Assembly (NCBI GenBank): GCA_002205965.3
Contig: NADL03000592.1
Coordinates: 62,001-126,000 of the forward strand
Length of the DNA: 64,000 nucleotides
Source of the DNA: Kappaphycus alvarezii
Lineage: Eukaryota; Rhodophyta; Florideophyceae; Gigartinales; Solieriaceae
Direction of reading: 5' to 3'
The number at the start of each line of letters is the position of its first letter. The first letter of the stretch is position 1. The translations under genes were made by a program, and so were the position numbers. The notes beneath the pieces are model-generated. The model had not been told where the DNA came from. It was given only the letters and a program-made list of their open reading frames with translations, and did not search any database. Positions 1 through 64,000 of this stretch are shown here, one piece after another.

Positions 1-819
1 CGTCGTCCATTTCGAATGTGAGCGTGAGTCCGTTGTCATAGCATCTTTTGCTGTGTCTGTGTTCCGCGGTCCGTATAATTGCTTCTGCTTTGCCTATGTG
101 CTCATTGGCTTTGCCGACGTCTTCGCTTGTGACATATACTTTGTCCGGGTCTGCGCTGTCAACTTGAAGTGAGTCCTTAGCGTCTTGCATACGCTTCTTT
201 ATATCGCGGAGCTGGACCGGGCCAATTGAGATTGGGGTACCACGTCCATTGTCGTTACTGCCATCATCCTTGGCAACAAGCAAGCTCAGTAAGTTGTTAT
301 AGATGGAGTCAGGTAGCTAGGCGTTTTCTAACATGATAAGTGCCGTCTGCTGCTTCTCTTGCGCTGTGGGGACATGCCTGAAGCAATTCATGTGTGCTTG
401 GGACACTCCTCTGAACCTCTCAGCAAATGTAGCGTAGTCTTCGTTCTTAAATCGCTTGCAATTGAATACCATGCGTCCTAACGTAATCATACGTTTTGCG
501 GCATCTGTCGGGGAGTCCTTGGCTACAGTAAGCAGCACCTGTTCAAAGATCCTTCTCTGCTCATCAAACGACAAGACTGCGTCCTCTTCCTCTGCGTCGA
601 GCGTGAGTTTGCCATCTTGTATGTCTGCATCAAGCACTCTGCGGTAGCATAGGCCATAGCGGCGTACAGAGCGTGTCCAAGTCCGTTAGCTATTCCCTTT
701 GCCTTGCTATCTCCATCGCTTGCAAAGACGCGTACACGTCTCATCCACATGCGGACATCGCAGCGATAATAGTACTTGTCCTTATGATAATTTAGCCTTG
801 GTGCGTGTAAAAGGCGGCT
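1..819 (-). pseudogene. Retrotransposon gag-like coding remnant, runs off left edge
   Basis: A minus-strand reading frame can be followed from about 819 to base 1 if two lesions are allowed. It starts upstream of WMRRVRVFASDGDSKA (near 750), changes frame near 640, continues through FNCKRFKNEDYATFAERF, meets a TAG stop at 317-319, and then stays open in the same frame through LPDSIYNNLLSLLV to the window edge. The composition (charged, helical, a late LPDSIYNNL stretch) resembles the gag polyprotein of LTR elements, but I see no zinc knuckle or protease, so the family is not settled. A TATA-like sequence on the minus strand near 1005-1015 lies upstream and could belong to its LTR. The upstream GTG at 635-637 is not a credible start. 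Confidence 0.5.
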
Positions 820-1681
820 CTACGACGACTCCGAACCCCTGGGCCCATAACTCTTGATTAAGCCGCTAAAGGGATGTGTTGACTGTAAGGCTACTGGGCG
901 TTGAGCTTGAGGGCAGAGTCGTCGCGGATTGCGCGGGGCGAGAAGATTCGGCACAAGATGCCGGCGTGCTGCCTTCCGCTTTCGCATCCGGACAGCCGCT
1001 ATTCTATGTTTATATAGCCCTACGTGATCGCTTCATCTCTACCATTGCAGCTTCGTTCTGCTCATTCGCATTTGTGCATTTGTCCTTCAACTGCGTTTCC
1101 ACTGTTCTCTGCGCGCTTCTGTGTGTGTCCATTTCCGTGTTCGTTCATTGATCTGTGTCCGCTCTGTGCAACGCTTCGCACTCCCGCTCCACGGTACTAT
1201 CGTCGCATCTTGTCCATCTCTGAACGCATGCATTCCAGCTTGCTCGCTCTTTCGTAGTCATCAACTTGTACGTTGTCATATATGCGGCCTTTTCAGTATC
1301 CTCATCGAATGTGGATTCGTTCATTGCTTAATCTAGATCTAGCCGCTTATGCACGTGTCCATCAACAACTGTACAGTACTGTATTGTAATGTTCAATGCA
1401 TTACAGTACTGTACAGTACAAGACAATACTGTACTTGAATTATTTAATTAATGTTGAGTCCATTTTTGAGTACTGTAACGTAAAATACTGTACTATACAG
1501 TACTGTACTTTAGCATACAGCCAGCAGAAAGCCCCAAACGTAGTCCTTTGTGGTTCCTTTCATCAACTCCACACTTCACCTCCTGCTAACCACTATGCTC
1601 ACAGGTGAATGGTTGCGATGCTACCTGCCTAGACCACTCCAGGTCACCACTTCCTTCCTGACCGACTAACCTTCCCCAAAA
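820..1681. other. Non-coding interval upstream of the diflavin reductase
   Basis: No convincing gene. The left half is C/T-rich with a TATA-like stretch near 1010 and may hold LTR or promoter remains of the gag-like element. The right half holds the GTAC palindrome cluster (1369-1511). Short open frames here have no recognisable content. Confidence 0.5.
1369..1511. repeat. GTAC palindrome cluster
   Basis: Several overlapping copies of the self-complementary motif tacagtactgta occur here, some degenerate, for example ctgtacagtactgta and cagtactgtacagtaca. The cluster ends about 170 bases before the ATG of the diflavin reductase gene. Similar clusters lie upstream of the other two host genes in the window. 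The function is unknown; each copy can fold on itself or bind a symmetric protein dimer. Confidence 0.75.
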
Positions 1682-3589
1682 ATGCTACCGCTGTTAGTAA
1701 TTATCGCCGTCCTCCTTCGACTCATCTACCGTCTACTCCGCCCGGCCCCTCCACCATCTTTCGATCCCGCCGACAACAAACCGTCAGCCCTTGAGAAAAT
1801 CAAGTCCGAAGCGTTTGAGCATACATCCTTATCACCTCCCTCCGCTTCCCGTGTTGTCATTCTCTACGGCACAGAGTACGGCTTTTCAAGAGAAGTAGCC
1901 AGGAAACTGGCCTCCACTCTTGCACTTGCTGGCCTCTGTCCTCGCGTTATCAATGCCCTTCACTATCGCCTGATTGACTTTACTCGCGAGCGTTTTCTTG
2001 CCTTTGTTTGTTCTACCACTGGCGATGGCGCTCCTCCCAATGAAGCCACAGAGTTGAGAGACGCACTCGTTGGAAAGGACGTTGTAGTACCGCCAAATTG
2101 CCGCTTTGCAGTTCTGGCCCTGGGAGATCGTGCCTACCCTCGTTTTTGTAGCGCCGGTGCGGAGTTTGATAAGCTTTTAGGCTCAAATCGTCTCCTGGAA
2201 AGGGTTGATGTCGATCAAGAGGATTGGGTAGTCATCGACGACTGGATTGCTTCTTTCGAGAAAGTTGTGAAACAAAGTATTGAAGAGCAGTGCACGAAAA
2301 CTGAGCCCACTGATATCGAGTACGATTACCTGCCAGGTGCCATGGAGAAATATGCAGAGTCGTTGGAAAATCGAACAGGTTCATTTTACACCCGCAATAA
2401 CCCTTTCAAGGCCGTCGTTGTTGAGCAGCGCTTGCTAACTGATCAGACAGGTGCATCTGAAGCGGACAAGGAGGTAGTTCGTGTTGAATTCGATATCACC
2501 GGCTCTGGTATTACCTATGAGTCGGGGGATGCGGTAGGGGTTGTGCCAAGGAACAATAGTGAGCACGTAGATAGACTCCTGCGCGCCATGGCCTCAAACG
2601 GTGACGAAATGGTGTGGCTATCCGATGCGTCCGAGCCTGTTCCTTTTGAGCAGGCGTTAACAGAGATGCTCGATTTGCGTACTGTGAAACCGGAGCTAGT
2701 GGCAAAACTGGCGACTATTAGTGCGGATGAGGACGAAAAGGCATTGGCCATGCGGATTCTCGGGTACAATGTGATGGAAGAGGTGCGACAAGTGGGGACA
2801 ATGTCGGAGTGGGGAAAGCGGTATTTGGCAGAACGCGAAGTCTTGGATGTGGTGAGTGATTTCGGAAACGTGACGGTGGGCGCCCAGGAGCTCGTGGATT
2901 GTATGAGATCTTTACATGCCAGGTACTATTCTATTTCCTCGACCCCTGTAACGAACCCTGAGAAAATCGCGATAACAGTTGATGTATTGCGGTATCATAC
3001 GCTGAATGAGGCGAGGGAGGGTGTGGCGAGTACATTCTTGAAGGACCGGTGTAGGGCCGGAAAAGACGAGGTAGGGATATTCATTTCAAAGAATCCAAAC
3101 TTTCGACTGCCTCAAAAGACGAGTGTCCCGATCATTATGATTGGTCCAGGTACAGGGATTGCGCCGTTCATTGGGTTCATTGAGCAGCGTGTTGCAGAAA
3201 GGGCGGCGGTTGATACGGGTTCTGCCGAGAATTGGCTGTTTTTCGGGTGCCGGCATGAGAAGCAGGATTTCTTGTATCGGGAGCAACTCCGATCGTATGC
3301 TGGAGAGGGGTCTATTGTACTACACACAGCCTTCTCACGAGACACTGACAAAAAAATATACGTGCAACACAGGATGGCAGAAGAATCGGCAGCCCTGTGG
3401 CGACTCATCGAGAAGGAAGGAGGACATGTGTATGTGTGTGGAGATGGAGGTAAAATGGCGGAGGATGTGGACACAGCGCTGCGGACGATTGTTCAGACGG
3501 AAGGTGGCTTATCGGAAGAGAAAGCCATAGAGTACATTCAAGATCTAACGGAGGCGCGCCGGTATCAACGTGATGTTTGGATTTCGTAG
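1682..3589 (+). CDS. Membrane-anchored diflavin reductase (CPR / sulfite reductase flavoprotein family)
   Basis: This 635-aa intronless protein moves electrons from NADPH through FAD and FMN to an acceptor. Residues 3-19 are a hydrophobic N-terminal anchor followed by a proline-rich linker. The FMN (flavodoxin) domain has YGTEYGFSREVA (62-73), STTGDGAPP (111-119) and LALGDRAYPRFC (145-156). The FAD domain has RYYSISSTP (414-422) and GVASTFL (447-453). The NADPH domain has GPGTGIAPF (488-496), FFGCRH (520-525) and YVCGDG (584-589). It ends in RRYQRDVWIS, with the aromatic residue that normally stacks on FAD. By recall, the spacing and the run from FRLP to RRYQRDV match bacterial CysJ better than NADPH-P450 reductase, but CysJ is soluble while this has a P450-reductase-like anchor. 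The acceptor (P450, sulfite reductase haemoprotein or other) cannot be told from sequence. The start is the first ATG, just before the anchor. Family assignment is sure, substrate is not. Confidence 0.93.
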   Translation: MLPLLVIIAVLLRLIYRLLRPAPPPSFDPADNKPSALEKIKSEAFEHTSLSPPSASRVVILYGTEYGFSREVARKLASTLALAGLCPRVINALHYRLIDFTRERFLAFVCSTTGDGAPPNEATELRDALVGKDVVVPPNCRFAVLALGDRAYPRFCSAGAEFDKLLGSNRLLERVDVDQEDWVVIDDWIASFEKVVKQSIEEQCTKTEPTDIEYDYLPGAMEKYAESLENRTGSFYTRNNPFKAVVVEQRLLTDQTGASEADKEVVRVEFDITGSGITYESGDAVGVVPRNNSEHVDRLLRAMASNGDEMVWLSDASEPVPFEQALTEMLDLRTVKPELVAKLATISADEDEKALAMRILGYNVMEEVRQVGTMSEWGKRYLAEREVLDVVSDFGNVTVGAQELVDCMRSLHARYYSISSTPVTNPEKIAITVDVLRYHTLNEAREGVASTFLKDRCRAGKDEVGIFISKNPNFRLPQKTSVPIIMIGPGTGIAPFIGFIEQRVAERAAVDTGSAENWLFFGCRHEKQDFLYREQLRSYAGEGSIVLHTAFSRDTDKKIYVQHRMAEESAALWRLIEKEGGHVYVCGDGGKMAEDVDTALRTIVQTEGGLSEEKAIEYIQDLTEARRYQRDVWIS

Positions 3590-5160
3590 TGTTGAAGAGC
3601 CTCATTGTTGATTATTGTTTTCTGTGGCGTAGTTTTGTATTTTGGTAAATTAGCACCAGCAGAATCTAGGGTTATCGTGCATATTGAATTAATATCACCC
3701 AATTAACTATGAGATCTGTAAATGTTGTGAGCATTGAAATGATACGGTAAATTGAATCCTGTGAGCATTGAATCCGACGAGATGGGCTTGTGAACCAAAA
3801 CATTGTAACTACCGTATTGTCTATTGCTATGGCTATCTGCTATCGCACGCTATTGTAGGTGGCCGCCGTGAATCATATTGTAGGGCTACAGTTCCCAACT
3901 GTACAGTACTGCACAGTCGAACCCTGCAGTGGATAGCATAGAAACTATTTGCAGTAAACTACTCTTCTTCCGAGGTAGGTGCATGTTAAGTTTGTATATT
4001 TTACAATCCGTTCCGATCTCTACACCGCGAACTGTAGTACAGCAGTTGCTATCAAGAAGTTCCGCACCCGGCTCGGTACACAGTTCTGTTACACGGTACT
4101 ACTGTGATTTACTCATCTGTCATTTCGAGTTTACACTAGCTAGTCAAGTAGACTACCGTTCTTGTACCAAAGCTTTCGAAGCCCCACGGGTACATTCCAG
4201 TTATACAGGTGATGTACAGTATCGACACGTGTGCCTAGGAACTGTGCTACTTTATAATGCGCACTGCTCTCAGGAACCGTGGATCGCCCTGCCAATATCC
4301 TCGTGCAACTAAGCCTGCCCGCCCGTGGTGGAGGGAAAATTATGGCATCAGTATAACGGGTGTCCACAGCAGGATCCAACTATATTACTGGAGATCTCCA
4401 AGTCCGATACTAAGTACTGTAGATACCGGAGATGACCGTCATTACAGAAAAGACAGGCTTTTTGACTAATGCCCGAATGATAATGGCCGCAAGAAAGGAT
4501 ATACCAAAACACGAACTTTTTTCACAAAAACATAATATAATTATTTTAGATTCAGTATAAGCAAATCATGTTACCTACTACTGACTCCGCTAATGAGTAA
4601 ATCAAGAATTGCAGAAGCCCCTTTCTCTATCCCACGTGCACTACTTCCTAGCTCAGCCGACACACTTGCCTTGCGTTTCGCACGGTAGCGCTGCTAGACC
4701 AGTCTCCGTTTTTCAATTATCTTCGAGCCCACCTCCCCTTTTTCCCATACAATCGAGCATTCTAACCATCTCCATCACATAGCAAATGCAATTTCACATT
4801 CAAAAATTTCAAAGCAAAAAAAAGCTTAAAACAGTGTCATATCACTTTCGTCTCATCTCCAGCAGTTAGCTATCAACAACCACAGCGACAGTAAACGACC
4901 AGAAAAATTCTAAACAATAATGAGGCCCGAAATGATCTCCTTATTCACCAGATTCTCTTCAGACGACAATATACTACCAATGGGCTTTTTTTGGATCAAC
5001 CCCCATGGCTAATCCCAAGACTCCTTGGCATCTCTTATCTATCAAAACAGCCCAATGATTTGGGTACTTTCCTGTCAGCAGCTCACATTTGGAATTTCAT
5101 GAAGATCTTCTTCCGTCTTGGAGGTCGTATTTCCATTGAAAGTAAGATTTTCATTAAAAC
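3590..5160. other. Non-coding interval with a palindrome and a dispersed repeat
   Basis: AT-rich sequence downstream of the diflavin reductase. A ctgtacagtactg-type palindrome lies at 3899-3915, and a dispersed 42-base repeat at 4341-4382. No open frame has recognisable content. Confidence 0.5.
4341..4382 (-). repeat. Dispersed ~42-bp repeat, copy 1
   Basis: On the minus strand this reads close to ggatcctgctgtggacaccc followed by gttatactgatgccata. It matches two copies at 29055-29096 and 29181-29226 on the plus strand with a few substitutions. No ORF crosses it. It may be a piece of a non-coding mobile element. Confidence 0.65.
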
Positions 5161-5601
5161 TTGCGCCTGAGAAAACACGATAGAGAAGAGCTTCCCAATG
5201 GCAAAGCCATCGAGAAGGATAGAAACCTCAATTTTGTAACCTTAGAGCTTTTGATTATTTCAGAAGTGTTCTTTTCCTTCGTTATGATTTCAACTCGGTC
5301 TATTCGTGCTGTGGAAAGTTATATCAGTGGTATAGAGGGCAAAGGTGTAGTTCATGAACATTGTTCCTTCTTTAACCAATCGAAACGTTGTGACGAGCTT
5401 ACATACTTCTGCACTGCTTTTTCGAACGAAAGAGGACAAATATTATTGACGAATCCAATAACCATGTGTTCAAATGTTAGGCCTTTTATTCTGAACATTA
5501 GTCCAACTACATCCCAGTTTCTTCCATACTTTCGTGTTGAAAGAACCATAAAGAGGATCTATTTCAATTTTGATCCAGATTTTCGACTTCAGCCTCTTTA
5601 A
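5161..5601 (+). CDS. Possible hypothetical protein, weak
   Basis: A 146-codon open stretch in an AT-rich region. The nominal start is TTG; the first ATG is the internal one near 5284, which leaves about 105 codons. There is no recognisable domain, the composition is mixed, and no promoter or splice signal stands out. It may be random; I list it only because it is the longest open frame in a ~8-kb gene-free stretch. Confidence 0.15.
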   Translation: MRLRKHDREELPNGKAIEKDRNLNFVTLELLIISEVFFSFVMISTRSIRAVESYISGIEGKGVVHEHCSFFNQSKRCDELTYFCTAFSNERGQILLTNPITMCSNVRPFILNISPTTSQFLPYFRVERTIKRIYFNFDPDFRLQPL

Positions 5602-8577
5602 TGCTTAGCCCATACCGTATGCTCTATAATTCGCCATACACCATCAAATTCCACAAAAAGATAACTTATTTATTTCAATAACTGCCCCAAATCCTCCAGA
5701 TTCCTCAAAGTCGTCCATGATTGGACAGTCCGGCTTCTCATTATCCAACTACGAGTCGGTATTTTCTGATCCTTATAGAAGCTGATGCATTTTTTTCATG
5801 ATTCTCTGCTCTTTTTTCTGCCACAAGGCGCAAAATTCTTGGCCCCGAAGATGCTCCTTCAATTTTGCAGTTTGTATCCCAATTTTTTTCTAAGGGTTTA
5901 TATCTTTTCTTTTTTATAGTCAAAGTTTCATTTTATGTTTTCTGGAATTGTGCAAATGAGAGGTTTGCGGCTGCTAGAGTTCCTGTTTTACATTTTTATC
6001 ATTGGTGGATTAATTGCTTTCTGTTTGTCTTTTAGTTTTGCAGGGGGGTTACAGTAACGATTCTTTTAATTTTATAATGTTCGAAGGGCTGGGAGATATT
6101 TCTTTCCCGCGGTATTCCTGTGGTTCGGCGGCAGCATGTAATCACTTCTGAATTAAGCGTAAATCATGTTTTCCAGGTCAAGCAAATGCTTCTCGACCCT
6201 TAAACTTGATCTTTTACTGTCCAGAATGACCGTTTGCGGCCCCGTGTTGAATCATTCTAGTTCGGAGTATATTTAACTACAGCTGTGCCTAAAGAAAGAG
6301 TCTTTGCAGAAGTACACGAATTTCTAAAATTTGGCTGTACTATTTGCACTATTACTAAATCATTTTTTGAATTTCATCGAATTACCGCAAAAACTAATTT
6401 TCCTCTATATTAAAATTTTATACTAGGTCATACTTGTATGTCACGTTGGCGCACTGCGATTTCGTGTTTAACACTATATCTTTTGTACCCTCGCTGGTCA
6501 TATCGAGAGAAATGAGTATGTTCGCTAAAGGTCTATTTTGCGAATACGCGGCCGCTGTCGCAACCCGCGGCGGATGCTCTGCGGGAGGAGTGAAGACTCT
6601 ACTTTATCAGCAGCTTAGTTATGCGATTTGGTCCACGTGTGCCGCGTCTGTGTTATGTCGCGCCCCACAACATGCAGAGTTTAGCCACCCTATTCAGACC
6701 TAATTGTTTTTAGGTTTTCTACAGTGGTGTATTCAAGACTTTGCATGTTGCACTTGCATATGTCTGTGGTAAAGTAATTCTACTTACTTTTGCTACCTAA
6801 GCGCTAGCTGGCTGGTCCAAGTCGGCCACGTGCAGTAGGTACCGTACTGTACGCAAAACACATGTTGCTTGTCATCTGTACCGTAAACTAAAGCCTGCGG
6901 TACGAAATTCGTTTGCTTACGCACATATTTGTGATTCTGAACGTTAATCCCTGACAAAAAAAATAATTTCTAACGGCAGATGGCAGTATTCTGCGCCACG
7001 CGGAGCGCCATTGAACTGAAATTTGGGCGTTTTCTCATGACATTTTTGTTACAAGTTGACGAGAGCTGTCCTGGTGTTTGGTGGAAAGTTGTTCACAAAG
7101 TATTTATGGATACTACTTGGACAGCCATGTGCATCATCAAAGCCTCATTTGAAGCACAATGCCATAAATTACACATTAAAATCCTTCTCCTGCCGACACC
7201 GCGCCACAAAATGGTACTCTAACACCTCACTCTGATACAAACAGAATTGTTTCGAGTGTAACATCCACTTCGACGAAACTTACGGCGTTCATTCAGTCAA
7301 AAAAGAGGGTAAATTACTTATCCCTTAAACACATAATCATGACCAGGGAGGTTGCAGCGTTGCGTGCTCATGTCTCTGTGTACGGTACTGTTAGACAGAC
7401 TTATGAGAAAGTGGCAGTTACAATCAACATGAAACTGCATACAAACCATGAAGTGAAATGCAAGTCTGTTCAGGAACCTTATGCAGAACAAATCAAATTC
7501 TGATAATACACAAACTGAGCAGCTTTCTGGGGTAGCGGGATAGCGTGGAGAAAGATAAGAGCTCTTCACAAGATTTCCCGCAGAACACGGAGGACATAAA
7601 TCGTTTGCAAAATGGAAGTAATCATGAAGCGATGGAGACAATAGAAAGAAAAACGATGAGTAGAAGATTGGGCTGCACTAAGTAGAAGTCGTCGAAATCG
7701 TTTGGCTGCCTTAGAAGCATATCAAACTCCGAAGGCCATTCTCAAAAGACAGGATAGACAGATATAATAATTGTGACGATGGTTAATCCAAGGATAAAAA
7801 AGGAGCTCTTAACAAATATTAAAAAAAATTTTCATTTGAATTTTGATCTCAGTGCTATAATAGAGCGTTTGAAGGGGTAAATAAGAATCAGATTGAATTA
7901 AAGTCATATTAGCTACGTTTTGAGCTCTAAAGTACGACAAGTTGTTAGAAGAGCGTACAGAATCGCAAAAAGCACCCAAAAGATCAACAAGCAGCAAAAA
8001 AATGGACCTTAATTAACATCAGATCATGATGGATGTAATCACCAAACAGATATAGAGTATTATTATTTTACGGGTAGCTTCTTTCCTTATATTTTTCAAC
8101 CTATGGAATGCCTTCCCTATGGGGACACATAATAAATATTTTCGGTCTCGCCTTCGTTTCATATGGGAAAATAATTCTTTTCAATCCTCATAAAGCCCCG
8201 TCTTTCTCAAATAAACATTTCTCCAGAATTGGTGGCGTTACACCGAACAATCCACATATCTGGTCAGGGTAGCACTAGTTGTGTAAATTTGACAAAACAA
8301 TTGTTCCATGATATCGCAACAATAACAAAGACTCTAATACTTTCATTTTGCGCGTGATATAACAAACCGGAAATAAATACTTAGTCCTTTTGAAAACCCA
8401 TTCCAAAGTCACACTGATTTTGAACAGACCGGTATTAAACTCCTTGTATATTATGATAAGGTATCTATCTTGAAATATAACTTGCATAAATGTCCTTAGT
8501 GGTATATAGATTCTCGACAAATGTCACATTGAGCGTAACCAATAACAATTACATTTGGTAGGATGTATTCTAAATGT
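5602..8577. other. AT-rich interval without recognisable genes
   Basis: Open frames here are short (at most about 107 codons) and show no family motifs. I see no tandem repeats or retroelement fragments. Confidence 0.5.
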
Positions 8578-8583
8578 AACAAT

Positions 8584-8735
8584 GTCTCTGTCGCACAACT
8601 GTTTAATAGAGACGTGTTCGCTGTCTTTATTCCAGTTCTCTATTCCGAAGTATAATAGAGATTAGTTTGCTATCGTGACTCTAGTTCTCTATTACAAAGT
8701 AGTGTAACAGAAAAATTGCACAGTTGCGGAACAGA
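8584..8735. repeat. Small foldback (MITE-like) structure
   Basis: An imperfect inverted pair, ctgtcgcacaactgt (8588-8602) and acagttgcggaacag (8720-8734), bounds the segment. Inside, aatagaga and tctctatt alternate four times, giving two near-direct copies of agttctctatt (8634 and 8692). The whole can fold into nested hairpins. There is no coding capacity and no target duplication I could identify. Confidence 0.4.
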
Positions 8736-10025
8736 AAACTTGGATAGGAATCTAGTTCTATGAATTGGTTTTAATCCCACGGTGCTTTATACCTAATATC
8801 TTTATTTATGCATAAACATTTTACTTGACGTAGCGGCGTGCTTCGTGTCTTTGCAGTAGTTCTTTTAGTAGTTAAACTTTATAAATACCTGTTCCCTAGT
8901 TACTACTGTATACTTTAGTGAGTAAACTACACTTTACTCGTACTCCACTAGAGCTACAGTGCTAGCTATAAATGAGGGAGTCTTCTGGATTCTTGAGGGG
9001 ATCTAGCTACACTCCATTGACCGTTGGCCCCCAAATTTCTGAAATCCACTCCCATCGTCTCCACTAATCCTTTAGCACAGCCCTAGCTGCTTCCCTCTCT
9101 TTTTCACCAAACCACGAGGAACGGAGATAGAACAGCCATTCTTTCTTTCCTGTACAAGTTTATGAGGATAAAGACTAATGTCATCATGTGGTCTTAACGG
9201 TGGATTTTCATTGAATATTTGTTCTCGTGTCCATTTTGGACGAAAAACTATGGCATTTATCCCTTCAGTCTACCAGTACCTAGTTAGTTTCTTATCTATA
9301 AACCCTATCAAATTCTTACATGCAGCTCCCTTGTCAACGTCAGCTTCTATGAACTTCCGAGAGCGTTGTGCTATTTAGCTTTCGGAGATGTGAAGCAGTA
9401 TAAAATGATCTGTGGCTGATGAAAATTTGTATACAGCCTCCCGAAGCTAATACGGATGTTTACCAAAGAACAAACTTACATCCTCCTAGCGATTTGGGAC
9501 GTCTATGGGTCCCATATTTACGCTTGCTGCTATCAACAGTGTAGCTGAATAACGACCTATGCTCTTAATTTTCTTGAGGACAGGCTAGCCTAGCAGTGGC
9601 ACAAGTCTTAGGGTACCTAAAGCCCGTAATTACAAGATTAATAAGTCTTCCTTGTCTCCTAAGCGATTAAAAGTAAAGTCAGTTGCCGCTATGTGGGCAG
9701 TGAGATCAAGAATATAGCTTATTTGCAGCTGCCATGCTGTGCTGAATCACTGCTGGGACAAGAAAATGGTTAAAAGGATAGGATAGGTACTGGGAGAGGT
9801 AGAAGGTGGGAGTAAAAGTAAAAGCACTGAGTGGACATGGTTGGCCAGGTCGTCCCGCTCTTTTTTCTTTTCTTTTGGCCTTGCTAGTCGAGGGGACGCT
9901 GCCTTTACAGAACTACAGAATTAACTTGATCGCATCTCCTCGAAAAGTATTCAAACATCGCCGTCGGGGAGTGAGCCTAGTCTGATACTGGAACTATAGA
10001 TATAAAATTAAAAATAGTGCACTGC
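8736..10025. other. Interval without recognisable genes
   Basis: Mixed AT-rich sequence. The longest ORF (66 codons near 9178) has no recognisable content. Confidence 0.5.
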
Positions 10026-10026
10026 A

Positions 10027-10166
10027 CTCCGGGCTGGAACCTGTCTGTGTAGGTGCGACGCCATCCGGGCTGAAGCCTATCCGTATCGACGCCAATTTGC
10101 CCACACCGGGCGATTCCCTACTGTTAGGAATCAGCAATCCGGTTTGCAGCCTGTATGTATTGACTT
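10027..10166. repeat. Three degenerate ~30-bp direct repeats
   Basis: Three copies share the core tccgggctgaagcctgtctg, each followed by a gtattgacg-like end: 10027-10060, 10063-10093 and 10137-10165. The first two are almost adjacent. The third is more diverged and separated by about 45 bases. No ORF spans them. Confidence 0.5.
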
Positions 10167-10169
10167 CAC

Positions 10170-11899
10170 TGCTCCAGATCCGTGCTACTCAATGCTGAGT
10201 AAATATCGGCCATCATGCCGGTCGATAACATACCAATACTCAGTTAGACATGATATGAAGGACTGCGTTTATCCGTGATGGAGAGATGAGAGAAAACGTG
10301 CCTTAATTCATCTGATCCTCGTTCTATCGACAATAAAACACCGGTAAACCCCATACCGATAAAAATGGTTCTCGAATTCGATCTAGTGCAAAAAATCTCG
10401 ATGTATGTGAGCTGCATCTATAGTGCAGTACAATCCAACAAATTCTGACACGACAGCGATAACTTTTTTTTTATAAGCTGAACACAGACGCTAGCGCTTG
10501 GATATTGGAGGAAACAGGGCACACTGCAGAGCGTATACGCTGCTGCAGTTCGAAGTTCGTAGGAGTTTTTGTTTCGTGAAGATAGTTGGCAATGAGGCAC
10601 GGTAATACTCACAACCAAATGAAACTGGGACCGTGTTCAGTGCGTGATTTACGCCCTAGAATTGATGAGTGAAAGAGTTCATGAATTTTGATGCCAGATA
10701 ACACGAGTTGCCTGAATTCTTGCTCATTTTTGGTTTTACCAAGCTTACTATGACAATCCGCTCCTCGCCTTCATCGATCTGATAAGGTGTACGCAAGATC
10801 GCTGGCACCGCTGAGCTCGCTAATGCTGCCAAGGTACTCACATTCCAGCAAAAGGCGCGCAACGCGGTCGTGCTACCCTCTAACGGCGAATAGTCCCCCC
10901 ATATCGCCTGGCCCGTGTTTGCTCTTTCATTTGATGCCCTCGGTATGATTTTGAAGCGTTTTCGGCTTGTGATTGATAACCATGCCAAGCACCTTGCGTT
11001 TCGCTCTGAACGGCTGTACCTAATGACTACTGCGCCAGTTTGTCAATGGCGTAGCTTCGCTATCGGGTCTAGTGTCGCCCCCTCGCTACTCGCTCGTAGG
11101 TCATGTCACGGTAAGAGCTTCCGCTACCCTAGGTGAACCGTAATCCACAAGTAATGTATCGATAATTCCCCACCTGCGTACATGCATTGTATACTGTACA
11201 CTGATGACTGATGCCATAGGGAACCCCCCCCCAGTGAGCAATTTCAACCCTATATGTAGAGTAGAATTAAAGAAAATTCTGCCCAATCGACAGAATGTAT
11301 AAAACAAAGGTTTAAACAGTGAAAACTTTATACGAACAACTCACCCTCAAAATTTAGATTCTAAAATGTATTTTAAGGGGCATCAGTCACCAGTGTACAG
11401 TACAGGAAAGATTCTTCTGCTCAAAATAATTCCTAATTTAATTACTGTAGGTTCTGCAGAAATGGATGCGCACAGCCTCAAGGGTTCCCATAATACAAAA
11501 TGTATGGCACAGTACCGTATTGTACAGGAATCGGGCAGATACCGCAGAAAGAGGCACATTGTGAGCGACACACAGCATCATAGAAAATTATCACAGAAAA
11601 TACAATTTCACCCTGTAGGAGACTTTAGTCCTTACTGGTACGTGAATGAACCGAAATCAAGCTTGATTACCTAAAGTATTACAGTATTGTACAGTACTAT
11701 AGTTGGGCTCAGCGCCCAAAGCAGTTGAATAATCAAAAAAAATATTCTTTTGGGTATCATAACTCGGTTGTTCAGCACAAAATGGTAAGCTACACGTGTA
11801 AACTACAATTCCGATGCATTTCGACGTGCGAGATGTTTCGGAGTCGAAATTCTCGACCCTCGAGACTAACAACTGCAAAATTACGGTACTTCTCCACCT
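10170..11899. other. Interval 3' of the HAT-repeat gene
   Basis: No recognisable gene. Short open frames (10656-10988 on minus, 10915-11136 on plus) lack family motifs. GTAC-type palindromes are scattered from 11393 to 11700 (for example acagtattgtacagta near 11683), close to the 3' end of the MBB1-like gene. Confidence 0.45.
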
Positions 11900-13567
11900 C
11901 TAAATCCTGTCACGGGATAAACTGCAAGCCGGTCCTTTCTTCCACTCTCCAACTCTCTCTTCCATGTTTGACCACGCCTGCCAAACTGCAATATGCCTCG
12001 GATCAGCATCTACTCCCTTCTGAAACAGACCCCTAGCCGCAACCACATTTCCTGCCGAGTCCTCCATGCAAGCCCACGCTTGCCATGCGGGAGCACAGCT
12101 AGGATCAGCCAAAACTGCCTTTTGAAACAATGTCCGCGCCTCGGTTACATTCCCCTGCCTCCCTTCTAGTACAGCCCACGCTTGCCAGCTTTGCGCATGT
12201 CCCTTGTCTGCCTCTGTTGCCTTTCTATACAGGCGTCGTGCTTCAGGAATTCTTCCTAGTTGCCCTTCCAGTCTTGCCCACGCATTCCAGGTTGGCGCTG
12301 AGCTTGGGTCCGCCTCGACGCCCGTTCTGAAGTGCCTTCGGGCCTCTTCAAAATTTCTCATGCGCTGCTCCATTATTCCCCATGCCTGCCAGATGTAGAC
12401 ATGATGCGGATTGGCCTCCGCTCCCCTCTGAAATAGCTTTCGGGCACCCGGAATGTTCCCTGCTTTCTTCTCTGCTAATGCCCAAGCCTGGTAGGTAGGG
12501 GCCATTTTCTTCCCAGACATGCCGGGACACGCCAAGGTTGCCAAAAATAGCTGCCTCGAACGTTCATAATTCCCGGCGCAACTCTCCAACCGTCCCCATG
12601 CATGCAGCAACTTTGCGCATTGCTTGCCATACCGTTGTAAGCCCTCGCGATACAAGTCCCTCGCTCTTCTCCATTGTTTATTATGCTCCTCAATTCGTGC
12701 CCAAGCCAGTAACGCCGAAATTCCTTCCTCGCTGCCATGGATTTGCATCATCGCGGTCGTAAACAGTAAGCGTGCCTTACCGACATTATCCTCCGATGCC
12801 TCAAAATTTGCCCAAGCAATCCATGTACGATGTGAATGCTTATTCAACTCTGCGCAGCGAGCAAACAAATCCCTTGCACATCGTTTGTCTCCATACTTGG
12901 ACTGAAAAATGGCATAAGCCTGGCAGAGTGGAGCGTGAGTAGGATCGACACGCATTCCATTTAAGAAACACTTTTGAGCAGTGTCAGTATGACCCAACCG
13001 TTGTTCCATGAGGGCCCATGCATTCCATGCAGCGGCTTCAACGGAATGATGCGAGGCGACCCGAATGGCTTTCAAGAAGAGCTTCCGAGCGAATTCGACA
13101 TCGCCATGACTGGCCTCGAGATAGGCCCAGGAACGGAGAACCTCTGCGTCGGAAAGCTCGTCAACGGAGAGATTGGCAAAGATGGCACGGGCTCCAATAT
13201 GATCTCCCTTTTGAAGCAGTTGTCGAACCTTTGCTAAATGTGTGGAGAGAGGGGGCGGAGAGTTTGAGATGAGATTTTGATGGCAGGAACAGGAGCGGTA
13301 ATAATAGGAGCCTCGATTTCGGCGGGGGGTGCGACTCGCATAATAGAGGAAGAATACCGAAGATGACGGCGAGGAGTGAGAGGGTGGATCGAAGGAAGGG
13401 AGGTACCTGGAGAGAGAAAACTGGTAGATTGAGGATAGTGAACAAACGGCATGATGAAGGTGCGGCGAGGATGAGCGCGATGAGGTCTGGAGGGCAGTGT
13501 TGATCGACCGGAGTCGACAAGAAAGGCTGGGTGAGTGGGGACGATGAACTGCGGGGATCCAGTCCAA
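11900..13567 (-). CDS. MBB1: MBB1/HCF107-like HAT-repeat chloroplast RNA factor
   Basis: A 555-aa protein built of half-a-TPR (HAT) repeats. Residues 1-110 are rich in Ser, Arg and Pro with few acidic residues, as expected of a plastid transit peptide. From about 111 to 540 there are roughly eleven to twelve ~34-residue repeats of the form W.AWA.LE...GN...AR.LF.....DP, for example AWGIMEQRMRNFEEARRHF (395-413) and AWACMEDSAGNVVAARGLF (497-515). Known members (Chlamydomonas MBB1, Arabidopsis HCF107) bind the 5' end of plastid psbB/psbH transcripts and protect or process them in the stroma. The repeat signature is clear; the exact RNA target is inferred. The last repeat breaks off at EERVGEWKK and ends in about 12 residues of unrelated sequence, so the C-terminus is shorter than I recall for the family. 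The ATG at 13567 is the only one that keeps the presequence in frame. Confidence 0.88.
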   Translation of the reverse strand: MDWIPAVHRPHSPSLSCRLRSINTALQTSSRSSSPHLHHAVCSLSSIYQFSLSRYLPSFDPPSHSSPSSSVFFLYYASRTPRRNRGSYYYRSCSCHQNLISNSPPPLSTHLAKVRQLLQKGDHIGARAIFANLSVDELSDAEVLRSWAYLEASHGDVEFARKLFLKAIRVASHHSVEAAAWNAWALMEQRLGHTDTAQKCFLNGMRVDPTHAPLCQAYAIFQSKYGDKRCARDLFARCAELNKHSHRTWIAWANFEASEDNVGKARLLFTTAMMQIHGSEEGISALLAWARIEEHNKQWRRARDLYREGLQRYGKQCAKLLHAWGRLESCAGNYERSRQLFLATLACPGMSGKKMAPTYQAWALAEKKAGNIPGARKLFQRGAEANPHHVYIWQAWGIMEQRMRNFEEARRHFRTGVEADPSSAPTWNAWARLEGQLGRIPEARRLYRKATEADKGHAQSWQAWAVLEGRQGNVTEARTLFQKAVLADPSCAPAWQAWACMEDSAGNVVAARGLFQKGVDADPRHIAVWQAWSNMEERVGEWKKGPACSLSRDRI

Positions 13568-13702
13568 TGCGGCAGAATGTCGTTGTCAAGAGCGAAATGA
13601 GTGAAGCACATTCTCAAGAGGGGCTCCGCTTTAACAGGCTGAGAATGGAGCACAATGAGAGGGATTCGGTATCGAGAGCTGCGGACGGCAGCAGTTGTCA
13701 TA

Positions 13703-13737
13703 TCCTGTACATACTGTATAAAACATACAGTACAGGA
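13703..13737. promoter_or_regulatory. Hairpin of GTAC-palindrome type upstream of the HAT-repeat gene
   Basis: The sequence tcctgtacatactgtat (13703-13719) faces atacagtacagga (13725-13737). This is a 13-bp stem with a 4-base bulge and a short loop. It lies about 135 bases upstream of the start codon at 13567. The regulatory role is inferred from position only. Confidence 0.45.
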
Positions 13738-14102
13738 CTTGTTTGCAAAATGATTTTGGAAAATATGAGCTGCCGGGGTTTGCCGGCAGCTCGCAGTGCT
13801 GCCGCAGGAATGAAAAATCTTTGGTTCAAAAATATGCATCGCGCAGAGATTACTTGGATACCAAGTCCAGTAAGATTTCTTGATATTTGGAATCATGAGC
13901 AAATCAACAAATGCCAAGTCCCTCATCTCCTGTCAATCACCTGAAGCCCTCAATGAATAAAGTTACCTCGTTGAGATTTCACGCCTTCTCGACGCATGCC
14001 GCTCCGAAGGGGAAAATGTGGGGTGATTTAATATTTGAAAAATATGATCGGTTGTGGCCCGGAATATCCCACAGGGTGCCCAGTAATACCTCTAAAATTA
14101 CC
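13738..14102. other. Intergenic spacer between the HAT-repeat gene and a retroelement
   Basis: No gene or repeat recognised. Group B retroelement sequence begins at 14103. Confidence 0.4.
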
Positions 14103-15460
14103 CTAGAAAGCCGGCTCAAGGCCCCCCAGCAGACAGGCTGCGTTGGACATTACGGCCGCGGCAGCGTGCCTCTGAGTAAGTACCGTGCGGACCTTACCGT
14201 ATGTCTCCACCGCTCTAACGGCTACGTTCCGCGCGACGTCGGTTAGCACCTTATAGGCGTCCGGGTTCCACCGTCCGAGAGTAGATATAGAGATAGGCAC
14301 CAGCTTACTTCTCCCGGAGGTTGCAATAAAAGAATCATATCTTCTATGCTTCGCGGAGGCGGCCGCATTGAGCGAGGTGAGCGGATTAAACGTTTGGGCC
14401 CTCCTGTGGGAAGGCACCAGCGGGTTGACGAACGTCACGTCAAAGAAGTCCGTACCTCCACTGCTTCCCATCGCACGCATGTCTGGCCTTGTGCGATGGA
14501 CCCCGTCCCGCGGTTCGACGGCGGGGTGACGGGCCGCTTTCTGCAGGTCTTGCGCAAAAAGCGCCACTTGATGGTCATGCCGTCGAGTTCTGTGCCCACC
14601 ATGTCTGCAGTGAAGGAGATGATCCCCGAAACAATCGAGGGTTTCGGGGCAGTTTCGTCTTGGGCACGGCACGTCCGAAGGGAACAGCGGAACTTGACAG
14701 AAGTATTGAAACCACACCGCGAATTCGCGGGGGTCAATACTTGTCCTGAGGCCGGGGCACGGAGCGCAGTACACCCATTCCTTGGCGCCCGGGAGGGCCA
14801 TGGAGGCGCGGAATGCCTGCCTTCTTTGATCACCGGGGGAGATGCTTTCTTGCACTGCTGCATGGATTGCGTCTGTTAGTTTCTTTTGCGATGGTGTATT
14901 GTGTGAGCAAAAGGCACTAAATGGAAGAATCCTTGACTGCAGACAGGCAAGTGGCCAATTCCGGTGGGCGTCCAAAGCGTCGTTGTAGGTGGTGAGGCTC
15001 CTGATAGGAGCGGGCAGCACGACTTTGCACAACTTGTTGGTGGCCGCGCTGGAGGCGAGGAAGGCGGCCGCGGCGATGTTTTTGGCGGAAGTGAATCCGA
15101 TCCTAAGGGAGGGCCGCTTCGCATCCAGTGATTTCACTGGAAGTTGGAGTTCGCGGAAGACCTCTGAATCCAGGACCCCCCTGCCAGTGTGCGGACGCAG
15201 CGCTGTATCATATCGTCAAACATGGCAGCTCCCTCGGCGGTGGACGACATCGGGACTACGCGTAGTAAATAGCCGAGTTTGCAGACTCCAAAGCAATTTC
15301 GTAGTACCTGGAACGCTATTTGCGTATCCTCGAGGTCAATGATGGCTTCAAGAAACAGTTCGAGGGACTTCACGTGCGCGGAAAAAGTTCTCTTGGTGAA
15401 GGTCTCTGTGCCAATTGGACCCAATCGCTCCGAAGTACACTACTCGGTCAGCGTAACGAA
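14103..15460 (-). pseudogene. RLE retroelement remnant, group B (RT thumb to C-terminus)
   Basis: A 344-codon frame (14103-15137) holds a Cys/His knuckle (CPRRNCPETLDCFGDHLLHC), then RHDHQVALFAQDLQKAARH, then the endonuclease-like RPDMRAMGSSGGTDFFDVTF and a C-terminal helical module (WNPDAYKVLTDVARNVAVRA). In another frame upstream (15134-15424) is an RT thumb-like region, MGPIGTETFTKRTFSAHVK. Order and motifs fit non-LTR retrotransposons with a restriction-like endonuclease (R2-type architecture, established knowledge). The RT palm is missing and at least one frameshift separates the pieces, so this is a 5'-truncated dead copy. Confidence 0.8.
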
Positions 15461-15879
15461 ATTTCTACTATCCAAAAAAAACTTAGCTGCACAAACGGCC
15501 TCCCACCAAAAACCGTAGAATGATTACTGTAAATGGACCCCATACTTCAGCGTACTGTAGCTCTTGGTTGTGCAACGGCAGCGGAGTGGAGAACTTATGG
15601 ACCGCCAATGTAGTTTTTTAATTTTTTCTTAGGATTTTCGTCGTTGATCGACTTTGGTAAGCTGACTTTACAGTTACGCGCTACCCGATATATCCTGCTG
15701 GAAAGCATCGAATTCCCGCTGAGGATCAATTCGATAACCGTGGCAGCCCTTTCAGAGTATTCCGTTCCCGGCCTCGTCAAGAACAGACGGGCAATGTAGG
15801 AACGAGTTAAAGTCGTCAATCAGTCGAGCGGTGGCATTGGATGCAGCGCCAACAGAGTGTCATGCTATACGCTGAAAGG
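15461..15879. other. Spacer between retroelement remnants
   Basis: No recognisable gene. One minus-strand open frame (15595-15819, 74 codons) has no family motif. Confidence 0.4.
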
Positions 15880-16430
15880 TGAGCTTCATTGTGGGTAGTG
15901 GACCTTTCCCGTACGTTCACGGACGGCTGTACAATTCGCGCCCGATGTCGCAAACCTTATCACGCTGGGCCATTTCGGATGTACCCCTACAAACTTTCCT
16001 CGCTTTTAGGCAAGCTAGTGGCTTTGAATGGTCAGACGATCGTGAGATGGTATGGGCGCGGGCTGGTGTTGTTTCTCCATGTGCGCAGTCGAGGGCTGCA
16101 TGAGGACGTCTGCAATCGAAGCTCGGTCCCTAGGACAGAAAGGTGGGCCTCGTACTCGCAGTCGAGCCTAGCAGCCCGGATGACATGAAAGCCCAGCGTT
16201 GCGGCCCGAGTTTTGGCGCTGCAGGCAGACAGAATCAGAGCGGCATGTGTTTGCAGCGTGGTAACCACACACATCCATTTCCTTGCGATAAAGAGGGCAC
16301 GGAGGCGGTGGCCGGTCAGTGAGGACCGGCAAGCCTAAATGCGGTTGAGAAATAGCCATCCACTGCGTGGCGGGGATAGTGAAAGGTGGAAAACCATGAT
16401 GACGTTGCCCGAGCCTTCGGCCCTTGGTCT
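15880..16430 (-). pseudogene. RLE retroelement fragment, group A (knuckle and endonuclease)
   Basis: Minus-strand frames contain HLGLPVLTDRPPPPCPLYRK and CGYHAANTC (near 16230-16345), then VIRAARLDCEYEAHLSVLG. These align with HLGLPVYDDSRPLTCAHCNQ, GDHAADLC and VARAAGLDCQYEVPLLVPG of the group A copy at 42.7-42.95 kb. A later piece near 15960 keeps the DKV...L pattern that precedes the C-terminal module. Several stops and frame changes are present. Confidence 0.72.
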
Positions 16431-17129
16431 ACAGGATGCTCCTGCCGACGGCCTTGTTGGACTCTGGTAATTTCCTCGCGCCCTCCCAGCTCAAAAACGT
16501 TGTTCCGTCCGGCCTCAACGCCATAATTCACAATGCTCGCATGATCATGTAGCGCAAACGTTGGGATTCAGACTTTGTTACAGTCCCTGTTGATGCCAAA
16601 AATGCATTTAATGTTAGATTAACTTGCAGTTAGCACCCTTTTGTACCATCCTCCTTGTCTCCGGTGCCCTTCCAGAATCACAACCGGTGCCTACAATGTC
16701 ACGCAGTCACGCAGCCCAAATACTTTCTGTCACGCCTCGGTTTGTATCAAAATTCTTCCATTCTGTACACGGTATGTACAGTGCGCAATTTCAAGTGTTT
16801 GCGTACTGTACACTGTACTGCCCACTGCAGCACTGGAGGCTCGAGAAATAGTGCCGTGCAGTATAGTGCGCAACAGAAATGTTTAATACTTTGGTGGAAT
16901 GATTGGAAAATGATGGGTGAATATGATAAGGGGGCTTCGACGTGGCTGTGATCCAAAACTGGAAGCAAGTCACGCTGTCACGTCTGCATCTCGGTTGCAT
17001 TTGCATCCGCCGGACTGTAAGCCACTCGAGATATGGCCACGTTGGCAGCTTACCTTTGCTCAAGGAATTGATGTGCGATCAGAACCCGTCGGACAGGTCT
17101 ATATAACCGACAACTTGGAAACCTTTGGC
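16431..17129. other. Interval with GTAC palindromes
   Basis: No gene recognised. Palindromic GTAC sequences lie at 16765-16865 (ctgtacac, gcgtactgtacactgtactg). A TATA-like ctatataa lies at 17099-17106 just before a dispersed repeat. Confidence 0.45.
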
Positions 17130-17322
17130 ACAACTTCTGGTCCCTCAAGTCGTCGCTTGTTCTCCCGCCTCCCTCCCTCCACTCATCCTTCATGGCCCAA
17201 TCACAAGCCGTCTTTTGTTCTTGATTTATGATTTATGATGATCTTGATTTATGATTTATGATGATTTATGATTATATTGTTTCATGGATTCAAGTGTCAC
17301 GCAAACGCAGCCACGGTGGAAG
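17130..17322 (+). repeat. Dispersed repeat, copy 1 (possible solo LTR fragment)
   Basis: About 190 bases, from acaacttctggtccctcaag to a gtgtcacgcaaacgcag end, are repeated at 62042-62212 in the same orientation. Between the conserved ends is a variable run of gatttatgat units. A TATA-like motif precedes this copy. No protein is encoded. Confidence 0.6.
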
Positions 17323-18142
17323 TTTGATTTGGTTCTGGTCAGAGGATCAACACGCATAATAGTCACGGGCGTATGACCGCGCTACTCTCCTTACAACTCT
17401 TGCGACGCGAACACACCAAATCTAAAGAGTTTACCCAAGCGTACGCAGGATGGAACGAATGGAACCGGACAAGGATCTCAGCGTCTAGGGAGACACGCCA
17501 ATCACCTCATCCAATTCCACCATTCCATTACTCCCGGTCATTTTTCTCAGTCCACAGCTCACCTGCCCTCTCGCCGGAATGTCCTCTCGCCTACGTGTGC
17601 CTCCCCAGGCCGGCCATTGCTGGCAGCGTACGTGCACTCAAGACAAGAAAGGTTGGCACCAAACGGAAGCTGTCACACTACAGCCCTTTGGGGTACCATC
17701 CCCGGAAGAAGCGCCCCGCGCCCATAGCCGCTGTACAGCAGCATCCGGAGATTCGAGTGATCAAGCATTTTTAACCCTGCCTTCACCAGTTCTGTCTCGA
17801 GCAAACGTTCAACACGAAGGTTCAAATCAATCCCAACTACTGGAGCAAGTAAGCTGCATAAGTTATCCCTGTTTGCTGTAATGCGTACTTATTTAGTTAT
17901 CCCTGTTGCTGTTAGCTATTTGCTTTGATAAAGTGTTATGTGTTTCTCTATTGTTTTAAATTCACAGTGCAATAAATTACCCAAAATCTTCCCCTTTACA
18001 GTATAGCTGTGTTGTTCAGTACAGTACAGTGTACCGTTCTGTACAATACTATACAGGTGGAAATTTAGAGGTGTGAGTGGGGTTTTGGGAGTGGTGTGGT
18101 GAACAGTTAATTTTCTTCTGACTACTGTAAGAGCCGCCTAGA
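17323..18142. other. Interval with a weak ORF and a palindrome cluster
   Basis: A 100-codon ATG frame at 17579-17881 and an overlapping 133-codon frame show no recognisable domain and are low in hydrophobic structure; I do not call a gene. GTAC palindromes lie at 18013-18055 (cagtacagtacagtgtacc). Confidence 0.4.
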
Positions 18143-19310
18143 CTAGCTATAGAGGGTTATGTTGTCAGGGTAATCCTGCAACTGAATACTGTAATGCAGA
18201 GAAGTGATGAACCTTTTTTGGTGGGAATTGAATGTGCGTCGTAATGGCCCTTTCGGGATGCCGATGATATGGAGATGCATTGTAGTGGCCGCTAGCGATG
18301 AGACTATAGTACATTGATTGCGTCCCGTGATTGTAAGAGCTGATTGTCGGCGAAGGCGTTGTTCCGGAGGAGTTCCATGGTCCTGATAGCAGTTGTATGG
18401 GACTTTGCCGTTGACTCTGGGTGATCTAGGAACCAGTGCAGAACCCGGCAATGGGCGAGGCGACGCGGGTACCCCTTGAGGGTGGGGTGGGAGAGGAAGG
18501 ATGGGAAGGATCCAAATCGTGTCGGGGCGGGTGCGTGGCGGGCTGAGAAGCGGCGTTGGCGGCAGCATGAGGGGCTGTTGCGGGTGTTCCAGACGGAGAT
18601 GTAAAGGTGGGACGGGTGCGCCGGGGGTGGGGAGGTGAGGGTTTTGTGGAGTACTTAGTCTGCACCGTACGTGGTGATGTAGTGTAACTCGCGGGCTGCC
18701 GTGGTCTTATGTTTGCCTTTGCCCGCCTATATGGTATCTTATAGGTTGAAGAGGAAGTTTGAGACCTGTTGTTGGAGCTGACTGTTGGGATCCGGGATAT
18801 GGAAGATGGCTCGTAGGCAAGATAAGTGGGTAGTGTTGCAAGTACATCCCGAGAGTAGATAGAATGCGAAGAGGTGCCGCTGGATGGAGAGGTCGGCGCG
18901 ATGGAGGTTGTCGAGGTCGCGCAGCAGGATAGCTCCGTATGGGTACGTACTGCGCAAGAACGTGTGGAGGACGTGGTCAGGACGGGCGGGGGTCATATCA
19001 GGAGTGAGAGGCGTTGCGTGTAGGAGGGACCGGGTGTCTTGTAGAGTAGAATGTGTCCTGTTGATGGTCCCGTCGGGATGTATCCCTAGGAGGGTGCTTG
19101 TCATCCCTAGGTAAGAGACCTTGTCAGATAGAGGGATCGCAGTCGATTGTATTGTAAGTGATAGTCGTCGGTGGGCCGGGTCTTGGGTGATCACTATGCA
19201 CGTATTGGGTGCCAAGTTCATGCGTCTGGCTGATGCCCACTGTTGACCTTCGTCGAGGGGAGTCTGGAGGAGGGAAGGGTCGTGGGAGTGGAGGAGGACG
19301 TCGTCTGCGA
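18143..19310 (-). pseudogene. LINE-type reverse transcriptase remnant
   Basis: On the minus strand, LFADDVLLHSH (near 19295) is an RT motif C (FADD). It is followed by QQWASARRMNLAPNTCIV, the K/N-rich palm-thumb step, and by SYLGMTSTLLGIHPDGT, a YLG motif typical of LINE RTs. The 160-codon frame 18739-19221 carries the thumb. Further C-terminal pieces in other frames reach about 18143. No RLE motif is seen, so this is a different lineage from groups A to E. It is cut off just upstream of the FADD motif. Confidence 0.72.
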
Positions 19311-19311
19311 A

Positions 19312-19424
19312 TAGTTTGCTTGGGTTAAATGGGGTGGTTTACCAAATTTTCCTGATAAGAGTTTGTTTGGGTTAAATTGCGTTTACTTGAATGGGTTGGT
19401 ATACTTAATTTTCCGGCTAAGAGC
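19312..19424. repeat. Short direct duplication at the LINE border
   Basis: The stretch beginning tagtttgcttgggttaaat (19312) is repeated from 19360 (gagtttgtttgggttaaat), each copy running through a ttttcc.g.taaga end. A third partial hit, gagtttgtttgggtta, lies near 19767. These may mark an insertion point or a small tandem duplication. Confidence 0.45.
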
Positions 19425-19519
19425 AATCGCACACTAGGACTACTGTAAGTAGGGTAAGCACTTACTGTACATACCCTCAGAACGGAGGTTCTCTGGAATA
19501 CACTGTATACACAATTTCA

Positions 19520-19758
19520 AGTTGCGGCCTAAGTGTCGCTCAAAACTCCTTCCAACAAACAACTGGCGTTATTCTGGACGAGTCTCGCCGCGTGACGAGC
19601 GAACAATGTTCGCTGCGCATCAGCAATCGGAATGGCTGCCCGTGCGGCAATACCAGTCGCAACCCGGTTGGCGAAGTCCCGAGCGGAAGGGTGCCAGCCC
19701 CCAACGTGGAGAGTGGAAGCGCAATGAAGCGATGCCCAGGACCCTTGGAACGTATTAA
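19520..19758 (-). pseudogene. RLE retroelement C-terminal fragment, group B
   Basis: The minus strand reads GGWHPSARDFANRVATGI, then AQRTLFARHAARLVQNNASC. This aligns with WNPDAYKVLTDVARNVAVRA and RHAAAAVMSNAACLL of the group B remnant at 14.1 kb. Only the last ~75 codons of the element are left. The plus-strand ORF at 19522-19758 is its antisense shadow. Confidence 0.6.
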
Positions 19759-19869
19759 CTCGGCAGAGTTTGTTTGGGTTAGTTTACTACGAGTGGAGCA
19801 TAGGGTGATATTCCCGTTAACAGGCAGCGTAAGTGAATGGGGAACGCCGAAGATTTATGTACTACGCAG

Positions 19870-20600
19870 ATAAGCTGGTTGACCTGTGCCCATCATGACT
19901 GCGGCAGAGGAGATGAATGTCAAAGCAATAGAGTGATAAACAGAGTGTCTAAAATGGGTTCGAGGGAGGCCGGGTAGTGCACTGATTACTTTTTGCTTAT
20001 TTCAAAGGATTTATTGTGAAACGGTCTTAGCAAAATAAGTAAATTGATGTGACAAACTTTCTAATTTAACGTAGTTTTCGATAGCTTTCTTCTTTAGAAT
20101 TAAACTTTTGTATTTGGGGTTTAGATTGGCAAACATAAATGCGCTGAATTTTACATGGGAATAAATTACAGAGGAAATAGACAAATTTGGGTTCTTTCAA
20201 GGGTTCTTGATGAACAATTAACGAATTTTGGCATTATCCAAAAATGTGGGAACCCTTCAAACGCACCCAAATCAGACTACCTTTTTTGTTCTTAAATTGC
20301 CTCTGTTGTTTAAATTTTGCTCATGTGAATAGAATTTTCGTAAATAATGAAATATTTTATCATCTTTTCCCAAATTTGGAAAAACAATTTCGAAATATAA
20401 AAAATTAAAAACATTTATTTACCATAAATTATTTACCATAAATGGTAATTAAATGTTTTAGTGATTTTACTTATATTTCGATATTATTGATTTTGGGGGG
20501 AGAAAGTGGGATGCTTCATTGATTAGGGATGCAAGACTGCTATTTTACGAAGACTAGCTAGGTGGGGCAAATCAGTGTATTAAGAGAGTCTGGAAATGGG
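19870..20600. other. AT-rich interval without genes
   Basis: Strongly AT-rich, with homopolymer and ttaccataaat-type runs near 20420-20450. No open frame of note. Confidence 0.45.
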
Positions 20601-20616
20601 GCCAAGTCATGAAGTA

Positions 20617-20850
20617 CTACCTCACAGGGCTGGTGCGAGGCCAACCAGTACGAATGCATGCTGTGTTGGACGAAACCGTTGCCGCAGCTTGTCTTTGCAT
20701 AAGGACAGATCCCACCCGCCCGAAGGTCTCCATGGCTCGTATGGCGACGTGCCTAGCCACGTCTGTGAGCACCGCGAATGCGTCTGGGTCCCATCCGCCA
20801 AGATTGGATATCGGCACTGGGAACGGTCGGGACCTAATTGATTTTAGGGG
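20617..20850 (-). pseudogene. RLE retroelement C-terminal fragment, group B (second small copy)
   Basis: The minus-strand frame has PFPVPISNLGGWDPDAFAVL, then TDVARHVAIRAMETFGRVGS. It matches the group B end at 14.1-14.3 kb almost residue for residue over about 65 codons. The piece upstream of it (toward 20949) is not recognisable. Confidence 0.7.
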
Positions 20851-20984
20851 GGAACGTTTGGGTGTTTTACTCTTGGAAGAAATATCCGATCTATCCCATG
20901 GTTTTCCAGACAACATTGATTTTAGTGACTTGAGATATGTAATTCGCACTAATTTGCAGTATTTCGTCTTTTGATGTAATGAGA

Positions 20985-22112
20985 ATGTTGCCTAAAACCT
21001 GCAGAGTGGCAAATAGTCGTACAATACTTCCGCGATATTCGTAGGATTAGCTCTTCAAGGGTAACGATTGTTGCTGAGGTGGGCGCACAGGGAGATTCAA
21101 AGGCAGCTTGGGTTCGCGGGTGTAGGTGTCACATGATAGAGAGATACGGGGCGAAAGATTGAGTTCCAGATGCTGTACCTTGTCATGGTGTGCCGGCGCG
21201 GTACCACCGCCAGTAGTAGAGAAGTTTAAATTATGTATCAGGGACTGTGCATGTCCTAAGTATACGGCTAAGACCTAAACGAATGTAATTCGTCGTCCAT
21301 GCGCATCGGAGCTCGTGAGAGGATGGCTTGAGCGATGGGTGACCAGAGGGTGCAACTCAGTCGCTGGTAGATACGGCGGCGGATAACACCAGGTGTCGAG
21401 TGACACTTGGACGTGATCCGCGGAAATAACTCCTCAATAAACGCAACGATACCAGGGGAAGGGGCGCCCAGGGAATCAACGCCAGGGGTCGAAACGTGAT
21501 ATTCCGCGTGTATAGCGCTGAAGATGGGTCAGTTGAGGGAGCGGGAGGCGTCCGGCGAGGTTGCAATGATACTGGCGGCGGCTACGCCATGGAGGAACGA
21601 GGCGATTCTTTCCAAGCCTTGGCCCTCGAGGTGCATGGGGAGGCAAACTTGGTCCCAGGCTCGGTCCGTGAGTACGATGCCGTGTAATTTTTCATATGAT
21701 GACCATTCTAGATCATCGGACTCTTCAGCAGCAGACCCAGCTAAGCGCGGATCAGAGAGCTTGAATGCATGCGAAAGGAGGCATGCAGAGGCAATAATCC
21801 GGTGCATCTGGAACTGGGCGCAGGCGTCGCGGAACAGCAGGAGGCGGTCCAGGGTGCGGCGGCATTGGGCGACCTTAAACCGTCGAAAAATCTCCGTGAA
21901 TGCTTTGTTGCCAATGGGGGGCCCGAGAAGCATAAAGTCATCCCGCGGGCATTCGGCGAGAAGGAATTCCGCTAAGAAAACTGCTCGATCCGGAGGCATG
22001 ACGTGAGGCCAAAAGATCTGTGTCTTCCCTGGGTTTACTTGGAAGCCAACAGTGGGGCCATCTCGGGCGAGGAGCTTGAGCGCCTGACGGATACCGCCAC
22101 GGTTCCCGAAAA
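20985..22112 (-). pseudogene. Group A derivative with internal deletion (copy 1 of an inverted pair)
   Basis: A 279-codon frame (21529-22368) contains the RT thumb, QALKLLARDGPTVGFQVNPG, LLGPPIGNKAFTEIFRRFK and GIVLTDRAWDQVCLPMHLEG. It then jumps straight to the C-terminal module (VDSLGAPSP) near 21480, so the knuckle and endonuclease are deleted. Further on (21210-20985) a second C-terminal module from a related element follows. The same chimeric order is at 31.95-33.11 kb in the opposite orientation. Confidence 0.75.
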
Positions 22113-22860
22113 TCGTGGGGTCATCGACTCTGCTTCTCGAACTCCGCGATACTTTTCCACACTTCCCTCTTAGCGTCTTGTACGCAGATGACGAAAAGCT
22201 CATTGTGCCACTGGAACAAGCTCGCTCGGTGCTCGCGTTTCTCTCCGACTGTGGACGGGCCTCTACGTTCCACATCAACCTTTCGACCATAAGAATGTCG
22301 AATGATGGCCGACCGCCCCGTCCCAGGATCTCCTCATCGACCGACGCCGCAATGCCGTGCGACTTCAAGACCGCGGGGACCTAAGCGATCGGTAACCTGA
22401 TTGTCAGTACCAAAGGATGCCTCCGCCTCCTTGAAAATAACCTCAAAGCCATCCGGACGTTGTGGGAGTCTCTTGTCAGGTTGAACGACCCACATCTCGC
22501 TTTTCAGATTCTTCGCTGCTTCGCATCCTCCTGTCGGCTTATATATATTTTCCGCAATAATCCGCCTCATTTAACTGTTTCCCTTGCCAAGGCCTTTGAA
22601 GGTAGAATGCGAAGTGTATTCGAAAGCATACATCGCCGGTAAGCGGACACAGGCTGAACCCAGGCCATACTCCCCTTCCGCTCGGGTGGCCTCGGTTTAT
22701 GCCAAAACCAAGGAGTTCACATCATCGCGTACACTGCATCTCTTCTCACAGATTTGGCACTGGTACAACAGGTTCTCACCCCTACCCCACTTCGCACTGC
22801 CCGCCTCGTCGCTCAATTATATGAACCCCTTACAATCGCCCTCGACCTCCCAACTGACCT
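22113..22860 (+). pseudogene. RLE retroelement RT fragment, probably group C
   Basis: Plus-strand frames hold FPLSVLYADDEKLIVPLEQA (RT motif C, YADD) near 22170, then a thumb with LWESLVRLNDPHLAFQILRC (22465-22524) and LPFRSGGLGL near 22670. The pieces are in different frames. The fragment abuts the inverted group A derivative at about 22112. Group C assignment rests only on its neighbour at 23.2 kb and is tentative. Confidence 0.65.
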
Positions 22861-23022
22861 GGGGCTCGCGGCGACGTCCCGATACAGTAGTTGCACTGGA
22901 CACCAACGCGAGAAGGGGGTGGAGGGCTTTGCAGCTGGATGACGCGACGCGGAGGCAGCGGCCCACGGGGGCTCGCGGCGACGTCCCGATACAGTAGTTG
23001 CACCGGACACCAACGCGAGAAG
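22861..23022. repeat. 54-bp direct repeat with 107-bp period
   Basis: A ~54-base segment that begins ggggctcgcggcgacgtccc and ends aacgcgagaag occurs at 22861-22915 and again at 22968-23022 with one difference. It sits at the 3' end of the RT fragment. Confidence 0.7.
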
Positions 23023-23231
23023 TTGCACTGGACCGGGCAGATAAAAATGATTGTTTTTGGCTTTGGGACATTTTTTCATAAGGGGAAGAGGTGACCCTTT
23101 ATTCAAATACAACATGAGGGGACCTTTCGGCCCCTATACCCTACCCTGACACCGACATATTGATAACTTTACCGAACTATTTTGAAGTTCTAGGTCGAGG
23201 TGGTAGATCTTTATGGGTTGTATAATGTCGC

Positions 23232-24310
23232 ACAGAGGCGTGCGGAGGGTATTCATAAATTAACTACGGATGCGAGCGGCGGGTAGAAACCTGTCGCGCC
23301 TGCGTTATTGGAGACTAAATGCAAAACGGGTAACGAAGTCGCGGAGCTCCTGTTGAGGGGAGGAACCGCGACGGGAAGCAGTGAAGGAAGCAATGCGGCG
23401 GAAAAAACCCTTGCCATCGTTGACCAAGGCGCCATAGATATCAATACCGACGGGGGAGAGGAGTATGTCGTTTTGGTTGCAGTAAGTGCCGTAATGACGA
23501 TGTTTCTCGCGCTCTGCGATTGTTGCGGCAGCGCCTGTAGTAACCGTACTTGGCGAAATGTGGCGGCGAGCGGAGGGGTGGGCAACAGTAACGTCGACGG
23601 CGATATCGGTACTGTGAAGCCCGTATGCAGCGGATATGTAAATGTCTATTCGTAGCACGGGGACTCCGAATGCCCAGATGAGTTGAGAACCTGGTAGAGG
23701 AGCGGATGTTCGACGAGGGCGACGATCCCAACTTCCTTGCAGTAGCGGACAAGAACGTTGCGGAGGATGTGATGACGACAAGTCATTCCGTCTTCGTATT
23801 TGCAGGTCGACGGGTGTTGACCACTTGGATCTAAGACGGGTGCGATGTCGGCCGAGCGGCTGTAGCAGACCGGACAGCGAGTAGATCCAGGGAATAGAGC
23901 GATGCTGAGACGTAGAGCCAGAGCGACTTTCCACGCAGAATAGGACATGTACGTACCGCGGTGGGGGTGAGAAAGTGAAGAGAAAACAGACGATGCGGGG
24001 GATGTGCGCACGGAGAGGAGCCGTGCTCTGTCGTGGGCTGCCACGGACGAAAACAACCTATCGGACTTTGATAGCATGAGCTCAGTTGTGATCGCTGACT
24101 TAGGCCTTTCGCCGGGATTGGCGATGAACAACGCTCGAAAAAGCCGTAGCTGTAAGCGACGAAGACAACTGTGGGTGGCGGGAGGATAAGAGCGAAATGG
24201 CAGACCGAGGGATCTCTTCCAAGTGGCGGTCCTGGGAAAGGGTAAGGAGGTCTGGGATAAGCGCAAAAGAATCAATTACAGATACTGCGTATGCAGCCTC
24301 GGTAATGTCT
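23232..24310 (-). pseudogene. RLE retroelement remnant, group C
   Basis: Minus-strand frames 23646-24275 and 23253-23934 together carry CPVCYSRSADIAPVLDPSGQ followed by HPSTCKYEDGMTCRHHILRN (Cys/His knuckle), STDIAVDVTVAHPSA (endonuclease-like core) and a C-terminal PVGIDIYGALVNDGKGFFRR, the group C form of the FDSLGA motif. At least one frameshift near 23640 separates knuckle from endonuclease. A second, more deleted copy is at 26.2 kb. Confidence 0.75.
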
Positions 24311-24330
24311 GCAGTTTGCAGGGTCGAAAT

Positions 24331-24677
24331 AAACTTTACTTCATTGAGTTCTATCGTGTACACTGCAGGACTGACTATACGGCTAAGAACTAACCGGATG
24401 TTCTACGTCAGACACGTGCAGTGGGGCTCGCAATAGAATCGCCATTGCAACAGAAGACCACAGTGTGCAACTAATGCCCTGATAAATACTTCTGCGGATC
24501 ACTGCGGTGGTGGGGTTGAACTTCTCTGCTATGCGCGGATGAATTCTTCGAGGATCAGAATCGAGGCGGGGGATGGGGCACCCAAGGAGTCGAAAGCAAG
24601 GGGCTGAAACTTGAAGTTCGGTTCATGGGGGGTGTTGTGCGAAGGGGGCGGGATGCGGCGTACCAGTTTGCGCTCCA
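24331..24677 (-). mobile_element. 5'-truncated group A 3' end, left arm of an inverted pair
   Basis: On the minus strand this gives the C-terminal module (ERKLVRRIPPPSHN, FKFQPLAFDSLGAPSPASIL) and then the 3' untranslated tail ending caatgaagtaaagttt at 24331. It matches 43120-43482 closely. Its 5' break is at 24677, different from that of the copy at 28609. It faces that copy in inverted orientation, with tails pointing outward. Confidence 0.78.
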
Positions 24678-24840
24678 GATTTTCAAACATACCACCGATC
24701 GGTTGAAATACCAACTATGAATAAAAGGAATTACTTTATGCCATTTCTCCCGTCTCCTGGCCTATCTGATTCCCCTCATCCGCCTTGCACTCATTCCCGT
24801 GTTGATTCAGTTAGTACATGGTTCAAATCCGCAACTAAAC

Positions 24841-26048
24841 ATGTCTCAGAGCAATTTACCAAAAATACTTGGTAGAGGGTCCCGAAAAATTGACAAAAAT
24901 AGATTCTCTGGAGTTTCTCGCCAGAACTTGCGTAGCGAGCAAACTATGTGTATCATTTCAAGTTCCACTAGCAGCAGGAGAAATACCTCAAGGGCACGGG
25001 CAGTGCTAAAAGAATATGTGGAATCAATCAGCACACCACAATATCTAGTCCAAGATCCTGTAACGGTTACCCCGGAGTCATCAAAATTGGTCATGAACTT
25101 ACTCTACGACTACTGTAAGATGAGCAGCCCTGATGCTCTTTCAAATGACTCTGTTGCTGCGCTTGTGCAAGGATTGCGTACAGTATACGATAAAATGGAC
25201 ATCGTGGCCGTTGGAGTGTAAATGATGAGAACGGAGTAGCCAAAGGTAACCCTCTAAACGGAAATGAAGATATCGTTAAGCTACGTGCAGCACATAGGGT
25301 CCACCTTTCTCAAATTGATCGGTCCAAATTAAGAGCTCGGCCCCTACAGATGTCTCATGTGTGTGAACATGCGGCTAGATTCTGGTTTGGCAACGGAAAC
25401 TCATTGGACTACAGGGACGTGCTACTTCATGCAATTATAATAATTGGATTAAATATGGGCCTCAGGTTCGATGAAATTCGAAAATTGGAAATCGGACACG
25501 TCACGGTACATCCTGGCATGCAAGGTACTGGAAGCATCATACTTTCAATTACAGGCGCAACTAAAAATTCCACGAGACCGAAAGACTATGTGCTACGCGG
25601 TTGGCCAGGAAATACAGAGTTACGTAACTCTGTTCTAGTCGACCCATTTGTGTCACTTCTATCGTGGCTGTGTATACGTGGAAATCGACCAGGGTATTTG
25701 TTCTGTAGTGTGAACGAGAAGAATTTGATTGCTACTGAAAAGTCGTTTAGTGTAAGTCAGTTTACTGCCTTACTTAGGAGCAGGCTCAGGATGTGTGGGG
25801 TTGGCTCACGTGACCTTAGCATGTACTCCGGCCATTCCATCAAACGCGTTTCCGTCCAGCTTTACAGGTCTCTTGACATTAGGGATGAGCAAGTCATGGA
25901 AATCATTCAAATGTCTGGAGATCAGGCATATGCCAATTACTGTTCAGCTTACAATGATTGTGCACCCTCAGACTTGCCGAGATTTACATCACGAGCTGCA
26001 TTTATAAAGCATGCTGAGGCAATCAAAGACGAAAAAAGTAGTGAATGA
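24841..26048 (+). CDS. Tyrosine recombinase (Crypton/DIRS-like), one frameshift
   Basis: This is an about 400-codon coding region in two frames. The N-terminal part (24841-25221) is a helical DNA-binding region ending YDKMD. The second frame, open from 25203 without a stop, has VAKGNPLNGNEDIVKLRAAH and then the catalytic domain. The domain shows MGLRFDEIRKLEIGHV (first catalytic Arg), SGHSIKRVSVQLYRSLDIRD (His-x-x-Arg box) and MSGDQAYANYC (nucleophile Tyr candidate). This box order defines phage-integrase-type tyrosine recombinases. Eukaryotic mobile carriers are Cryptons and DIRS elements, and no RT lies beside it in frame, so Crypton is favoured. A single shift near 25200 would join the halves. 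ATG 24841 is chosen because the frame before it is repeat-derived. The product would cut and rejoin DNA in the nucleus. Confidence 0.75.
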
Positions 26049-26164
26049 GTAACTGTAGTTAAAAAAATGCATACAATAAAGTTCAATGAGTAAAACTTTT
26101 TTTCTGCAGTTCTGTTATAGTACATAAACATGTTGGTAAATCTTCACCAGATGTACAAGATTGC

Positions 26165-26745
26165 ACAACCGTGTGCGGAGAGTATTGATAAAATAACTAT
26201 GAATGGGGGCAGGTGATGGAAACCTGTCTTGCCGGCATTACGTGGAGACTAAATGTCTATTAAGGCACCATAGATATCAATCCGGACGGGAAAGAAAGAA
26301 ATATTGTTTTGGTCGCTGTAAGTGCCGTAACGAATATTTTTTTCGCGCTCTGCGAGTGTCGCGGTAGCGACTGCGGCTACTGTTCTGGGTGAGATGTGTT
26401 GGTGAGCGAAGGGGTGGACAACAGTAACGTCGAAGGCGATATCAACCTGGTAGGGGAGTAGAAGTTCAACGAGGGCGACGATCCAAACTTCCTTACAGGA
26501 GCGGGAAAGAATGTTGCGGGGGAAGTGATGTAAACGAGTCATTCCGTCTTCATATTTGCAGTTCAAAGCGTTCTGGCCGCTTGGAGCTAAGACGAGTGCG
26601 ATGTAGAACAAATTCTGGAGTGAACTGGTTGAAAGGAGGCATTGCGTCAGGGAAAATGGTTGGTACAACGGGCGGAACATTGCCAAGGCTTTTGCCTCTC
26701 GCGTAAAATTATCGTACTGTCCATCACGCCGCAGTTGAATGCGTT
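26165..26745 (-). pseudogene. RLE retroelement remnant, group C, second copy with deletion
   Basis: The minus-strand frame 26249-26686 has LAPSGQNALNCKYEDGMTRL, VDIAFDVTVVHPFA and RIDIYGALIDI. It aligns with 23.25-24.0 kb but lacks the segment between the knuckle and the DVTV motif. Similarity to 23232-23323 continues through the 3' flank (tgcggag.gtatt to ggagactaaatg), ending at 26165. Confidence 0.72.
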
Positions 26746-27361
26746 CTGCTAAATACGGGAATTTGATGCTGTGCCCGGAACGAGATTTGGGAGGGTGGGG
26801 GAGCTTGGGATTGGCGGGGATCGCGGACGGGAATAGAAAAACTTAGTAAATGCCTCTACAGTTTGGGAAGAATCATGTGGTGCGTGCGCTCATTCTCCTA
26901 GAAGAAGAGCCGCTCCCTTGAAATCCGCTGGCGCTCATGTCGCGATATATGTTGCACTAGCGGGATGTGAGTAATTCAGATCGCGTTTAAGGAAACAATC
27001 GGCTTTATCTTCGGGCTGTCCAATGAGGGAGCGGTGGGGGCGAAATGTCGGCATCCCTCGTAGAATTTGTCGATAAAAGATCCTACCAAGGGGTTGTCAC
27101 GCGGCACCGTAGTAGCGACGGCACCAGAGCCGGTTGAGAGCGTCAGCGAGGGCCTTCAAGATGATGTACTGATGGACAGTAAAACATGAGGGGTTCATTT
27201 ACTGTAACCGTGAAGCACGCAGGTACCTGGTGAAATTGAAGCTTGCAGATACCTGATTAAATTTTGCAGTACTCTACTTTATTGCTATCATGTTTCCGCC
27301 TACTCAATAGCCACCGCGAAATAGTGACAATTATTTGACGTAATACACCACTTGAGATATT
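26746..27361. other. Degraded interval between group C remnant and protease gene
   Basis: No intact frame. Minus-strand pieces such as KALADALNRLW (near 27150) may be further decayed RT-type sequence, but I cannot assign them. Confidence 0.3.
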
Positions 27362-28501
27362 TTACTGAGGAAGGTGATTATGAATCCCTTTTCGTGTGAT
27401 AATCCAACCTTCATTGTCTCTTAGTTTTCTTGCATTCCATGAAACTTTGCATCCTCTTTTCTCCTCAGGACAAGTAAACGTTTTACGCTGTGAGAAATGC
27501 CTGTTTTTGCTAAGTACATGAGTTTTCCTGCGATAAATCTTTTCGCCCTTTTCCCATGATTCTGTTACATATTTATCAAGACTTTCAACATTTTGACCAT
27601 ACTTCTCATATACTCCGTCCGTACCCAGCCTGAATTCTTTATTCAGGCTGCCTTCTGGAGAAAATCTCATCCTATTATTTGTAATATACGTTAGAATGTC
27701 AATTTCACTCGTTCTTTGGCCTTTCTCCATATAAACTTCTTCCACACGCATCAAGGATGCTTTAATGGCAGAAGAACGTAATTTTTTCGTTGTATCCGCC
27801 GAGTATTCTTCATACCCGTAAGGATATATGATACCAGTAGACATTGCAAATTGCATCATCATCGAAATTACGTAGAAACCACAACTGTATCCATCCAATT
27901 GCTTTTGGTATCCTAGTATATCAGTCATATAGTTTTCAGATCGTATAAGCCAATCAGCGTTTGGAAACATCTTAACCATTATATCATGAACCACTTCCAA
28001 GATGCTTCCGAATGGTTTCCACCCAAGACTGTCAGCCCAGTAAATTGAACCATCTTTGGTCACGACAACACTCCCCCAGTGCTCATTATGAGTGATATTT
28101 ATGAGCACTGTTACCTCCGGGTTTTGACATTGGCTATTAACAACTGTTTGGCACTTTAGTCTTGCGATTATTCTTGTAATTGCTGTTGACAAATCTTTTT
28201 CCAGGGCTGCGGACAGTATCATATTGGATTTCACAGGAGGGGTTACAATGGTATTAAATGGGAAGTCCATTTCTGATAGAGCACCAATCAGAATGTGATC
28301 GTCGGCGAAACTATCTGGTTTCAGAAGGCTCAGCCAAGTTTTTTGACGGAAGGATGCGGGCACATGCTGCTCTTCGCGTAGCTTTTTTCGAATGTAACAT
28401 TCGACTGCTTCACAAGTAGGCACCCCGTGAAGCTTAAGCGAGCGAATAATGCCCCTTAAACGAGCAGGACCGTGGCGATGGGAACTCGAGGCCATTTGCA
28501 A
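27362..28501 (-). CDS. ULP1-type cysteine protease with C-terminal zinc-binding motif
   Basis: A 379-aa intact frame. Residues about 110-215 form a C48-like (ULP1/SUMO-protease) fold: THNEHWGSVVV with the catalytic His (141), SIYWADSLGWKP with Asp (157), and QKQLDGYSCGFYVISMMM with the oxyanion Gln (201) and nucleophile Cys (207). Near the C-terminus, C344 and C351, then HNH at 374-376, give a C-x6-C-x22-H-x-H pattern like the WRKY/FLYWCH/GCM zinc-finger group. That combination is known from transposons (for example Mutator-like and other ULP1-carrying elements) rather than from housekeeping desumoylases. It converges on the tyrosine recombinase gene. The start is ATG 28501. Catalytic residues look intact, so the protein may be functional; the target is unknown. 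Confidence 0.78.
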   Translation of the reverse strand: MQMASSSHRHGPARLRGIIRSLKLHGVPTCEAVECYIRKKLREEQHVPASFRQKTWLSLLKPDSFADDHILIGALSEMDFPFNTIVTPPVKSNMILSAALEKDLSTAITRIIARLKCQTVVNSQCQNPEVTVLINITHNEHWGSVVVTKDGSIYWADSLGWKPFGSILEVVHDIMVKMFPNADWLIRSENYMTDILGYQKQLDGYSCGFYVISMMMQFAMSTGIIYPYGYEEYSADTTKKLRSSAIKASLMRVEEVYMEKGQRTSEIDILTYITNNRMRFSPEGSLNKEFRLGTDGVYEKYGQNVESLDKYVTESWEKGEKIYRRKTHVLSKNRHFSQRKTFTCPEEKRGCKVSWNARKLRDNEGWIITRKGIHNHLPQ

Positions 28502-28608
28502 CAGTAGTAGTGACAGTATCCGAATGGGCTACGTTGACAAGGTTGATAAAAGTGACAGCAAGGAACGTCAATCGTACTTTAAACTAAATTGTACGAAAAC
28601 CCCCAAAC

Positions 28609-29006
28609 ATGGCCGGCGGCGCCGCTGACATTGCCCACCGAGACAAAGTCACAGACCTGGAGCGCAAACTGGTACGCCGCATCCCGCCCCCTTCGCACAA
28701 CACCCTCCAGGAACCGAACTTCAAGTTTCAGCCCCTGGTTTTCGACTCCTTGGGTGCCCCATCCCCCGCCTCTATCCTGTTCATCGAAGACTTCATCCCG
28801 CGCATCGCAGAGAAGTTCAACACAACCACAGCAGTGATCCGCAGACGTATTTATCAGTGCATTAGTTGCACACTGTGGTCTTCTATTGCAATGGCGATTC
28901 TATCGCGAGCCCCACTGCACGTGCCTGACGTGGAACATCCGGTTAGTTCTTAGCCGTATAGTCAGTCCTGCAGTTTACACGATAGATACTCAATGAAGTA
29001 AAGTTT
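28609..29006 (+). mobile_element. 5'-truncated group A 3' end, right arm of an inverted pair
   Basis: The frame 28609-28953 (114 codons from ATG) has AHRDKVTDLERKLVRR, FKFQPLVFDSLGAPSPASIL and CTLWSSIAMAIL. It differs from 43083-43427 by only a few residues. It is not a free gene but the last part of the group A ORF2 plus the 3' tail ending agtaaagttt at 29006. Similarity stops abruptly at 28609, a typical 5' truncation of target-primed reverse transcription. Confidence 0.8.
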
Positions 29007-29146
29007 CTCTCAGTGTACACGATAGATACCCAATGAAGTAAAGTTTCTTCTAACTGTCGGATCCTGCAGCGGACACCCGTTCTACTGATGCCATAAAGTT
29101 ACCACAATTACAGTGTACACGATAGATACTCAATGAAGTAAAGATT
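28973..29146 (+). repeat. Repeated 3'-tail units of group A
   Basis: The ~34-base unit gtgtacacgatagatact + caatgaagtaaagttt occurs at about 28973-29006, 29013-29046 and 29113-29146. The same unit occurs once at 43447-43480 and, inverted, at 24331-24363. The first two units are 6 bases apart. Confidence 0.75.
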
Positions 29147-29226
29147 CAATTCATAAACTATTAAGCTCTGATCTAGCAATATAGTCGGATACTGCAGCGG
29201 ATACCCGTTATACTGATGCCGTAAAG
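29055..29226 (+). repeat. Dispersed ~42-bp repeat, copies 2 and 3
   Basis: Copies at 29055-29096 and 29181-29226 share ggatcctgcagcggacaccc, then ctactgatgcc.taaag. A third copy is inverted at 4341-4382. They alternate with the group A tail units, so the region was built by repeated insertion or duplication. Confidence 0.65.
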
Positions 29227-29280
29227 GTTCCCCATCAACACTGGCCTTACAGTATAGTACAATAGGCACCAAAAAATTAG

Positions 29281-29428
29281 GCGGTATGAAAATATGTCTC
29301 ATTATCAGAAATTTCCAAAATTAAATGCATCCCCTAACGGCGCATGCGCACAGTAAGCAGTATGAAAAAATGTCCCATTGTCAAAATTTTCCAAATTAAA
29401 TGTATTCACTAACGGCGCATGCGCACAA
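29281..29428 (+). repeat. Two ~72-bp direct repeats ending in gcgcatgcgc
   Basis: Units 29281-29352 and 29357-29428 (period 76) run from gcggtatgaaaatatgtc to ctaacggcgcatgcgcaca with about 85 percent identity by eye. Each ends in the palindrome gcgcatgcgc. Confidence 0.65.
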
Positions 29429-29644
29429 CGGCGGCTACTGTTACATGGAGGTTACACGGCAGTTAGAAACCGGACACGCCCTCTTATAAAGGCCAGGTCG
29501 AATGGTGGAAAGAAAACACTCCGCGTACGTGGACTATCAACACAACAAACACTTTTATTGGATGTTCACGTAAACAAGCTGTGTCACTTGGGCCTCTGGT
29601 GATGTGAGGGACGGAGCACCGCGAGATACGGCATGGTGTGTCAG

Positions 29645-31128
29645 CTAGAGAACGAGGGAGGAGAGGGTAGTGACCAGGCGGTTGCATTCGAAGGCAGCGG
29701 TAGTGCCGCGTCTTGTGGAGAATAAGGCGGCGATCTTCTCTAGCGCGGGTGGAGCAGAGGAGCCCAATGCCCCGTGTGTGTCAAACCCGAGGGGTAAGAA
29801 GTTGGCGTGTATTTTTGCGCAAAGGTCTTCGTAGCGTGCCCTCTTCTGGGTCTCCACAGGGGAAGTAGCGCCGCCTGGGGTCTTGCGGCCGTGAAGGATG
29901 GCGGCAGCTGTATACGGACTTGCGACAAACACATCTACTGCGCAGAGATCGGGAGAGAACTCGTAGTTGTTGATTAAGATCTCCATCCTGTCTTGGGGCG
30001 GGAGGTGTTTTTCCCCGGGGAATGTGTACGGGTCGGGTTCAGCATTGCCGATGGGTGCCGAAGCAGGGAGAACAGCTCGTTCCGTAGGTGGTTGTGCCTT
30101 CGGAGAAATCCTTCCATAGTTGGGCAGTGAGTCGAATGTCTGCCAAGCGGGTCAAGGAGGAGGTGGCGGTCGTCTTTCGGGAGTAGGTCGAGGGTGATGT
30201 TGTAGGTACTCAGCATGGAGCGTAGATATGCAGCGGCATAAATTGAGGATGTAAGTGTGAGTCCCAGGCCGCCCATTGTGAATGGAAGTGTTGCGCAGTG
30301 CCAAGAAGACTGATGAAGGTCGCGATAAATACTTTGGAAAGCCCCTCGCAGTATTTCATCAAGTGCATTTGATAAAGAAAGGGGTAGGTGCGGCGGGTTT
30401 GTCCGAAGGGTGTATACGAGCTTGTATGCGCTTGCGCGGTGGCGAAGGAGGTGGAAGGAAGTTTTGGGATCCCGGAGGGCTGGAAGGGCACATATTCCGG
30501 GCGAACTGGAGGCTGTTTTGGAGGAGAGAAGAGCATCCGTGGTCAGTTCCGATCGGGGACCCGAGCACTGCAGTGGCCTCGGCAGTGACGATTTTGCAGA
30601 GGAGGCGGGGAAGTTTCCCTTTCCGAACCACCATTCTTCAGTCTTCTGCAAGTTAATAAACATTCCGAGCTGCCTGCGCTCCCTCTCGATTGTGTGCAGT
30701 AGCTCCGGGGCGTCACGGGAAGGATGATGTTGCCGTCGTCGGCATACCATGCGTGCATCGCGGCTGTGAGGAAAGATTTGTGCAGATGGCGGAGGAAAGG
30801 TTAGATGGCGAGTGCGTACAGGTGCATGGCGAGAGGGTCGCCATGGTGTGTACCTGTAGCAGACTGCAGGGCGTAGGGGCCGAAATGCAAGTCCGAGGTC
30901 CTCCCGTAGGTTAGGTGAACGAACCTCGCCGCCTGTGGGGCGTAGTCCATGACCGAGCGGAGAAAACAGCAGCGCTTCGCGCTGTTGAAGGCGTTGGAGA
31001 GGTCGATTTTCAATAGGACGTAGTCTTGATCTTTGAGAGCAGAAGCCGTGAGGCGGAGGGCGTGTATGACAGCTTCAATGCCTTGTTTAGAGCCAACAGC
31101 GTGTTTCAGCGGTCGTAGATGCGAGAGA
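29645..31128 (-). pseudogene. RLE retroelement remnant, group D
   Basis: Read on minus from 31128: SKQGIEAVIHALR, then KIDLSNAFNSAKRCCF (RT motif A), GTHHGDPLAMHLYALA (motif B) and AWYADDGNIILPV (motif C, near 30750). The thumb follows, with DPKTSFHLLRHRASAYKLVY and LPFTMGGLGLTLTSS. The final frame 29645-29986 has CAVDVFVASPYTAAA and LPLGFDTHGALGSS, the endonuclease Asp and the C-terminal signature. The pieces use three frames. The copy is truncated at 31128, where it meets a plus-strand group A copy. Confidence 0.78.
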
Positions 31129-31137
31129 AAGGACCCT

Positions 31138-32800
31138 GCGACAATTCAGCGGCTCCGCAACCTGCACCCGTCCCCGCGGCACTCTGTCTCTGCGCTCCCG
31201 GACGACCGCCTCCGACCACCCCCGTTCATCACCGATGCCGCTGTGGTACATGCAGTCCGCGGCGTCCCGCGGGACACTACCGCTAGCCCTGACCGAACGC
31301 CGTCCCGCTGGTTCCACCTCCTGGTCAAGACCGCGTAAGTCCTGAAGCCGGCGTCACCGGCCTTCGTGTCCTGACGGAGCTCGTGTCCCGGCTCGCCCGC
31401 GGGGATCTTCCGGACTCCGTTCTCCCCTTTGTGGCGGCGGCGACACTCCTCCCTCCCCAGCCGACTCCCGACAAGGTTCGCCCGATAGCCAGCGGATCTG
31501 TCCTCCGCCGGATATTGACAAGGGCTGCCCCCTGCTGCCATAGAAGATTCTCATTCGTTCCTATCGCTGCAGGAGACTGCTAATGGTGTCAAAGCCTGGT
31601 TGGACACCATCGTCCACGACACACGCACGCAACCACTTCGCTTTTCCACAGCCTCCAATATCGCCGCGGTCCTCATTGAAGCCGACAACTCCTGAAACCG
31701 TGTTGATCGGAAGTCAATGCTAGACCACCTACCACTCCTCGCCCCCCGCTAGTCCGTTTCGCCAATATGATTTACGGTCGCATTCAACTGCCGTTAGTCA
31801 ACCTGAACCGGGATCGTTCCGCCCTAGTCAATGCGAAGGGTTGTTCTCCCTCACAATCCAGGCCCACATCCGTCGATTGGCTGCAATCCCCAGCGTTGCT
31901 CTCTGCCAGTGGTATGCCGATGATGGCACGCTCGTTAGGACCCTCGGCGGTATCCGACATGCGCTCCAGCTCCTCGCTCGAGGCGTCCCAACGCTGGGCT
32001 TCCACCTCAATCCGCATTAGACACAGATCTTTTGGCCTCACGTAATGGCGCCGGATCGAGCAGCCCTCATGGCGGAGTTCCCCCTCGCCGATTGCTTGCA
32101 GGACGGCTTTCCGCTACTCGGCGCCCCCATTGGTGCCCCCATTGGCAACAGGGCCTTCACGGAGAGCTTTCTATGGTCCAAGATCGCGCAGTGCCGCCGC
32201 ACTCTCGACCGCCTACAATTGGTCAGCGACGCACGCGCCCGGTTCGACATGCACCGCATGTGTGCCTCCACATGCCTCCTATCGCATTCATTCAAGCTCT
32301 CTGATCCGCGCTTTGCTGAGTCCACTACCGAAGAGTTCGATGATCTAGAACGGTCATCATATGAAAAGTTTCATGTCATCGTACTCACGGACCGAGCCTG
32401 GGACCAAGTTTGCCTCCCCATGCACCTCGGGGGCCAAGGCTTCGAAAGCATCGCCTCGTTCCTCCATGGTGCAGCCGCCGCCAGTATCATTGCAACCTCG
32501 CCCGACGCCTCCCCGCTCCCTCAACTGACCCATCTCCAGCGCCATACACGTCGAATATGACGTTTCGACCGCTGGCATTGATTCCCTGGGCGCGCCTTCC
32601 CCTGGTACCGTTGGTTTATTAAGGAGTTAGTTCTGCGGATCGCGTCCAAGTGTCACTCGACACCTGGTGTTATCCGCCGCCATATCTACCAGCGACTGAG
32701 TTGCACCCTCTGGTCATCCATCGCTCAAGCCATCCTCTTACGAGCCCGAATGGGCATGGACGACGAATTACATCCGGTTAGGTCTTAGCCGTATACTTAG
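31138..32800 (+). pseudogene. Group A remnant with internal deletion (copy 2 of an inverted pair, longer)
   Basis: It starts in the linker before RT (AVRGVPRDTTASPDRTP, compare AVRGISRGTTAGPDRTP at 41.05 kb). It passes through decayed fingers and palm to LCQWYADDGTLVRTLGG (motif C near 31900) and LLGAPIGAPIGNRAFTESF. It then goes from the thumb (DRAWDQVCLPMHLGG) directly into the C-terminal module (IDSLGAPSPG near 32575), losing knuckle and endonuclease. The 3' tail continues to about 32830. Many stops and shifts. Confidence 0.78.
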
Positions 32801-33110
32801 GACATGCGCAGTCGCCGATAGATAATTTCAACTTCTTTACTACTGGCGGTGGTACCGCGCCGGCACACCATGACAAGGTACAGCATCTGGAACTCAAGCT
32901 GTCGCGCCGTATCCCTCTACCATGTGATACCTACAACCGCGAACCAAGTTTCAAATTTCAGTCCATTGCCTTTGAATCTCCCGGTGCGCCCACCCCACTA
33001 ACAATCGTTACGCTTGAAGAGCTAATCCTGCGAATATGGCGGAAGCATGGTGCGACTAATTTGCCACTCTGCAGGGTTTAGCCAACATTCCCATTACATC
33101 AAATGAATCA
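32801..33110 (+). pseudogene. Second C-terminal module following the group A derivative
   Basis: A GGGTAPAHHDKVQHLELKLS-like frame, then FKFQSIAFESPGAPTPLTIV, is homologous to the group A C-terminal module (AHLDKVIDLERKL, FKFQPLAFDSLGAPSPASIL) but diverged. The same unit follows copy 1 at 20985-21210 on the other strand, so both modules were duplicated together. Confidence 0.65.
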
Positions 33111-34200
33111 TCCCTTTCTCCCTACAGTGTAAAGACGGCTCTTGCACTTGAACGGGACTTAACAAAGCTCGCTGTTTTCTCTTTCTGTTTTCTATCGTTT
33201 TACAAGTTGCTGTCTTTGTTACAGTCTTTGGAGTAACGTGGTTTGCACAGACCTTTCAGTCCGTCACTATATTCACAGGTTCAGAGTTTTCTATGTTGTG
33301 GATATCACCATATCGAAGTCGATATGCTTACACAAATAGTTGTTCAAGCTGTTTCTATCTCTCATTTTGATAGTGATTTTTCTTGTTCACTCTCTTTTTG
33401 TTAGAGAGGGTGCATGCATCAGCCGACGCCTAGAGTTATCGTTTAGTCTAGTCTAGCCGACCCAGTGCATGGTGCATGTTTTAGAACACATTAAAAGACC
33501 ACCGCACAGTGAAATGCATGCAGACCGTCGTGAATCACAAAAGTTCATGCAAATTCACTTACCTGATGCATGATCAGAGCAGAGCACTCGGCGTACTTTA
33601 CGAAAGGTAACTATACTGTCCCCCCTCTCCTCGACACCATGGGACATTACGCAACAACCTGCAAAGGTGGCGTGGTTGCTGCCTCGACATCCACTCTGGA
33701 TTTACCCAACATATTACAATAAGTGAACCGCCGTCTTTCCCGTTTTACAGTATGTCCAGTACCATATACTGTACAGTAGTGTGTGAACGACTATGTCCAT
33801 GTGCAATATATACTGCACAGATTGCAAAGCATATTGTGCAGCGTACAGTACTGTACAGTACTGTACAGTACTGTGTACTGAGTACAGTATTCCGAACGGA
33901 ACAGGCCATCGACCTACTGTTCTGCATGGTAATTTCAGGTACTGTACTGTACATTTCTAGTTCACATGGTTTCTACAGAATCCGCAAAATTGACACTGGA
34001 GCGTTGAATTCCAATATCACGTTGCTTTTGCGTGACCATGGAATGCACCGGAGCACCTTTGCACCGGTGCGTGAAAATGATGTGTAAAGGGGTTCGCGTA
34101 CTTTCCTCGAATGAACCCCGATTTCTGAGGGATTCTGTAGCCGAAGCTGTCAATCCGCTCATCATACCATTTTTTGAGGGGTTGGCGATTCAGCTAATGC
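33111..34200. other. Interval with the densest GTAC palindrome array
   Basis: No gene recognised. Palindromes lie at 33765-33955, including a near-perfect tandem run of tacagtactg at 33843-33872. Confidence 0.5.
33843..33895. repeat. Tandem tacagtactg decamer array
   Basis: Three consecutive copies of tacagtactg followed by degenerate tgtactgagtacagt. The array is self-complementary throughout. Unlike the other clusters it has no recognisable gene close by. Confidence 0.8.
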
Positions 34201-34201
34201 C

Positions 34202-35692
34202 TTCTCACGCCAACAAATGTTGCGGGCCCTGACGCCCTGACTCTGTCGGTTTATTAACTTGATTTATGGCCGTGCCCCTCCTTTCGTTCTACCTTCCCAT
34301 CACCCCCCCTTTCTCTCCAGTTGCGAGAGTTCTCAACGAGGTGATTCCGCCAGCATGGTCTTGATCTCCCTTGTTCCCCAGGCCCTTATCAACCGGGAAT
34401 CCGCTCAGTGTGATCTTCTGTTGAGCTGCAGGTACGCAGACAACGGCACGCTCATCGGTCGCATCTCGGAGGCGGCCAAGGCAATTCAGATCAAAGGCTC
34501 GGTCCCGAAATCAACTTGAAATCAAGAAATCCAAGTCCCGCGCCTTTGGCCCACCATGTGTTCCATCCGGCTCCGTGCCCTGACCGATGCTGTCCCCGTC
34601 TCCCTGGTGTCTAAAAATGACATTTCGCTTTTCGGCGCCCCCTTAGGCTCCGACGACTCCATGCTTCAAAACCTTCGCACTTCCATAGAGAGCTGCAAAC
34701 CAGCATTGGCTCTGCTCAACAGAATTCCCGATTCCCGCACCAGCTTCCATTTCCACCGCGTGACTTCGTCGGTCTGCCTCGCTCAACACATCTCCCGCAA
34801 TGTGCCCGCAGATTTTTCACGTTTGCTCGCGAGGCGGTTATAGAACCTTCAGATGGAGGTATGTGGCCGCCTTAATCCCGTTCCCGCTGGCTCTCAGGTT
34901 ACAATCCCCATGCGGTTCGTTGGGCATAGGTTCCCACGTTTACCGGTAATATCCATTCTTCTACGCCGCGAGCCTGATGGCAGCTACAAAGCATCGATTC
35001 ACTTGCCCTGGCTTTCTTCACCACTCCATCTACCGTCGCATTCGCCGCCTTCCCACCCGTGGGCACTTCGCACTCGACCCTTGCCCCCTCTAGCCCGAAA
35101 CACTTGCCGAACGTATTGACCGTCCCTTCGCTATCCACTCCAGATGCTGCAAACCGCTTCGGCGCGCACATGCTGTGAGGGTGACATTTGAGACACCCAC
35201 CCAACCCCCGCGACCATAGCGCCACGCACCTCCAAGGTCCACAACGACGTCTGCTCAGTTGTGCCGCGCCGCCATCTCGACTCCTCGTTTACGTGGACAC
35301 CGCAGTCCTGATCCGTTGCCAACATTGCCGTGATCCGATGGACCCTCAAGGTGATGTCGCCTGGATCTTCACGTCTGGCCTTGGCTTTTGCACCAGCACA
35401 ACACCAATCAGAACCAGTTCACCGGACATGTTTTCAAGCCGCCAGTCTCGCATGTCCACGCAAAGTTACATTCCCACTCGCTGGCACCTCCGATCACCTC
35501 GCGAACATCGTGGTCCAACCCTACCTCCCAGTCAACGGTTTACGTCCCGCCATACTCACGGCCGACGACATTACGTTCCGCTTTACGATTGCGTCCGCAA
35601 TGATCTGACAGGCCGCTTGCAAGGCTGCTAGGGCTGCTGAGCTCGCTGATGGCTCGAAACTTAATGTCGTGACGGAGGTGTGCGAAGCAGTT
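34202..35692 (+). pseudogene. RLE retroelement remnant, group E, 5' part (interrupted)
   Basis: Plus-strand pieces: SSQRGDSASMVLISLV (RT motif B near 34330), LSCRYADNGTLIGRIS (motif C with YADN, near 34430), SLFGAPLGSDDSMLQNLRTS (thumb), RFPRLPVISILLRRE, and a CQHC pair near 35320 that may be the knuckle. The end (35600-35692) reads KAARAAELADGSKLNVVTEV. It is cut at 35692 by the LTR element and resumes at 38797. Confidence 0.7.
35688..35692. repeat. 5' target site duplication (cagtt)
   Basis: The five bases cagtt directly precede the TG of the left LTR and are repeated directly after the CA of the right LTR (38792-38796). Confidence 0.85.
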
Positions 35693-35939
35693 TGAAACAG
35701 GTGAAATGACCGTTGCAACCTCGGTACATGCTATCATGCTGAATGCATTACGTTGGGACGCCCAGTGTCAGATTACTTTGAATATATGTGTCCTTTGAAT
35801 ATTTGAATGGCTGAAGGGTCGTGAGGCGATAGGTCATTGCACCATTTAAGGCTTGAATGGATGAAGGAGATGACATCAATAGAGGATTGGAGGTATCGGT
35901 TTTCAGATGGAGTAAAGACCATGTTCCTCTGTTGTTTCA
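35693..35939 (+). repeat. 5' LTR of the NTPase-carrying element
   Basis: 247 bases, tgaaacaggtgaaatgaccg to ctgttgtttca. It differs from the 3' LTR at about four single positions and by a 7-base duplication (tgttgtt) near the 3' end of the right copy. No strong TATA box is visible; tgaatatatgtgt near 35780 is the best candidate. Confidence 0.88.
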
Positions 35940-35940
35940 C

Positions 35941-35955
35941 TGGTAGTATCGCAAC
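35941..35955 (+). promoter_or_regulatory. Primer-binding-site candidate
   Basis: tggtagtatcgcaac lies one base after the 5' LTR. It begins TGG, complementary to the universal tRNA CCA end. TGGTAG is also the start of many initiator-Met primer sites. The complementarity beyond that needs the host tRNA set. Confidence 0.55.
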
Positions 35956-36228
35956 AAGTCTCGGGGAATGAGAGGTTGTCGATTGGGAGGAAAAGTCCGG
36001 GACCGGTCCGTGCTGCGTGATATGGGACGCGCGGCATGCAAAACAAGTAGGGTCTGCTGAAACTTGAGTGCCAATTTAGATTGTATTTCGGCGTCTGTGA
36101 TAGCGCTCGTATTGAAGGGTTATCTCTCGCTGCTCGGGCGCACAACACAAGTGGAGGCTACCTTGAAAAGCCTAGCGCTGAGCGGGAGGCTCAAGTTCGC
36201 ATAGACGTGAGGGCTATGTTGAAAGCTC

Positions 36229-36252
36229 GGCTCCGGGTTCTCACCCGGAGCC
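36229..36252 (+). promoter_or_regulatory. Strong hairpin in the element's leader
   Basis: ggctccgggt (36229-36238) and acccggagcc (36243-36252) form a perfect 10-bp GC-rich stem with a 4-base loop. It sits about 260 bases before the NTPase ATG, where LTR elements carry packaging or dimerisation signals. Function inferred from position only. Confidence 0.5.
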
Positions 36253-36513
36253 AGAGGCTCGGAGAACGTGGAAGCTACGGTTAAACGCTGTCTGTGTTTT
36301 GCAAGGACCAGACAGGTACGCATGAGCCCAGCAAGAGATGAATTGCCGAATAGCAGTGGCAGGGCTGTTGAGAAGAATGGCGGAGAACTTTGATTTGCTC
36401 CGAGATGCCATTTGAAATCGTATTGGCCAAGCCTGTGACCGGCTTGGAATGGATGCAAAAATTGTTTTGTGCACATTGCAATGCAATGACTTTGAGATTT
36501 TTTTATCTGCGCC

Positions 36514-38457
36514 ATGGAAACGGCCCAAACCACCAAGGCGAACGTTATCTCCATCATGCTGGTCGCCTTCATTGCACGGGCGTCCGCGGTCTTCCTAACG
36601 TCGTCGCGCTCGTCCTTTCATCGCGATGGGCTACGCCGCATATTCCCTGCATCGCCCACTATTGAAATGCCGTGCTCATATCGCGCGTGTTTGTGCCGAG
36701 AATTACATCACACGAATGAGACTCTTCGTGAATCACGGGTAACCGTGGGAAAACTCCCAGCTTTCGAGGGCGCTGGGGTGGACGTTTCCCGCAAGTTTTT
36801 GAGAGACGAAGAAGTTTTGGACAAAGTGGAGTGGGATAGGCAAAAAGAACTGGATTCGCTTGCGCAAGAGCTCGTGGAACTGCATACTGAACTTCAAGAT
36901 GCTTTGGCCGCCAAATATGAAGTATACGTCGCTCAAAGGAAAAAAGGCGCTCGTGTAGAACATCTTGGCCATGGTGTTTACGTGCAATACGGTGTACAAG
37001 CACTTGATACTGATGGCCTAGAAGGTAAGACAGCTACCATCACTCGTGAAGAAAGTCGGAGTTGCGTGCGTCATGCCCTGGACGCCTTGCAGAATCGCTT
37101 TAGGGTTGCAGTTACCGGTCAGCCAGGTATTGGCAAGACTCGGGGATCTATGATGTATGCGATCCAGTGTCTTCTCTATCGACAGGCTGCTGTGCTGTAT
37201 GTCGGGTATAAGTCGCAGGAAATGTTGCTGTTCCTGCCGAGAGAGGACGGCAAGTACCGGGTTTGGAGTGGAAGCACAGATAAGTTCGGAGAATCAAGAT
37301 TCGTTAAGGAGCAACGTTTGGTAGCAGTCATAGACCCGCCGGAGGACGGACTGTATTCGTCCCGTGGAAGTTGCCGGATACTCAAGTTTGTTTCAAACAA
37401 TGCTGAACAGCATTTCAGGAACTGGGAAAAAGACGGCACTCTACTAGTGACGTCGATGCCTACGGAAGAAGAGGTCCTAGCTATGACGAGAGTTCTGTGG
37501 GACGATGAGAAGTCTCCGCACCCATGGCAGATCGGTGAATTAAATACGATGGAACAGAAGATGAGCGAAGTCGAGAAAAGAATTGAGCTCGTTGGAGCTA
37601 TCCCGCGCCTTGTCTTCGCATCGGAATTGTTTGGACTAGCAATCAGAGGGTGCCTACAGGGTGCTGAAGTAAGTACCGAAAAGCTCACTGACTCGGACCT
37701 GTACAAGGCTCTCCGAGGGAAGTACAGACCACTTCTCGAGAAGCACCCAGAATCTGCTTCGTCAAGAGTTTTCTTTTTGAGCCCAAATACGTTGATATTC
37801 AGCACATGGAAGGAAAGATCGCGGCATCCCGCTGCTTTCCAACTTTCCCCCATAGCAACACTTGTTCTTCGTGACCGTCTGGAGCATAGCATTGAGGTCT
37901 TGAGGAAGGACAAATTTGAAGACTTTGCGTTTGAATGGCTTTGTGAGAAGCAAGGACGGAAAGCTGAAATTCAATACGTTTCAGATGCTGATCACAGCAG
38001 TGCATACCAAAGAATTGCTTCTATGGATGAAGAAGAGCTACGAGTATATCGTCCTGCTGCAAATAACTTTCCATTTATTGACTTTGCAACGAGCAAGACG
38101 ACGTGGTACAATGCGAAGTCAATTAGTAAGGAGATCAAGACAGTGCCAATTGACGAAGACGGAGCTAGAAAATTCCTGGATAACCTGAAACGAGTTTTAC
38201 TTGACAAGTATTCCTGTGATGAAGTCCAAGCCATACTGAGGCGTAGCAAGCCTGTGCTAACTGCCATAACTAATCGTGACGCTCAGATAAGGTTTCGCGA
38301 CTCGAAAGCGGCGTTAGACTTCTTTGGCCATCGTGTGATACTAAGGGTGGAGAACGTGTCTGATATGTCTCTAGCCGGAAATCTGTTGGAAGGTATTGAT
38401 CGAACGACTGCGCTTCTTGATGAATTCCAAAGGCAGCAAACAATAGATCTGGGTTGA
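36514..38457 (+). CDS. Crinkler/RHS-type P-loop NTPase with nuclease-like C-terminus
   Basis: A 647-aa intact frame. Residues 10-28 are hydrophobic (signal or membrane-like); 100-140 are helical and charged. The NTPase domain has VAVTGQPGIGKTRGSMMYAI (198-217, Walker A GQPGIGKT 202-209), VLYVGYKSQEMLLF (227-240), LVAVIDPPED (269-278, Walker B-like) and LLVTSMPTEEEVLAM (310-324). This arrangement is characteristic of the NTPase of oomycete/fungal Crinkler and trypanosome RHS proteins. The C-terminal part has YRPAANNFPFIDFAT (512-526) and WYNAKS (531-536), compatible with the degenerate restriction-type nuclease fold joined to such NTPases. Family members act on host nuclei or are thought to work in conflict between genetic elements; no function is proven here. 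It is the sole gene of an LTR element. An alternative start is Met52, which would remove the hydrophobic segment. Confidence 0.82.
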   Translation: METAQTTKANVISIMLVAFIARASAVFLTSSRSSFHRDGLRRIFPASPTIEMPCSYRACLCRELHHTNETLRESRVTVGKLPAFEGAGVDVSRKFLRDEEVLDKVEWDRQKELDSLAQELVELHTELQDALAAKYEVYVAQRKKGARVEHLGHGVYVQYGVQALDTDGLEGKTATITREESRSCVRHALDALQNRFRVAVTGQPGIGKTRGSMMYAIQCLLYRQAAVLYVGYKSQEMLLFLPREDGKYRVWSGSTDKFGESRFVKEQRLVAVIDPPEDGLYSSRGSCRILKFVSNNAEQHFRNWEKDGTLLVTSMPTEEEVLAMTRVLWDDEKSPHPWQIGELNTMEQKMSEVEKRIELVGAIPRLVFASELFGLAIRGCLQGAEVSTEKLTDSDLYKALRGKYRPLLEKHPESASSRVFFLSPNTLIFSTWKERSRHPAAFQLSPIATLVLRDRLEHSIEVLRKDKFEDFAFEWLCEKQGRKAEIQYVSDADHSSAYQRIASMDEEELRVYRPAANNFPFIDFATSKTTWYNAKSISKEIKTVPIDEDGARKFLDNLKRVLLDKYSCDEVQAILRRSKPVLTAITNRDAQIRFRDSKAALDFFGHRVILRVENVSDMSLAGNLLEGIDRTTALLDEFQRQQTIDLG

Positions 38458-38536
38458 AAGCTTCCTGGTTGTGCGGCTGTGCCTGTTTTTAATAGAAGCA
38501 TTGACGCGGACGTCAATCGATGCGGGGTGTCCATGG

Positions 38537-38791
38537 TGAAACAGGTGAAATGACCGTTGCAACCTCGGTACATGCTGTCATGCTGAATGCATTACGTTGG
38601 GACGCCCAGTGTCAGATTACTTTGAATATATGTGTCCTTTGAATATTTGAATGGCTGAAGGGTCGTGAGGCGATAGGTCATGGCACCATTTACGGCTTGA
38701 ATGGATGAAGGAGATGACATCAATAGAGGATTGGAGGTATCGGTTTTCAGATGGAGTAAAGACATGTTCCTCTGTTGTTTCTGTTGTTTCA
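38537..38791 (+). repeat. 3' LTR of the NTPase-carrying element
   Basis: 255 bases, starting tgaaacaggtgaaatgaccg, ending ttgtttctgttgtttca. The ttgtttc block is duplicated relative to the 5' LTR. Upstream, gatgcggggtgtccatgg is only weakly purine-rich, so the polypurine tract is poor or decayed. Confidence 0.88.
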
Positions 38792-38796
38792 CAGTT
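38792..38796. repeat. 3' target site duplication (cagtt)
   Basis: cagtt directly after the CA end of the right LTR, identical to 35688-35692. Confidence 0.85.
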
Positions 38797-39020
38797 GTTC
38801 CCAACGAAGCCGACCGGTGCGTCGTGGTCCAGTGGCACTTTTGTCCTGCTCGCATTTGACAGCCTTGGCGCGCGCGCTCTGCGCATTGTGGATGTGTGCT
38901 CGACGACTACGGTATGTGAGTATCGTTCCGCTTTGCCCCTCGATACTCCGTCGTTGGGGCCAACAGTCGCAACGGATGAGTATTGCTACATGGTCCAGAG
39001 TATCACAGCACTGGATTCTT
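38797..39020 (+). pseudogene. Group E remnant, 3' part after the LTR insertion
   Basis: Reading across the joined target site (CEAV then VPNEADRCVV) continues the endonuclease region of the group E copy. VLLAFDSLGARALRIVDVCS follows (near 38860), the C-terminal FDSLGA module. Similarity ends near 39020, before the GC-rich group A element. Confidence 0.7.
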
Positions 39021-39129
39021 CACTCTTTTCTTCGAAATCTCTCCAAAACAAATACTTTTCCAACAATCAACGTCACCACCCTCATGCCCCCTTCCCCCCG
39101 GCGCCTTCCGCGCGCCCGCCCGGCGCCCC

Positions 39130-40380
39130 GCCGCGCTCGGCATGGATGGGTACATCCTATGCCGCCGTTGCGTCACGCCCGCCCCGCCGCCCACAAACCG
39201 CCCCCACACTAGTGCCCATCACCAAGGTCGAGCTTCCACGCGTCGACCCTGCTATTGGCGCACGTGTCATGAGCCTCCCGCAGGCTCAAGCGCTCATTGG
39301 CCAACCGGCCAATGCCTCTCCCAGGCCCTCGCCCGTGCTCGGGAGCTCGTTGCTCTCGGCGCCTCCGCCCCCGGTTGTCTCAATCCGCGCACGGGGGAGC
39401 TTGAGCCCACGCCCCCTCCCGCCCGCAACTCGCCCACTTGGGCATCGCCACCACCCCGGACCGCTCCTTCGCCTCCTACCAGGCTGCCCAACAGTTCCTC
39501 GGGGAGGCTGCCGCCCTCGCCAACACCGCGCTGCCCCCGCACGTCCTCATCCCTCACGTGGGAAAATGGACGTTCATTTACTTCCCCGATGCTGCCCGAC
39601 AGGAGATGTTCTCCATCCTAGCCCACCTCCAGTGCATGTTTCCGGACCTGCAAACCACAACGACGACCATCGCGGCCACCGCCGCAGCCCTGGATGACTC
39701 CGCTTCCCAAGGAGTCGTGACACGCCTTGGCCGAGAGGCCAACCGCCTACTCGAACCAACCCTTCGCTCCTGGGTCCTTCCTACGTCCGCACGGCCCTCG
39801 CAACGACCCTGCGCCACCACGCTGGCGACGTCATCGACACCCGTCGTGCCGCCCGAGCTCGCCCCTCACCCGCCCAACCCAAGACCCCGTCCCACCCAAG
39901 ACCCCCGCCAATCCCACCCGCCCACCCGTTGTGAGCCCCGCTCACCCCACCGCCCCGACCTCTCCTGGCTCCGCCCGCAACAAGCGCCCCAACGCGCTAC
40001 CGGACTCCTCCTCCGCCCCTCCCGCCCCCGGGCACGCCCCTCAACAATCCCCCGACCTCACCCTGCAATCCCCGGGCTCTTCACCCTCGGCGACCAAACG
40101 CCGCTGCGCTGCATCCGAAGAGGCCCCCGCGGCGGAGTTCCTGATGGTGCCCACCGCAACCCCGACGCTCCCGGCCGTTCTGCCGCCCACTGTCGCCTCC
40201 TCGGCGCCACAGGGTCGGGAGTCCGCCACACACGCCGCCATGCCGCCGTCGTCCATAGGCATGCAAGATGTCCCACCTCCGACCCAGGGACCCACTCAAG
40301 ACCCCCGCTGCCCCCTTCCTCCAGCTGTCGGTGCGTCCGCAATGGAAGGAGTGCGGTCGGGTGACGGCTCCTCCGCCTAA
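39130..40380 (+). pseudogene. Group A ORF1, proline-rich gag-like protein
   Basis: MDGYILCRRCVTPAPPPTNR (from 39142) opens one frame. The best-conserved stretch is in a second frame: ASYQAAQQFLGEAAALANTA, HVGKWTFIYFPDAARQEMFS (39460-39615). A third frame (39727-40380) is a low-complexity Pro/Ser/Thr tail with ATKRRCAASEEAPAAEFL and ends at TAA 40380. It is likely an RNA-binding structural protein; no zinc knuckle pair is seen apart from LCRRC. Two frame changes break it. Confidence 0.55.
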
Positions 40381-40390
40381 GCATCCTCCC

Positions 40391-43300
40391 ATGGACATCT
40401 CCACCCCACCCCATCCTCCCTCCTCCGCTGCCTCTCCCTTACCAAGCCCCGAAGACATCCTCCGCACCCCATACCGGGAAAGGGACATCTTCCAGGATAT
40501 CCCATTCCCATGTCTCAAGCCCTTCACTCTCCTGTTTATCAAGCTGGTACAAGCCGCCGCCAACGCAAGGGGGGACGAGGCCACCTACCGTGCCTTCCTG
40601 CACCTCCACATGCTGCCAACCGCTGTCCTCCGCCGCAGCTTGCGCGGGGAGGATGGCTGGCAGCATAACAAAGGTCAACGGGCCGCACTAAGTGCCCGAA
40701 TCCGACGCGCCCATACCGGAGCTGAGTGGAACACCTTGTGGTTTGAAGCCCTTCGCGCCCATGAAGCACGCTCTGAATGGATCCAGCAGCACCGCCCCGC
40801 CTACGGCTCGGGCTCCAGCGACGCTCGGCGCGCCCGTCGCGCTGAAGCCCTATGTGCAGACGCCCGCTACGGCAAGGCCATGCGGTCCCTGCACAACGCT
40901 CCGCTAGCCGATGTGAACGACCCGCACACCATACAAGCGCTGCGTGATCTTCACCCCGCGCCCCCGCGCCCGATCACGCCCATTCCTGAAGATGGCCTTC
41001 CTCCTCCACCATCAATCACGGCAGACGCCGTAGAGCAGGCTGTACGAGGTATTTCTCGTGGTACGACCGCGGGACCGGACCGCACGCCGCACGCTGGTTC
41101 CACTTGCTAGTCAAAAATCGGTCAGCCCGGCCGCCGGGGTGACAGGGAAAAGTGTGCTTACGAAGTTGGTGATGCGGATCGCGCGTGGGGAACTGCCGGA
41201 CTCGGTCCTGCCCCTGCTCGCTGCCGCAACATTACTCCCGCTACGGCCGAGACCGGACAAAATTCGTCCCATCGCTGTGGGGTCGGTCCTCCGCCGCATC
41301 GTCACCAAGACGCTGCTGCCGAGCGCCATCGATGACTCTCGAGACTTCCTCGCGCCATTCCAAACGGCCAACGGTATCAAGGCCGGGATGGACGCGGTCA
41401 TCCATGACACCCGCACCCTGCTTCGCCGTTTCACTGGTGCTCCGCATGTTGCCACGGTCCTCATTGACGCGCACAACGCTTTCAACCGCGTTGATCGCCA
41501 GTCAATGCTGTCTCAACTTCCTACACTCGCTCCTCTCTGGCCCGCTTCGTGAATATGATATACGGTCGTATTCAGCCACCGTTGCTTATACCGAATCGCC
41601 AGAACACGGTCATCCCGAGTGCTCAGGGCACCCAGCAGGGCGACCCGGCCAGTATGTTGCTGTTTTCCCTCACGATCCAACCATTAATTCGGAAAATCGC
41701 CGAGGACAGCGACATCGTGCTTAATCAATGGTACGCGGATGACGGGACTCTCATAGGGACACTTCAGGGTCTGCGCCGCGCTCTCCACCTCCTGCAGGCT
41801 GAGGGTCCGGCTGTGGGCCTCTATGTCAACGCGAGGAAGACGCGCATTTACTGGCCGAACACGCTCCTGCCGGACCGCACGGAATTCCTCCGGGTTTTTC
41901 ATCTGTCCGAGTGCTCGCGCGACGGCTTCGAGCTCCTAGGAGCGCCGATGGGCAACCGGGCCTTCACCGATGCATACCTACGGGACAAGGTCGATGGGTG
42001 CCGCCGCACCCTCCGACTGCTGACCCACGTTCGTGACCCCCGCGCCCGTTTCCACATGCACCGGCTGTGCGCGTCGGCATGCCTCGTCACCCACGCGTTC
42101 CGGCTCGCCGACCCACAACACTCGGCCCCCGCTGCACAAGCCTTTGACGCCCTGCAGAGGTCGTCGTACTCGGAGCTACACGGGATCGCCCTCACAGACA
42201 CTGCATGGGACCAAGTCACGCTACCCATCCGCCAGGGAGGTCAGGGATTTACCCTCATCTCTCCGTTCCTACACGGCTCGGTCGCAGCTAGTATCATCGA
42301 CGCGGTTCCGGCACGTGAGAGATCGGCATCGTATACCACGCAACGTTCTGCCGCCGTCTCTGGTCACCGATACCGAGGTGACAGGGCGTTCCTGGTCCGA
42401 CAAGCCTTGCCGCGAATCCGTGATTTCCTGCAATGTATCCCTGGGCGCCCGTACTCCGTCGACCTCGGCCCCTTTGACCCATGCCTGCTTGCTGCCAAAC
42501 CATCCAACCTCCAAACCTTCTTAAATGGTGTGCAGCAGGAGGCACAGGCAAAGGTCCACTGGCGCGACGACTCATGGTTGACACACCCCAACCCGGCTCA
42601 GCACAGCACTCAAGAATTCGACATCGGATCCGTGGCCTGGCGTTCCGGAACAGCCCCGCCGCCGCTTTTCTCATCGCTCACCCCACAACCGCTACGGTGG
42701 TGTCCTCGGCCCACTGGCAGACCATGCTCCGCCGGCACCTAGGCCTCCCCGTATACGACGACTCCCGCCCGCTCACCTGTGCCCACTGCAATCAAACTTT
42801 GGACGCACTCGGGGACCACGCGGCTGACCTCTGCCCTGCCGGCTTCGGCCGCCCGCACCGCCACAACTCGCTGCGCAACGTTTTCGCCTACCACGTTGCT
42901 CGCGCCGCGGGCCTGGACTGCCAATACGAAGTCCCGCTCCTTGTCCCGGGAACGAATATCCGTCCTGCGGACATTCTCATACAACCCCCCCCCTGCCCAC
43001 TGGTCAACAGGTCCGCCCCATAGCCTGCGACCTAACCATTGTCTCGCCGTTCAAACAAGGTGTGCGCACAAGGGCCACCCAAATGGCCGGCGGCGCCGCT
43101 GACATTGCCCACCTAGACAAAGTCATAGACCTGGAGCGCAAACTGGTACGCCGCATCCCGCCCCCTTCGCACAACACCCTCCAGGAACCGAACTTCAAGT
43201 TTCAGCCCCTGGCTTTCGACTCCTTGGGTGCCCCATCCCCCGCCTCTATCCTGTTCATCGAAGACTTCATCCCGCGCATCGCAGAGAAGTTCAACACAAC

Positions 43301-43427
43301 CACAGCAGTGATCCGCAGACGTATTTATCAGCGCATTAGTTGCACACTGTGGTCTTCTATTGCAATGGCGATTCTATCGCAAGCCCCACTGCACATGCCT
43401 GACGTGGAACATCCGGTTAGTTGTTAG
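40391..43427 (+). pseudogene. Group A ORF2: RT, Cys/His knuckle, RLE, C-terminal module
   Basis: It begins 10 bases after the ORF1 stop with MDISTPPHPPSS. The N-terminal region includes GAEWNTLWFEALRAHEARSE. RT motifs are GTTAGPDRTP (fingers), KIRPIAVGSVLRRIV, ATVLIDAHNAFNRVDRQSML (motif A), GTQQGDPASMLLFSLTI (motif B), NQWYADDGTLIGTL (motif C) and LLGAPMGNRAFTDAYLR (thumb). The knuckle is LTCAHCNQTLDALGDHAADL followed by C; the endonuclease has NIRPADILIQPPP and then CDLTIVSPF. The C-terminus is FKFQPLAFDSLGAPSPASIL and ISCTLWSSIAMAIL. Frames change near 41090, 41540, 42640 and at a run of nine C near 42985-42993. The architecture fits R2/RLE-type LINE enzymes: target nicking and reverse transcription in the nucleus. 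Confidence 0.82.
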
Positions 43428-43494
43428 CCGTATAGTCAGTCCTGCAGTGTACACGATAGATACTCAATGAAGTAAAGTTTGGCTTTAGTCGTCG

Positions 43495-43840
43495 CTGCTA
43501 TAGTACAGTACAGTACAGTACTGTACAGTGTTATCCTGAAATGCAACCAGCCCCTAAACAATAAAATAAAAGTTCAAGATGCTATTCAATTAAGATTTAC
43601 AGTACTGTACTGTGCGCAGTACCAAGTGGTCAACACAATGGGCCATTCCAAACACGCCAAGTGGAGCCCACTCACCCGAAATTGCTTTGATCGACTACAC
43701 GTGTAGCTAGAAACGTTCAGGAAAGCTTTGTTTTGCTCGACTCTCTATTAATTTTATTAAATCAAACTTAAAAGATAAATCATTGATTTATCAAGTAAAT
43801 TAGTACAGTACTCGTGCGAGTACTGTACAGTACATGCAGT
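43495..43840. repeat. GTAC palindrome cluster upstream of clathrin light chain
   Basis: tagtacagtacagtacagta (43501-43528) and cagtactgtactgtgcgcag near 43600 are followed by a perfect 12-bp inverted repeat, gtacagtactcg (43803-43814) and cgagtactgtac (43817-43828), with a 2-base loop. The cluster ends about 230 bases before the ATG at 44071. Confidence 0.75.
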
Positions 43841-44070
43841 ATCACACGAATACATGCGATACAGTGCAATAACAAATAACAAGTTGCCTTCCACAGCCAT
43901 TCCGTCGTACTTTTGTCGCATATTTTCGTCCGCCGAACCGGACAACTGTTGCATACTGACACTTCACTCTCCAATTACACGACAGCCGGCCTTCCAAGTC
44001 ACGCTCCTTTGTTATCAAAGTCGCCCTCGCATCTTGATCACTTCTGTTCTGCTGCTAACTCGAAGCTAAA

Positions 44071-44766
44071 ATGGACGAGGGTACGTCAATCCCTATGCCC
44101 CGCGATTCCACAGTCGTTCGGCTCATCACATTTTGTCTCTCCCAAATCCCTCGATCTCATCCCCTCCTTCCCAACCGCACGTCACAACTCTCGTTCTAAC
44201 ACCAACACTCTTTCCCGCGTAGACTTTTTCAAAGATTACCCCGTCCAAGACGAGGCTGCAAAAGCTGAGGCTGACGCCGCTGCCGGAGGTCACAGCTTTG
44301 TGCTCGGCGAACCCACCGAAGCGAATGGGCATTCACACGCAGCTGACCAAGGTCAAGATATCATGCAAGCTATTCCCATGGGCGAAGGTGCGCCTCCCCC
44401 GGAGGATGCTCCCCCGGAATGTGCCGCGGTAACGGAGTGGCGTGTGGCATTTGCCAAGGGGTTAGAGGAGAAGACCATGGAGGAGAGACGTGTCAAGATG
44501 GAACGTGCGGAGCGTGCAAAGGAAACTTTGAGGAGCATGCAAGGGCGATGGGAAAGGGGGCCAAGGAGGCGAAAGAGAGGAATGTGAGGGATGAAAAGGA
44601 GTTTATGATGGTGAGGGATGGAGTTATTTCGAGGATGAGTGGGAAAGGTGGGGAACCGAATTGGGATGTGGTGCCAGAGTTGGTAGATATGAGTGGCAAG
44701 TATAAGGAAGGAGCGAGGGATACATCAAGGATGAGACAAGTCTTGATGCGGATGAAGACGAATTAG
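44071..44766 (+). CDS. CLC: Clathrin light chain, one intron, apparent frameshift
   Basis: Clathrin light chain binds the heavy-chain hub and regulates coat assembly on vesicles in the cytosol. Exon 1 is only ATGGACGAGG (44071-44080); the intron 44081-44222 starts GTACGT and ends CGCGTAG, with a ttctaac branch-like site. Splicing gives MDEDFFKDYPVQDEAAK. The middle is acidic and Gly/Ala/Pro-rich, then the heavy-chain-binding helix has AVTEWRVAFAKGLEEKTMEE. The C-terminal signature, NWDVVPELVDMSGKY and ARDTSRMRQVLMRMKTN, matches the WxxV..L.D....D.SRMR.VL..LK ending of light chains, but it lies one frame away. A single-base indel near 44540-44552 (purine-rich region) would join them. Either an assembly or sequencing error or a real mutation; without it the protein would end in RRRKRGM. 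Identification is firm, integrity is not. Confidence 0.85.
44081..44222 (+). other. Intron of clathrin light chain
   Basis: 142 bases, donor GG|GTACGT, acceptor CGCGTAG|AC, with a pyrimidine-rich end. It interrupts codon 4 after its first base. It is the only intron I can support in the window. Confidence 0.75.
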
Positions 44767-45394
44767 GGTTGCCCTAGGAAATTGCTTCCAGTGGTCATTG
44801 GTGGGGTTGCGAATTTTGCGGCAGCGGTTGTTTTCGGTTTTGCAAGGTATCATTGGAGATCCTCGTAAAGCTGGAGAATGTTATCGTCTGTACGATGTGA
44901 TGGAGCGTCAACTGGGATTTAGATGAAGAGGGAGGACAGTCGTCTTCTGAGTGAATGACATTTGATGACCATTCAATCTCATTCGACATTCCATAGATTG
45001 ACAGTTGGCTCATACGTAAGATCTGCACACTGTTGAGGAAGTGGAATCTCATCAGAGTAACTCAAAGCGTACACGGGAAGGAATGGCGCTGTCGAGCAGA
45101 GTAAAGAAAGGCGCACCACGGACGGTTACGTGACCCAAGCGATAATTGCTGCGAGCTGAAATTGGGTTGGATACTGATCGTGAGACTGGCACGGCTATCG
45201 GGTCGGAGATCCGCGTCGCCCTTTTTAGTGCCAAGATCCCCGCGTTTTGTTTGTGTAGCAGACTTAATACTTGCTGAGGGAAACTGTCTCGTAGGTAGCT
45301 GCATGTTCCTCATCGTTCATGAAGACATAACGAGGGGTACAGCCATTGGCACCTGTCAGATGCGTTGAGCAGTCGCGTACCCCCACCGAATTTC
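44767..45394. other. Interval 3' of clathrin light chain
   Basis: Minus-strand frames at 44795-45052 and 45062-45313 are open but show no recognisable domain; I do not call a gene. Confidence 0.4.
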
Positions 45395-46545
45395 CCCAAC
45401 CCAGCGTCAGTTTACAAGCAATACGCAGTCTTAGCTGACGGCATCCTTGATGCCCATAGTTGGAACTCACTGGAGCGCCCTCTGGTCCGAGGCCCTCACA
45501 GCCGACGCCAAACGCGCCAATGGGCTCCCAAGCCACAATTCCCCGACCTATCTCGACCTGACTGCTACCTGTTGCCCTGCTCTCGCGCCGTGCTGATGCG
45601 CTTTGTGCTGACGCCAGCTACGGTACGGACATGCAGCCTTTGCACACCGCCCTCTAGCTGGCGTCAACAGCTCACATAGTCTGCGGGCGCCCCGCGAGCG
45701 TCAATTCCCTCCCGTAAGGCCCGTCATCCTTCTCCCTATCTCCAGCCTGTTTATCCCAACCGACATCACCGAGGCAACCGTCATTCGTGCCGCGCTGGCC
45801 ATTCCACGGCGCACTGCTGAAGGGTCTGATCAGACTGCCCCCAAATAGTTTCATATACTGGTCAAGACTGTCGTCGGCCCGAAGCAGATGTCATAGGGCT
45901 CTTCGTCCTTACCAAGCTGGTCAACCGCATTGGTACAGGACACCTCCCTGATTCGGTCCTGTCTTTCGTCGCCGCCGCCACGGCACTACCCCTCCGACTA
46001 TGCCCCGACAAGATCCGGCCTATTGCAGTCGGTTCAGGTCTCCGCGGCGCTGCGACCAAAGCCTTGCTTCCCACTGCCATTGGTGCGACGAGGGCTTTCC
46101 TTTCCCCATACCAAATGGCGAATCGCATCAAAGCGGTCATGGACGCCAAAGTGCACGATTCACGCACCTTTCTCCAAACTGTCTTCCAAGCGCCAAACGA
46201 TGCAGCTGTCCTAATCGATGCCTGCAACGCCCTGAATCGTGCGGACCGACAAAAGATGCTTCACTTTCTCGCCCAAGCGCCCATCGTAATCCGTTTCATG
46301 AACATGCTATGTAGCCGCTCCCCATCAACCCTGTTGGTTCTGGACATGTAACGCAGCCTGATCCTCAATGCCCACTGTACCCAACAAGGGGACCCTGCCT
46401 TGTCCGCCGGATCACGAGACTACCAACATTCCCCCAATCAATTGTTCGCAGATGACGGCTCCCTTATCGGGACGCTCAAAGATCTTCGCCCTGCCCTCCG
46501 TATGACCAGTGCCATGGCCCAGCTGACGGCCCTTATCGCAACCTT
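45395..46545 (+). pseudogene. Group A retroelement remnant (linker to RT palm)
   Basis: The pieces run in the order of the full element: RRADALCADASYGTDMQPLH (near 45590; compare RAEALCADARYGKAMRSLHN), LPDSVLSFVAAATALPLRLC (near 45950), KIRPIAVGSGLRGAATKALL, AAVLIDACNALNRADRQKML (motif A near 46205) and NQLFADDGSLIGTLKDLRPA (motif C near 46440). Motif B is lost and several stops are present. Similarity ends near 46545. Confidence 0.75.
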
Positions 46546-47164
46546 CGCAAATTCCGGATCTTCAGGCCGCCTACCTCCCGCCTTGGTGAGGGGGTGGAAG
46601 GCGGAGCGGGCTGGGGTGTTGGAATGTTGATCCCATTGGCGGGAAGTTGGATCCCGCAAGATCTGTAATCAGCAACTTATGACACGTAGTCGCAGCCCGC
46701 GTCCGTCGACCAGCCCTTATCACGCTGCAAGCGCGGCTCCACCGGCGACGAGCGTTCCCCTTTTTCCCCCTTATCGCAAGTTATTGTCTAGCTTAGACTA
46801 TCAGTAAAGCTATCCATCCACTGCATTGACCGAGCGAACCGTCAGTTTACAATTGCGTATCGGCCCCTGCGAGTGCTGGGATTACAACATCCGAACTTGC
46901 CCATCCTGTCGTAACTCCCACCTAGAAGAATTCACCGACTATGGCTTTAACTTTTCGCCCCGTTCGGAGACAAACATTTCTCTGCATCCTTCCTTCAAAC
47001 TAAAAACGCAGGCATGGCGGGACACACTTCGCTCGCTGCAGGACGGTTGTGACCTTCTTACATGCTGCTACATTCATCACCATGCGCCCTGGCTTGCCCC
47101 ATGGGCCACACTTTCCGTCACTCCTGTTGCAGAACTAAGAAGAGTGAAACGGTCGGTGTTACCT

Positions 47165-47259
47165 GTTATTTCAGAGGCGGTATGCCTCGGGGTAGTCAGG
47201 AATAGCGCTAGTATCTTCGTTGCGTTATTTCAGGGGACTTGAATCCCCGGGGTAATCGC
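47165..47259 (+). repeat. Two similar short hairpin units
   Basis: gttatttca + gaggcggtatgcctc + ggggtagtc (47165-47196) and gttatttca + ggggacttgaatcccc + ggggtaatc (47224-47257). The flanks are nearly identical, while the stem changes from GAGG/CCTC to GGGG/CCCC, keeping the pairing. Confidence 0.5.
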
Positions 47260-48927
47260 CTGCGTAGACCTACACAGTTGTCAACAAGCACGGGGACAAG
47301 ATCTTCCAGGGTGAGCGGTAAGGCTGTGGTTGCAACAAAAAGTGCGTTGCGTGTTGTGTACTGTTCATCAAAGTTGCTTGTTGTTAGAACTTGCCTCCAG
47401 ACTTCAGATTCAGCAGCTAAAATTCGTTCCTCACCTTCAACCGACCCCCGCGCGCAGAAATGAGCGACAAAATGGACATATCTGCAACGCCTATTAAAAG
47501 CAGACGCCTGAGCTCCCCGACACCTCACCATCGAGCAAAAACATGGAGGTCTCCGCGGTCAAGACGCTAACTGACAACAGGCAAGAAGTAATCACTAGGG
47601 GAATTGCGTTCCGCTTTTTCAATTCCAAAAGCGTCAGTGACTTGAAAAAACTCCATAAGGGATGTAACGTTCCCGTGCGGGCACAAAAGTAGCGCAAAAT
47701 CCACCTGACAAGCATCTTGACGCGTTTTGTTGTTCAAGAAAGCGCAAGAAGCCGAAATATCGAGGATATCATGTCAAGCTACCGTGGAAGAAGTGTTTTC
47801 AGACTGCGGAATACCTACAACTAGTTAAATAAAAACAAAACTCAAGCTGGCGGCGGGCAGAATAAAGCGTCATTGACATCACTTCGCAGACAGGGGAGGA
47901 AAATCATAGTAATTTTATGGAAAACGGTAATCAATCTAATGAACATTGAGAATTTCTGCTAACGCTCTCTGAATATGGAATACTCTTTATCCTACTGTGC
48001 TCTAATGAAAATGCCGAGAAGCGTACTTCTTTGGTATAGTGACGTGGACCGACCTTAACTGGGACAGGTAACACCGGGAATGGACGTATTTGGAGCATCT
48101 ACGCGTCAAACGGAGGCGGAACGGAGACCCTTTAGGGACAGGACAAGTGGATGGTAGACCGTTGTAGGATAAACCAATATGATTTGGGCTATTATATTAG
48201 TACAGTAGTTTAGTGTAATGGTGTAGGCGTCGTGGCGGTAGCGGGCTTGTACGATATTCAGTACGGGTTAAGACTTGGCCTTTATTAGGACTAGCGGAAC
48301 CTGGGCAGTAAAGGTAAGTCGCCCTTTGGCCCGATACAAGCAGCCGCAGCCTATCCTGTAAGGTCATCCCTTTCGCCCTTTTATGCCACGCGTCCTCTCA
48401 TTGTTCCGACCTTCTACTCGCCCTCGACCTCTAACGGGACCCTACGTATCGACGTCCATCGTCCTAATTAGGTCATTCCCGCTCTACCTACGGCCCGTCC
48501 GTCTACCGTTGTAACCTGTACTACAACTTGGCGGGACAGAGAGGCCTTTCAATGGCCCAAAAAGATTCTAAAATATCCCCAGATCAGTTCTGGGTTTCAA
48601 TAATAGCGGCAATATTCAATGAAGCTGAGTGTAAACCCATAAAAAAACTAAAAATACTGTGTTACATGGCGTGGAAGTATCGAAAGAACCTGTAATATGG
48701 AGATCAAGTGCTATACTGAAGGAAAAATTGCGTGAGTTGATAAGTGAATTCACCACAAAGCTCCAGAATTGGACAGCGTCTGGACAGGGGGACCCAGAGA
48801 GGTTTCTTGAATTGTTAAGAAGGACAGTAAGGGGTGATCTTACCTCTATGTCCAAGCGCCTGCTCTTACTATTTTTCATTCTATTTCGTTCTCGACTAGT
48901 CATGTAACACCTCTTAAATTTTGTATC

Positions 48928-48932
48928 AAGAT
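48928..48932. repeat. Target site duplication of the Ty3/gypsy element (left)
   Basis: aagat, identical to 56455-56459 on the other side. Confidence 0.85.
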
Positions 48933-49658
48933 TGATAGGGGTAAATCGGCGGGGGAAGAGATCTTCAGAACCAATTACCCTGAGAAGGAGGTGTTGCGAG
49001 CGACAAAAGTGCTACCGTGGTATTGTTGAACGAACAAAAGGGAGTGTATATAGAAGAGAGGTGAGAAAGCTAAAAGCAAATATAAAAGTATAAAAGGGGC
49101 AGGGTATACCACCGACGCTCTGCGACTAGCGTAAGAAAAAGTTTTCTTGGGTCTGAAGTTGACTCTCAACTTCCTACTACTCGGGACTTGGCTTGAAGTT
49201 GTCTGCCAACTTGCTTCACCTCCACTAAAGGAAGCAGTTTACTCGGCTTATATAGACTTTTGGCTACCCTAAAAGTCTCAAACAAACATACTAATAACCA
49301 TAAAATGCATTCACGGTAATCGTGTGAACCAGAGAGACTATTAGGAGATATTTCCTAAGATAAATATCTAGGTGCCATACCCATGCCAGCCGCCCATCGG
49401 CCAGGGGTGGGAATTGATGTGGCCATTATATAGACCTTTCAGAGCTACTTGTAGTATCACCCACAACCTGGAACTGTACTGACATCTACTATGACAGCGT
49501 GTCCTAAAATGAAAAAAATCAACCGATGAATTTGCCACACTCACCCAAATTAAAAATATTTGCAAATTCAAAAACTGTAAAAATATCTTCCCAATTCCGA
49601 TACTGTATACAATCATGGTCCTCATCTAGATTTTTTCGTGTGCGAATTTGGCACATCA
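48933..49658 (-). repeat. 3' LTR of the Ty3/gypsy element
   Basis: Sense strand starts tgatgtgccaaattcgcac and ends ccctatca. It differs from the 5' LTR by scattered substitutions and small indels (for example near 49070-49090). It directly follows the polypurine tract at 49659-49670 (sense gagcgagaggcg). Confidence 0.9.
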
Positions 49659-49690
49659 CGCCTCTCGCTCAAGACGAACGTCCCGACTCG

Positions 49691-51585
49691 TCACTGCTCT
49701 TCTTCTGCTTCCGTTAGTGTTCGCTGTCTTATTGATAAAATGTATGGTCTCTCAAACGGGTACGGATGCAACTGATTACCAATATGATGCTCTAAAAAGT
49801 AGGTTCGCATTACTGGTACCTCACTTTGTAGCATAGCCTCATATATTGGTTTGATAACATCGAGGTGGGGTTGAATACATTCTTCTTCCGTGACTCTTCC
49901 GAATCTTCCAAGAGTGAAAAAATATATGTGATATGCAAACTCTTCTGGAAGATGCCGGAGGAATGGATGCCGATAAGAAAAGAAGACGCGCATCATCAAG
50001 AACGAATCTTCGTAAGATAAGTGCGGTCCATGTAGCGCCCTAAAACATAAACAGATGCTTATCATGAAATAAGAAATGACCTGCGCATCGTTCGCATCCT
50101 CGGAGATATTGCGCAGCCAAAAAGATAATCTTCTTCTTCCGACTGTATGCTGTGCATGGTTGTGAAGGAGAGCTAGAGATGAAGTTGTGGTGGACGGTCC
50201 CGATGAATGGCCGCGACCAGCTCCTGACGTACTGGGACCTGCACGAGGTCCTCTCGGGGGACGACCGGAACCTCTTCTGGGCGGGTTGTTGTCTCCTGAA
50301 GGTCCTCCTCTGGTCATCATCACTGCTTCAGGAGGATCCTCGCCGCCTCCAACGTTCCCAATTTGTGGCGGAGAAACGTAAGGTTCCCATAGAGGATACG
50401 GGACCAGCCTGTATTCCATATCCGGGGGTAAGGCGTAACCTCTCAGTCGCACATCTTGGTTGTTCTTGAGAAATACGTAAATTGGACGGATAATATTCAG
50501 ATACGTTTGCGACAAGTCTCCAGCAGCTACCATTCCATATCTTCCTATAGAGTAATGATATATTACCTCCACAAACTCTGGACCTGCTTCCGTGAACCTT
50601 CCGTTTTGGAATGAAAATAGAACTCTTATTAATAGTCGGAAATCTTCTTCAGGTAGCAATGGTCCGTTCAACGTACGAAAACATAGGCATATATTAATGT
50701 AGAAATGGATGATTACGTGGAGTTCGTAGTAGTCCCGCGTAATCGAGATGATCCATTCCCAGGCCCTTTTTCCTCCCATAGGAATCATTCTATAGTTAAA
50801 GATGAGTATGCCCCGTGGTTGCGCATAGTCCTGTGTGAGAAGGAATTCTTCAGGCCTCTGATGGTAAGGGACCAGACGACGTGCATGGATGGCCCTCCTT
50901 GATCTCTTCCCTGAGCTTGAACAGAGCTGATAGTGCGGGTGTCTTTCCTCCGTGACGATGCAAGGGTTCGAGTACTTGGTTTGGAAGGCCGGCCACTTCA
51001 CAGCCTGCTGCATTGCTTTTCCATGTACTACAAGTACTTTAGAGCCAACTGAAAAGGTTCTGACTGCAGGTTCTGCATCCTTATTTCTTGTCTGTGTTAG
51101 CGCGCGGTGTGATCTCCAGCCTTCGGTGGCCAGTAGTTCAACTTCCCTACTCTCTTCATCGATAATATTTGTTTCCATGTCTCTCTGTAACATTCTAGGA
51201 GCCCTTCCGTACATTAGCTCGAATGGTGAGCGTCCATTTCTTCCTCTTCTTCGACGGTAGCCGTATAACACTTTTGGTAAGGCATCTTCCCACTGGATTT
51301 CATTCTCCGAATAGTTTTCGATATTGCTCGTTTGATGGTTCCAACCATCCTCTCCGCTTTCCCGTTGGACATAGGAGCGTATGCGAGAACGGTCTTCAGC
51401 TGAATCCCTTTCTCTTCCAAAAAACGAAGCAGTGAAGTTGCAGTAAAACAAAGGGCGTTATCCGAGATGATCCTTTTTGGAAGACCAAACGGTTCAATTA
51501 TTTCTTTTTCGATGAATCTCAGTACCACCTCAGCATTTGCCTCCTCAACTGCAACTGCTATTGGCCATCCAGTAAGATGTTCCAC
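49691..51585 (-). CDS. Integrase C-terminal half fused to a duplicated unknown domain
   Basis: The frame 51214-51585 has the integrase core: IEPFGLPKRIISDNALCF (second catalytic Asp) and YAPMSNGKAERMVGTIKRAI (catalytic Glu). After a frameshift near 51300 the frame 49691-51451 continues with WEDALPKVLYGY, SPFELMYGRAP and an SH3-like end (VGSKVLVVHGK). It does not stop there. Residues 230-359 (50375-50764) form a domain with INICLCFRTLNGPLLPEED and YHYSIGRYGMV. Residues 443-573 (49733-50125) repeat it as ISICLCFRALHGPHLSYEDS and YFFTLGRFGRV. A Gly/Pro/Ser-rich linker lies between. I do not recognise the domain; it is not a chromodomain. Confidence 0.75.
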
Positions 51586-53707
51586 CCTATAAGGAGATAT
51601 TTGTTTCCGGAAGAAGTTTCCTTGAACGGGCCCGCGAAGTCAATTGAGAAGGTTTCAAAGAGACCGGAAACTGGAAAACTTAGAGTTGTCTTATACTTCC
51701 GTATTGGAGTGAATTTTTGGCAGTTGTCGCAGCTTTTCACGAAATTATAGACGTCCTTATGGATACCGGGCCACCAGAATCTCTCAGTTACGAATTTTTT
51801 GGTTGTTTCGAGATCCCAATGCCCTAGCTCATCATGGAAAGTCCTCAAGATCTTCATTCTTTCTTTCAAAGGGGCCACTAGTCGGGGACCGGCTTTAGTG
51901 TGCCGGAAGAGTTTCCCATTCCACAATGTAAAAGCCTTTTGATTCCTGCGTACCCAATTTCGGTGTTCAAGATCAACCTTTCTCATTTCTAGTCCATCGA
52001 GGAATTTGATCAGTCCGTGAATATTAGCTTCGTACTCGTTATCGTTCGGCAACTGCAACTCGGCGACTCCGACGATGTCCTCCGAAGCTTTTTCATTTGG
52101 AATCAGTGCGTCCCTCAAGCGGGATAGGTAATCGGCAGGCTGATTATTGCGTCCGGGTCTATACACAATTTCAAACCGATATTCTGCGAAAATGTCGAGC
52201 CATCGGGCCAAGCGGTGATGTACATCCTTCTTTTGGAATGCTGTTTTAAGTGCCTGGTGATCAGTTATCAAGACAAATTTCTCGAGTGATAAAAGGTATA
52301 CGCGAAACTTTTTCAGCGCGAAGACGACAGCTAGCGCTTCTTTCTCGCAGACTGAGTATCTCTTTCCGCATCATTCAGAGTTCGGCTTGCGAATTGAACA
52401 GGGTGTAGTCTTCCGTTTTCATCTTTTTGGGACAAAACGGCACCCAAAGACCGTTCTGAGGCATCTGTCTCCACAACGAATGGTCTCTTGAAATCTGGGT
52501 ACATGAGAACTGGGGGGACACATAGCTTATCTTTAAGCTCCTGAAATGCAGTTTCCATTTCCTTGTTCCAGTAAAATTTTCCGTTCTTCGTAGTGCTGGC
52601 ATGTAACGGTGCTGCAGTCTTGGCGAAATCTTTGATAAATCTTCTGTAATATGAGGCCAGTCCTAAGAAGCTTCGGACCTCCGTCTTTGAAGCGGGCCTT
52701 GGTGCCAACTTTATTTTTTTCGTTTTCTCTGGATCCACTCTAATTCCCTCTTGGTCGACGATATGACCGAGTAATTGGATAGAAGTTTTCGCAAAGAAGC
52801 ATTTGCTCAACTTAATTTTCAAGCTATACTCCGATATCCTCTCCACAACTGTCTTGACGTGCGAGATGTGCTGATCCAATGTTTCTGAGAATATGACGAC
52901 ATCATCGATATAGACTCTTGCGAATGGAAGTCCTTTCAAAACCTCGTTCATCATTCTTTGGAATGTAGCTGGTGCATTCATGAGACCAAAAGGCATCACT
53001 TCGAACCTGAACGTACCGGCTTTGCTGGTAAAGGTTGTTTTTTCCTTACATTTTTCATCCAATGGAATCTGCCAATAGCCAGTGTAAAGGTCAATTGAGG
53101 TGAAATATCTCCCGTCCTTCAGGTCCTCGAGGATCTCCTCCATGTTCGGAATCGGAAATCGATCGGGTATCATTCTCTGGTTCAGTTGTCGGTAATCGAC
53201 GCAAAAACGCAGCTTTCCATCCTTCTTTGGTGCGACCACAACTGGAAACGACCATGGGGATGAAACTGGTCGAATAATATCATTTTTCAGCATACTTGTA
53301 ACATTTTCTGAGATAAATTGGTCATATTTTGGCGGTTGACGTCTAGGCTTGTGGTAAATCGGTTGAGTGTCGGTAAGTTCGAACGAGTGAGTAACCGGTA
53401 CACTTGCTTGTCTTAAATCTGAAACGCTCCATGCAATTACTTCGGAAGATGTTAACATGTCGGATATTTTCAGTGAGGCGGGGGCGGGAAGGTGCTGCAC
53501 TTTTCCTTGGATTTCTGCCATTTGGCGCCCTTTTTCTTCTTGATCCTCAACCTCAATATTTTGAAGGACCTCTTCCGTCGTGCTCACATCTTCATATATG
53601 GAATTCGACGTATTCTTATTTTCTTTGCAAAGGTAATCTTCTTTCATGCTCCGAATTCTGTCCTTTGATTCGATATCATCGCAAAAAGAAACACATTCGG
53701 GTTTCAA
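51558..53707 (-). CDS. Ty3/gypsy RT, RNase H and integrase N-terminus (frameshifted)
   Basis: Frame 52331-53707 holds RT: FCVDYRQLNQRMIPDRFPIP, YFTSIDLYTGYWQIPLDEKC (motif A), FEVMPFGLMNAPATFQRMMN (motif B), ARVYIDDVVIFSETL (YIDD, motif C), then the RNase H start FVVETDASERSLGAVLSQ. A one-base shift near 52360 leads to the frame 51558-52271: ITDHQALKTAFQKKD and IVYRPGRNNQPADYLSRL (end of RNase H), FHDELGHWDLETTKKFV and CDNCQKF (integrase HHCC finger), and FSIDFAGPFKE (first catalytic Asp). A second shift near 51580 breaks the integrase core. Confidence 0.9.
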
Positions 53708-53774
53708 ACTTATCCTAGAATCCAGTCGTCATCTGTTTCAAACCCGGAATCATAATCGTCCCATGCCATGTTCA

Positions 53775-54728
53775 TTACCCCCGAGGGTACCCTTTTCCAC
53801 TTCCGAAAGTGTTAGTTGGTTCCGAATCTTCGCTGTCATAGCTAGAAGTGAAATCTTCACTGTCCGTTTCTTTTAAATCTTCAGGATGCGTGCTTTTGTC
53901 GAAATCCAGGGGCATCTTCACGGTTCTGCCGTCAATATTAACTGAAACCATTTGGTTGCCCAAGTCAATGCATGTTCCTAGTCTTTCCATTGTGGGGCAG
54001 CCAATGATTGCATCGAAAGGGAGATCCGGCATGACAAGAAAGTCTACATCAACTTTAGAGTCCCCAAAGAACACGGAAACCTTGTCAACAGTGCCCATGC
54101 ATTTTGAGACGGTTCCATCCGCTACAGTTATTTTTCGAGTCGTTGGAGTAATTTCGAGACCTAGATCTGTCACCAAAGTTTCTGAAATGAGGTTTGGAAC
54201 AGCACCCGAATCGAAGAGAGCTTGGGTTTTCATACCCAATACTTTGACTGGTACCAGCTTAAGACGTCTTGGTGCTGTCGAGGCCGATTGAAGAAACAGT
54301 TTCTTACCCTTAGCGGACTTATTAGACCTGATAATTTTTTTGAGTTCTTTTCTCGCATCCTCTGCGTCGCCCCTCAAAAGTTGACCAAACGTTATCCCAG
54401 TTGGGGCCGATGCAAGCTCAGCCACCAAATTGTACCTCTTCACATACTCTAGTACGTCCTTAGAGATACTCTTAACTTTCTTACTCTTTTTCGTCTTCTT
54501 GGCCGGAGTGACTCCCACTCCTGGAACAACTTGATCAGACCTCTTGGTTCGAGGAGGTACAGGTGCTGGGATATGCTCCAGCATTCCATACTCTAGCCTA
54601 GGTTTCTTCGATAAAATGTTCCCTTCCCCATCCCTTTTTGTCACATTGACTTGACTAATCTCTTCAGCGATGGATACGTTACCGGCATCCGTCAACCTTT
54701 GATCCCTTCTATTTTGTAAGATTTTCAC
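53775..54728 (-). CDS. Retroviral-type aspartic protease
   Basis: 317 codons. The N-terminal part is basic, then residues about 160-300 form the protease: VLGMKTQALFDSGAVPNLIS with the DSG catalytic triad, TVADGTVSKCMGTV (flap region) and FDAIIGCPTMERLG, the usual hydrophobic-hydrophobic-Gly ending. The start overlaps the gag stop by four bases (54725-54728). It releases gag and pol proteins in the particle. Intact as read. Confidence 0.85.
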   Translation of the reverse strand: MKILQNRRDQRLTDAGNVSIAEEISQVNVTKRDGEGNILSKKPRLEYGMLEHIPAPVPPRTKRSDQVVPGVGVTPAKKTKKSKKVKSISKDVLEYVKRYNLVAELASAPTGITFGQLLRGDAEDARKELKKIIRSNKSAKGKKLFLQSASTAPRRLKLVPVKVLGMKTQALFDSGAVPNLISETLVTDLGLEITPTTRKITVADGTVSKCMGTVDKVSVFFGDSKVDVDFLVMPDLPFDAIIGCPTMERLGTCIDLGNQMVSVNIDGRTVKMPLDFDKSTHPEDLKETDSEDFTSSYDSEDSEPTNTFGSGKGYPRG

Positions 54729-55651
54729 CTCTGGTCCTGACTCACTCCTTGCTTCCGATAAATTTGCTCTTCTGTTGTCTTTAGACCAGCAGTTACTTTC
54801 ATGATGCCCATATCGACCGCACTTTGCACAACGAGTGTTTCTATGTGGATTATCAGGACACCTGTTTGCAAAGTGTCCAGGCTTGTGACAGTAAGAACAG
54901 ACTTCTGCGGCTTAGGGGCCCCAGACTGGTTCTTCTTAATGGTAAGAGTAAGGCTTTCCAACTGCGAGGTTATCATGTCAAGTCGATTATCGAATCGGGT
55001 TTCCAACCTTTCTTCCAAGTTTTTGACATCGCTCCTGACAGATTCTAATGCCGCTGCACTAGTAGCCGGCCTTTGATAATTCTTTTCAGGATGTACGATA
55101 GACATCGATGTGCGGGTTTCCCTCGGTACCTCACTCAGTGACTGAAACGTCTCCGAATTTTTGACAAATTCTACTATGGTACCCTTCAGTTCATCAAAAG
55201 TGTGAGGGCCCTTGATGAGGAGGAAATCGGAGAGCCGCTTATCCCCCATAGCCGCCTTACGCAGCATTCCGTACTTGGCTTGGGCGTTGAACCCAGCCTT
55301 TTCATAAAGATCACACAAGTACACCAATGAGCTTAACAAATCGTCGAAGTTGAGCCGGGCCTCTATGGCGGTACGAATCATCTCATCTGGTTCTACCTCC
55401 TTAGCATACTCTTTCACAAGCCACTCACATACCTCACCGAAGTTACGCCCATTCCCGTTAAGAGACCACCCGTCGATAAACTTGGACTTATATTTGTGCT
55501 TTGCGTCACCATGAAGATAGGCGAAGATACTTGCGGCCTTCTCTTCATCGCCCTTCTCACGCATCACAACGTTGACATATGTGTAAAGAAACTCCTCAAC
55601 GTCTTCAGTCTTGCCCCCTGTGAACGTTATACGAGCAGCGTTGAGATCCAT
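54725..55651 (-). CDS. Gag of the Ty3/gypsy element (zinc knuckles out of frame)
   Basis: 308 codons from ATG 55649-55651. The capsid-like part has VEEFLYTYVNVVMREKGDEE and IFAYLHGDAKHKYKSKF; a coiled-coil-like segment follows (VRSDVKNLEERLETRFDNRL). Two CX2CX4HX4C knuckles, CSYCHKPGHFANRC and CAKCGRYGHHESNC, are encoded at about 54800-54905, but in another frame than the capsid. A shift near 54915 therefore separates capsid and nucleocapsid. The first gag ATG is about 90 bases inside the 5' LTR border. Confidence 0.85.
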   Translation of the reverse strand: MDLNAARITFTGGKTEDVEEFLYTYVNVVMREKGDEEKAASIFAYLHGDAKHKYKSKFIDGWSLNGNGRNFGEVCEWLVKEYAKEVEPDEMIRTAIEARLNFDDLLSSLVYLCDLYEKAGFNAQAKYGMLRKAAMGDKRLSDFLLIKGPHTFDELKGTIVEFVKNSETFQSLSEVPRETRTSMSIVHPEKNYQRPATSAAALESVRSDVKNLEERLETRFDNRLDMITSQLESLTLTIKKNQSGAPKPQKSVLTVTSLDTLQTGVLIIHIETLVVQSAVDMGIMKVTAGLKTTEEQIYRKQGVSQDQR

Positions 55652-55720
55652 GATTACAGAAAAGAAATCCCCCGAAGTGTTCCTTACTACTGCTCAACTC
55701 GAATACCTCGGGTGCAACCC

Positions 55721-55736
55721 CTCCACAAGAGTACCA
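55721..55736 (-). promoter_or_regulatory. Primer-binding site of the Ty3/gypsy element
   Basis: Sense tggtactcttgtggag starts two bases after the 5' LTR. TGG complements the tRNA CCA end. The matching tRNA cannot be named without the host tRNA set. Confidence 0.65.
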
Positions 55737-55738
55737 AA

Positions 55739-56454
55739 TGATAGGGTAAATCGGCGGGGGAAGAGATCTCAGAACCAATTACCCTGAGAAGGAGGTGTTG
55801 CGAGCGACAAAAGTGCTACCGTGGTATTGTTGAACGAACAAAAGGGAGTGTATATAGAAGAGAGTTGAGAAAGCTAAAGCAAGTATAAAAGGGGCAGGGT
55901 CTACCACCGACGCTCTGCGACTAGCGTAAGAAAAAGTTTTCTTGGGTCTGAAGTTGACTCTCAACTTCCTACTACTCGGGACTTGGCTTGAAGTTGTCTG
56001 CCAACTTGCTTCACCTCCACTAAAGGAAGCAGTTTACTCGGCTTATATAGACTTTTGGCTACCCTAAAAGTCTCAAACAAGCATACTAATAACCAAAAAT
56101 GCATTCACGGTAATCGTGTGAACCAGAGAGACTATTAGAGATATTTCCTCAAGGTAAATATCTAGGTGCCATACCCATGCCAGCCGCCCATCGGCCAGGG
56201 GTGGGAATTGATGTGGCCATTATATAGACCTTTCAGAGCTACTTGTAGTATCACCCACAACCTGGAACTGTACTGACATCTACTATGACAGCGTGTCCTA
56301 AAATGAAAAAAATCAACCGATGAATTTGCCACACTCACCCAAATTAAAAATATCTTGTAAATTCAAAAACTGTAAAAATATCTTCCCAATTCCGATACTG
56401 TATACAGTCATGGTCCTCATCTAGATTTTTTCGTGTGCGAATTTGGGCACATCA
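55739..56454 (-). repeat. 5' LTR of the Ty3/gypsy element
   Basis: 716 bases, near-identical to 48933-49658. Sense-strand sequence includes a TATA-like gtctatataagccgag near 56040-56055. Followed on the right by the target duplication aagat (56455-56459). Confidence 0.9.
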
Positions 56455-56459
56455 AAGAT

Positions 56460-57400
56460 CTCTTTCGATTTTAGGTAAGAGTTAGAAATTTAGAGCGAAT
56501 GAGGCACCTTGTTTATGGGAAAGACTGCTATCCCGGTGGATATATTATCGGATAGTAGACAGCATAATGAAGTTTTGAGTCAACCTCTGGTGATGCGGGC
56601 CCTTCTTTCAGCCAAAATAGAGCACAGTCGATACATGGACCGTAGAGCAGCATCCAGCCTGGCTTTGGCATGAGATCAATTATTCTTCTTAAAATAGGAA
56701 TAATTAGAACGGCAAAAAATGTTCGACATACTCGATAAGACAGGTTCAAAACATATCGACATTGACAAGCAGTTAGACAAGAGCAAGACCTGCCACTAGG
56801 CACGCGGATCAGAGATCAGCGAAGCAAGAAAAATAAAACGATCTGTGACTAATTCGACACGCCGCACTATACGAGCCCAGCTCTAGAATTTGAGGACGCA
56901 CAAAGTGCCTCCTTCTAGTTCCAGAACGGCGTCATCCCAACGAACCATATGAGGATGCAACTTTGCCGCTGCGTCGTTATGGGTGCTGAAGGATTCTCTC
57001 TGCCCATCTTTCTCTACAAGACGCCGCCTTTTTCCATCATCTATGGAGCCCATCCAGAGGTCGCAGGGCCCGGTTCTCAACGCCCCGGGCCTCTGAGCTA
57101 CTCTGAAACCTACGCTAAGCTGCCTGCAGCTCAATCTGTACTCATGCCGAACCATTCAGTTACCCTTGCCCGGCACCATTCCTAGCTAAACGTCGCTCTC
57201 CGACTTTTGCCCCTTTACCCCCCGATCTTTCTGCCACACCAAGTAAGACCCCATCACTCACAATCTGTTTGCAGTCACACGCCATGATCTGGGCCTATTG
57301 GAAGGAGGACAATTGGACCACCACACTATCGCTATCTCTACAAACTGTCGCCAACAAACTCCACAATCGTAGACTCACCTTCCGCTGCATCCCTGCCACT
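56460..57400. other. Interval without recognisable genes
   Basis: Short frames on both strands (up to 91 codons) without motifs. Group A-like sequence starts near 57400. Confidence 0.4.
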
Positions 57401-58000
57401 GCTTTGCTTTCATGCCCACACCCGGCAACACAACTACTATCCCTGCTACCAAGTTGACCGTTTCGATGCAGATGTTTCTTGGCCTCTCGGTCTGCCCTGA
57501 CTGTGCTCCAACTATTTGCCACCACTATCACAAAAAAGGGGTTTTGTTCGAGACAACATTGCTGATCTCTGTCCCTGTAGTGTTGGTAGGCTGCATCGTG
57601 ACGTACTTGGCACCGAGTTTCTGCCTGCAGAGTTTCACCTACAGCTCTTAGCCATATTCTTTGTGAACGATTCCAGGCCCCTTTCCATGTGATGTCACCA
57701 TCGCCTTCTCCTTCAATTCTGCCACCCACACCGCCAATATTGCCCGCCTTAGCGTGACTCGCGACAATGTGAGAAAATTTGTGGACCTTCCTACCCCCAA
57801 TCTCCCCAAAGCCCGCTCCCAATCCCTTCAGTAATCTTCGAGACCAACGCCCTTGACTCTCTTCGCCCCCTGTTCAATACCAGCAACCACTTTATCGATG
57901 ATCTCATCCAGGCTACAGCCCGCATCCTCTTTACGAATTTCGGTACCATCAGAGCAGATAAAAAATTTATCAACGCTCTATGGTCCTCATACGTATGAAA
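57400..58000 (+). pseudogene. RLE retroelement fragment (endonuclease and C-terminal module)
   Basis: CDVTIAFSFNSATHTANIAR (near 57690) has the endonuclease DVT motif. A later frame has IFETNALDSLRPLFN, IDDLIQATARILF and INALWSSYV (57835-57998), which follow the group A C-terminal pattern FDSLGA...I..IA...LWSSIA. A Cys pair near 57490 (VCPDCAPTICHH) may be the knuckle. Strongly decayed. Confidence 0.6.
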
Positions 58001-61000
58001 ACAAGGTAGATAATTTTTGGCACTATATAATTTTTTGAAATACTGTACAAATTATTCTAGCCTTCTTGATACAATTATGCGTGTAAGACATGAAGATACT
58101 CGATAAAAACAAGCTCTTCGAGAATCACTACTCCGTTCGACACAGTAGCAACTTTAACTGACACAGTAAGCTCCAATTTCCCCACTACTTCCCAAAAATA
58201 GACTACGAAAATTTCCAGGAAATACCATTCACTTTGCTTCCCTTGCTACGTAAGCTGCGAAAATTAAATGCTTTTATTTGTCGGCTTGGAAGACTTAATT
58301 GGGAAAAGGAAGTAATTTTGCCGTTGACATTGCAGCAGAGCGAAGGAAGAAGCCTGTGGAAGCAAGCTAGAAGATACATGACCCTATCCAGACTGTCACC
58401 CTGAACATTTTCAGAATCAAGAGGTCCTACCTTCAGCAGAAATCGCGGCGGTGAGTGAACCTTCTTCCTTAAAGAAAGACGCTAAAATCAAGATTTATCT
58501 AGTTGCTTGTCAATCGTCTCCGTCCGCCTCATATGGGAATGAGGATAATTAAAAGTTGCCTCTATCAGATGTCATTGAAATTGCGCACGAGCGGCTGTGG
58601 AGCAAATGAGAGGTTTTTACACCTATTAATGAAACTTTACCCCAGAAAATATTAAAATAAATTGGGTCATCTGGTTATAATGTGGCCTGTGGGCGTTTTA
58701 TCGAGATTTATTGCTCTTACAATGCCTTATGATAATTTTTCGTTACGTCACCTAACTCTCATGCGTGACGTCACAAACGAGCGATTGGAAGCCGTCAGGA
58801 TGAAGCTAGTTTCGTCATGATAGATATTCAAGTTGTTTGGAATGATCGTACTAGTGTCAAGGTTTACATTTCCAAGCTGCCTTGCCCTCTGTAATGAGAG
58901 TGGGTCGAAGTATATTTCAAGTCCTAGCTTTGGAAAGATCATTTGATGCAGAAATTTTCAACTGATTCTCGAAACCATTTACTCAGGCCACACTTCTAAT
59001 TGCAAGGAATTTATGTTAGATGACAAAATATGTTCTCTATTGAGTGGATCTTTGAAGGCTATCAATGACCACCGCCGGCTGTATGTCACATCATCTTCTC
59101 AAATCTGCATGGATAAAAGTATCAGCATCGCGTACCACCTTGGTGAAGCTTTCATCAAGAAAGAACGCCTAAATCACGTTGCCTATGAAAGAAAGCCTGA
59201 AAATGACTACGAATTGAAAGCTTCGGCATGTGGTAAGTCTGGAATATAGTTGGGAATGGAGCTTTTGATTAAGTAAATGGATGGCCTTCGGAGTGACTTC
59301 ATAGAATAATTCTGTCAAAATACCTCTCTTCCTCTTCGCCCCGTTTAACCGCGGTTGAAAATAGAACGTCTCGTTTGTGGGGATTAATTTTTTTGTATTT
59401 TGTCGACGGTATAAGCCGTTGGGAAACATGAAACGATATTTATCGGCTTAGTGAATAATGCGTTCCGAGAATGTCAGTTACATTACCCGTCCTCTCAGGG
59501 CCCACGGAGAGCGGAGATCATATATCGATAGTCTCGAAGAATCTTGAAACCTAAGAATCTTTAATGGTTGTTTTTTGGATGGATACGGAACGAAGATATT
59601 TTATAAGCAGATACCATATGACCAATCAAGTAAACAAATTTTCGGGGAAAGATTGAGAACTGCTGAGAGCGAGACAAGTAAAGTGTAATTTGAGATTGCG
59701 GTTTCCGATGTTGTGAGAAAGTGCTACAAAACTTATTCTCAAATCGATCATCACAACAGATAGAGATAAGAGAGCCTTGGAATTGAGAATAAATTGGACG
59801 CGAAAGATCCTGTTGGTCATGATTGTCAGTTTATGGTTGCTCGATAAGAACTCATTCGGGCATGAATCTCCTAATTGGGATCTAGCTTTTATGAGATTCT
59901 TTATGAGAAACTCACTCAGAACATGTTCGATTCAATATCTAGAACAGCATCTAATTCCACAGAAAATGAGAATGATAACACTATATCAGATCCTGCTGCA
60001 GGTAACTGAACCCATCTTGCTGTAAGGAACAGCAAGAGTAAATTGGGTAACGGAGAATACCACTGCATCTCACCAGGGTCGCTGTCTGGTTTTTAAGTTC
60101 AGTAAGTCAAAGCTTCTTTGTACTGCTTACCGTGACAGTGGCTTTGGAGATATTTACATATGTCACACGAGCACTAAATATGTTGCTGCATGGATCATAT
60201 GCATTATAATTTCATATGGACCTAAAGTGGGACTCTGAGATCATTAGTATTTGTCTTCAACGAGGTCAAAACATGGCTCTTAAGAACATTCTGAACTAAC
60301 GCCACAGGCTCTTTATATTCGCATACCTTCAAGCGAAGTTTGGCGTAGCCTCTTTTCACAATTAAGACAAGCAGACACCACTTGTCTGCCCTTTCCACAG
60401 GCAAATATATTAATACTGACAACATCTATCTAAAACGGTGCAAAAGGTGCTTCAATGCTGGTTTCTATGGAGTTGTACGTCGTGATGACCTTTTTGACCA
60501 CAGTGACTGCAGTTGTCGTCAAGCTCTCTCTCTTTTGCAGATCCTTTTTTAGAATATCTTCTAAACAAATAATTATTTTTTCCGAAAATTGATGGGCGAT
60601 CTGATCCACAGTATCTTTTAGCCTCTATTATTAGACGGCGCGGGCGTCAGGCCTCCTCTGAATAATCTTTTAGGCCTTCGGTGCTATTCTGCTAGCCTTG
60701 CGGTCGGAAAGAAACCTTATGATCAATTTGAAAGCCTTTAATCGCTATTTGAAGCCGCTTTTAGTCCTTTAGGCCCTATATATGATGAATTATTGGAACC
60801 TCAAATGACAATAGACTTCTTTATAGAGCAGTCCAACGTAAAATGTTTTTTGAAGCCCAACTTTTATGACAGCGAGTCTATGCTTTTCAGAGAACATTAT
60901 ACATCATTTGAGACCAATGTGGCACCTAAAGATTTGTGTACCTAATTTTCTGTTTTCTCCTCTCAATAGCTCAGGAAAATGCTTGCCCTTGATGATGCGG

Positions 61001-62041
61001 TACTTCTCGGCCAATTTCATAAGCCAAAACAGTCCCCTGCGAGCGTTCAATAGTTGAAGGCGAATGCCTTCTACTCCAGATGGAAAGGGATGTGGAAGGC
61101 CTTCTCTGCGTCTGTCTTTCTACACATGACGAATATCTCGAGCGCGAATAGTAAATGGGATATTACAGAGAATAGGATCTATTGGAAGAGACTTGAGCAT
61201 GGTTGGCGTCGGTCATTTTGTCGAACCTTGGCTCATCGAATACCAAATAATGCTTTCCTTCTTCCTTTCCTTTTTGTCTGCCCTTCTTGCGGCAAATCGG
61301 AACCCTTCTTTTCACTTTTTGTAAGTGGTGAGGACGCCACATTAATTTTACAGTACTGTGCAGCAATAGCTCAAGAGGCTGCTGAGAGACACTTTAAGTC
61401 CAGAAATATCGGATGTACATACAGTATATCGAAACCTGATGCAGCACTGCGTCTAATGTAGTATTATAAAGTACAGCAAAAAAATTACCCAATAATAAGT
61501 ACAGAATTAGCCAGCTCATTTTTGATCCATGAAATGAAGTTAGCACTTAACAAAGAGTCTGATAATGGGTACTGAAAATAAAATATAATATAGAAGGCTC
61601 CGAAGCTTTCAAAAAAGGCCATAACATGCTTGGATTCAGTAGTCCATTTCCCTTCAATAGTTCAGTACACCTGTAATTGTATTTTATTTTTCTATAGTAT
61701 AGTACCGAAATGGGTAAATATTTTTACCCGCCAATTAATCCCCGTTATTTCCTTCCTTTTTCGATTTTATCCTCTTTAGTCTTTCTTTAACTCCACTCAA
61801 AACAACAATAAATTAATTTCTACGTTCTTCCTCCAGGTATGCACTACTACGGATTTTGCTACTCCTCAGATGAGTCTAGGAGTCAATCCACTGCGCGAGT
61901 TCAATAACACAAGCTTTTTTCCCAGACCAATCTGCTCCCGAATTTTTCTTTTTCTTCTCATCTGCTCTCTTGCTCATTTCGCCTACCTCCCGCACTTCCT
62001 TGTGTCGAGGACTGACGAATTAGATCTCGCAAACCCAGTGG
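58001..62041. other. AT-rich interval without recognisable genes
   Basis: About 4 kb of AT-rich DNA. The longest frame is 135 codons (61054-61461) and shows no domain. I see no retroelement motif, tandem array or palindrome cluster of note. Confidence 0.45.
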
Positions 62042-62212
62042 ACAACTTCTGGTCCCTCAAGTCGTCGCTTGTTCTCCCGCCTCCCTCCCTCCACTTATCC
62101 TTTATGGCCCAATCACAAGCCGTCTTTTGTTCTTGATTTATGATGATTTATGTTATGATATGTTATGGATATTGTTGTTCAAGTGTCACGCAAACGCAGC
62201 AACCGTGGAAGA
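62042..62212 (+). repeat. Dispersed repeat, copy 2 (possible solo LTR fragment)
   Basis: acaacttctggtccctcaag to a gcaaccgtggaag end; matches 17130-17322 with a shorter gatttatgat tract. The homology ends near the same bases on both sides. Confidence 0.6.
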
Positions 62213-63659
62213 AGAGTGCTTTTCTTTCCCCATTAATTCTTCTCCGTAGGCTCACGGTGTGTGGAAATCTTCGAGCGACCTAAATAGCCCTTCCGATCTC
62301 CTTCAGTGTCCTGTTTAAGTTTTCAGCCGTTTGGTTACGACTCTGCTCAGGGGAAAAACAGTAAGGCGAACTTTTTTCCTGTGTTCGGCTAATGGGAGCT
62401 TTCGAGCGGTTCGACAATGACCCAAGGGCCACAAATTGCTACATGGGAATTGGAACAATCTCGTTCGCATCAATATTGATCTTTATCTTCGTATTTTATC
62501 AGCAGATGCCTCGAGTATTTTTTCGCCTGCGACGACAGAGCTACCGATAAATAAATATCCTGTTCACCAACAAAGATATCCTGTGCCTCACTCACTCTGT
62601 ACTGTTGCCCGATTAATTATACCTCCGATGAGACTCTTTTTGCTCCTCAACCTATTTTTTCATGCTTTCGTTAAACAGCCCGGATCTTCAGGCCAGGATA
62701 TATAAAGAAAAATCACTCAACAAACGCATAGATAAATTGTAAGCAAAAAATGCTAAATTCAAAAGTTTTCTCGATATACGGCACTAAAGGTATGAAAGAG
62801 CAAGGTTCTCGCGAATAATATAGGAACAATCAGTGAGAATGACAGAACTGAACATCACAGCAAAGTTCCATTGATTTCACAGGTAAACGGCATAAAATAG
62901 TTGCTGATTGGTGAGGTGAGAGATGTTTCCAGAACAACGCGAGATTTAATTGGTGATTTCATGTAATTGGCTTAGTAAAAAGTTGTATGATATTGTGTTT
63001 TTCTCTGCAGTGTACGTGTAGTGCACAAGTTTCATTTACATTGCCGTCTACAATTATGAATCACTCCCCCAGAATTCAGATGTATCAGCTATACACGTAT
63101 ATTTTAACAAGTAGTACCGGATATGAATTAAGCGCCCTCTTTTAAGGTGGAGACCAGGGAAATTATGTAAAGCTCGTGCTACTGTAGTGCAAAAAGTATA
63201 AAAATACCTGGACAAAGTGTTAAATCCTTGAAAATGGTTATTAGAAGGGTACTTTCAGAGTCTTTCTGGAGATTTACAGGCACATCAGTTACAAAGAAGT
63301 AGACTTGATCAACCTCAATGCAACCTATTTCAAGAGAAAGAAAACACCGAACGCTAGGTTTTGTGTGTTCACTAGGTGTCTTACTTGCTTGCTTTCCCCA
63401 ACCTGCCCCGTGCCTTCCATGTCCGGGGCGCCCCTCATCTCTTCCCACTCATCAAGTTTTAATCCATGAACTGGAGAGCCTGAGCGCCCCTAAACCCTGA
63501 TTCTGCAACGCTTCTGCATGTACCTCTTCCCCTGGCGCCCCAGTACGTCTTTTCGGCGATCAAAGCCACCATGTGAGTCTTTATGGAAGCGGGGGAGGTG
63601 TCAGATACCCTGCTGTCCCTAAATTTCATCCTCTCTCTCCTGGAGAAATGTAAATATGG
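62213..63659. other. Interval without recognisable genes
   Basis: Short frames only (89 codons at 62436-62705 and 63179-63448), none with motifs. Confidence 0.4.
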
Positions 63660-64000
63660 CTATTTTGAATCATCCACGTCTGATGAAATGCAATAGGGGC
63701 TATGATAGGTGCACACTATATTGTACGAGGTAGCAGTGAAAAAATAGCCTTCTTCGCGTTCTGTACAAGTTCTTAGGTCCTTCCCTTCGAAGATCTCGTA
63801 AAAATACGCCTGCCGTGCGAGGCCAACTGCGTAAAATTCTCCGAGCTGCACTCCCTTTTGCGCTCCCACATTCTCCAGCACCTCTCCCATGCCCTCAGCA
63901 GCCATGTGCCTGAGATGAACGCCGCCAGCCGCCAATGGTACAGAACACTGTCGGATCTGCCCGACCGACCCCCACTACCGGCTCTGCAAGCTACCCCGCC
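63660..64000 (-). CDS. Possible 3' end of a minus-strand gene, open at the right edge
   Basis: The minus-strand frame is open from the window edge to a stop at 63660, giving over 110 codons with no Met required inside the window. It includes AAGGVHLRHMAAEGMGEVLE, QLGEFYAVGLARQAYFYEIF and EGKDLRTCTEREEG. The amphipathic, ordered composition up to about 63775 looks coding; the last ~35 codons are less so and could be intron or read-through. I do not recognise the family. The TTG near 63935 is not a credible start. Confidence 0.35.

What the first reader, a model, noticed from the sequence alone, without database searches (positions are those of the whole stretch)
35688..38796. LTR element whose only gene is a Crinkler/RHS-type NTPase
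Seen directly: 247/255-bp near-identical direct repeats with TGAAACA...TGTTTCA ends, a perfect cagtt target duplication, a TGG-starting site one base inside the 5' LTR, and one intact 647-codon gene with GQPGIGKT. No gag, RT or integrase frame exists inside. Established: Crinkler and RHS proteins share this NTPase and are linked to retroelement hot spots in trypanosomes and to effectors in oomycetes. Inference: an LTR parasite has captured such a gene, giving it mobility, or the gene serves the element in conflict with host or rivals. I do not recall this arrangement being described in an alga.
Basis: partly seen in the sequence, partly recalled or inferred. Interest (0 to 1): 0.95.

Follow-up and report, generated by a model that had tools for sequence, protein, structure and literature searches.

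The report
Algal retroelement carrying a nuclease-NTPase gene
A small jumping DNA element in what looks like a red alga seems to copy itself with the machinery of common retrotransposons and carries one gene only, for a switch-like ATPase joined to a predicted DNA-cutting domain, whose switch part has been reshuffled between copies.

Summary
The element (35693-38791) has LTRs of 247 and 255 bp, a CAGTT duplication, a primer site and one 647-codon gene. The host genome is held (336 Mb, unnamed, probably a red alga): 40 scored LTR matches and 76 NTPase matches, merged into 50 gene units. Of eight independent insertions readable at both ends, seven have exact 5-bp duplications and one 4 of 5. LTR end plus primer site recurs 193 times (control 0) and is complementary over 12 nt to the host's initiator tRNA-Met. 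Of the first 100 sites, 22 precede the NTPase and 30 a Ty3 gag. So it is a non-autonomous Ty3-type retroelement, very probably moved in trans; no classical polypurine tract was seen. The protein is predicted to be a STAND-like NTPase plus PD-(D/E)XK nuclease, the Crinkler-RHS core. New here: tandem arrays inside one target duplication; a mosaic NTPase part (median dS 0.78) beside a nearly uniform nuclease part (median dS 0.02); and array-end copies with 98-99.5% identical flanks but only 86.8% mean identity in the mosaic part. 'Capture' is not shown. Function is inferred only: perhaps a selfish or immune nuclease.

The parts
35688..35692 (.). target-site duplication CAGTT, left copy
35693..35939 (+). 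5' LTR, 247 bp, TGAAACA...TGTTTCA
35941..35952 (+). primer-binding site TGGTAGTATCGC; family form TGGTAGCATCGC is complementary to the 3' end of the host initiator tRNA-Met (A73 and CCA assumed)
35953..36513 (+). leader; differs in kind between copies
36514..38457 (+). single gene, 647 codons: STAND-like NTPase plus predicted PD-(D/E)XK nuclease (Crinkler-RHS type)
36514..36753 (+). N-terminal header, residues 1-80, predicted disordered, basic and poor in acidic residues; unrelated headers in other copies
36748..37503 (+). mosaic region, residues 79-330, including P-loop (202-209) and Walker B (AVIDPPE, 271-277)
37564..38454 (+). nearly uniform C-terminal part, residues 351-647, with predicted nuclease (E469, D523, N533-A-K535)
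38497..38536 (+). expected place of a polypurine tract; longest purine run only 4 nt
38537..38791 (+). 3' LTR, 255 bp
38792..38796 (.). target-site duplication CAGTT, right copy

Best explanation
It is a non-autonomous, Ty3/gypsy-type LTR retroelement with a single stable cargo gene. Shown: LTRs with TG...CA ends, 5-bp target duplications, solo LTRs, and a 12-nt site complementary to the host initiator tRNA-Met that recurs, with the same LTR terminus, next to Ty3 gag genes. Inferred: its RNA is packaged, reverse transcribed and integrated in trans by such Ty3 elements. Afterwards copies grow into tandem arrays (LTR-gene-LTR-gene-LTR inside one target duplication), most simply by unequal exchange between LTRs, and exchange pieces of the N-terminal and NTPase part by recombination. 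The cargo is predicted to be an NTP-controlled switch joined to a PD-(D/E)XK nuclease, the core of Crinkler-RHS proteins and similar in parts to prokaryotic Avs immune ATPases. The most likely role (inferred, about 0.35 within this reading) is a conflict gene: on sensing a trigger the NTPase part licenses the nuclease to cut DNA of a rival element, an organelle or a cell lacking the element, so that the element gains by carrying it.
Confidence: 0.82

Rival explanations
1. The NTPase is a host gene family that lives in tandem arrays; LTR sequences of an ordinary retroelement became part of the repeat unit and only seem to move it, as it is dispersed by recombination into existing LTRs (the model discussed for wtf genes).
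For: Arrays, several near contig ends; eight loci share right flanks at 98.0-99.5%; the mosaic part shows non-allelic exchange. LTR-flanked wtf genes are a precedent (PMC11497594, passages seen).
Against: Different 5-bp duplications flank single units, and the order LTR end, PBS, gene is kept in 22 of 35 units. L050 has two identical LTRs, 0 of 247 differing, as expected of a recent retrotransposition.
Confidence: 0.1
2. The gene is its own mobility enzyme: the ATPase-nuclease moves an element with terminal direct repeats, in the manner of transposon ATPase-nuclease pairs; the LTR resemblance is secondary.
For: Predicted DNA nuclease and ATPase in one protein. The review PMC5289972 (section 11 read) reports prokaryotic NTPase-REase proteins linked with transposable elements. 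Polypurine tract weak.
Against: A 12-nt site complementary to the host initiator tRNA, with the same LTR end as next to Ty3 gag genes, has no known role in DNA transposition. Solo LTRs with duplications are typical of LTR elements.
Confidence: 0.05
3. Passenger: the element is an ordinary non-autonomous LTR element and the gene is a neutral relic without benefit to element or host.
For: Most copies read carry a frameshift or stop relative to the window's frame; dN/dS near 0.72 for recent changes.
Against: Across older divergence the gene is constrained: dN/dS 0.21-0.36 in 55 pairs of 11 of the 26 units and median 0.19 in residues 79-330. Motif residues are kept in relatives at 27-64% identity. 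17 of the 25 non-window units show no stop in the window's frame, and their breaks are mostly single-base deletions, as unpolished long-read assembly would give (the cause is inferred).
Confidence: 0.2

Closest known systems
Crinkler-RHS (CR) proteins with NTPase plus REase domains (Zhang et al. 2016, not held; seen through the review PMC5289972, section 11 read)
   Same: RHSP-type P-loop domain, predicted PD-(D/E)XK nuclease, exchangeable N-terminal headers, mosaic copies (fragment recombination among Phytophthora sojae CRN genes, PMC3726527, passages seen)
   Different: Header region predicted disordered, no ubiquitin-like fold; the gene is the only cargo of an LTR retroelement instead of a secreted effector gene or a gene merely hit by retroelements
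Non-autonomous LTR elements: TRIM and LARD elements, and maize Bs1 with a transduced gene (all recalled)
   Same: LTRs, tRNA primer site, no gag-pol, presumed mobilisation in trans
   Different: TRIMs and LARDs carry no gene; Bs1 carries a transduced fragment; here one complete gene is constrained and has homologues on contigs of similar length elsewhere
wtf killer meiotic drivers of fission yeast (PMC11497594, passages seen)
   Same: Gene family tied to LTRs, non-allelic gene conversion, syntenic copies with low identity
   Different: wtf genes are near solo LTRs and not shown to be units of retrotransposition; no relation of the proteins is known to me; drive is not shown here
Avs antiviral STAND ATPase-nucleases of prokaryotes
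   Different: Nuclease C-terminal here, N-terminal in Avs3 (recalled, and as the aligned chain range 2-187 suggests); no repeat sensor domain seen; relation by fold only
Trypanosome retrotransposon hot spot (RHS) proteins
   Same: Shared P-loop family PF07999; association with retroelements
   Different: There retroelements insert into the gene (recalled); here the gene is inside the element

Membership tests
LTR retrotransposon (non-autonomous, Ty3/gypsy-type) | long terminal direct repeats with TG...CA ends | tested here: met
LTR retrotransposon (non-autonomous, Ty3/gypsy-type) | 4-6 bp target-site duplications differing between insertions | tested here: met
   7 exact of 8 independent sites with both ends readable
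LTR retrotransposon (non-autonomous, Ty3/gypsy-type) | primer-binding site next to the 5' LTR complementary to a host tRNA 3' end | tested here: met
   12 nt, host initiator tRNA-Met gene found; A73 and CCA assumed; window copy has one mismatch
LTR retrotransposon (non-autonomous, Ty3/gypsy-type) | polypurine tract before the 3' LTR | tested here: inconclusive
   longest purine run 4 nt in 40 nt; a short stretch GCGGGG ends 9 nt upstream; an atypical tract is not excluded
LTR retrotransposon (non-autonomous, Ty3/gypsy-type) | solo LTRs | tested here: met
   L047, L052; L053 with 4 of 5
Autonomous Ty3/gypsy element | gag and pol inside the element | tested here: not met
   no recognisable frame between the LTRs (by eye)
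Crinkler-RHS (CR) protein | RHSP-type P-loop NTPase | tested here: met
   PF07999 26.2 bits over cut-off 25; 16 of 20 members, window included, at E up to 0.1
Crinkler-RHS (CR) protein | REase (PD-(D/E)XK) domain after the NTPase | tested here: inconclusive
Crinkler-RHS (CR) protein | N-terminal header, ubiquitin-like in Phytophthora | tested here: not met
   residues 1-80 predicted disordered, pLDDT under 50; headers of other kinds in other copies
STAND NTPase | STAND ATPase core | tested here: inconclusive
Killer meiotic driver | biased transmission by poison and antidote | not testable with these tools
   no genetic data

The most novel reading that the evidence does not exclude
A retroelement parasite carries, and spreads by retrotransposition, an immune-type STAND ATPase-nuclease whose switch part is repeatedly reshuffled by recombination while its nuclease part is kept uniform: a mobile, diversifying weapon or self/non-self recogniser, used against rival elements, organelles or cells lacking the element.
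Probability: 0.3. Interest if true: 0.93.

Novelty: new variant of a known kind. Interest (0 to 1): 0.74.

Why it matters
Crinkler-RHS proteins are widespread effectors that have been proposed to have roots among transposons, largely from sequence relations and genomic association. Here the gene is the stable, only cargo of a retroelement with target duplications, primer site and a probable helper lineage, so the tie between the family and mobility becomes directly testable. The contrast between an old, recombining NTPase part and a uniform nuclease part inside one gene suggests that variety in the switch is kept, as in immune or drive genes.

Tried and rejected
Viral contigs gave no relative (19 pattern matches, none confirmed; records of the same genome may be left out there). 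The solved-structure sequence search gave only weak matches, best E 0.19, to antibody chains and the like. Foldseek on the whole model gave 3 matches with E up to 0.001, AAA ATPases with TM-scores of 0.06-0.19. Foldseek on the nuclease part was not run; 'pdb_via' rests on Foldseek's own list. Host name: I recall Kappaphycus alvarezii as a 336-Mb assembly of about 888 contigs; nothing or 134 confirms it. A Gracilariopsis chorda protein (P0017, 68% identity over 32% of the query) supports a red alga only indirectly. Organelle targeting of the headers: 1-3 acidic against 7-12 basic residues in the first 60 in three headers read here, but no predictor was run, so it stays a hint. A count of 3' junctions in the genome did not complete. 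Mean dS values contain placeholder values for saturated pairs; one search replaces them. Assembly error could contribute to array mosaics; single insertions at other sites show the same, but no reads were available. The permutation test also rejects a single history for residues 350-647 (19 of 22 units, 26 sites, 0 of 500), so exchange is not confined to the middle.

Literature: searches (open-licence library only) listed no LTR element with a Crinkler-RHS gene as sole cargo. Only listings with titles and abstract openings were seen, and these were partial (for instance 15 of 17 papers, 10 of 12, 10 of 213, 12 of 2,859), apart from the papers cited. Zhang et al. 2016 itself is not held.
Full report
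Check of the observation. The repeats, ends, 5-bp duplication, TGG site and the intact 647-codon gene are as described. LTRs are 35693-35939 and 38537-38791, with 4 substitutions in 246 aligned bases.

Is it a mobile unit? The genome of the window is held: 336,021,096 bases in 884 contigs, window = C588:62001-126000. The LTR gave 40 scored matches from 159 candidates and the protein 76 matches, which I merged into 50 gene units. I read twenty 10-kb loci. Flanks readable on both sides show the duplications CAGTT (window), GTGGG (L031), CTCGG (L050), GATTC (L032, whose 5' LTR is split by about 2.1 kb), AAACG (arrays, counted once) and AAAAA (solo LTR, L047, with a mutated end). Two further solo LTRs give CATTC (L052) and 4 of 5 (L053). 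So seven of eight independent sites are exact. L033, L034 and L049 have no 5' LTR in the sequence read and cannot be tested; L030 is a partial LTR; array loci that run off a contig or stretch (such as L037, L045) and L043, whose last LTR runs on into a leader, were not counted. L050 has two identical LTRs (0 of 247), a recent insertion.

What moves it? The sequence TGTTTCA, 0-4 bases, TGGTAGCATCGC occurs 193 times in the genome, its control 0 times. A tRNA pattern built from the complement of that site finds 9 places; the one printed is an initiator tRNA-Met by its A1:U72 pair, CAT anticodon and ATCGAAA loop (features recalled). Its 3' end, with A73 and CCA assumed, is complementary to 12 nt of the site, in one copy 13; the window's copy has one mismatch. 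One site without the NTPase was read (L051): after the shared 26-27 bases it encodes a Ty3 gag (Retrotrans_gag E 4.7e-14, Ty3_capsid E 1.1e-9) and, by eye, broken RT pieces (the RT piece of 118 aa had no Pfam match at E 0.001). The gag search gave 152 matches. Of the first 100 listed sites, 30 have a gag within 2.5 kb downstream, mostly at 0.9-1.1 kb; these are 30 of the 69 printed gags on C1-C588. 22 have an NTPase within 2 kb, and 48 were assigned to neither. The element therefore shares primer and LTR terminus with a Ty3 lineage; mobilisation by that lineage is inferred. Against this stands the lack of a clear polypurine tract and of an autonomous copy with the same LTR body.

Does the NTPase occur without the repeats? 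On contigs C1-C588, where the site list is complete, 22 of 35 units have the exact site upstream. Of the other 13: the window copy has a one-base variant; C312:451 and C588:401107 run into a contig end; C204:68650 and C588:369261 have truncated 5' LTRs; C458, C462 and C63 have an LTR match beside them; C467:2076829 belongs to an array whose start was not read. C43, C206, C447:621013 and C537 show neither LTR match nor site. C622, C669, C715 and C736:1324700 lie beyond the printed site list and have no LTR match among the 40. These eight are unresolved, so an LTR-free host ancestor is neither shown nor excluded.

Tandem arrays. At C523 the arrangement is LTR-gene-LTR-gene-LTR-gene-LTR, at C860 LTR-gene-LTR-gene-LTR and at C588:365k LTR-gene-LTR, each with the same outer flanks and AAACG at the outer ends; inner LTRs are shared between neighbours. 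Right flanks of eight such loci are 98.0-99.5% identical in all 28 pairs over 0.9-5 kb and five left flanks 95-99%. So one insertion exists in copies with one, two, three or more genes, several near contig ends. Unequal exchange between LTRs is the simplest way; this is inference.

Mosaic gene. Among seven single insertions (21 pairs) residues 350-647 are 96.3-99.4% identical in DNA and residues 80-330 only 69.1-87.6%. Median dS is 0.020 (residues 351-647) against 0.782 (79-330); median dN/dS is 0.72 against 0.19. In 12 of 21 pairs one 75-bp block of the middle part is at least 97% identical and another at most 80%; close-by sites are more compatible than in any of 500 permutations. Seven array-end units (of the eight loci; L044 was not aligned), with nearly identical flanks, still differ in the middle part: mean 86.8%, minimum 77.1%, against 98.2-100% in residues 350-647. 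So pieces were replaced after the duplication, unless the assembly is wrong there. Within this genome the four middle segments have mean protein identities of 71-82% (9 units), much as between the window and the relative P0001 (62-82%); P0002-P0004 are lower (42-77%). The C-terminal segments from 401 on are 96-97% within, but 33-34% (P0001) and 27-59% (P0002-P0004) between, from residue 450 on. Headers upstream of residue 78 are of at least three unrelated kinds. Over residues 79-647, dN/dS is 0.21-0.36 in 55 pairs of 11 units; 25 copies were aligned to the window's frame, 17 of them without stops. Breaks are mostly single-base deletions, as residual long-read errors would give, but real decay cannot be told apart.

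Working model. Transcribed from the 5' LTR, packaged and copied by Ty3 proteins with the initiator tRNA as primer, integrated with 5-bp duplications; copies exchange switch segments by conversion or template switching; arrays form by LTR exchange. The encoded switch-nuclease is most simply a conflict gene. A passenger gene without benefit remains possible.

Comparison. The protein core is that of Crinkler-RHS proteins (PMC5289972 section 11 read), and fragment exchange, with near-identical C-termini behind different N-termini, is reported for CRN genes (PMC3726527 passages). LTR-tied, converting gene families exist (wtf, PMC11497594 passages). I found no report of an LTR element whose only gene is of this family in the listings of searches. 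I rate it a new variant of a known kind: a non-autonomous LTR element with a maintained Crinkler-RHS cargo.

Noticed in passing
window 48933-56454: Another LTR element with about 720-bp repeats at 97% identity and protease, RT and RNase H on the minus strand; its LTR ends differ from those of the NTPase element.
   Followed up: partly
window 25350-26048 (+): ORF that by eye looks like a tyrosine recombinase (Crypton-like), no Pfam match at E 0.001.
   Followed up: partly
window 27362-28495 (-): ORF that by eye looks like an Ulp1-type protease with a C-terminal zinc-finger-like part; no Pfam match at E 0.001.
   Followed up: partly
window 8949-9107: Relic 76% identical to the LTR end of the Ty3 element L051.
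   Followed up: no
L026, L041, L042 first LTR: Three loci share a 5' LTR cut at base 178 and the same sequence after it, so one internal deletion was copied with the segment.
   Followed up: partly
P0010 and P0009: Distant relatives begin with a hydrophobic signal-like stretch (P0010) or a presequence-like stretch (P0009), a hint of organelle targeting; no predictor run.
   Followed up: no
P0001, P0002, P0004, P0005: Relatives lie on contigs of 2,853-2,959 bases, about one LTR plus internal part, as collapsed repeats would assemble.
   Followed up: no
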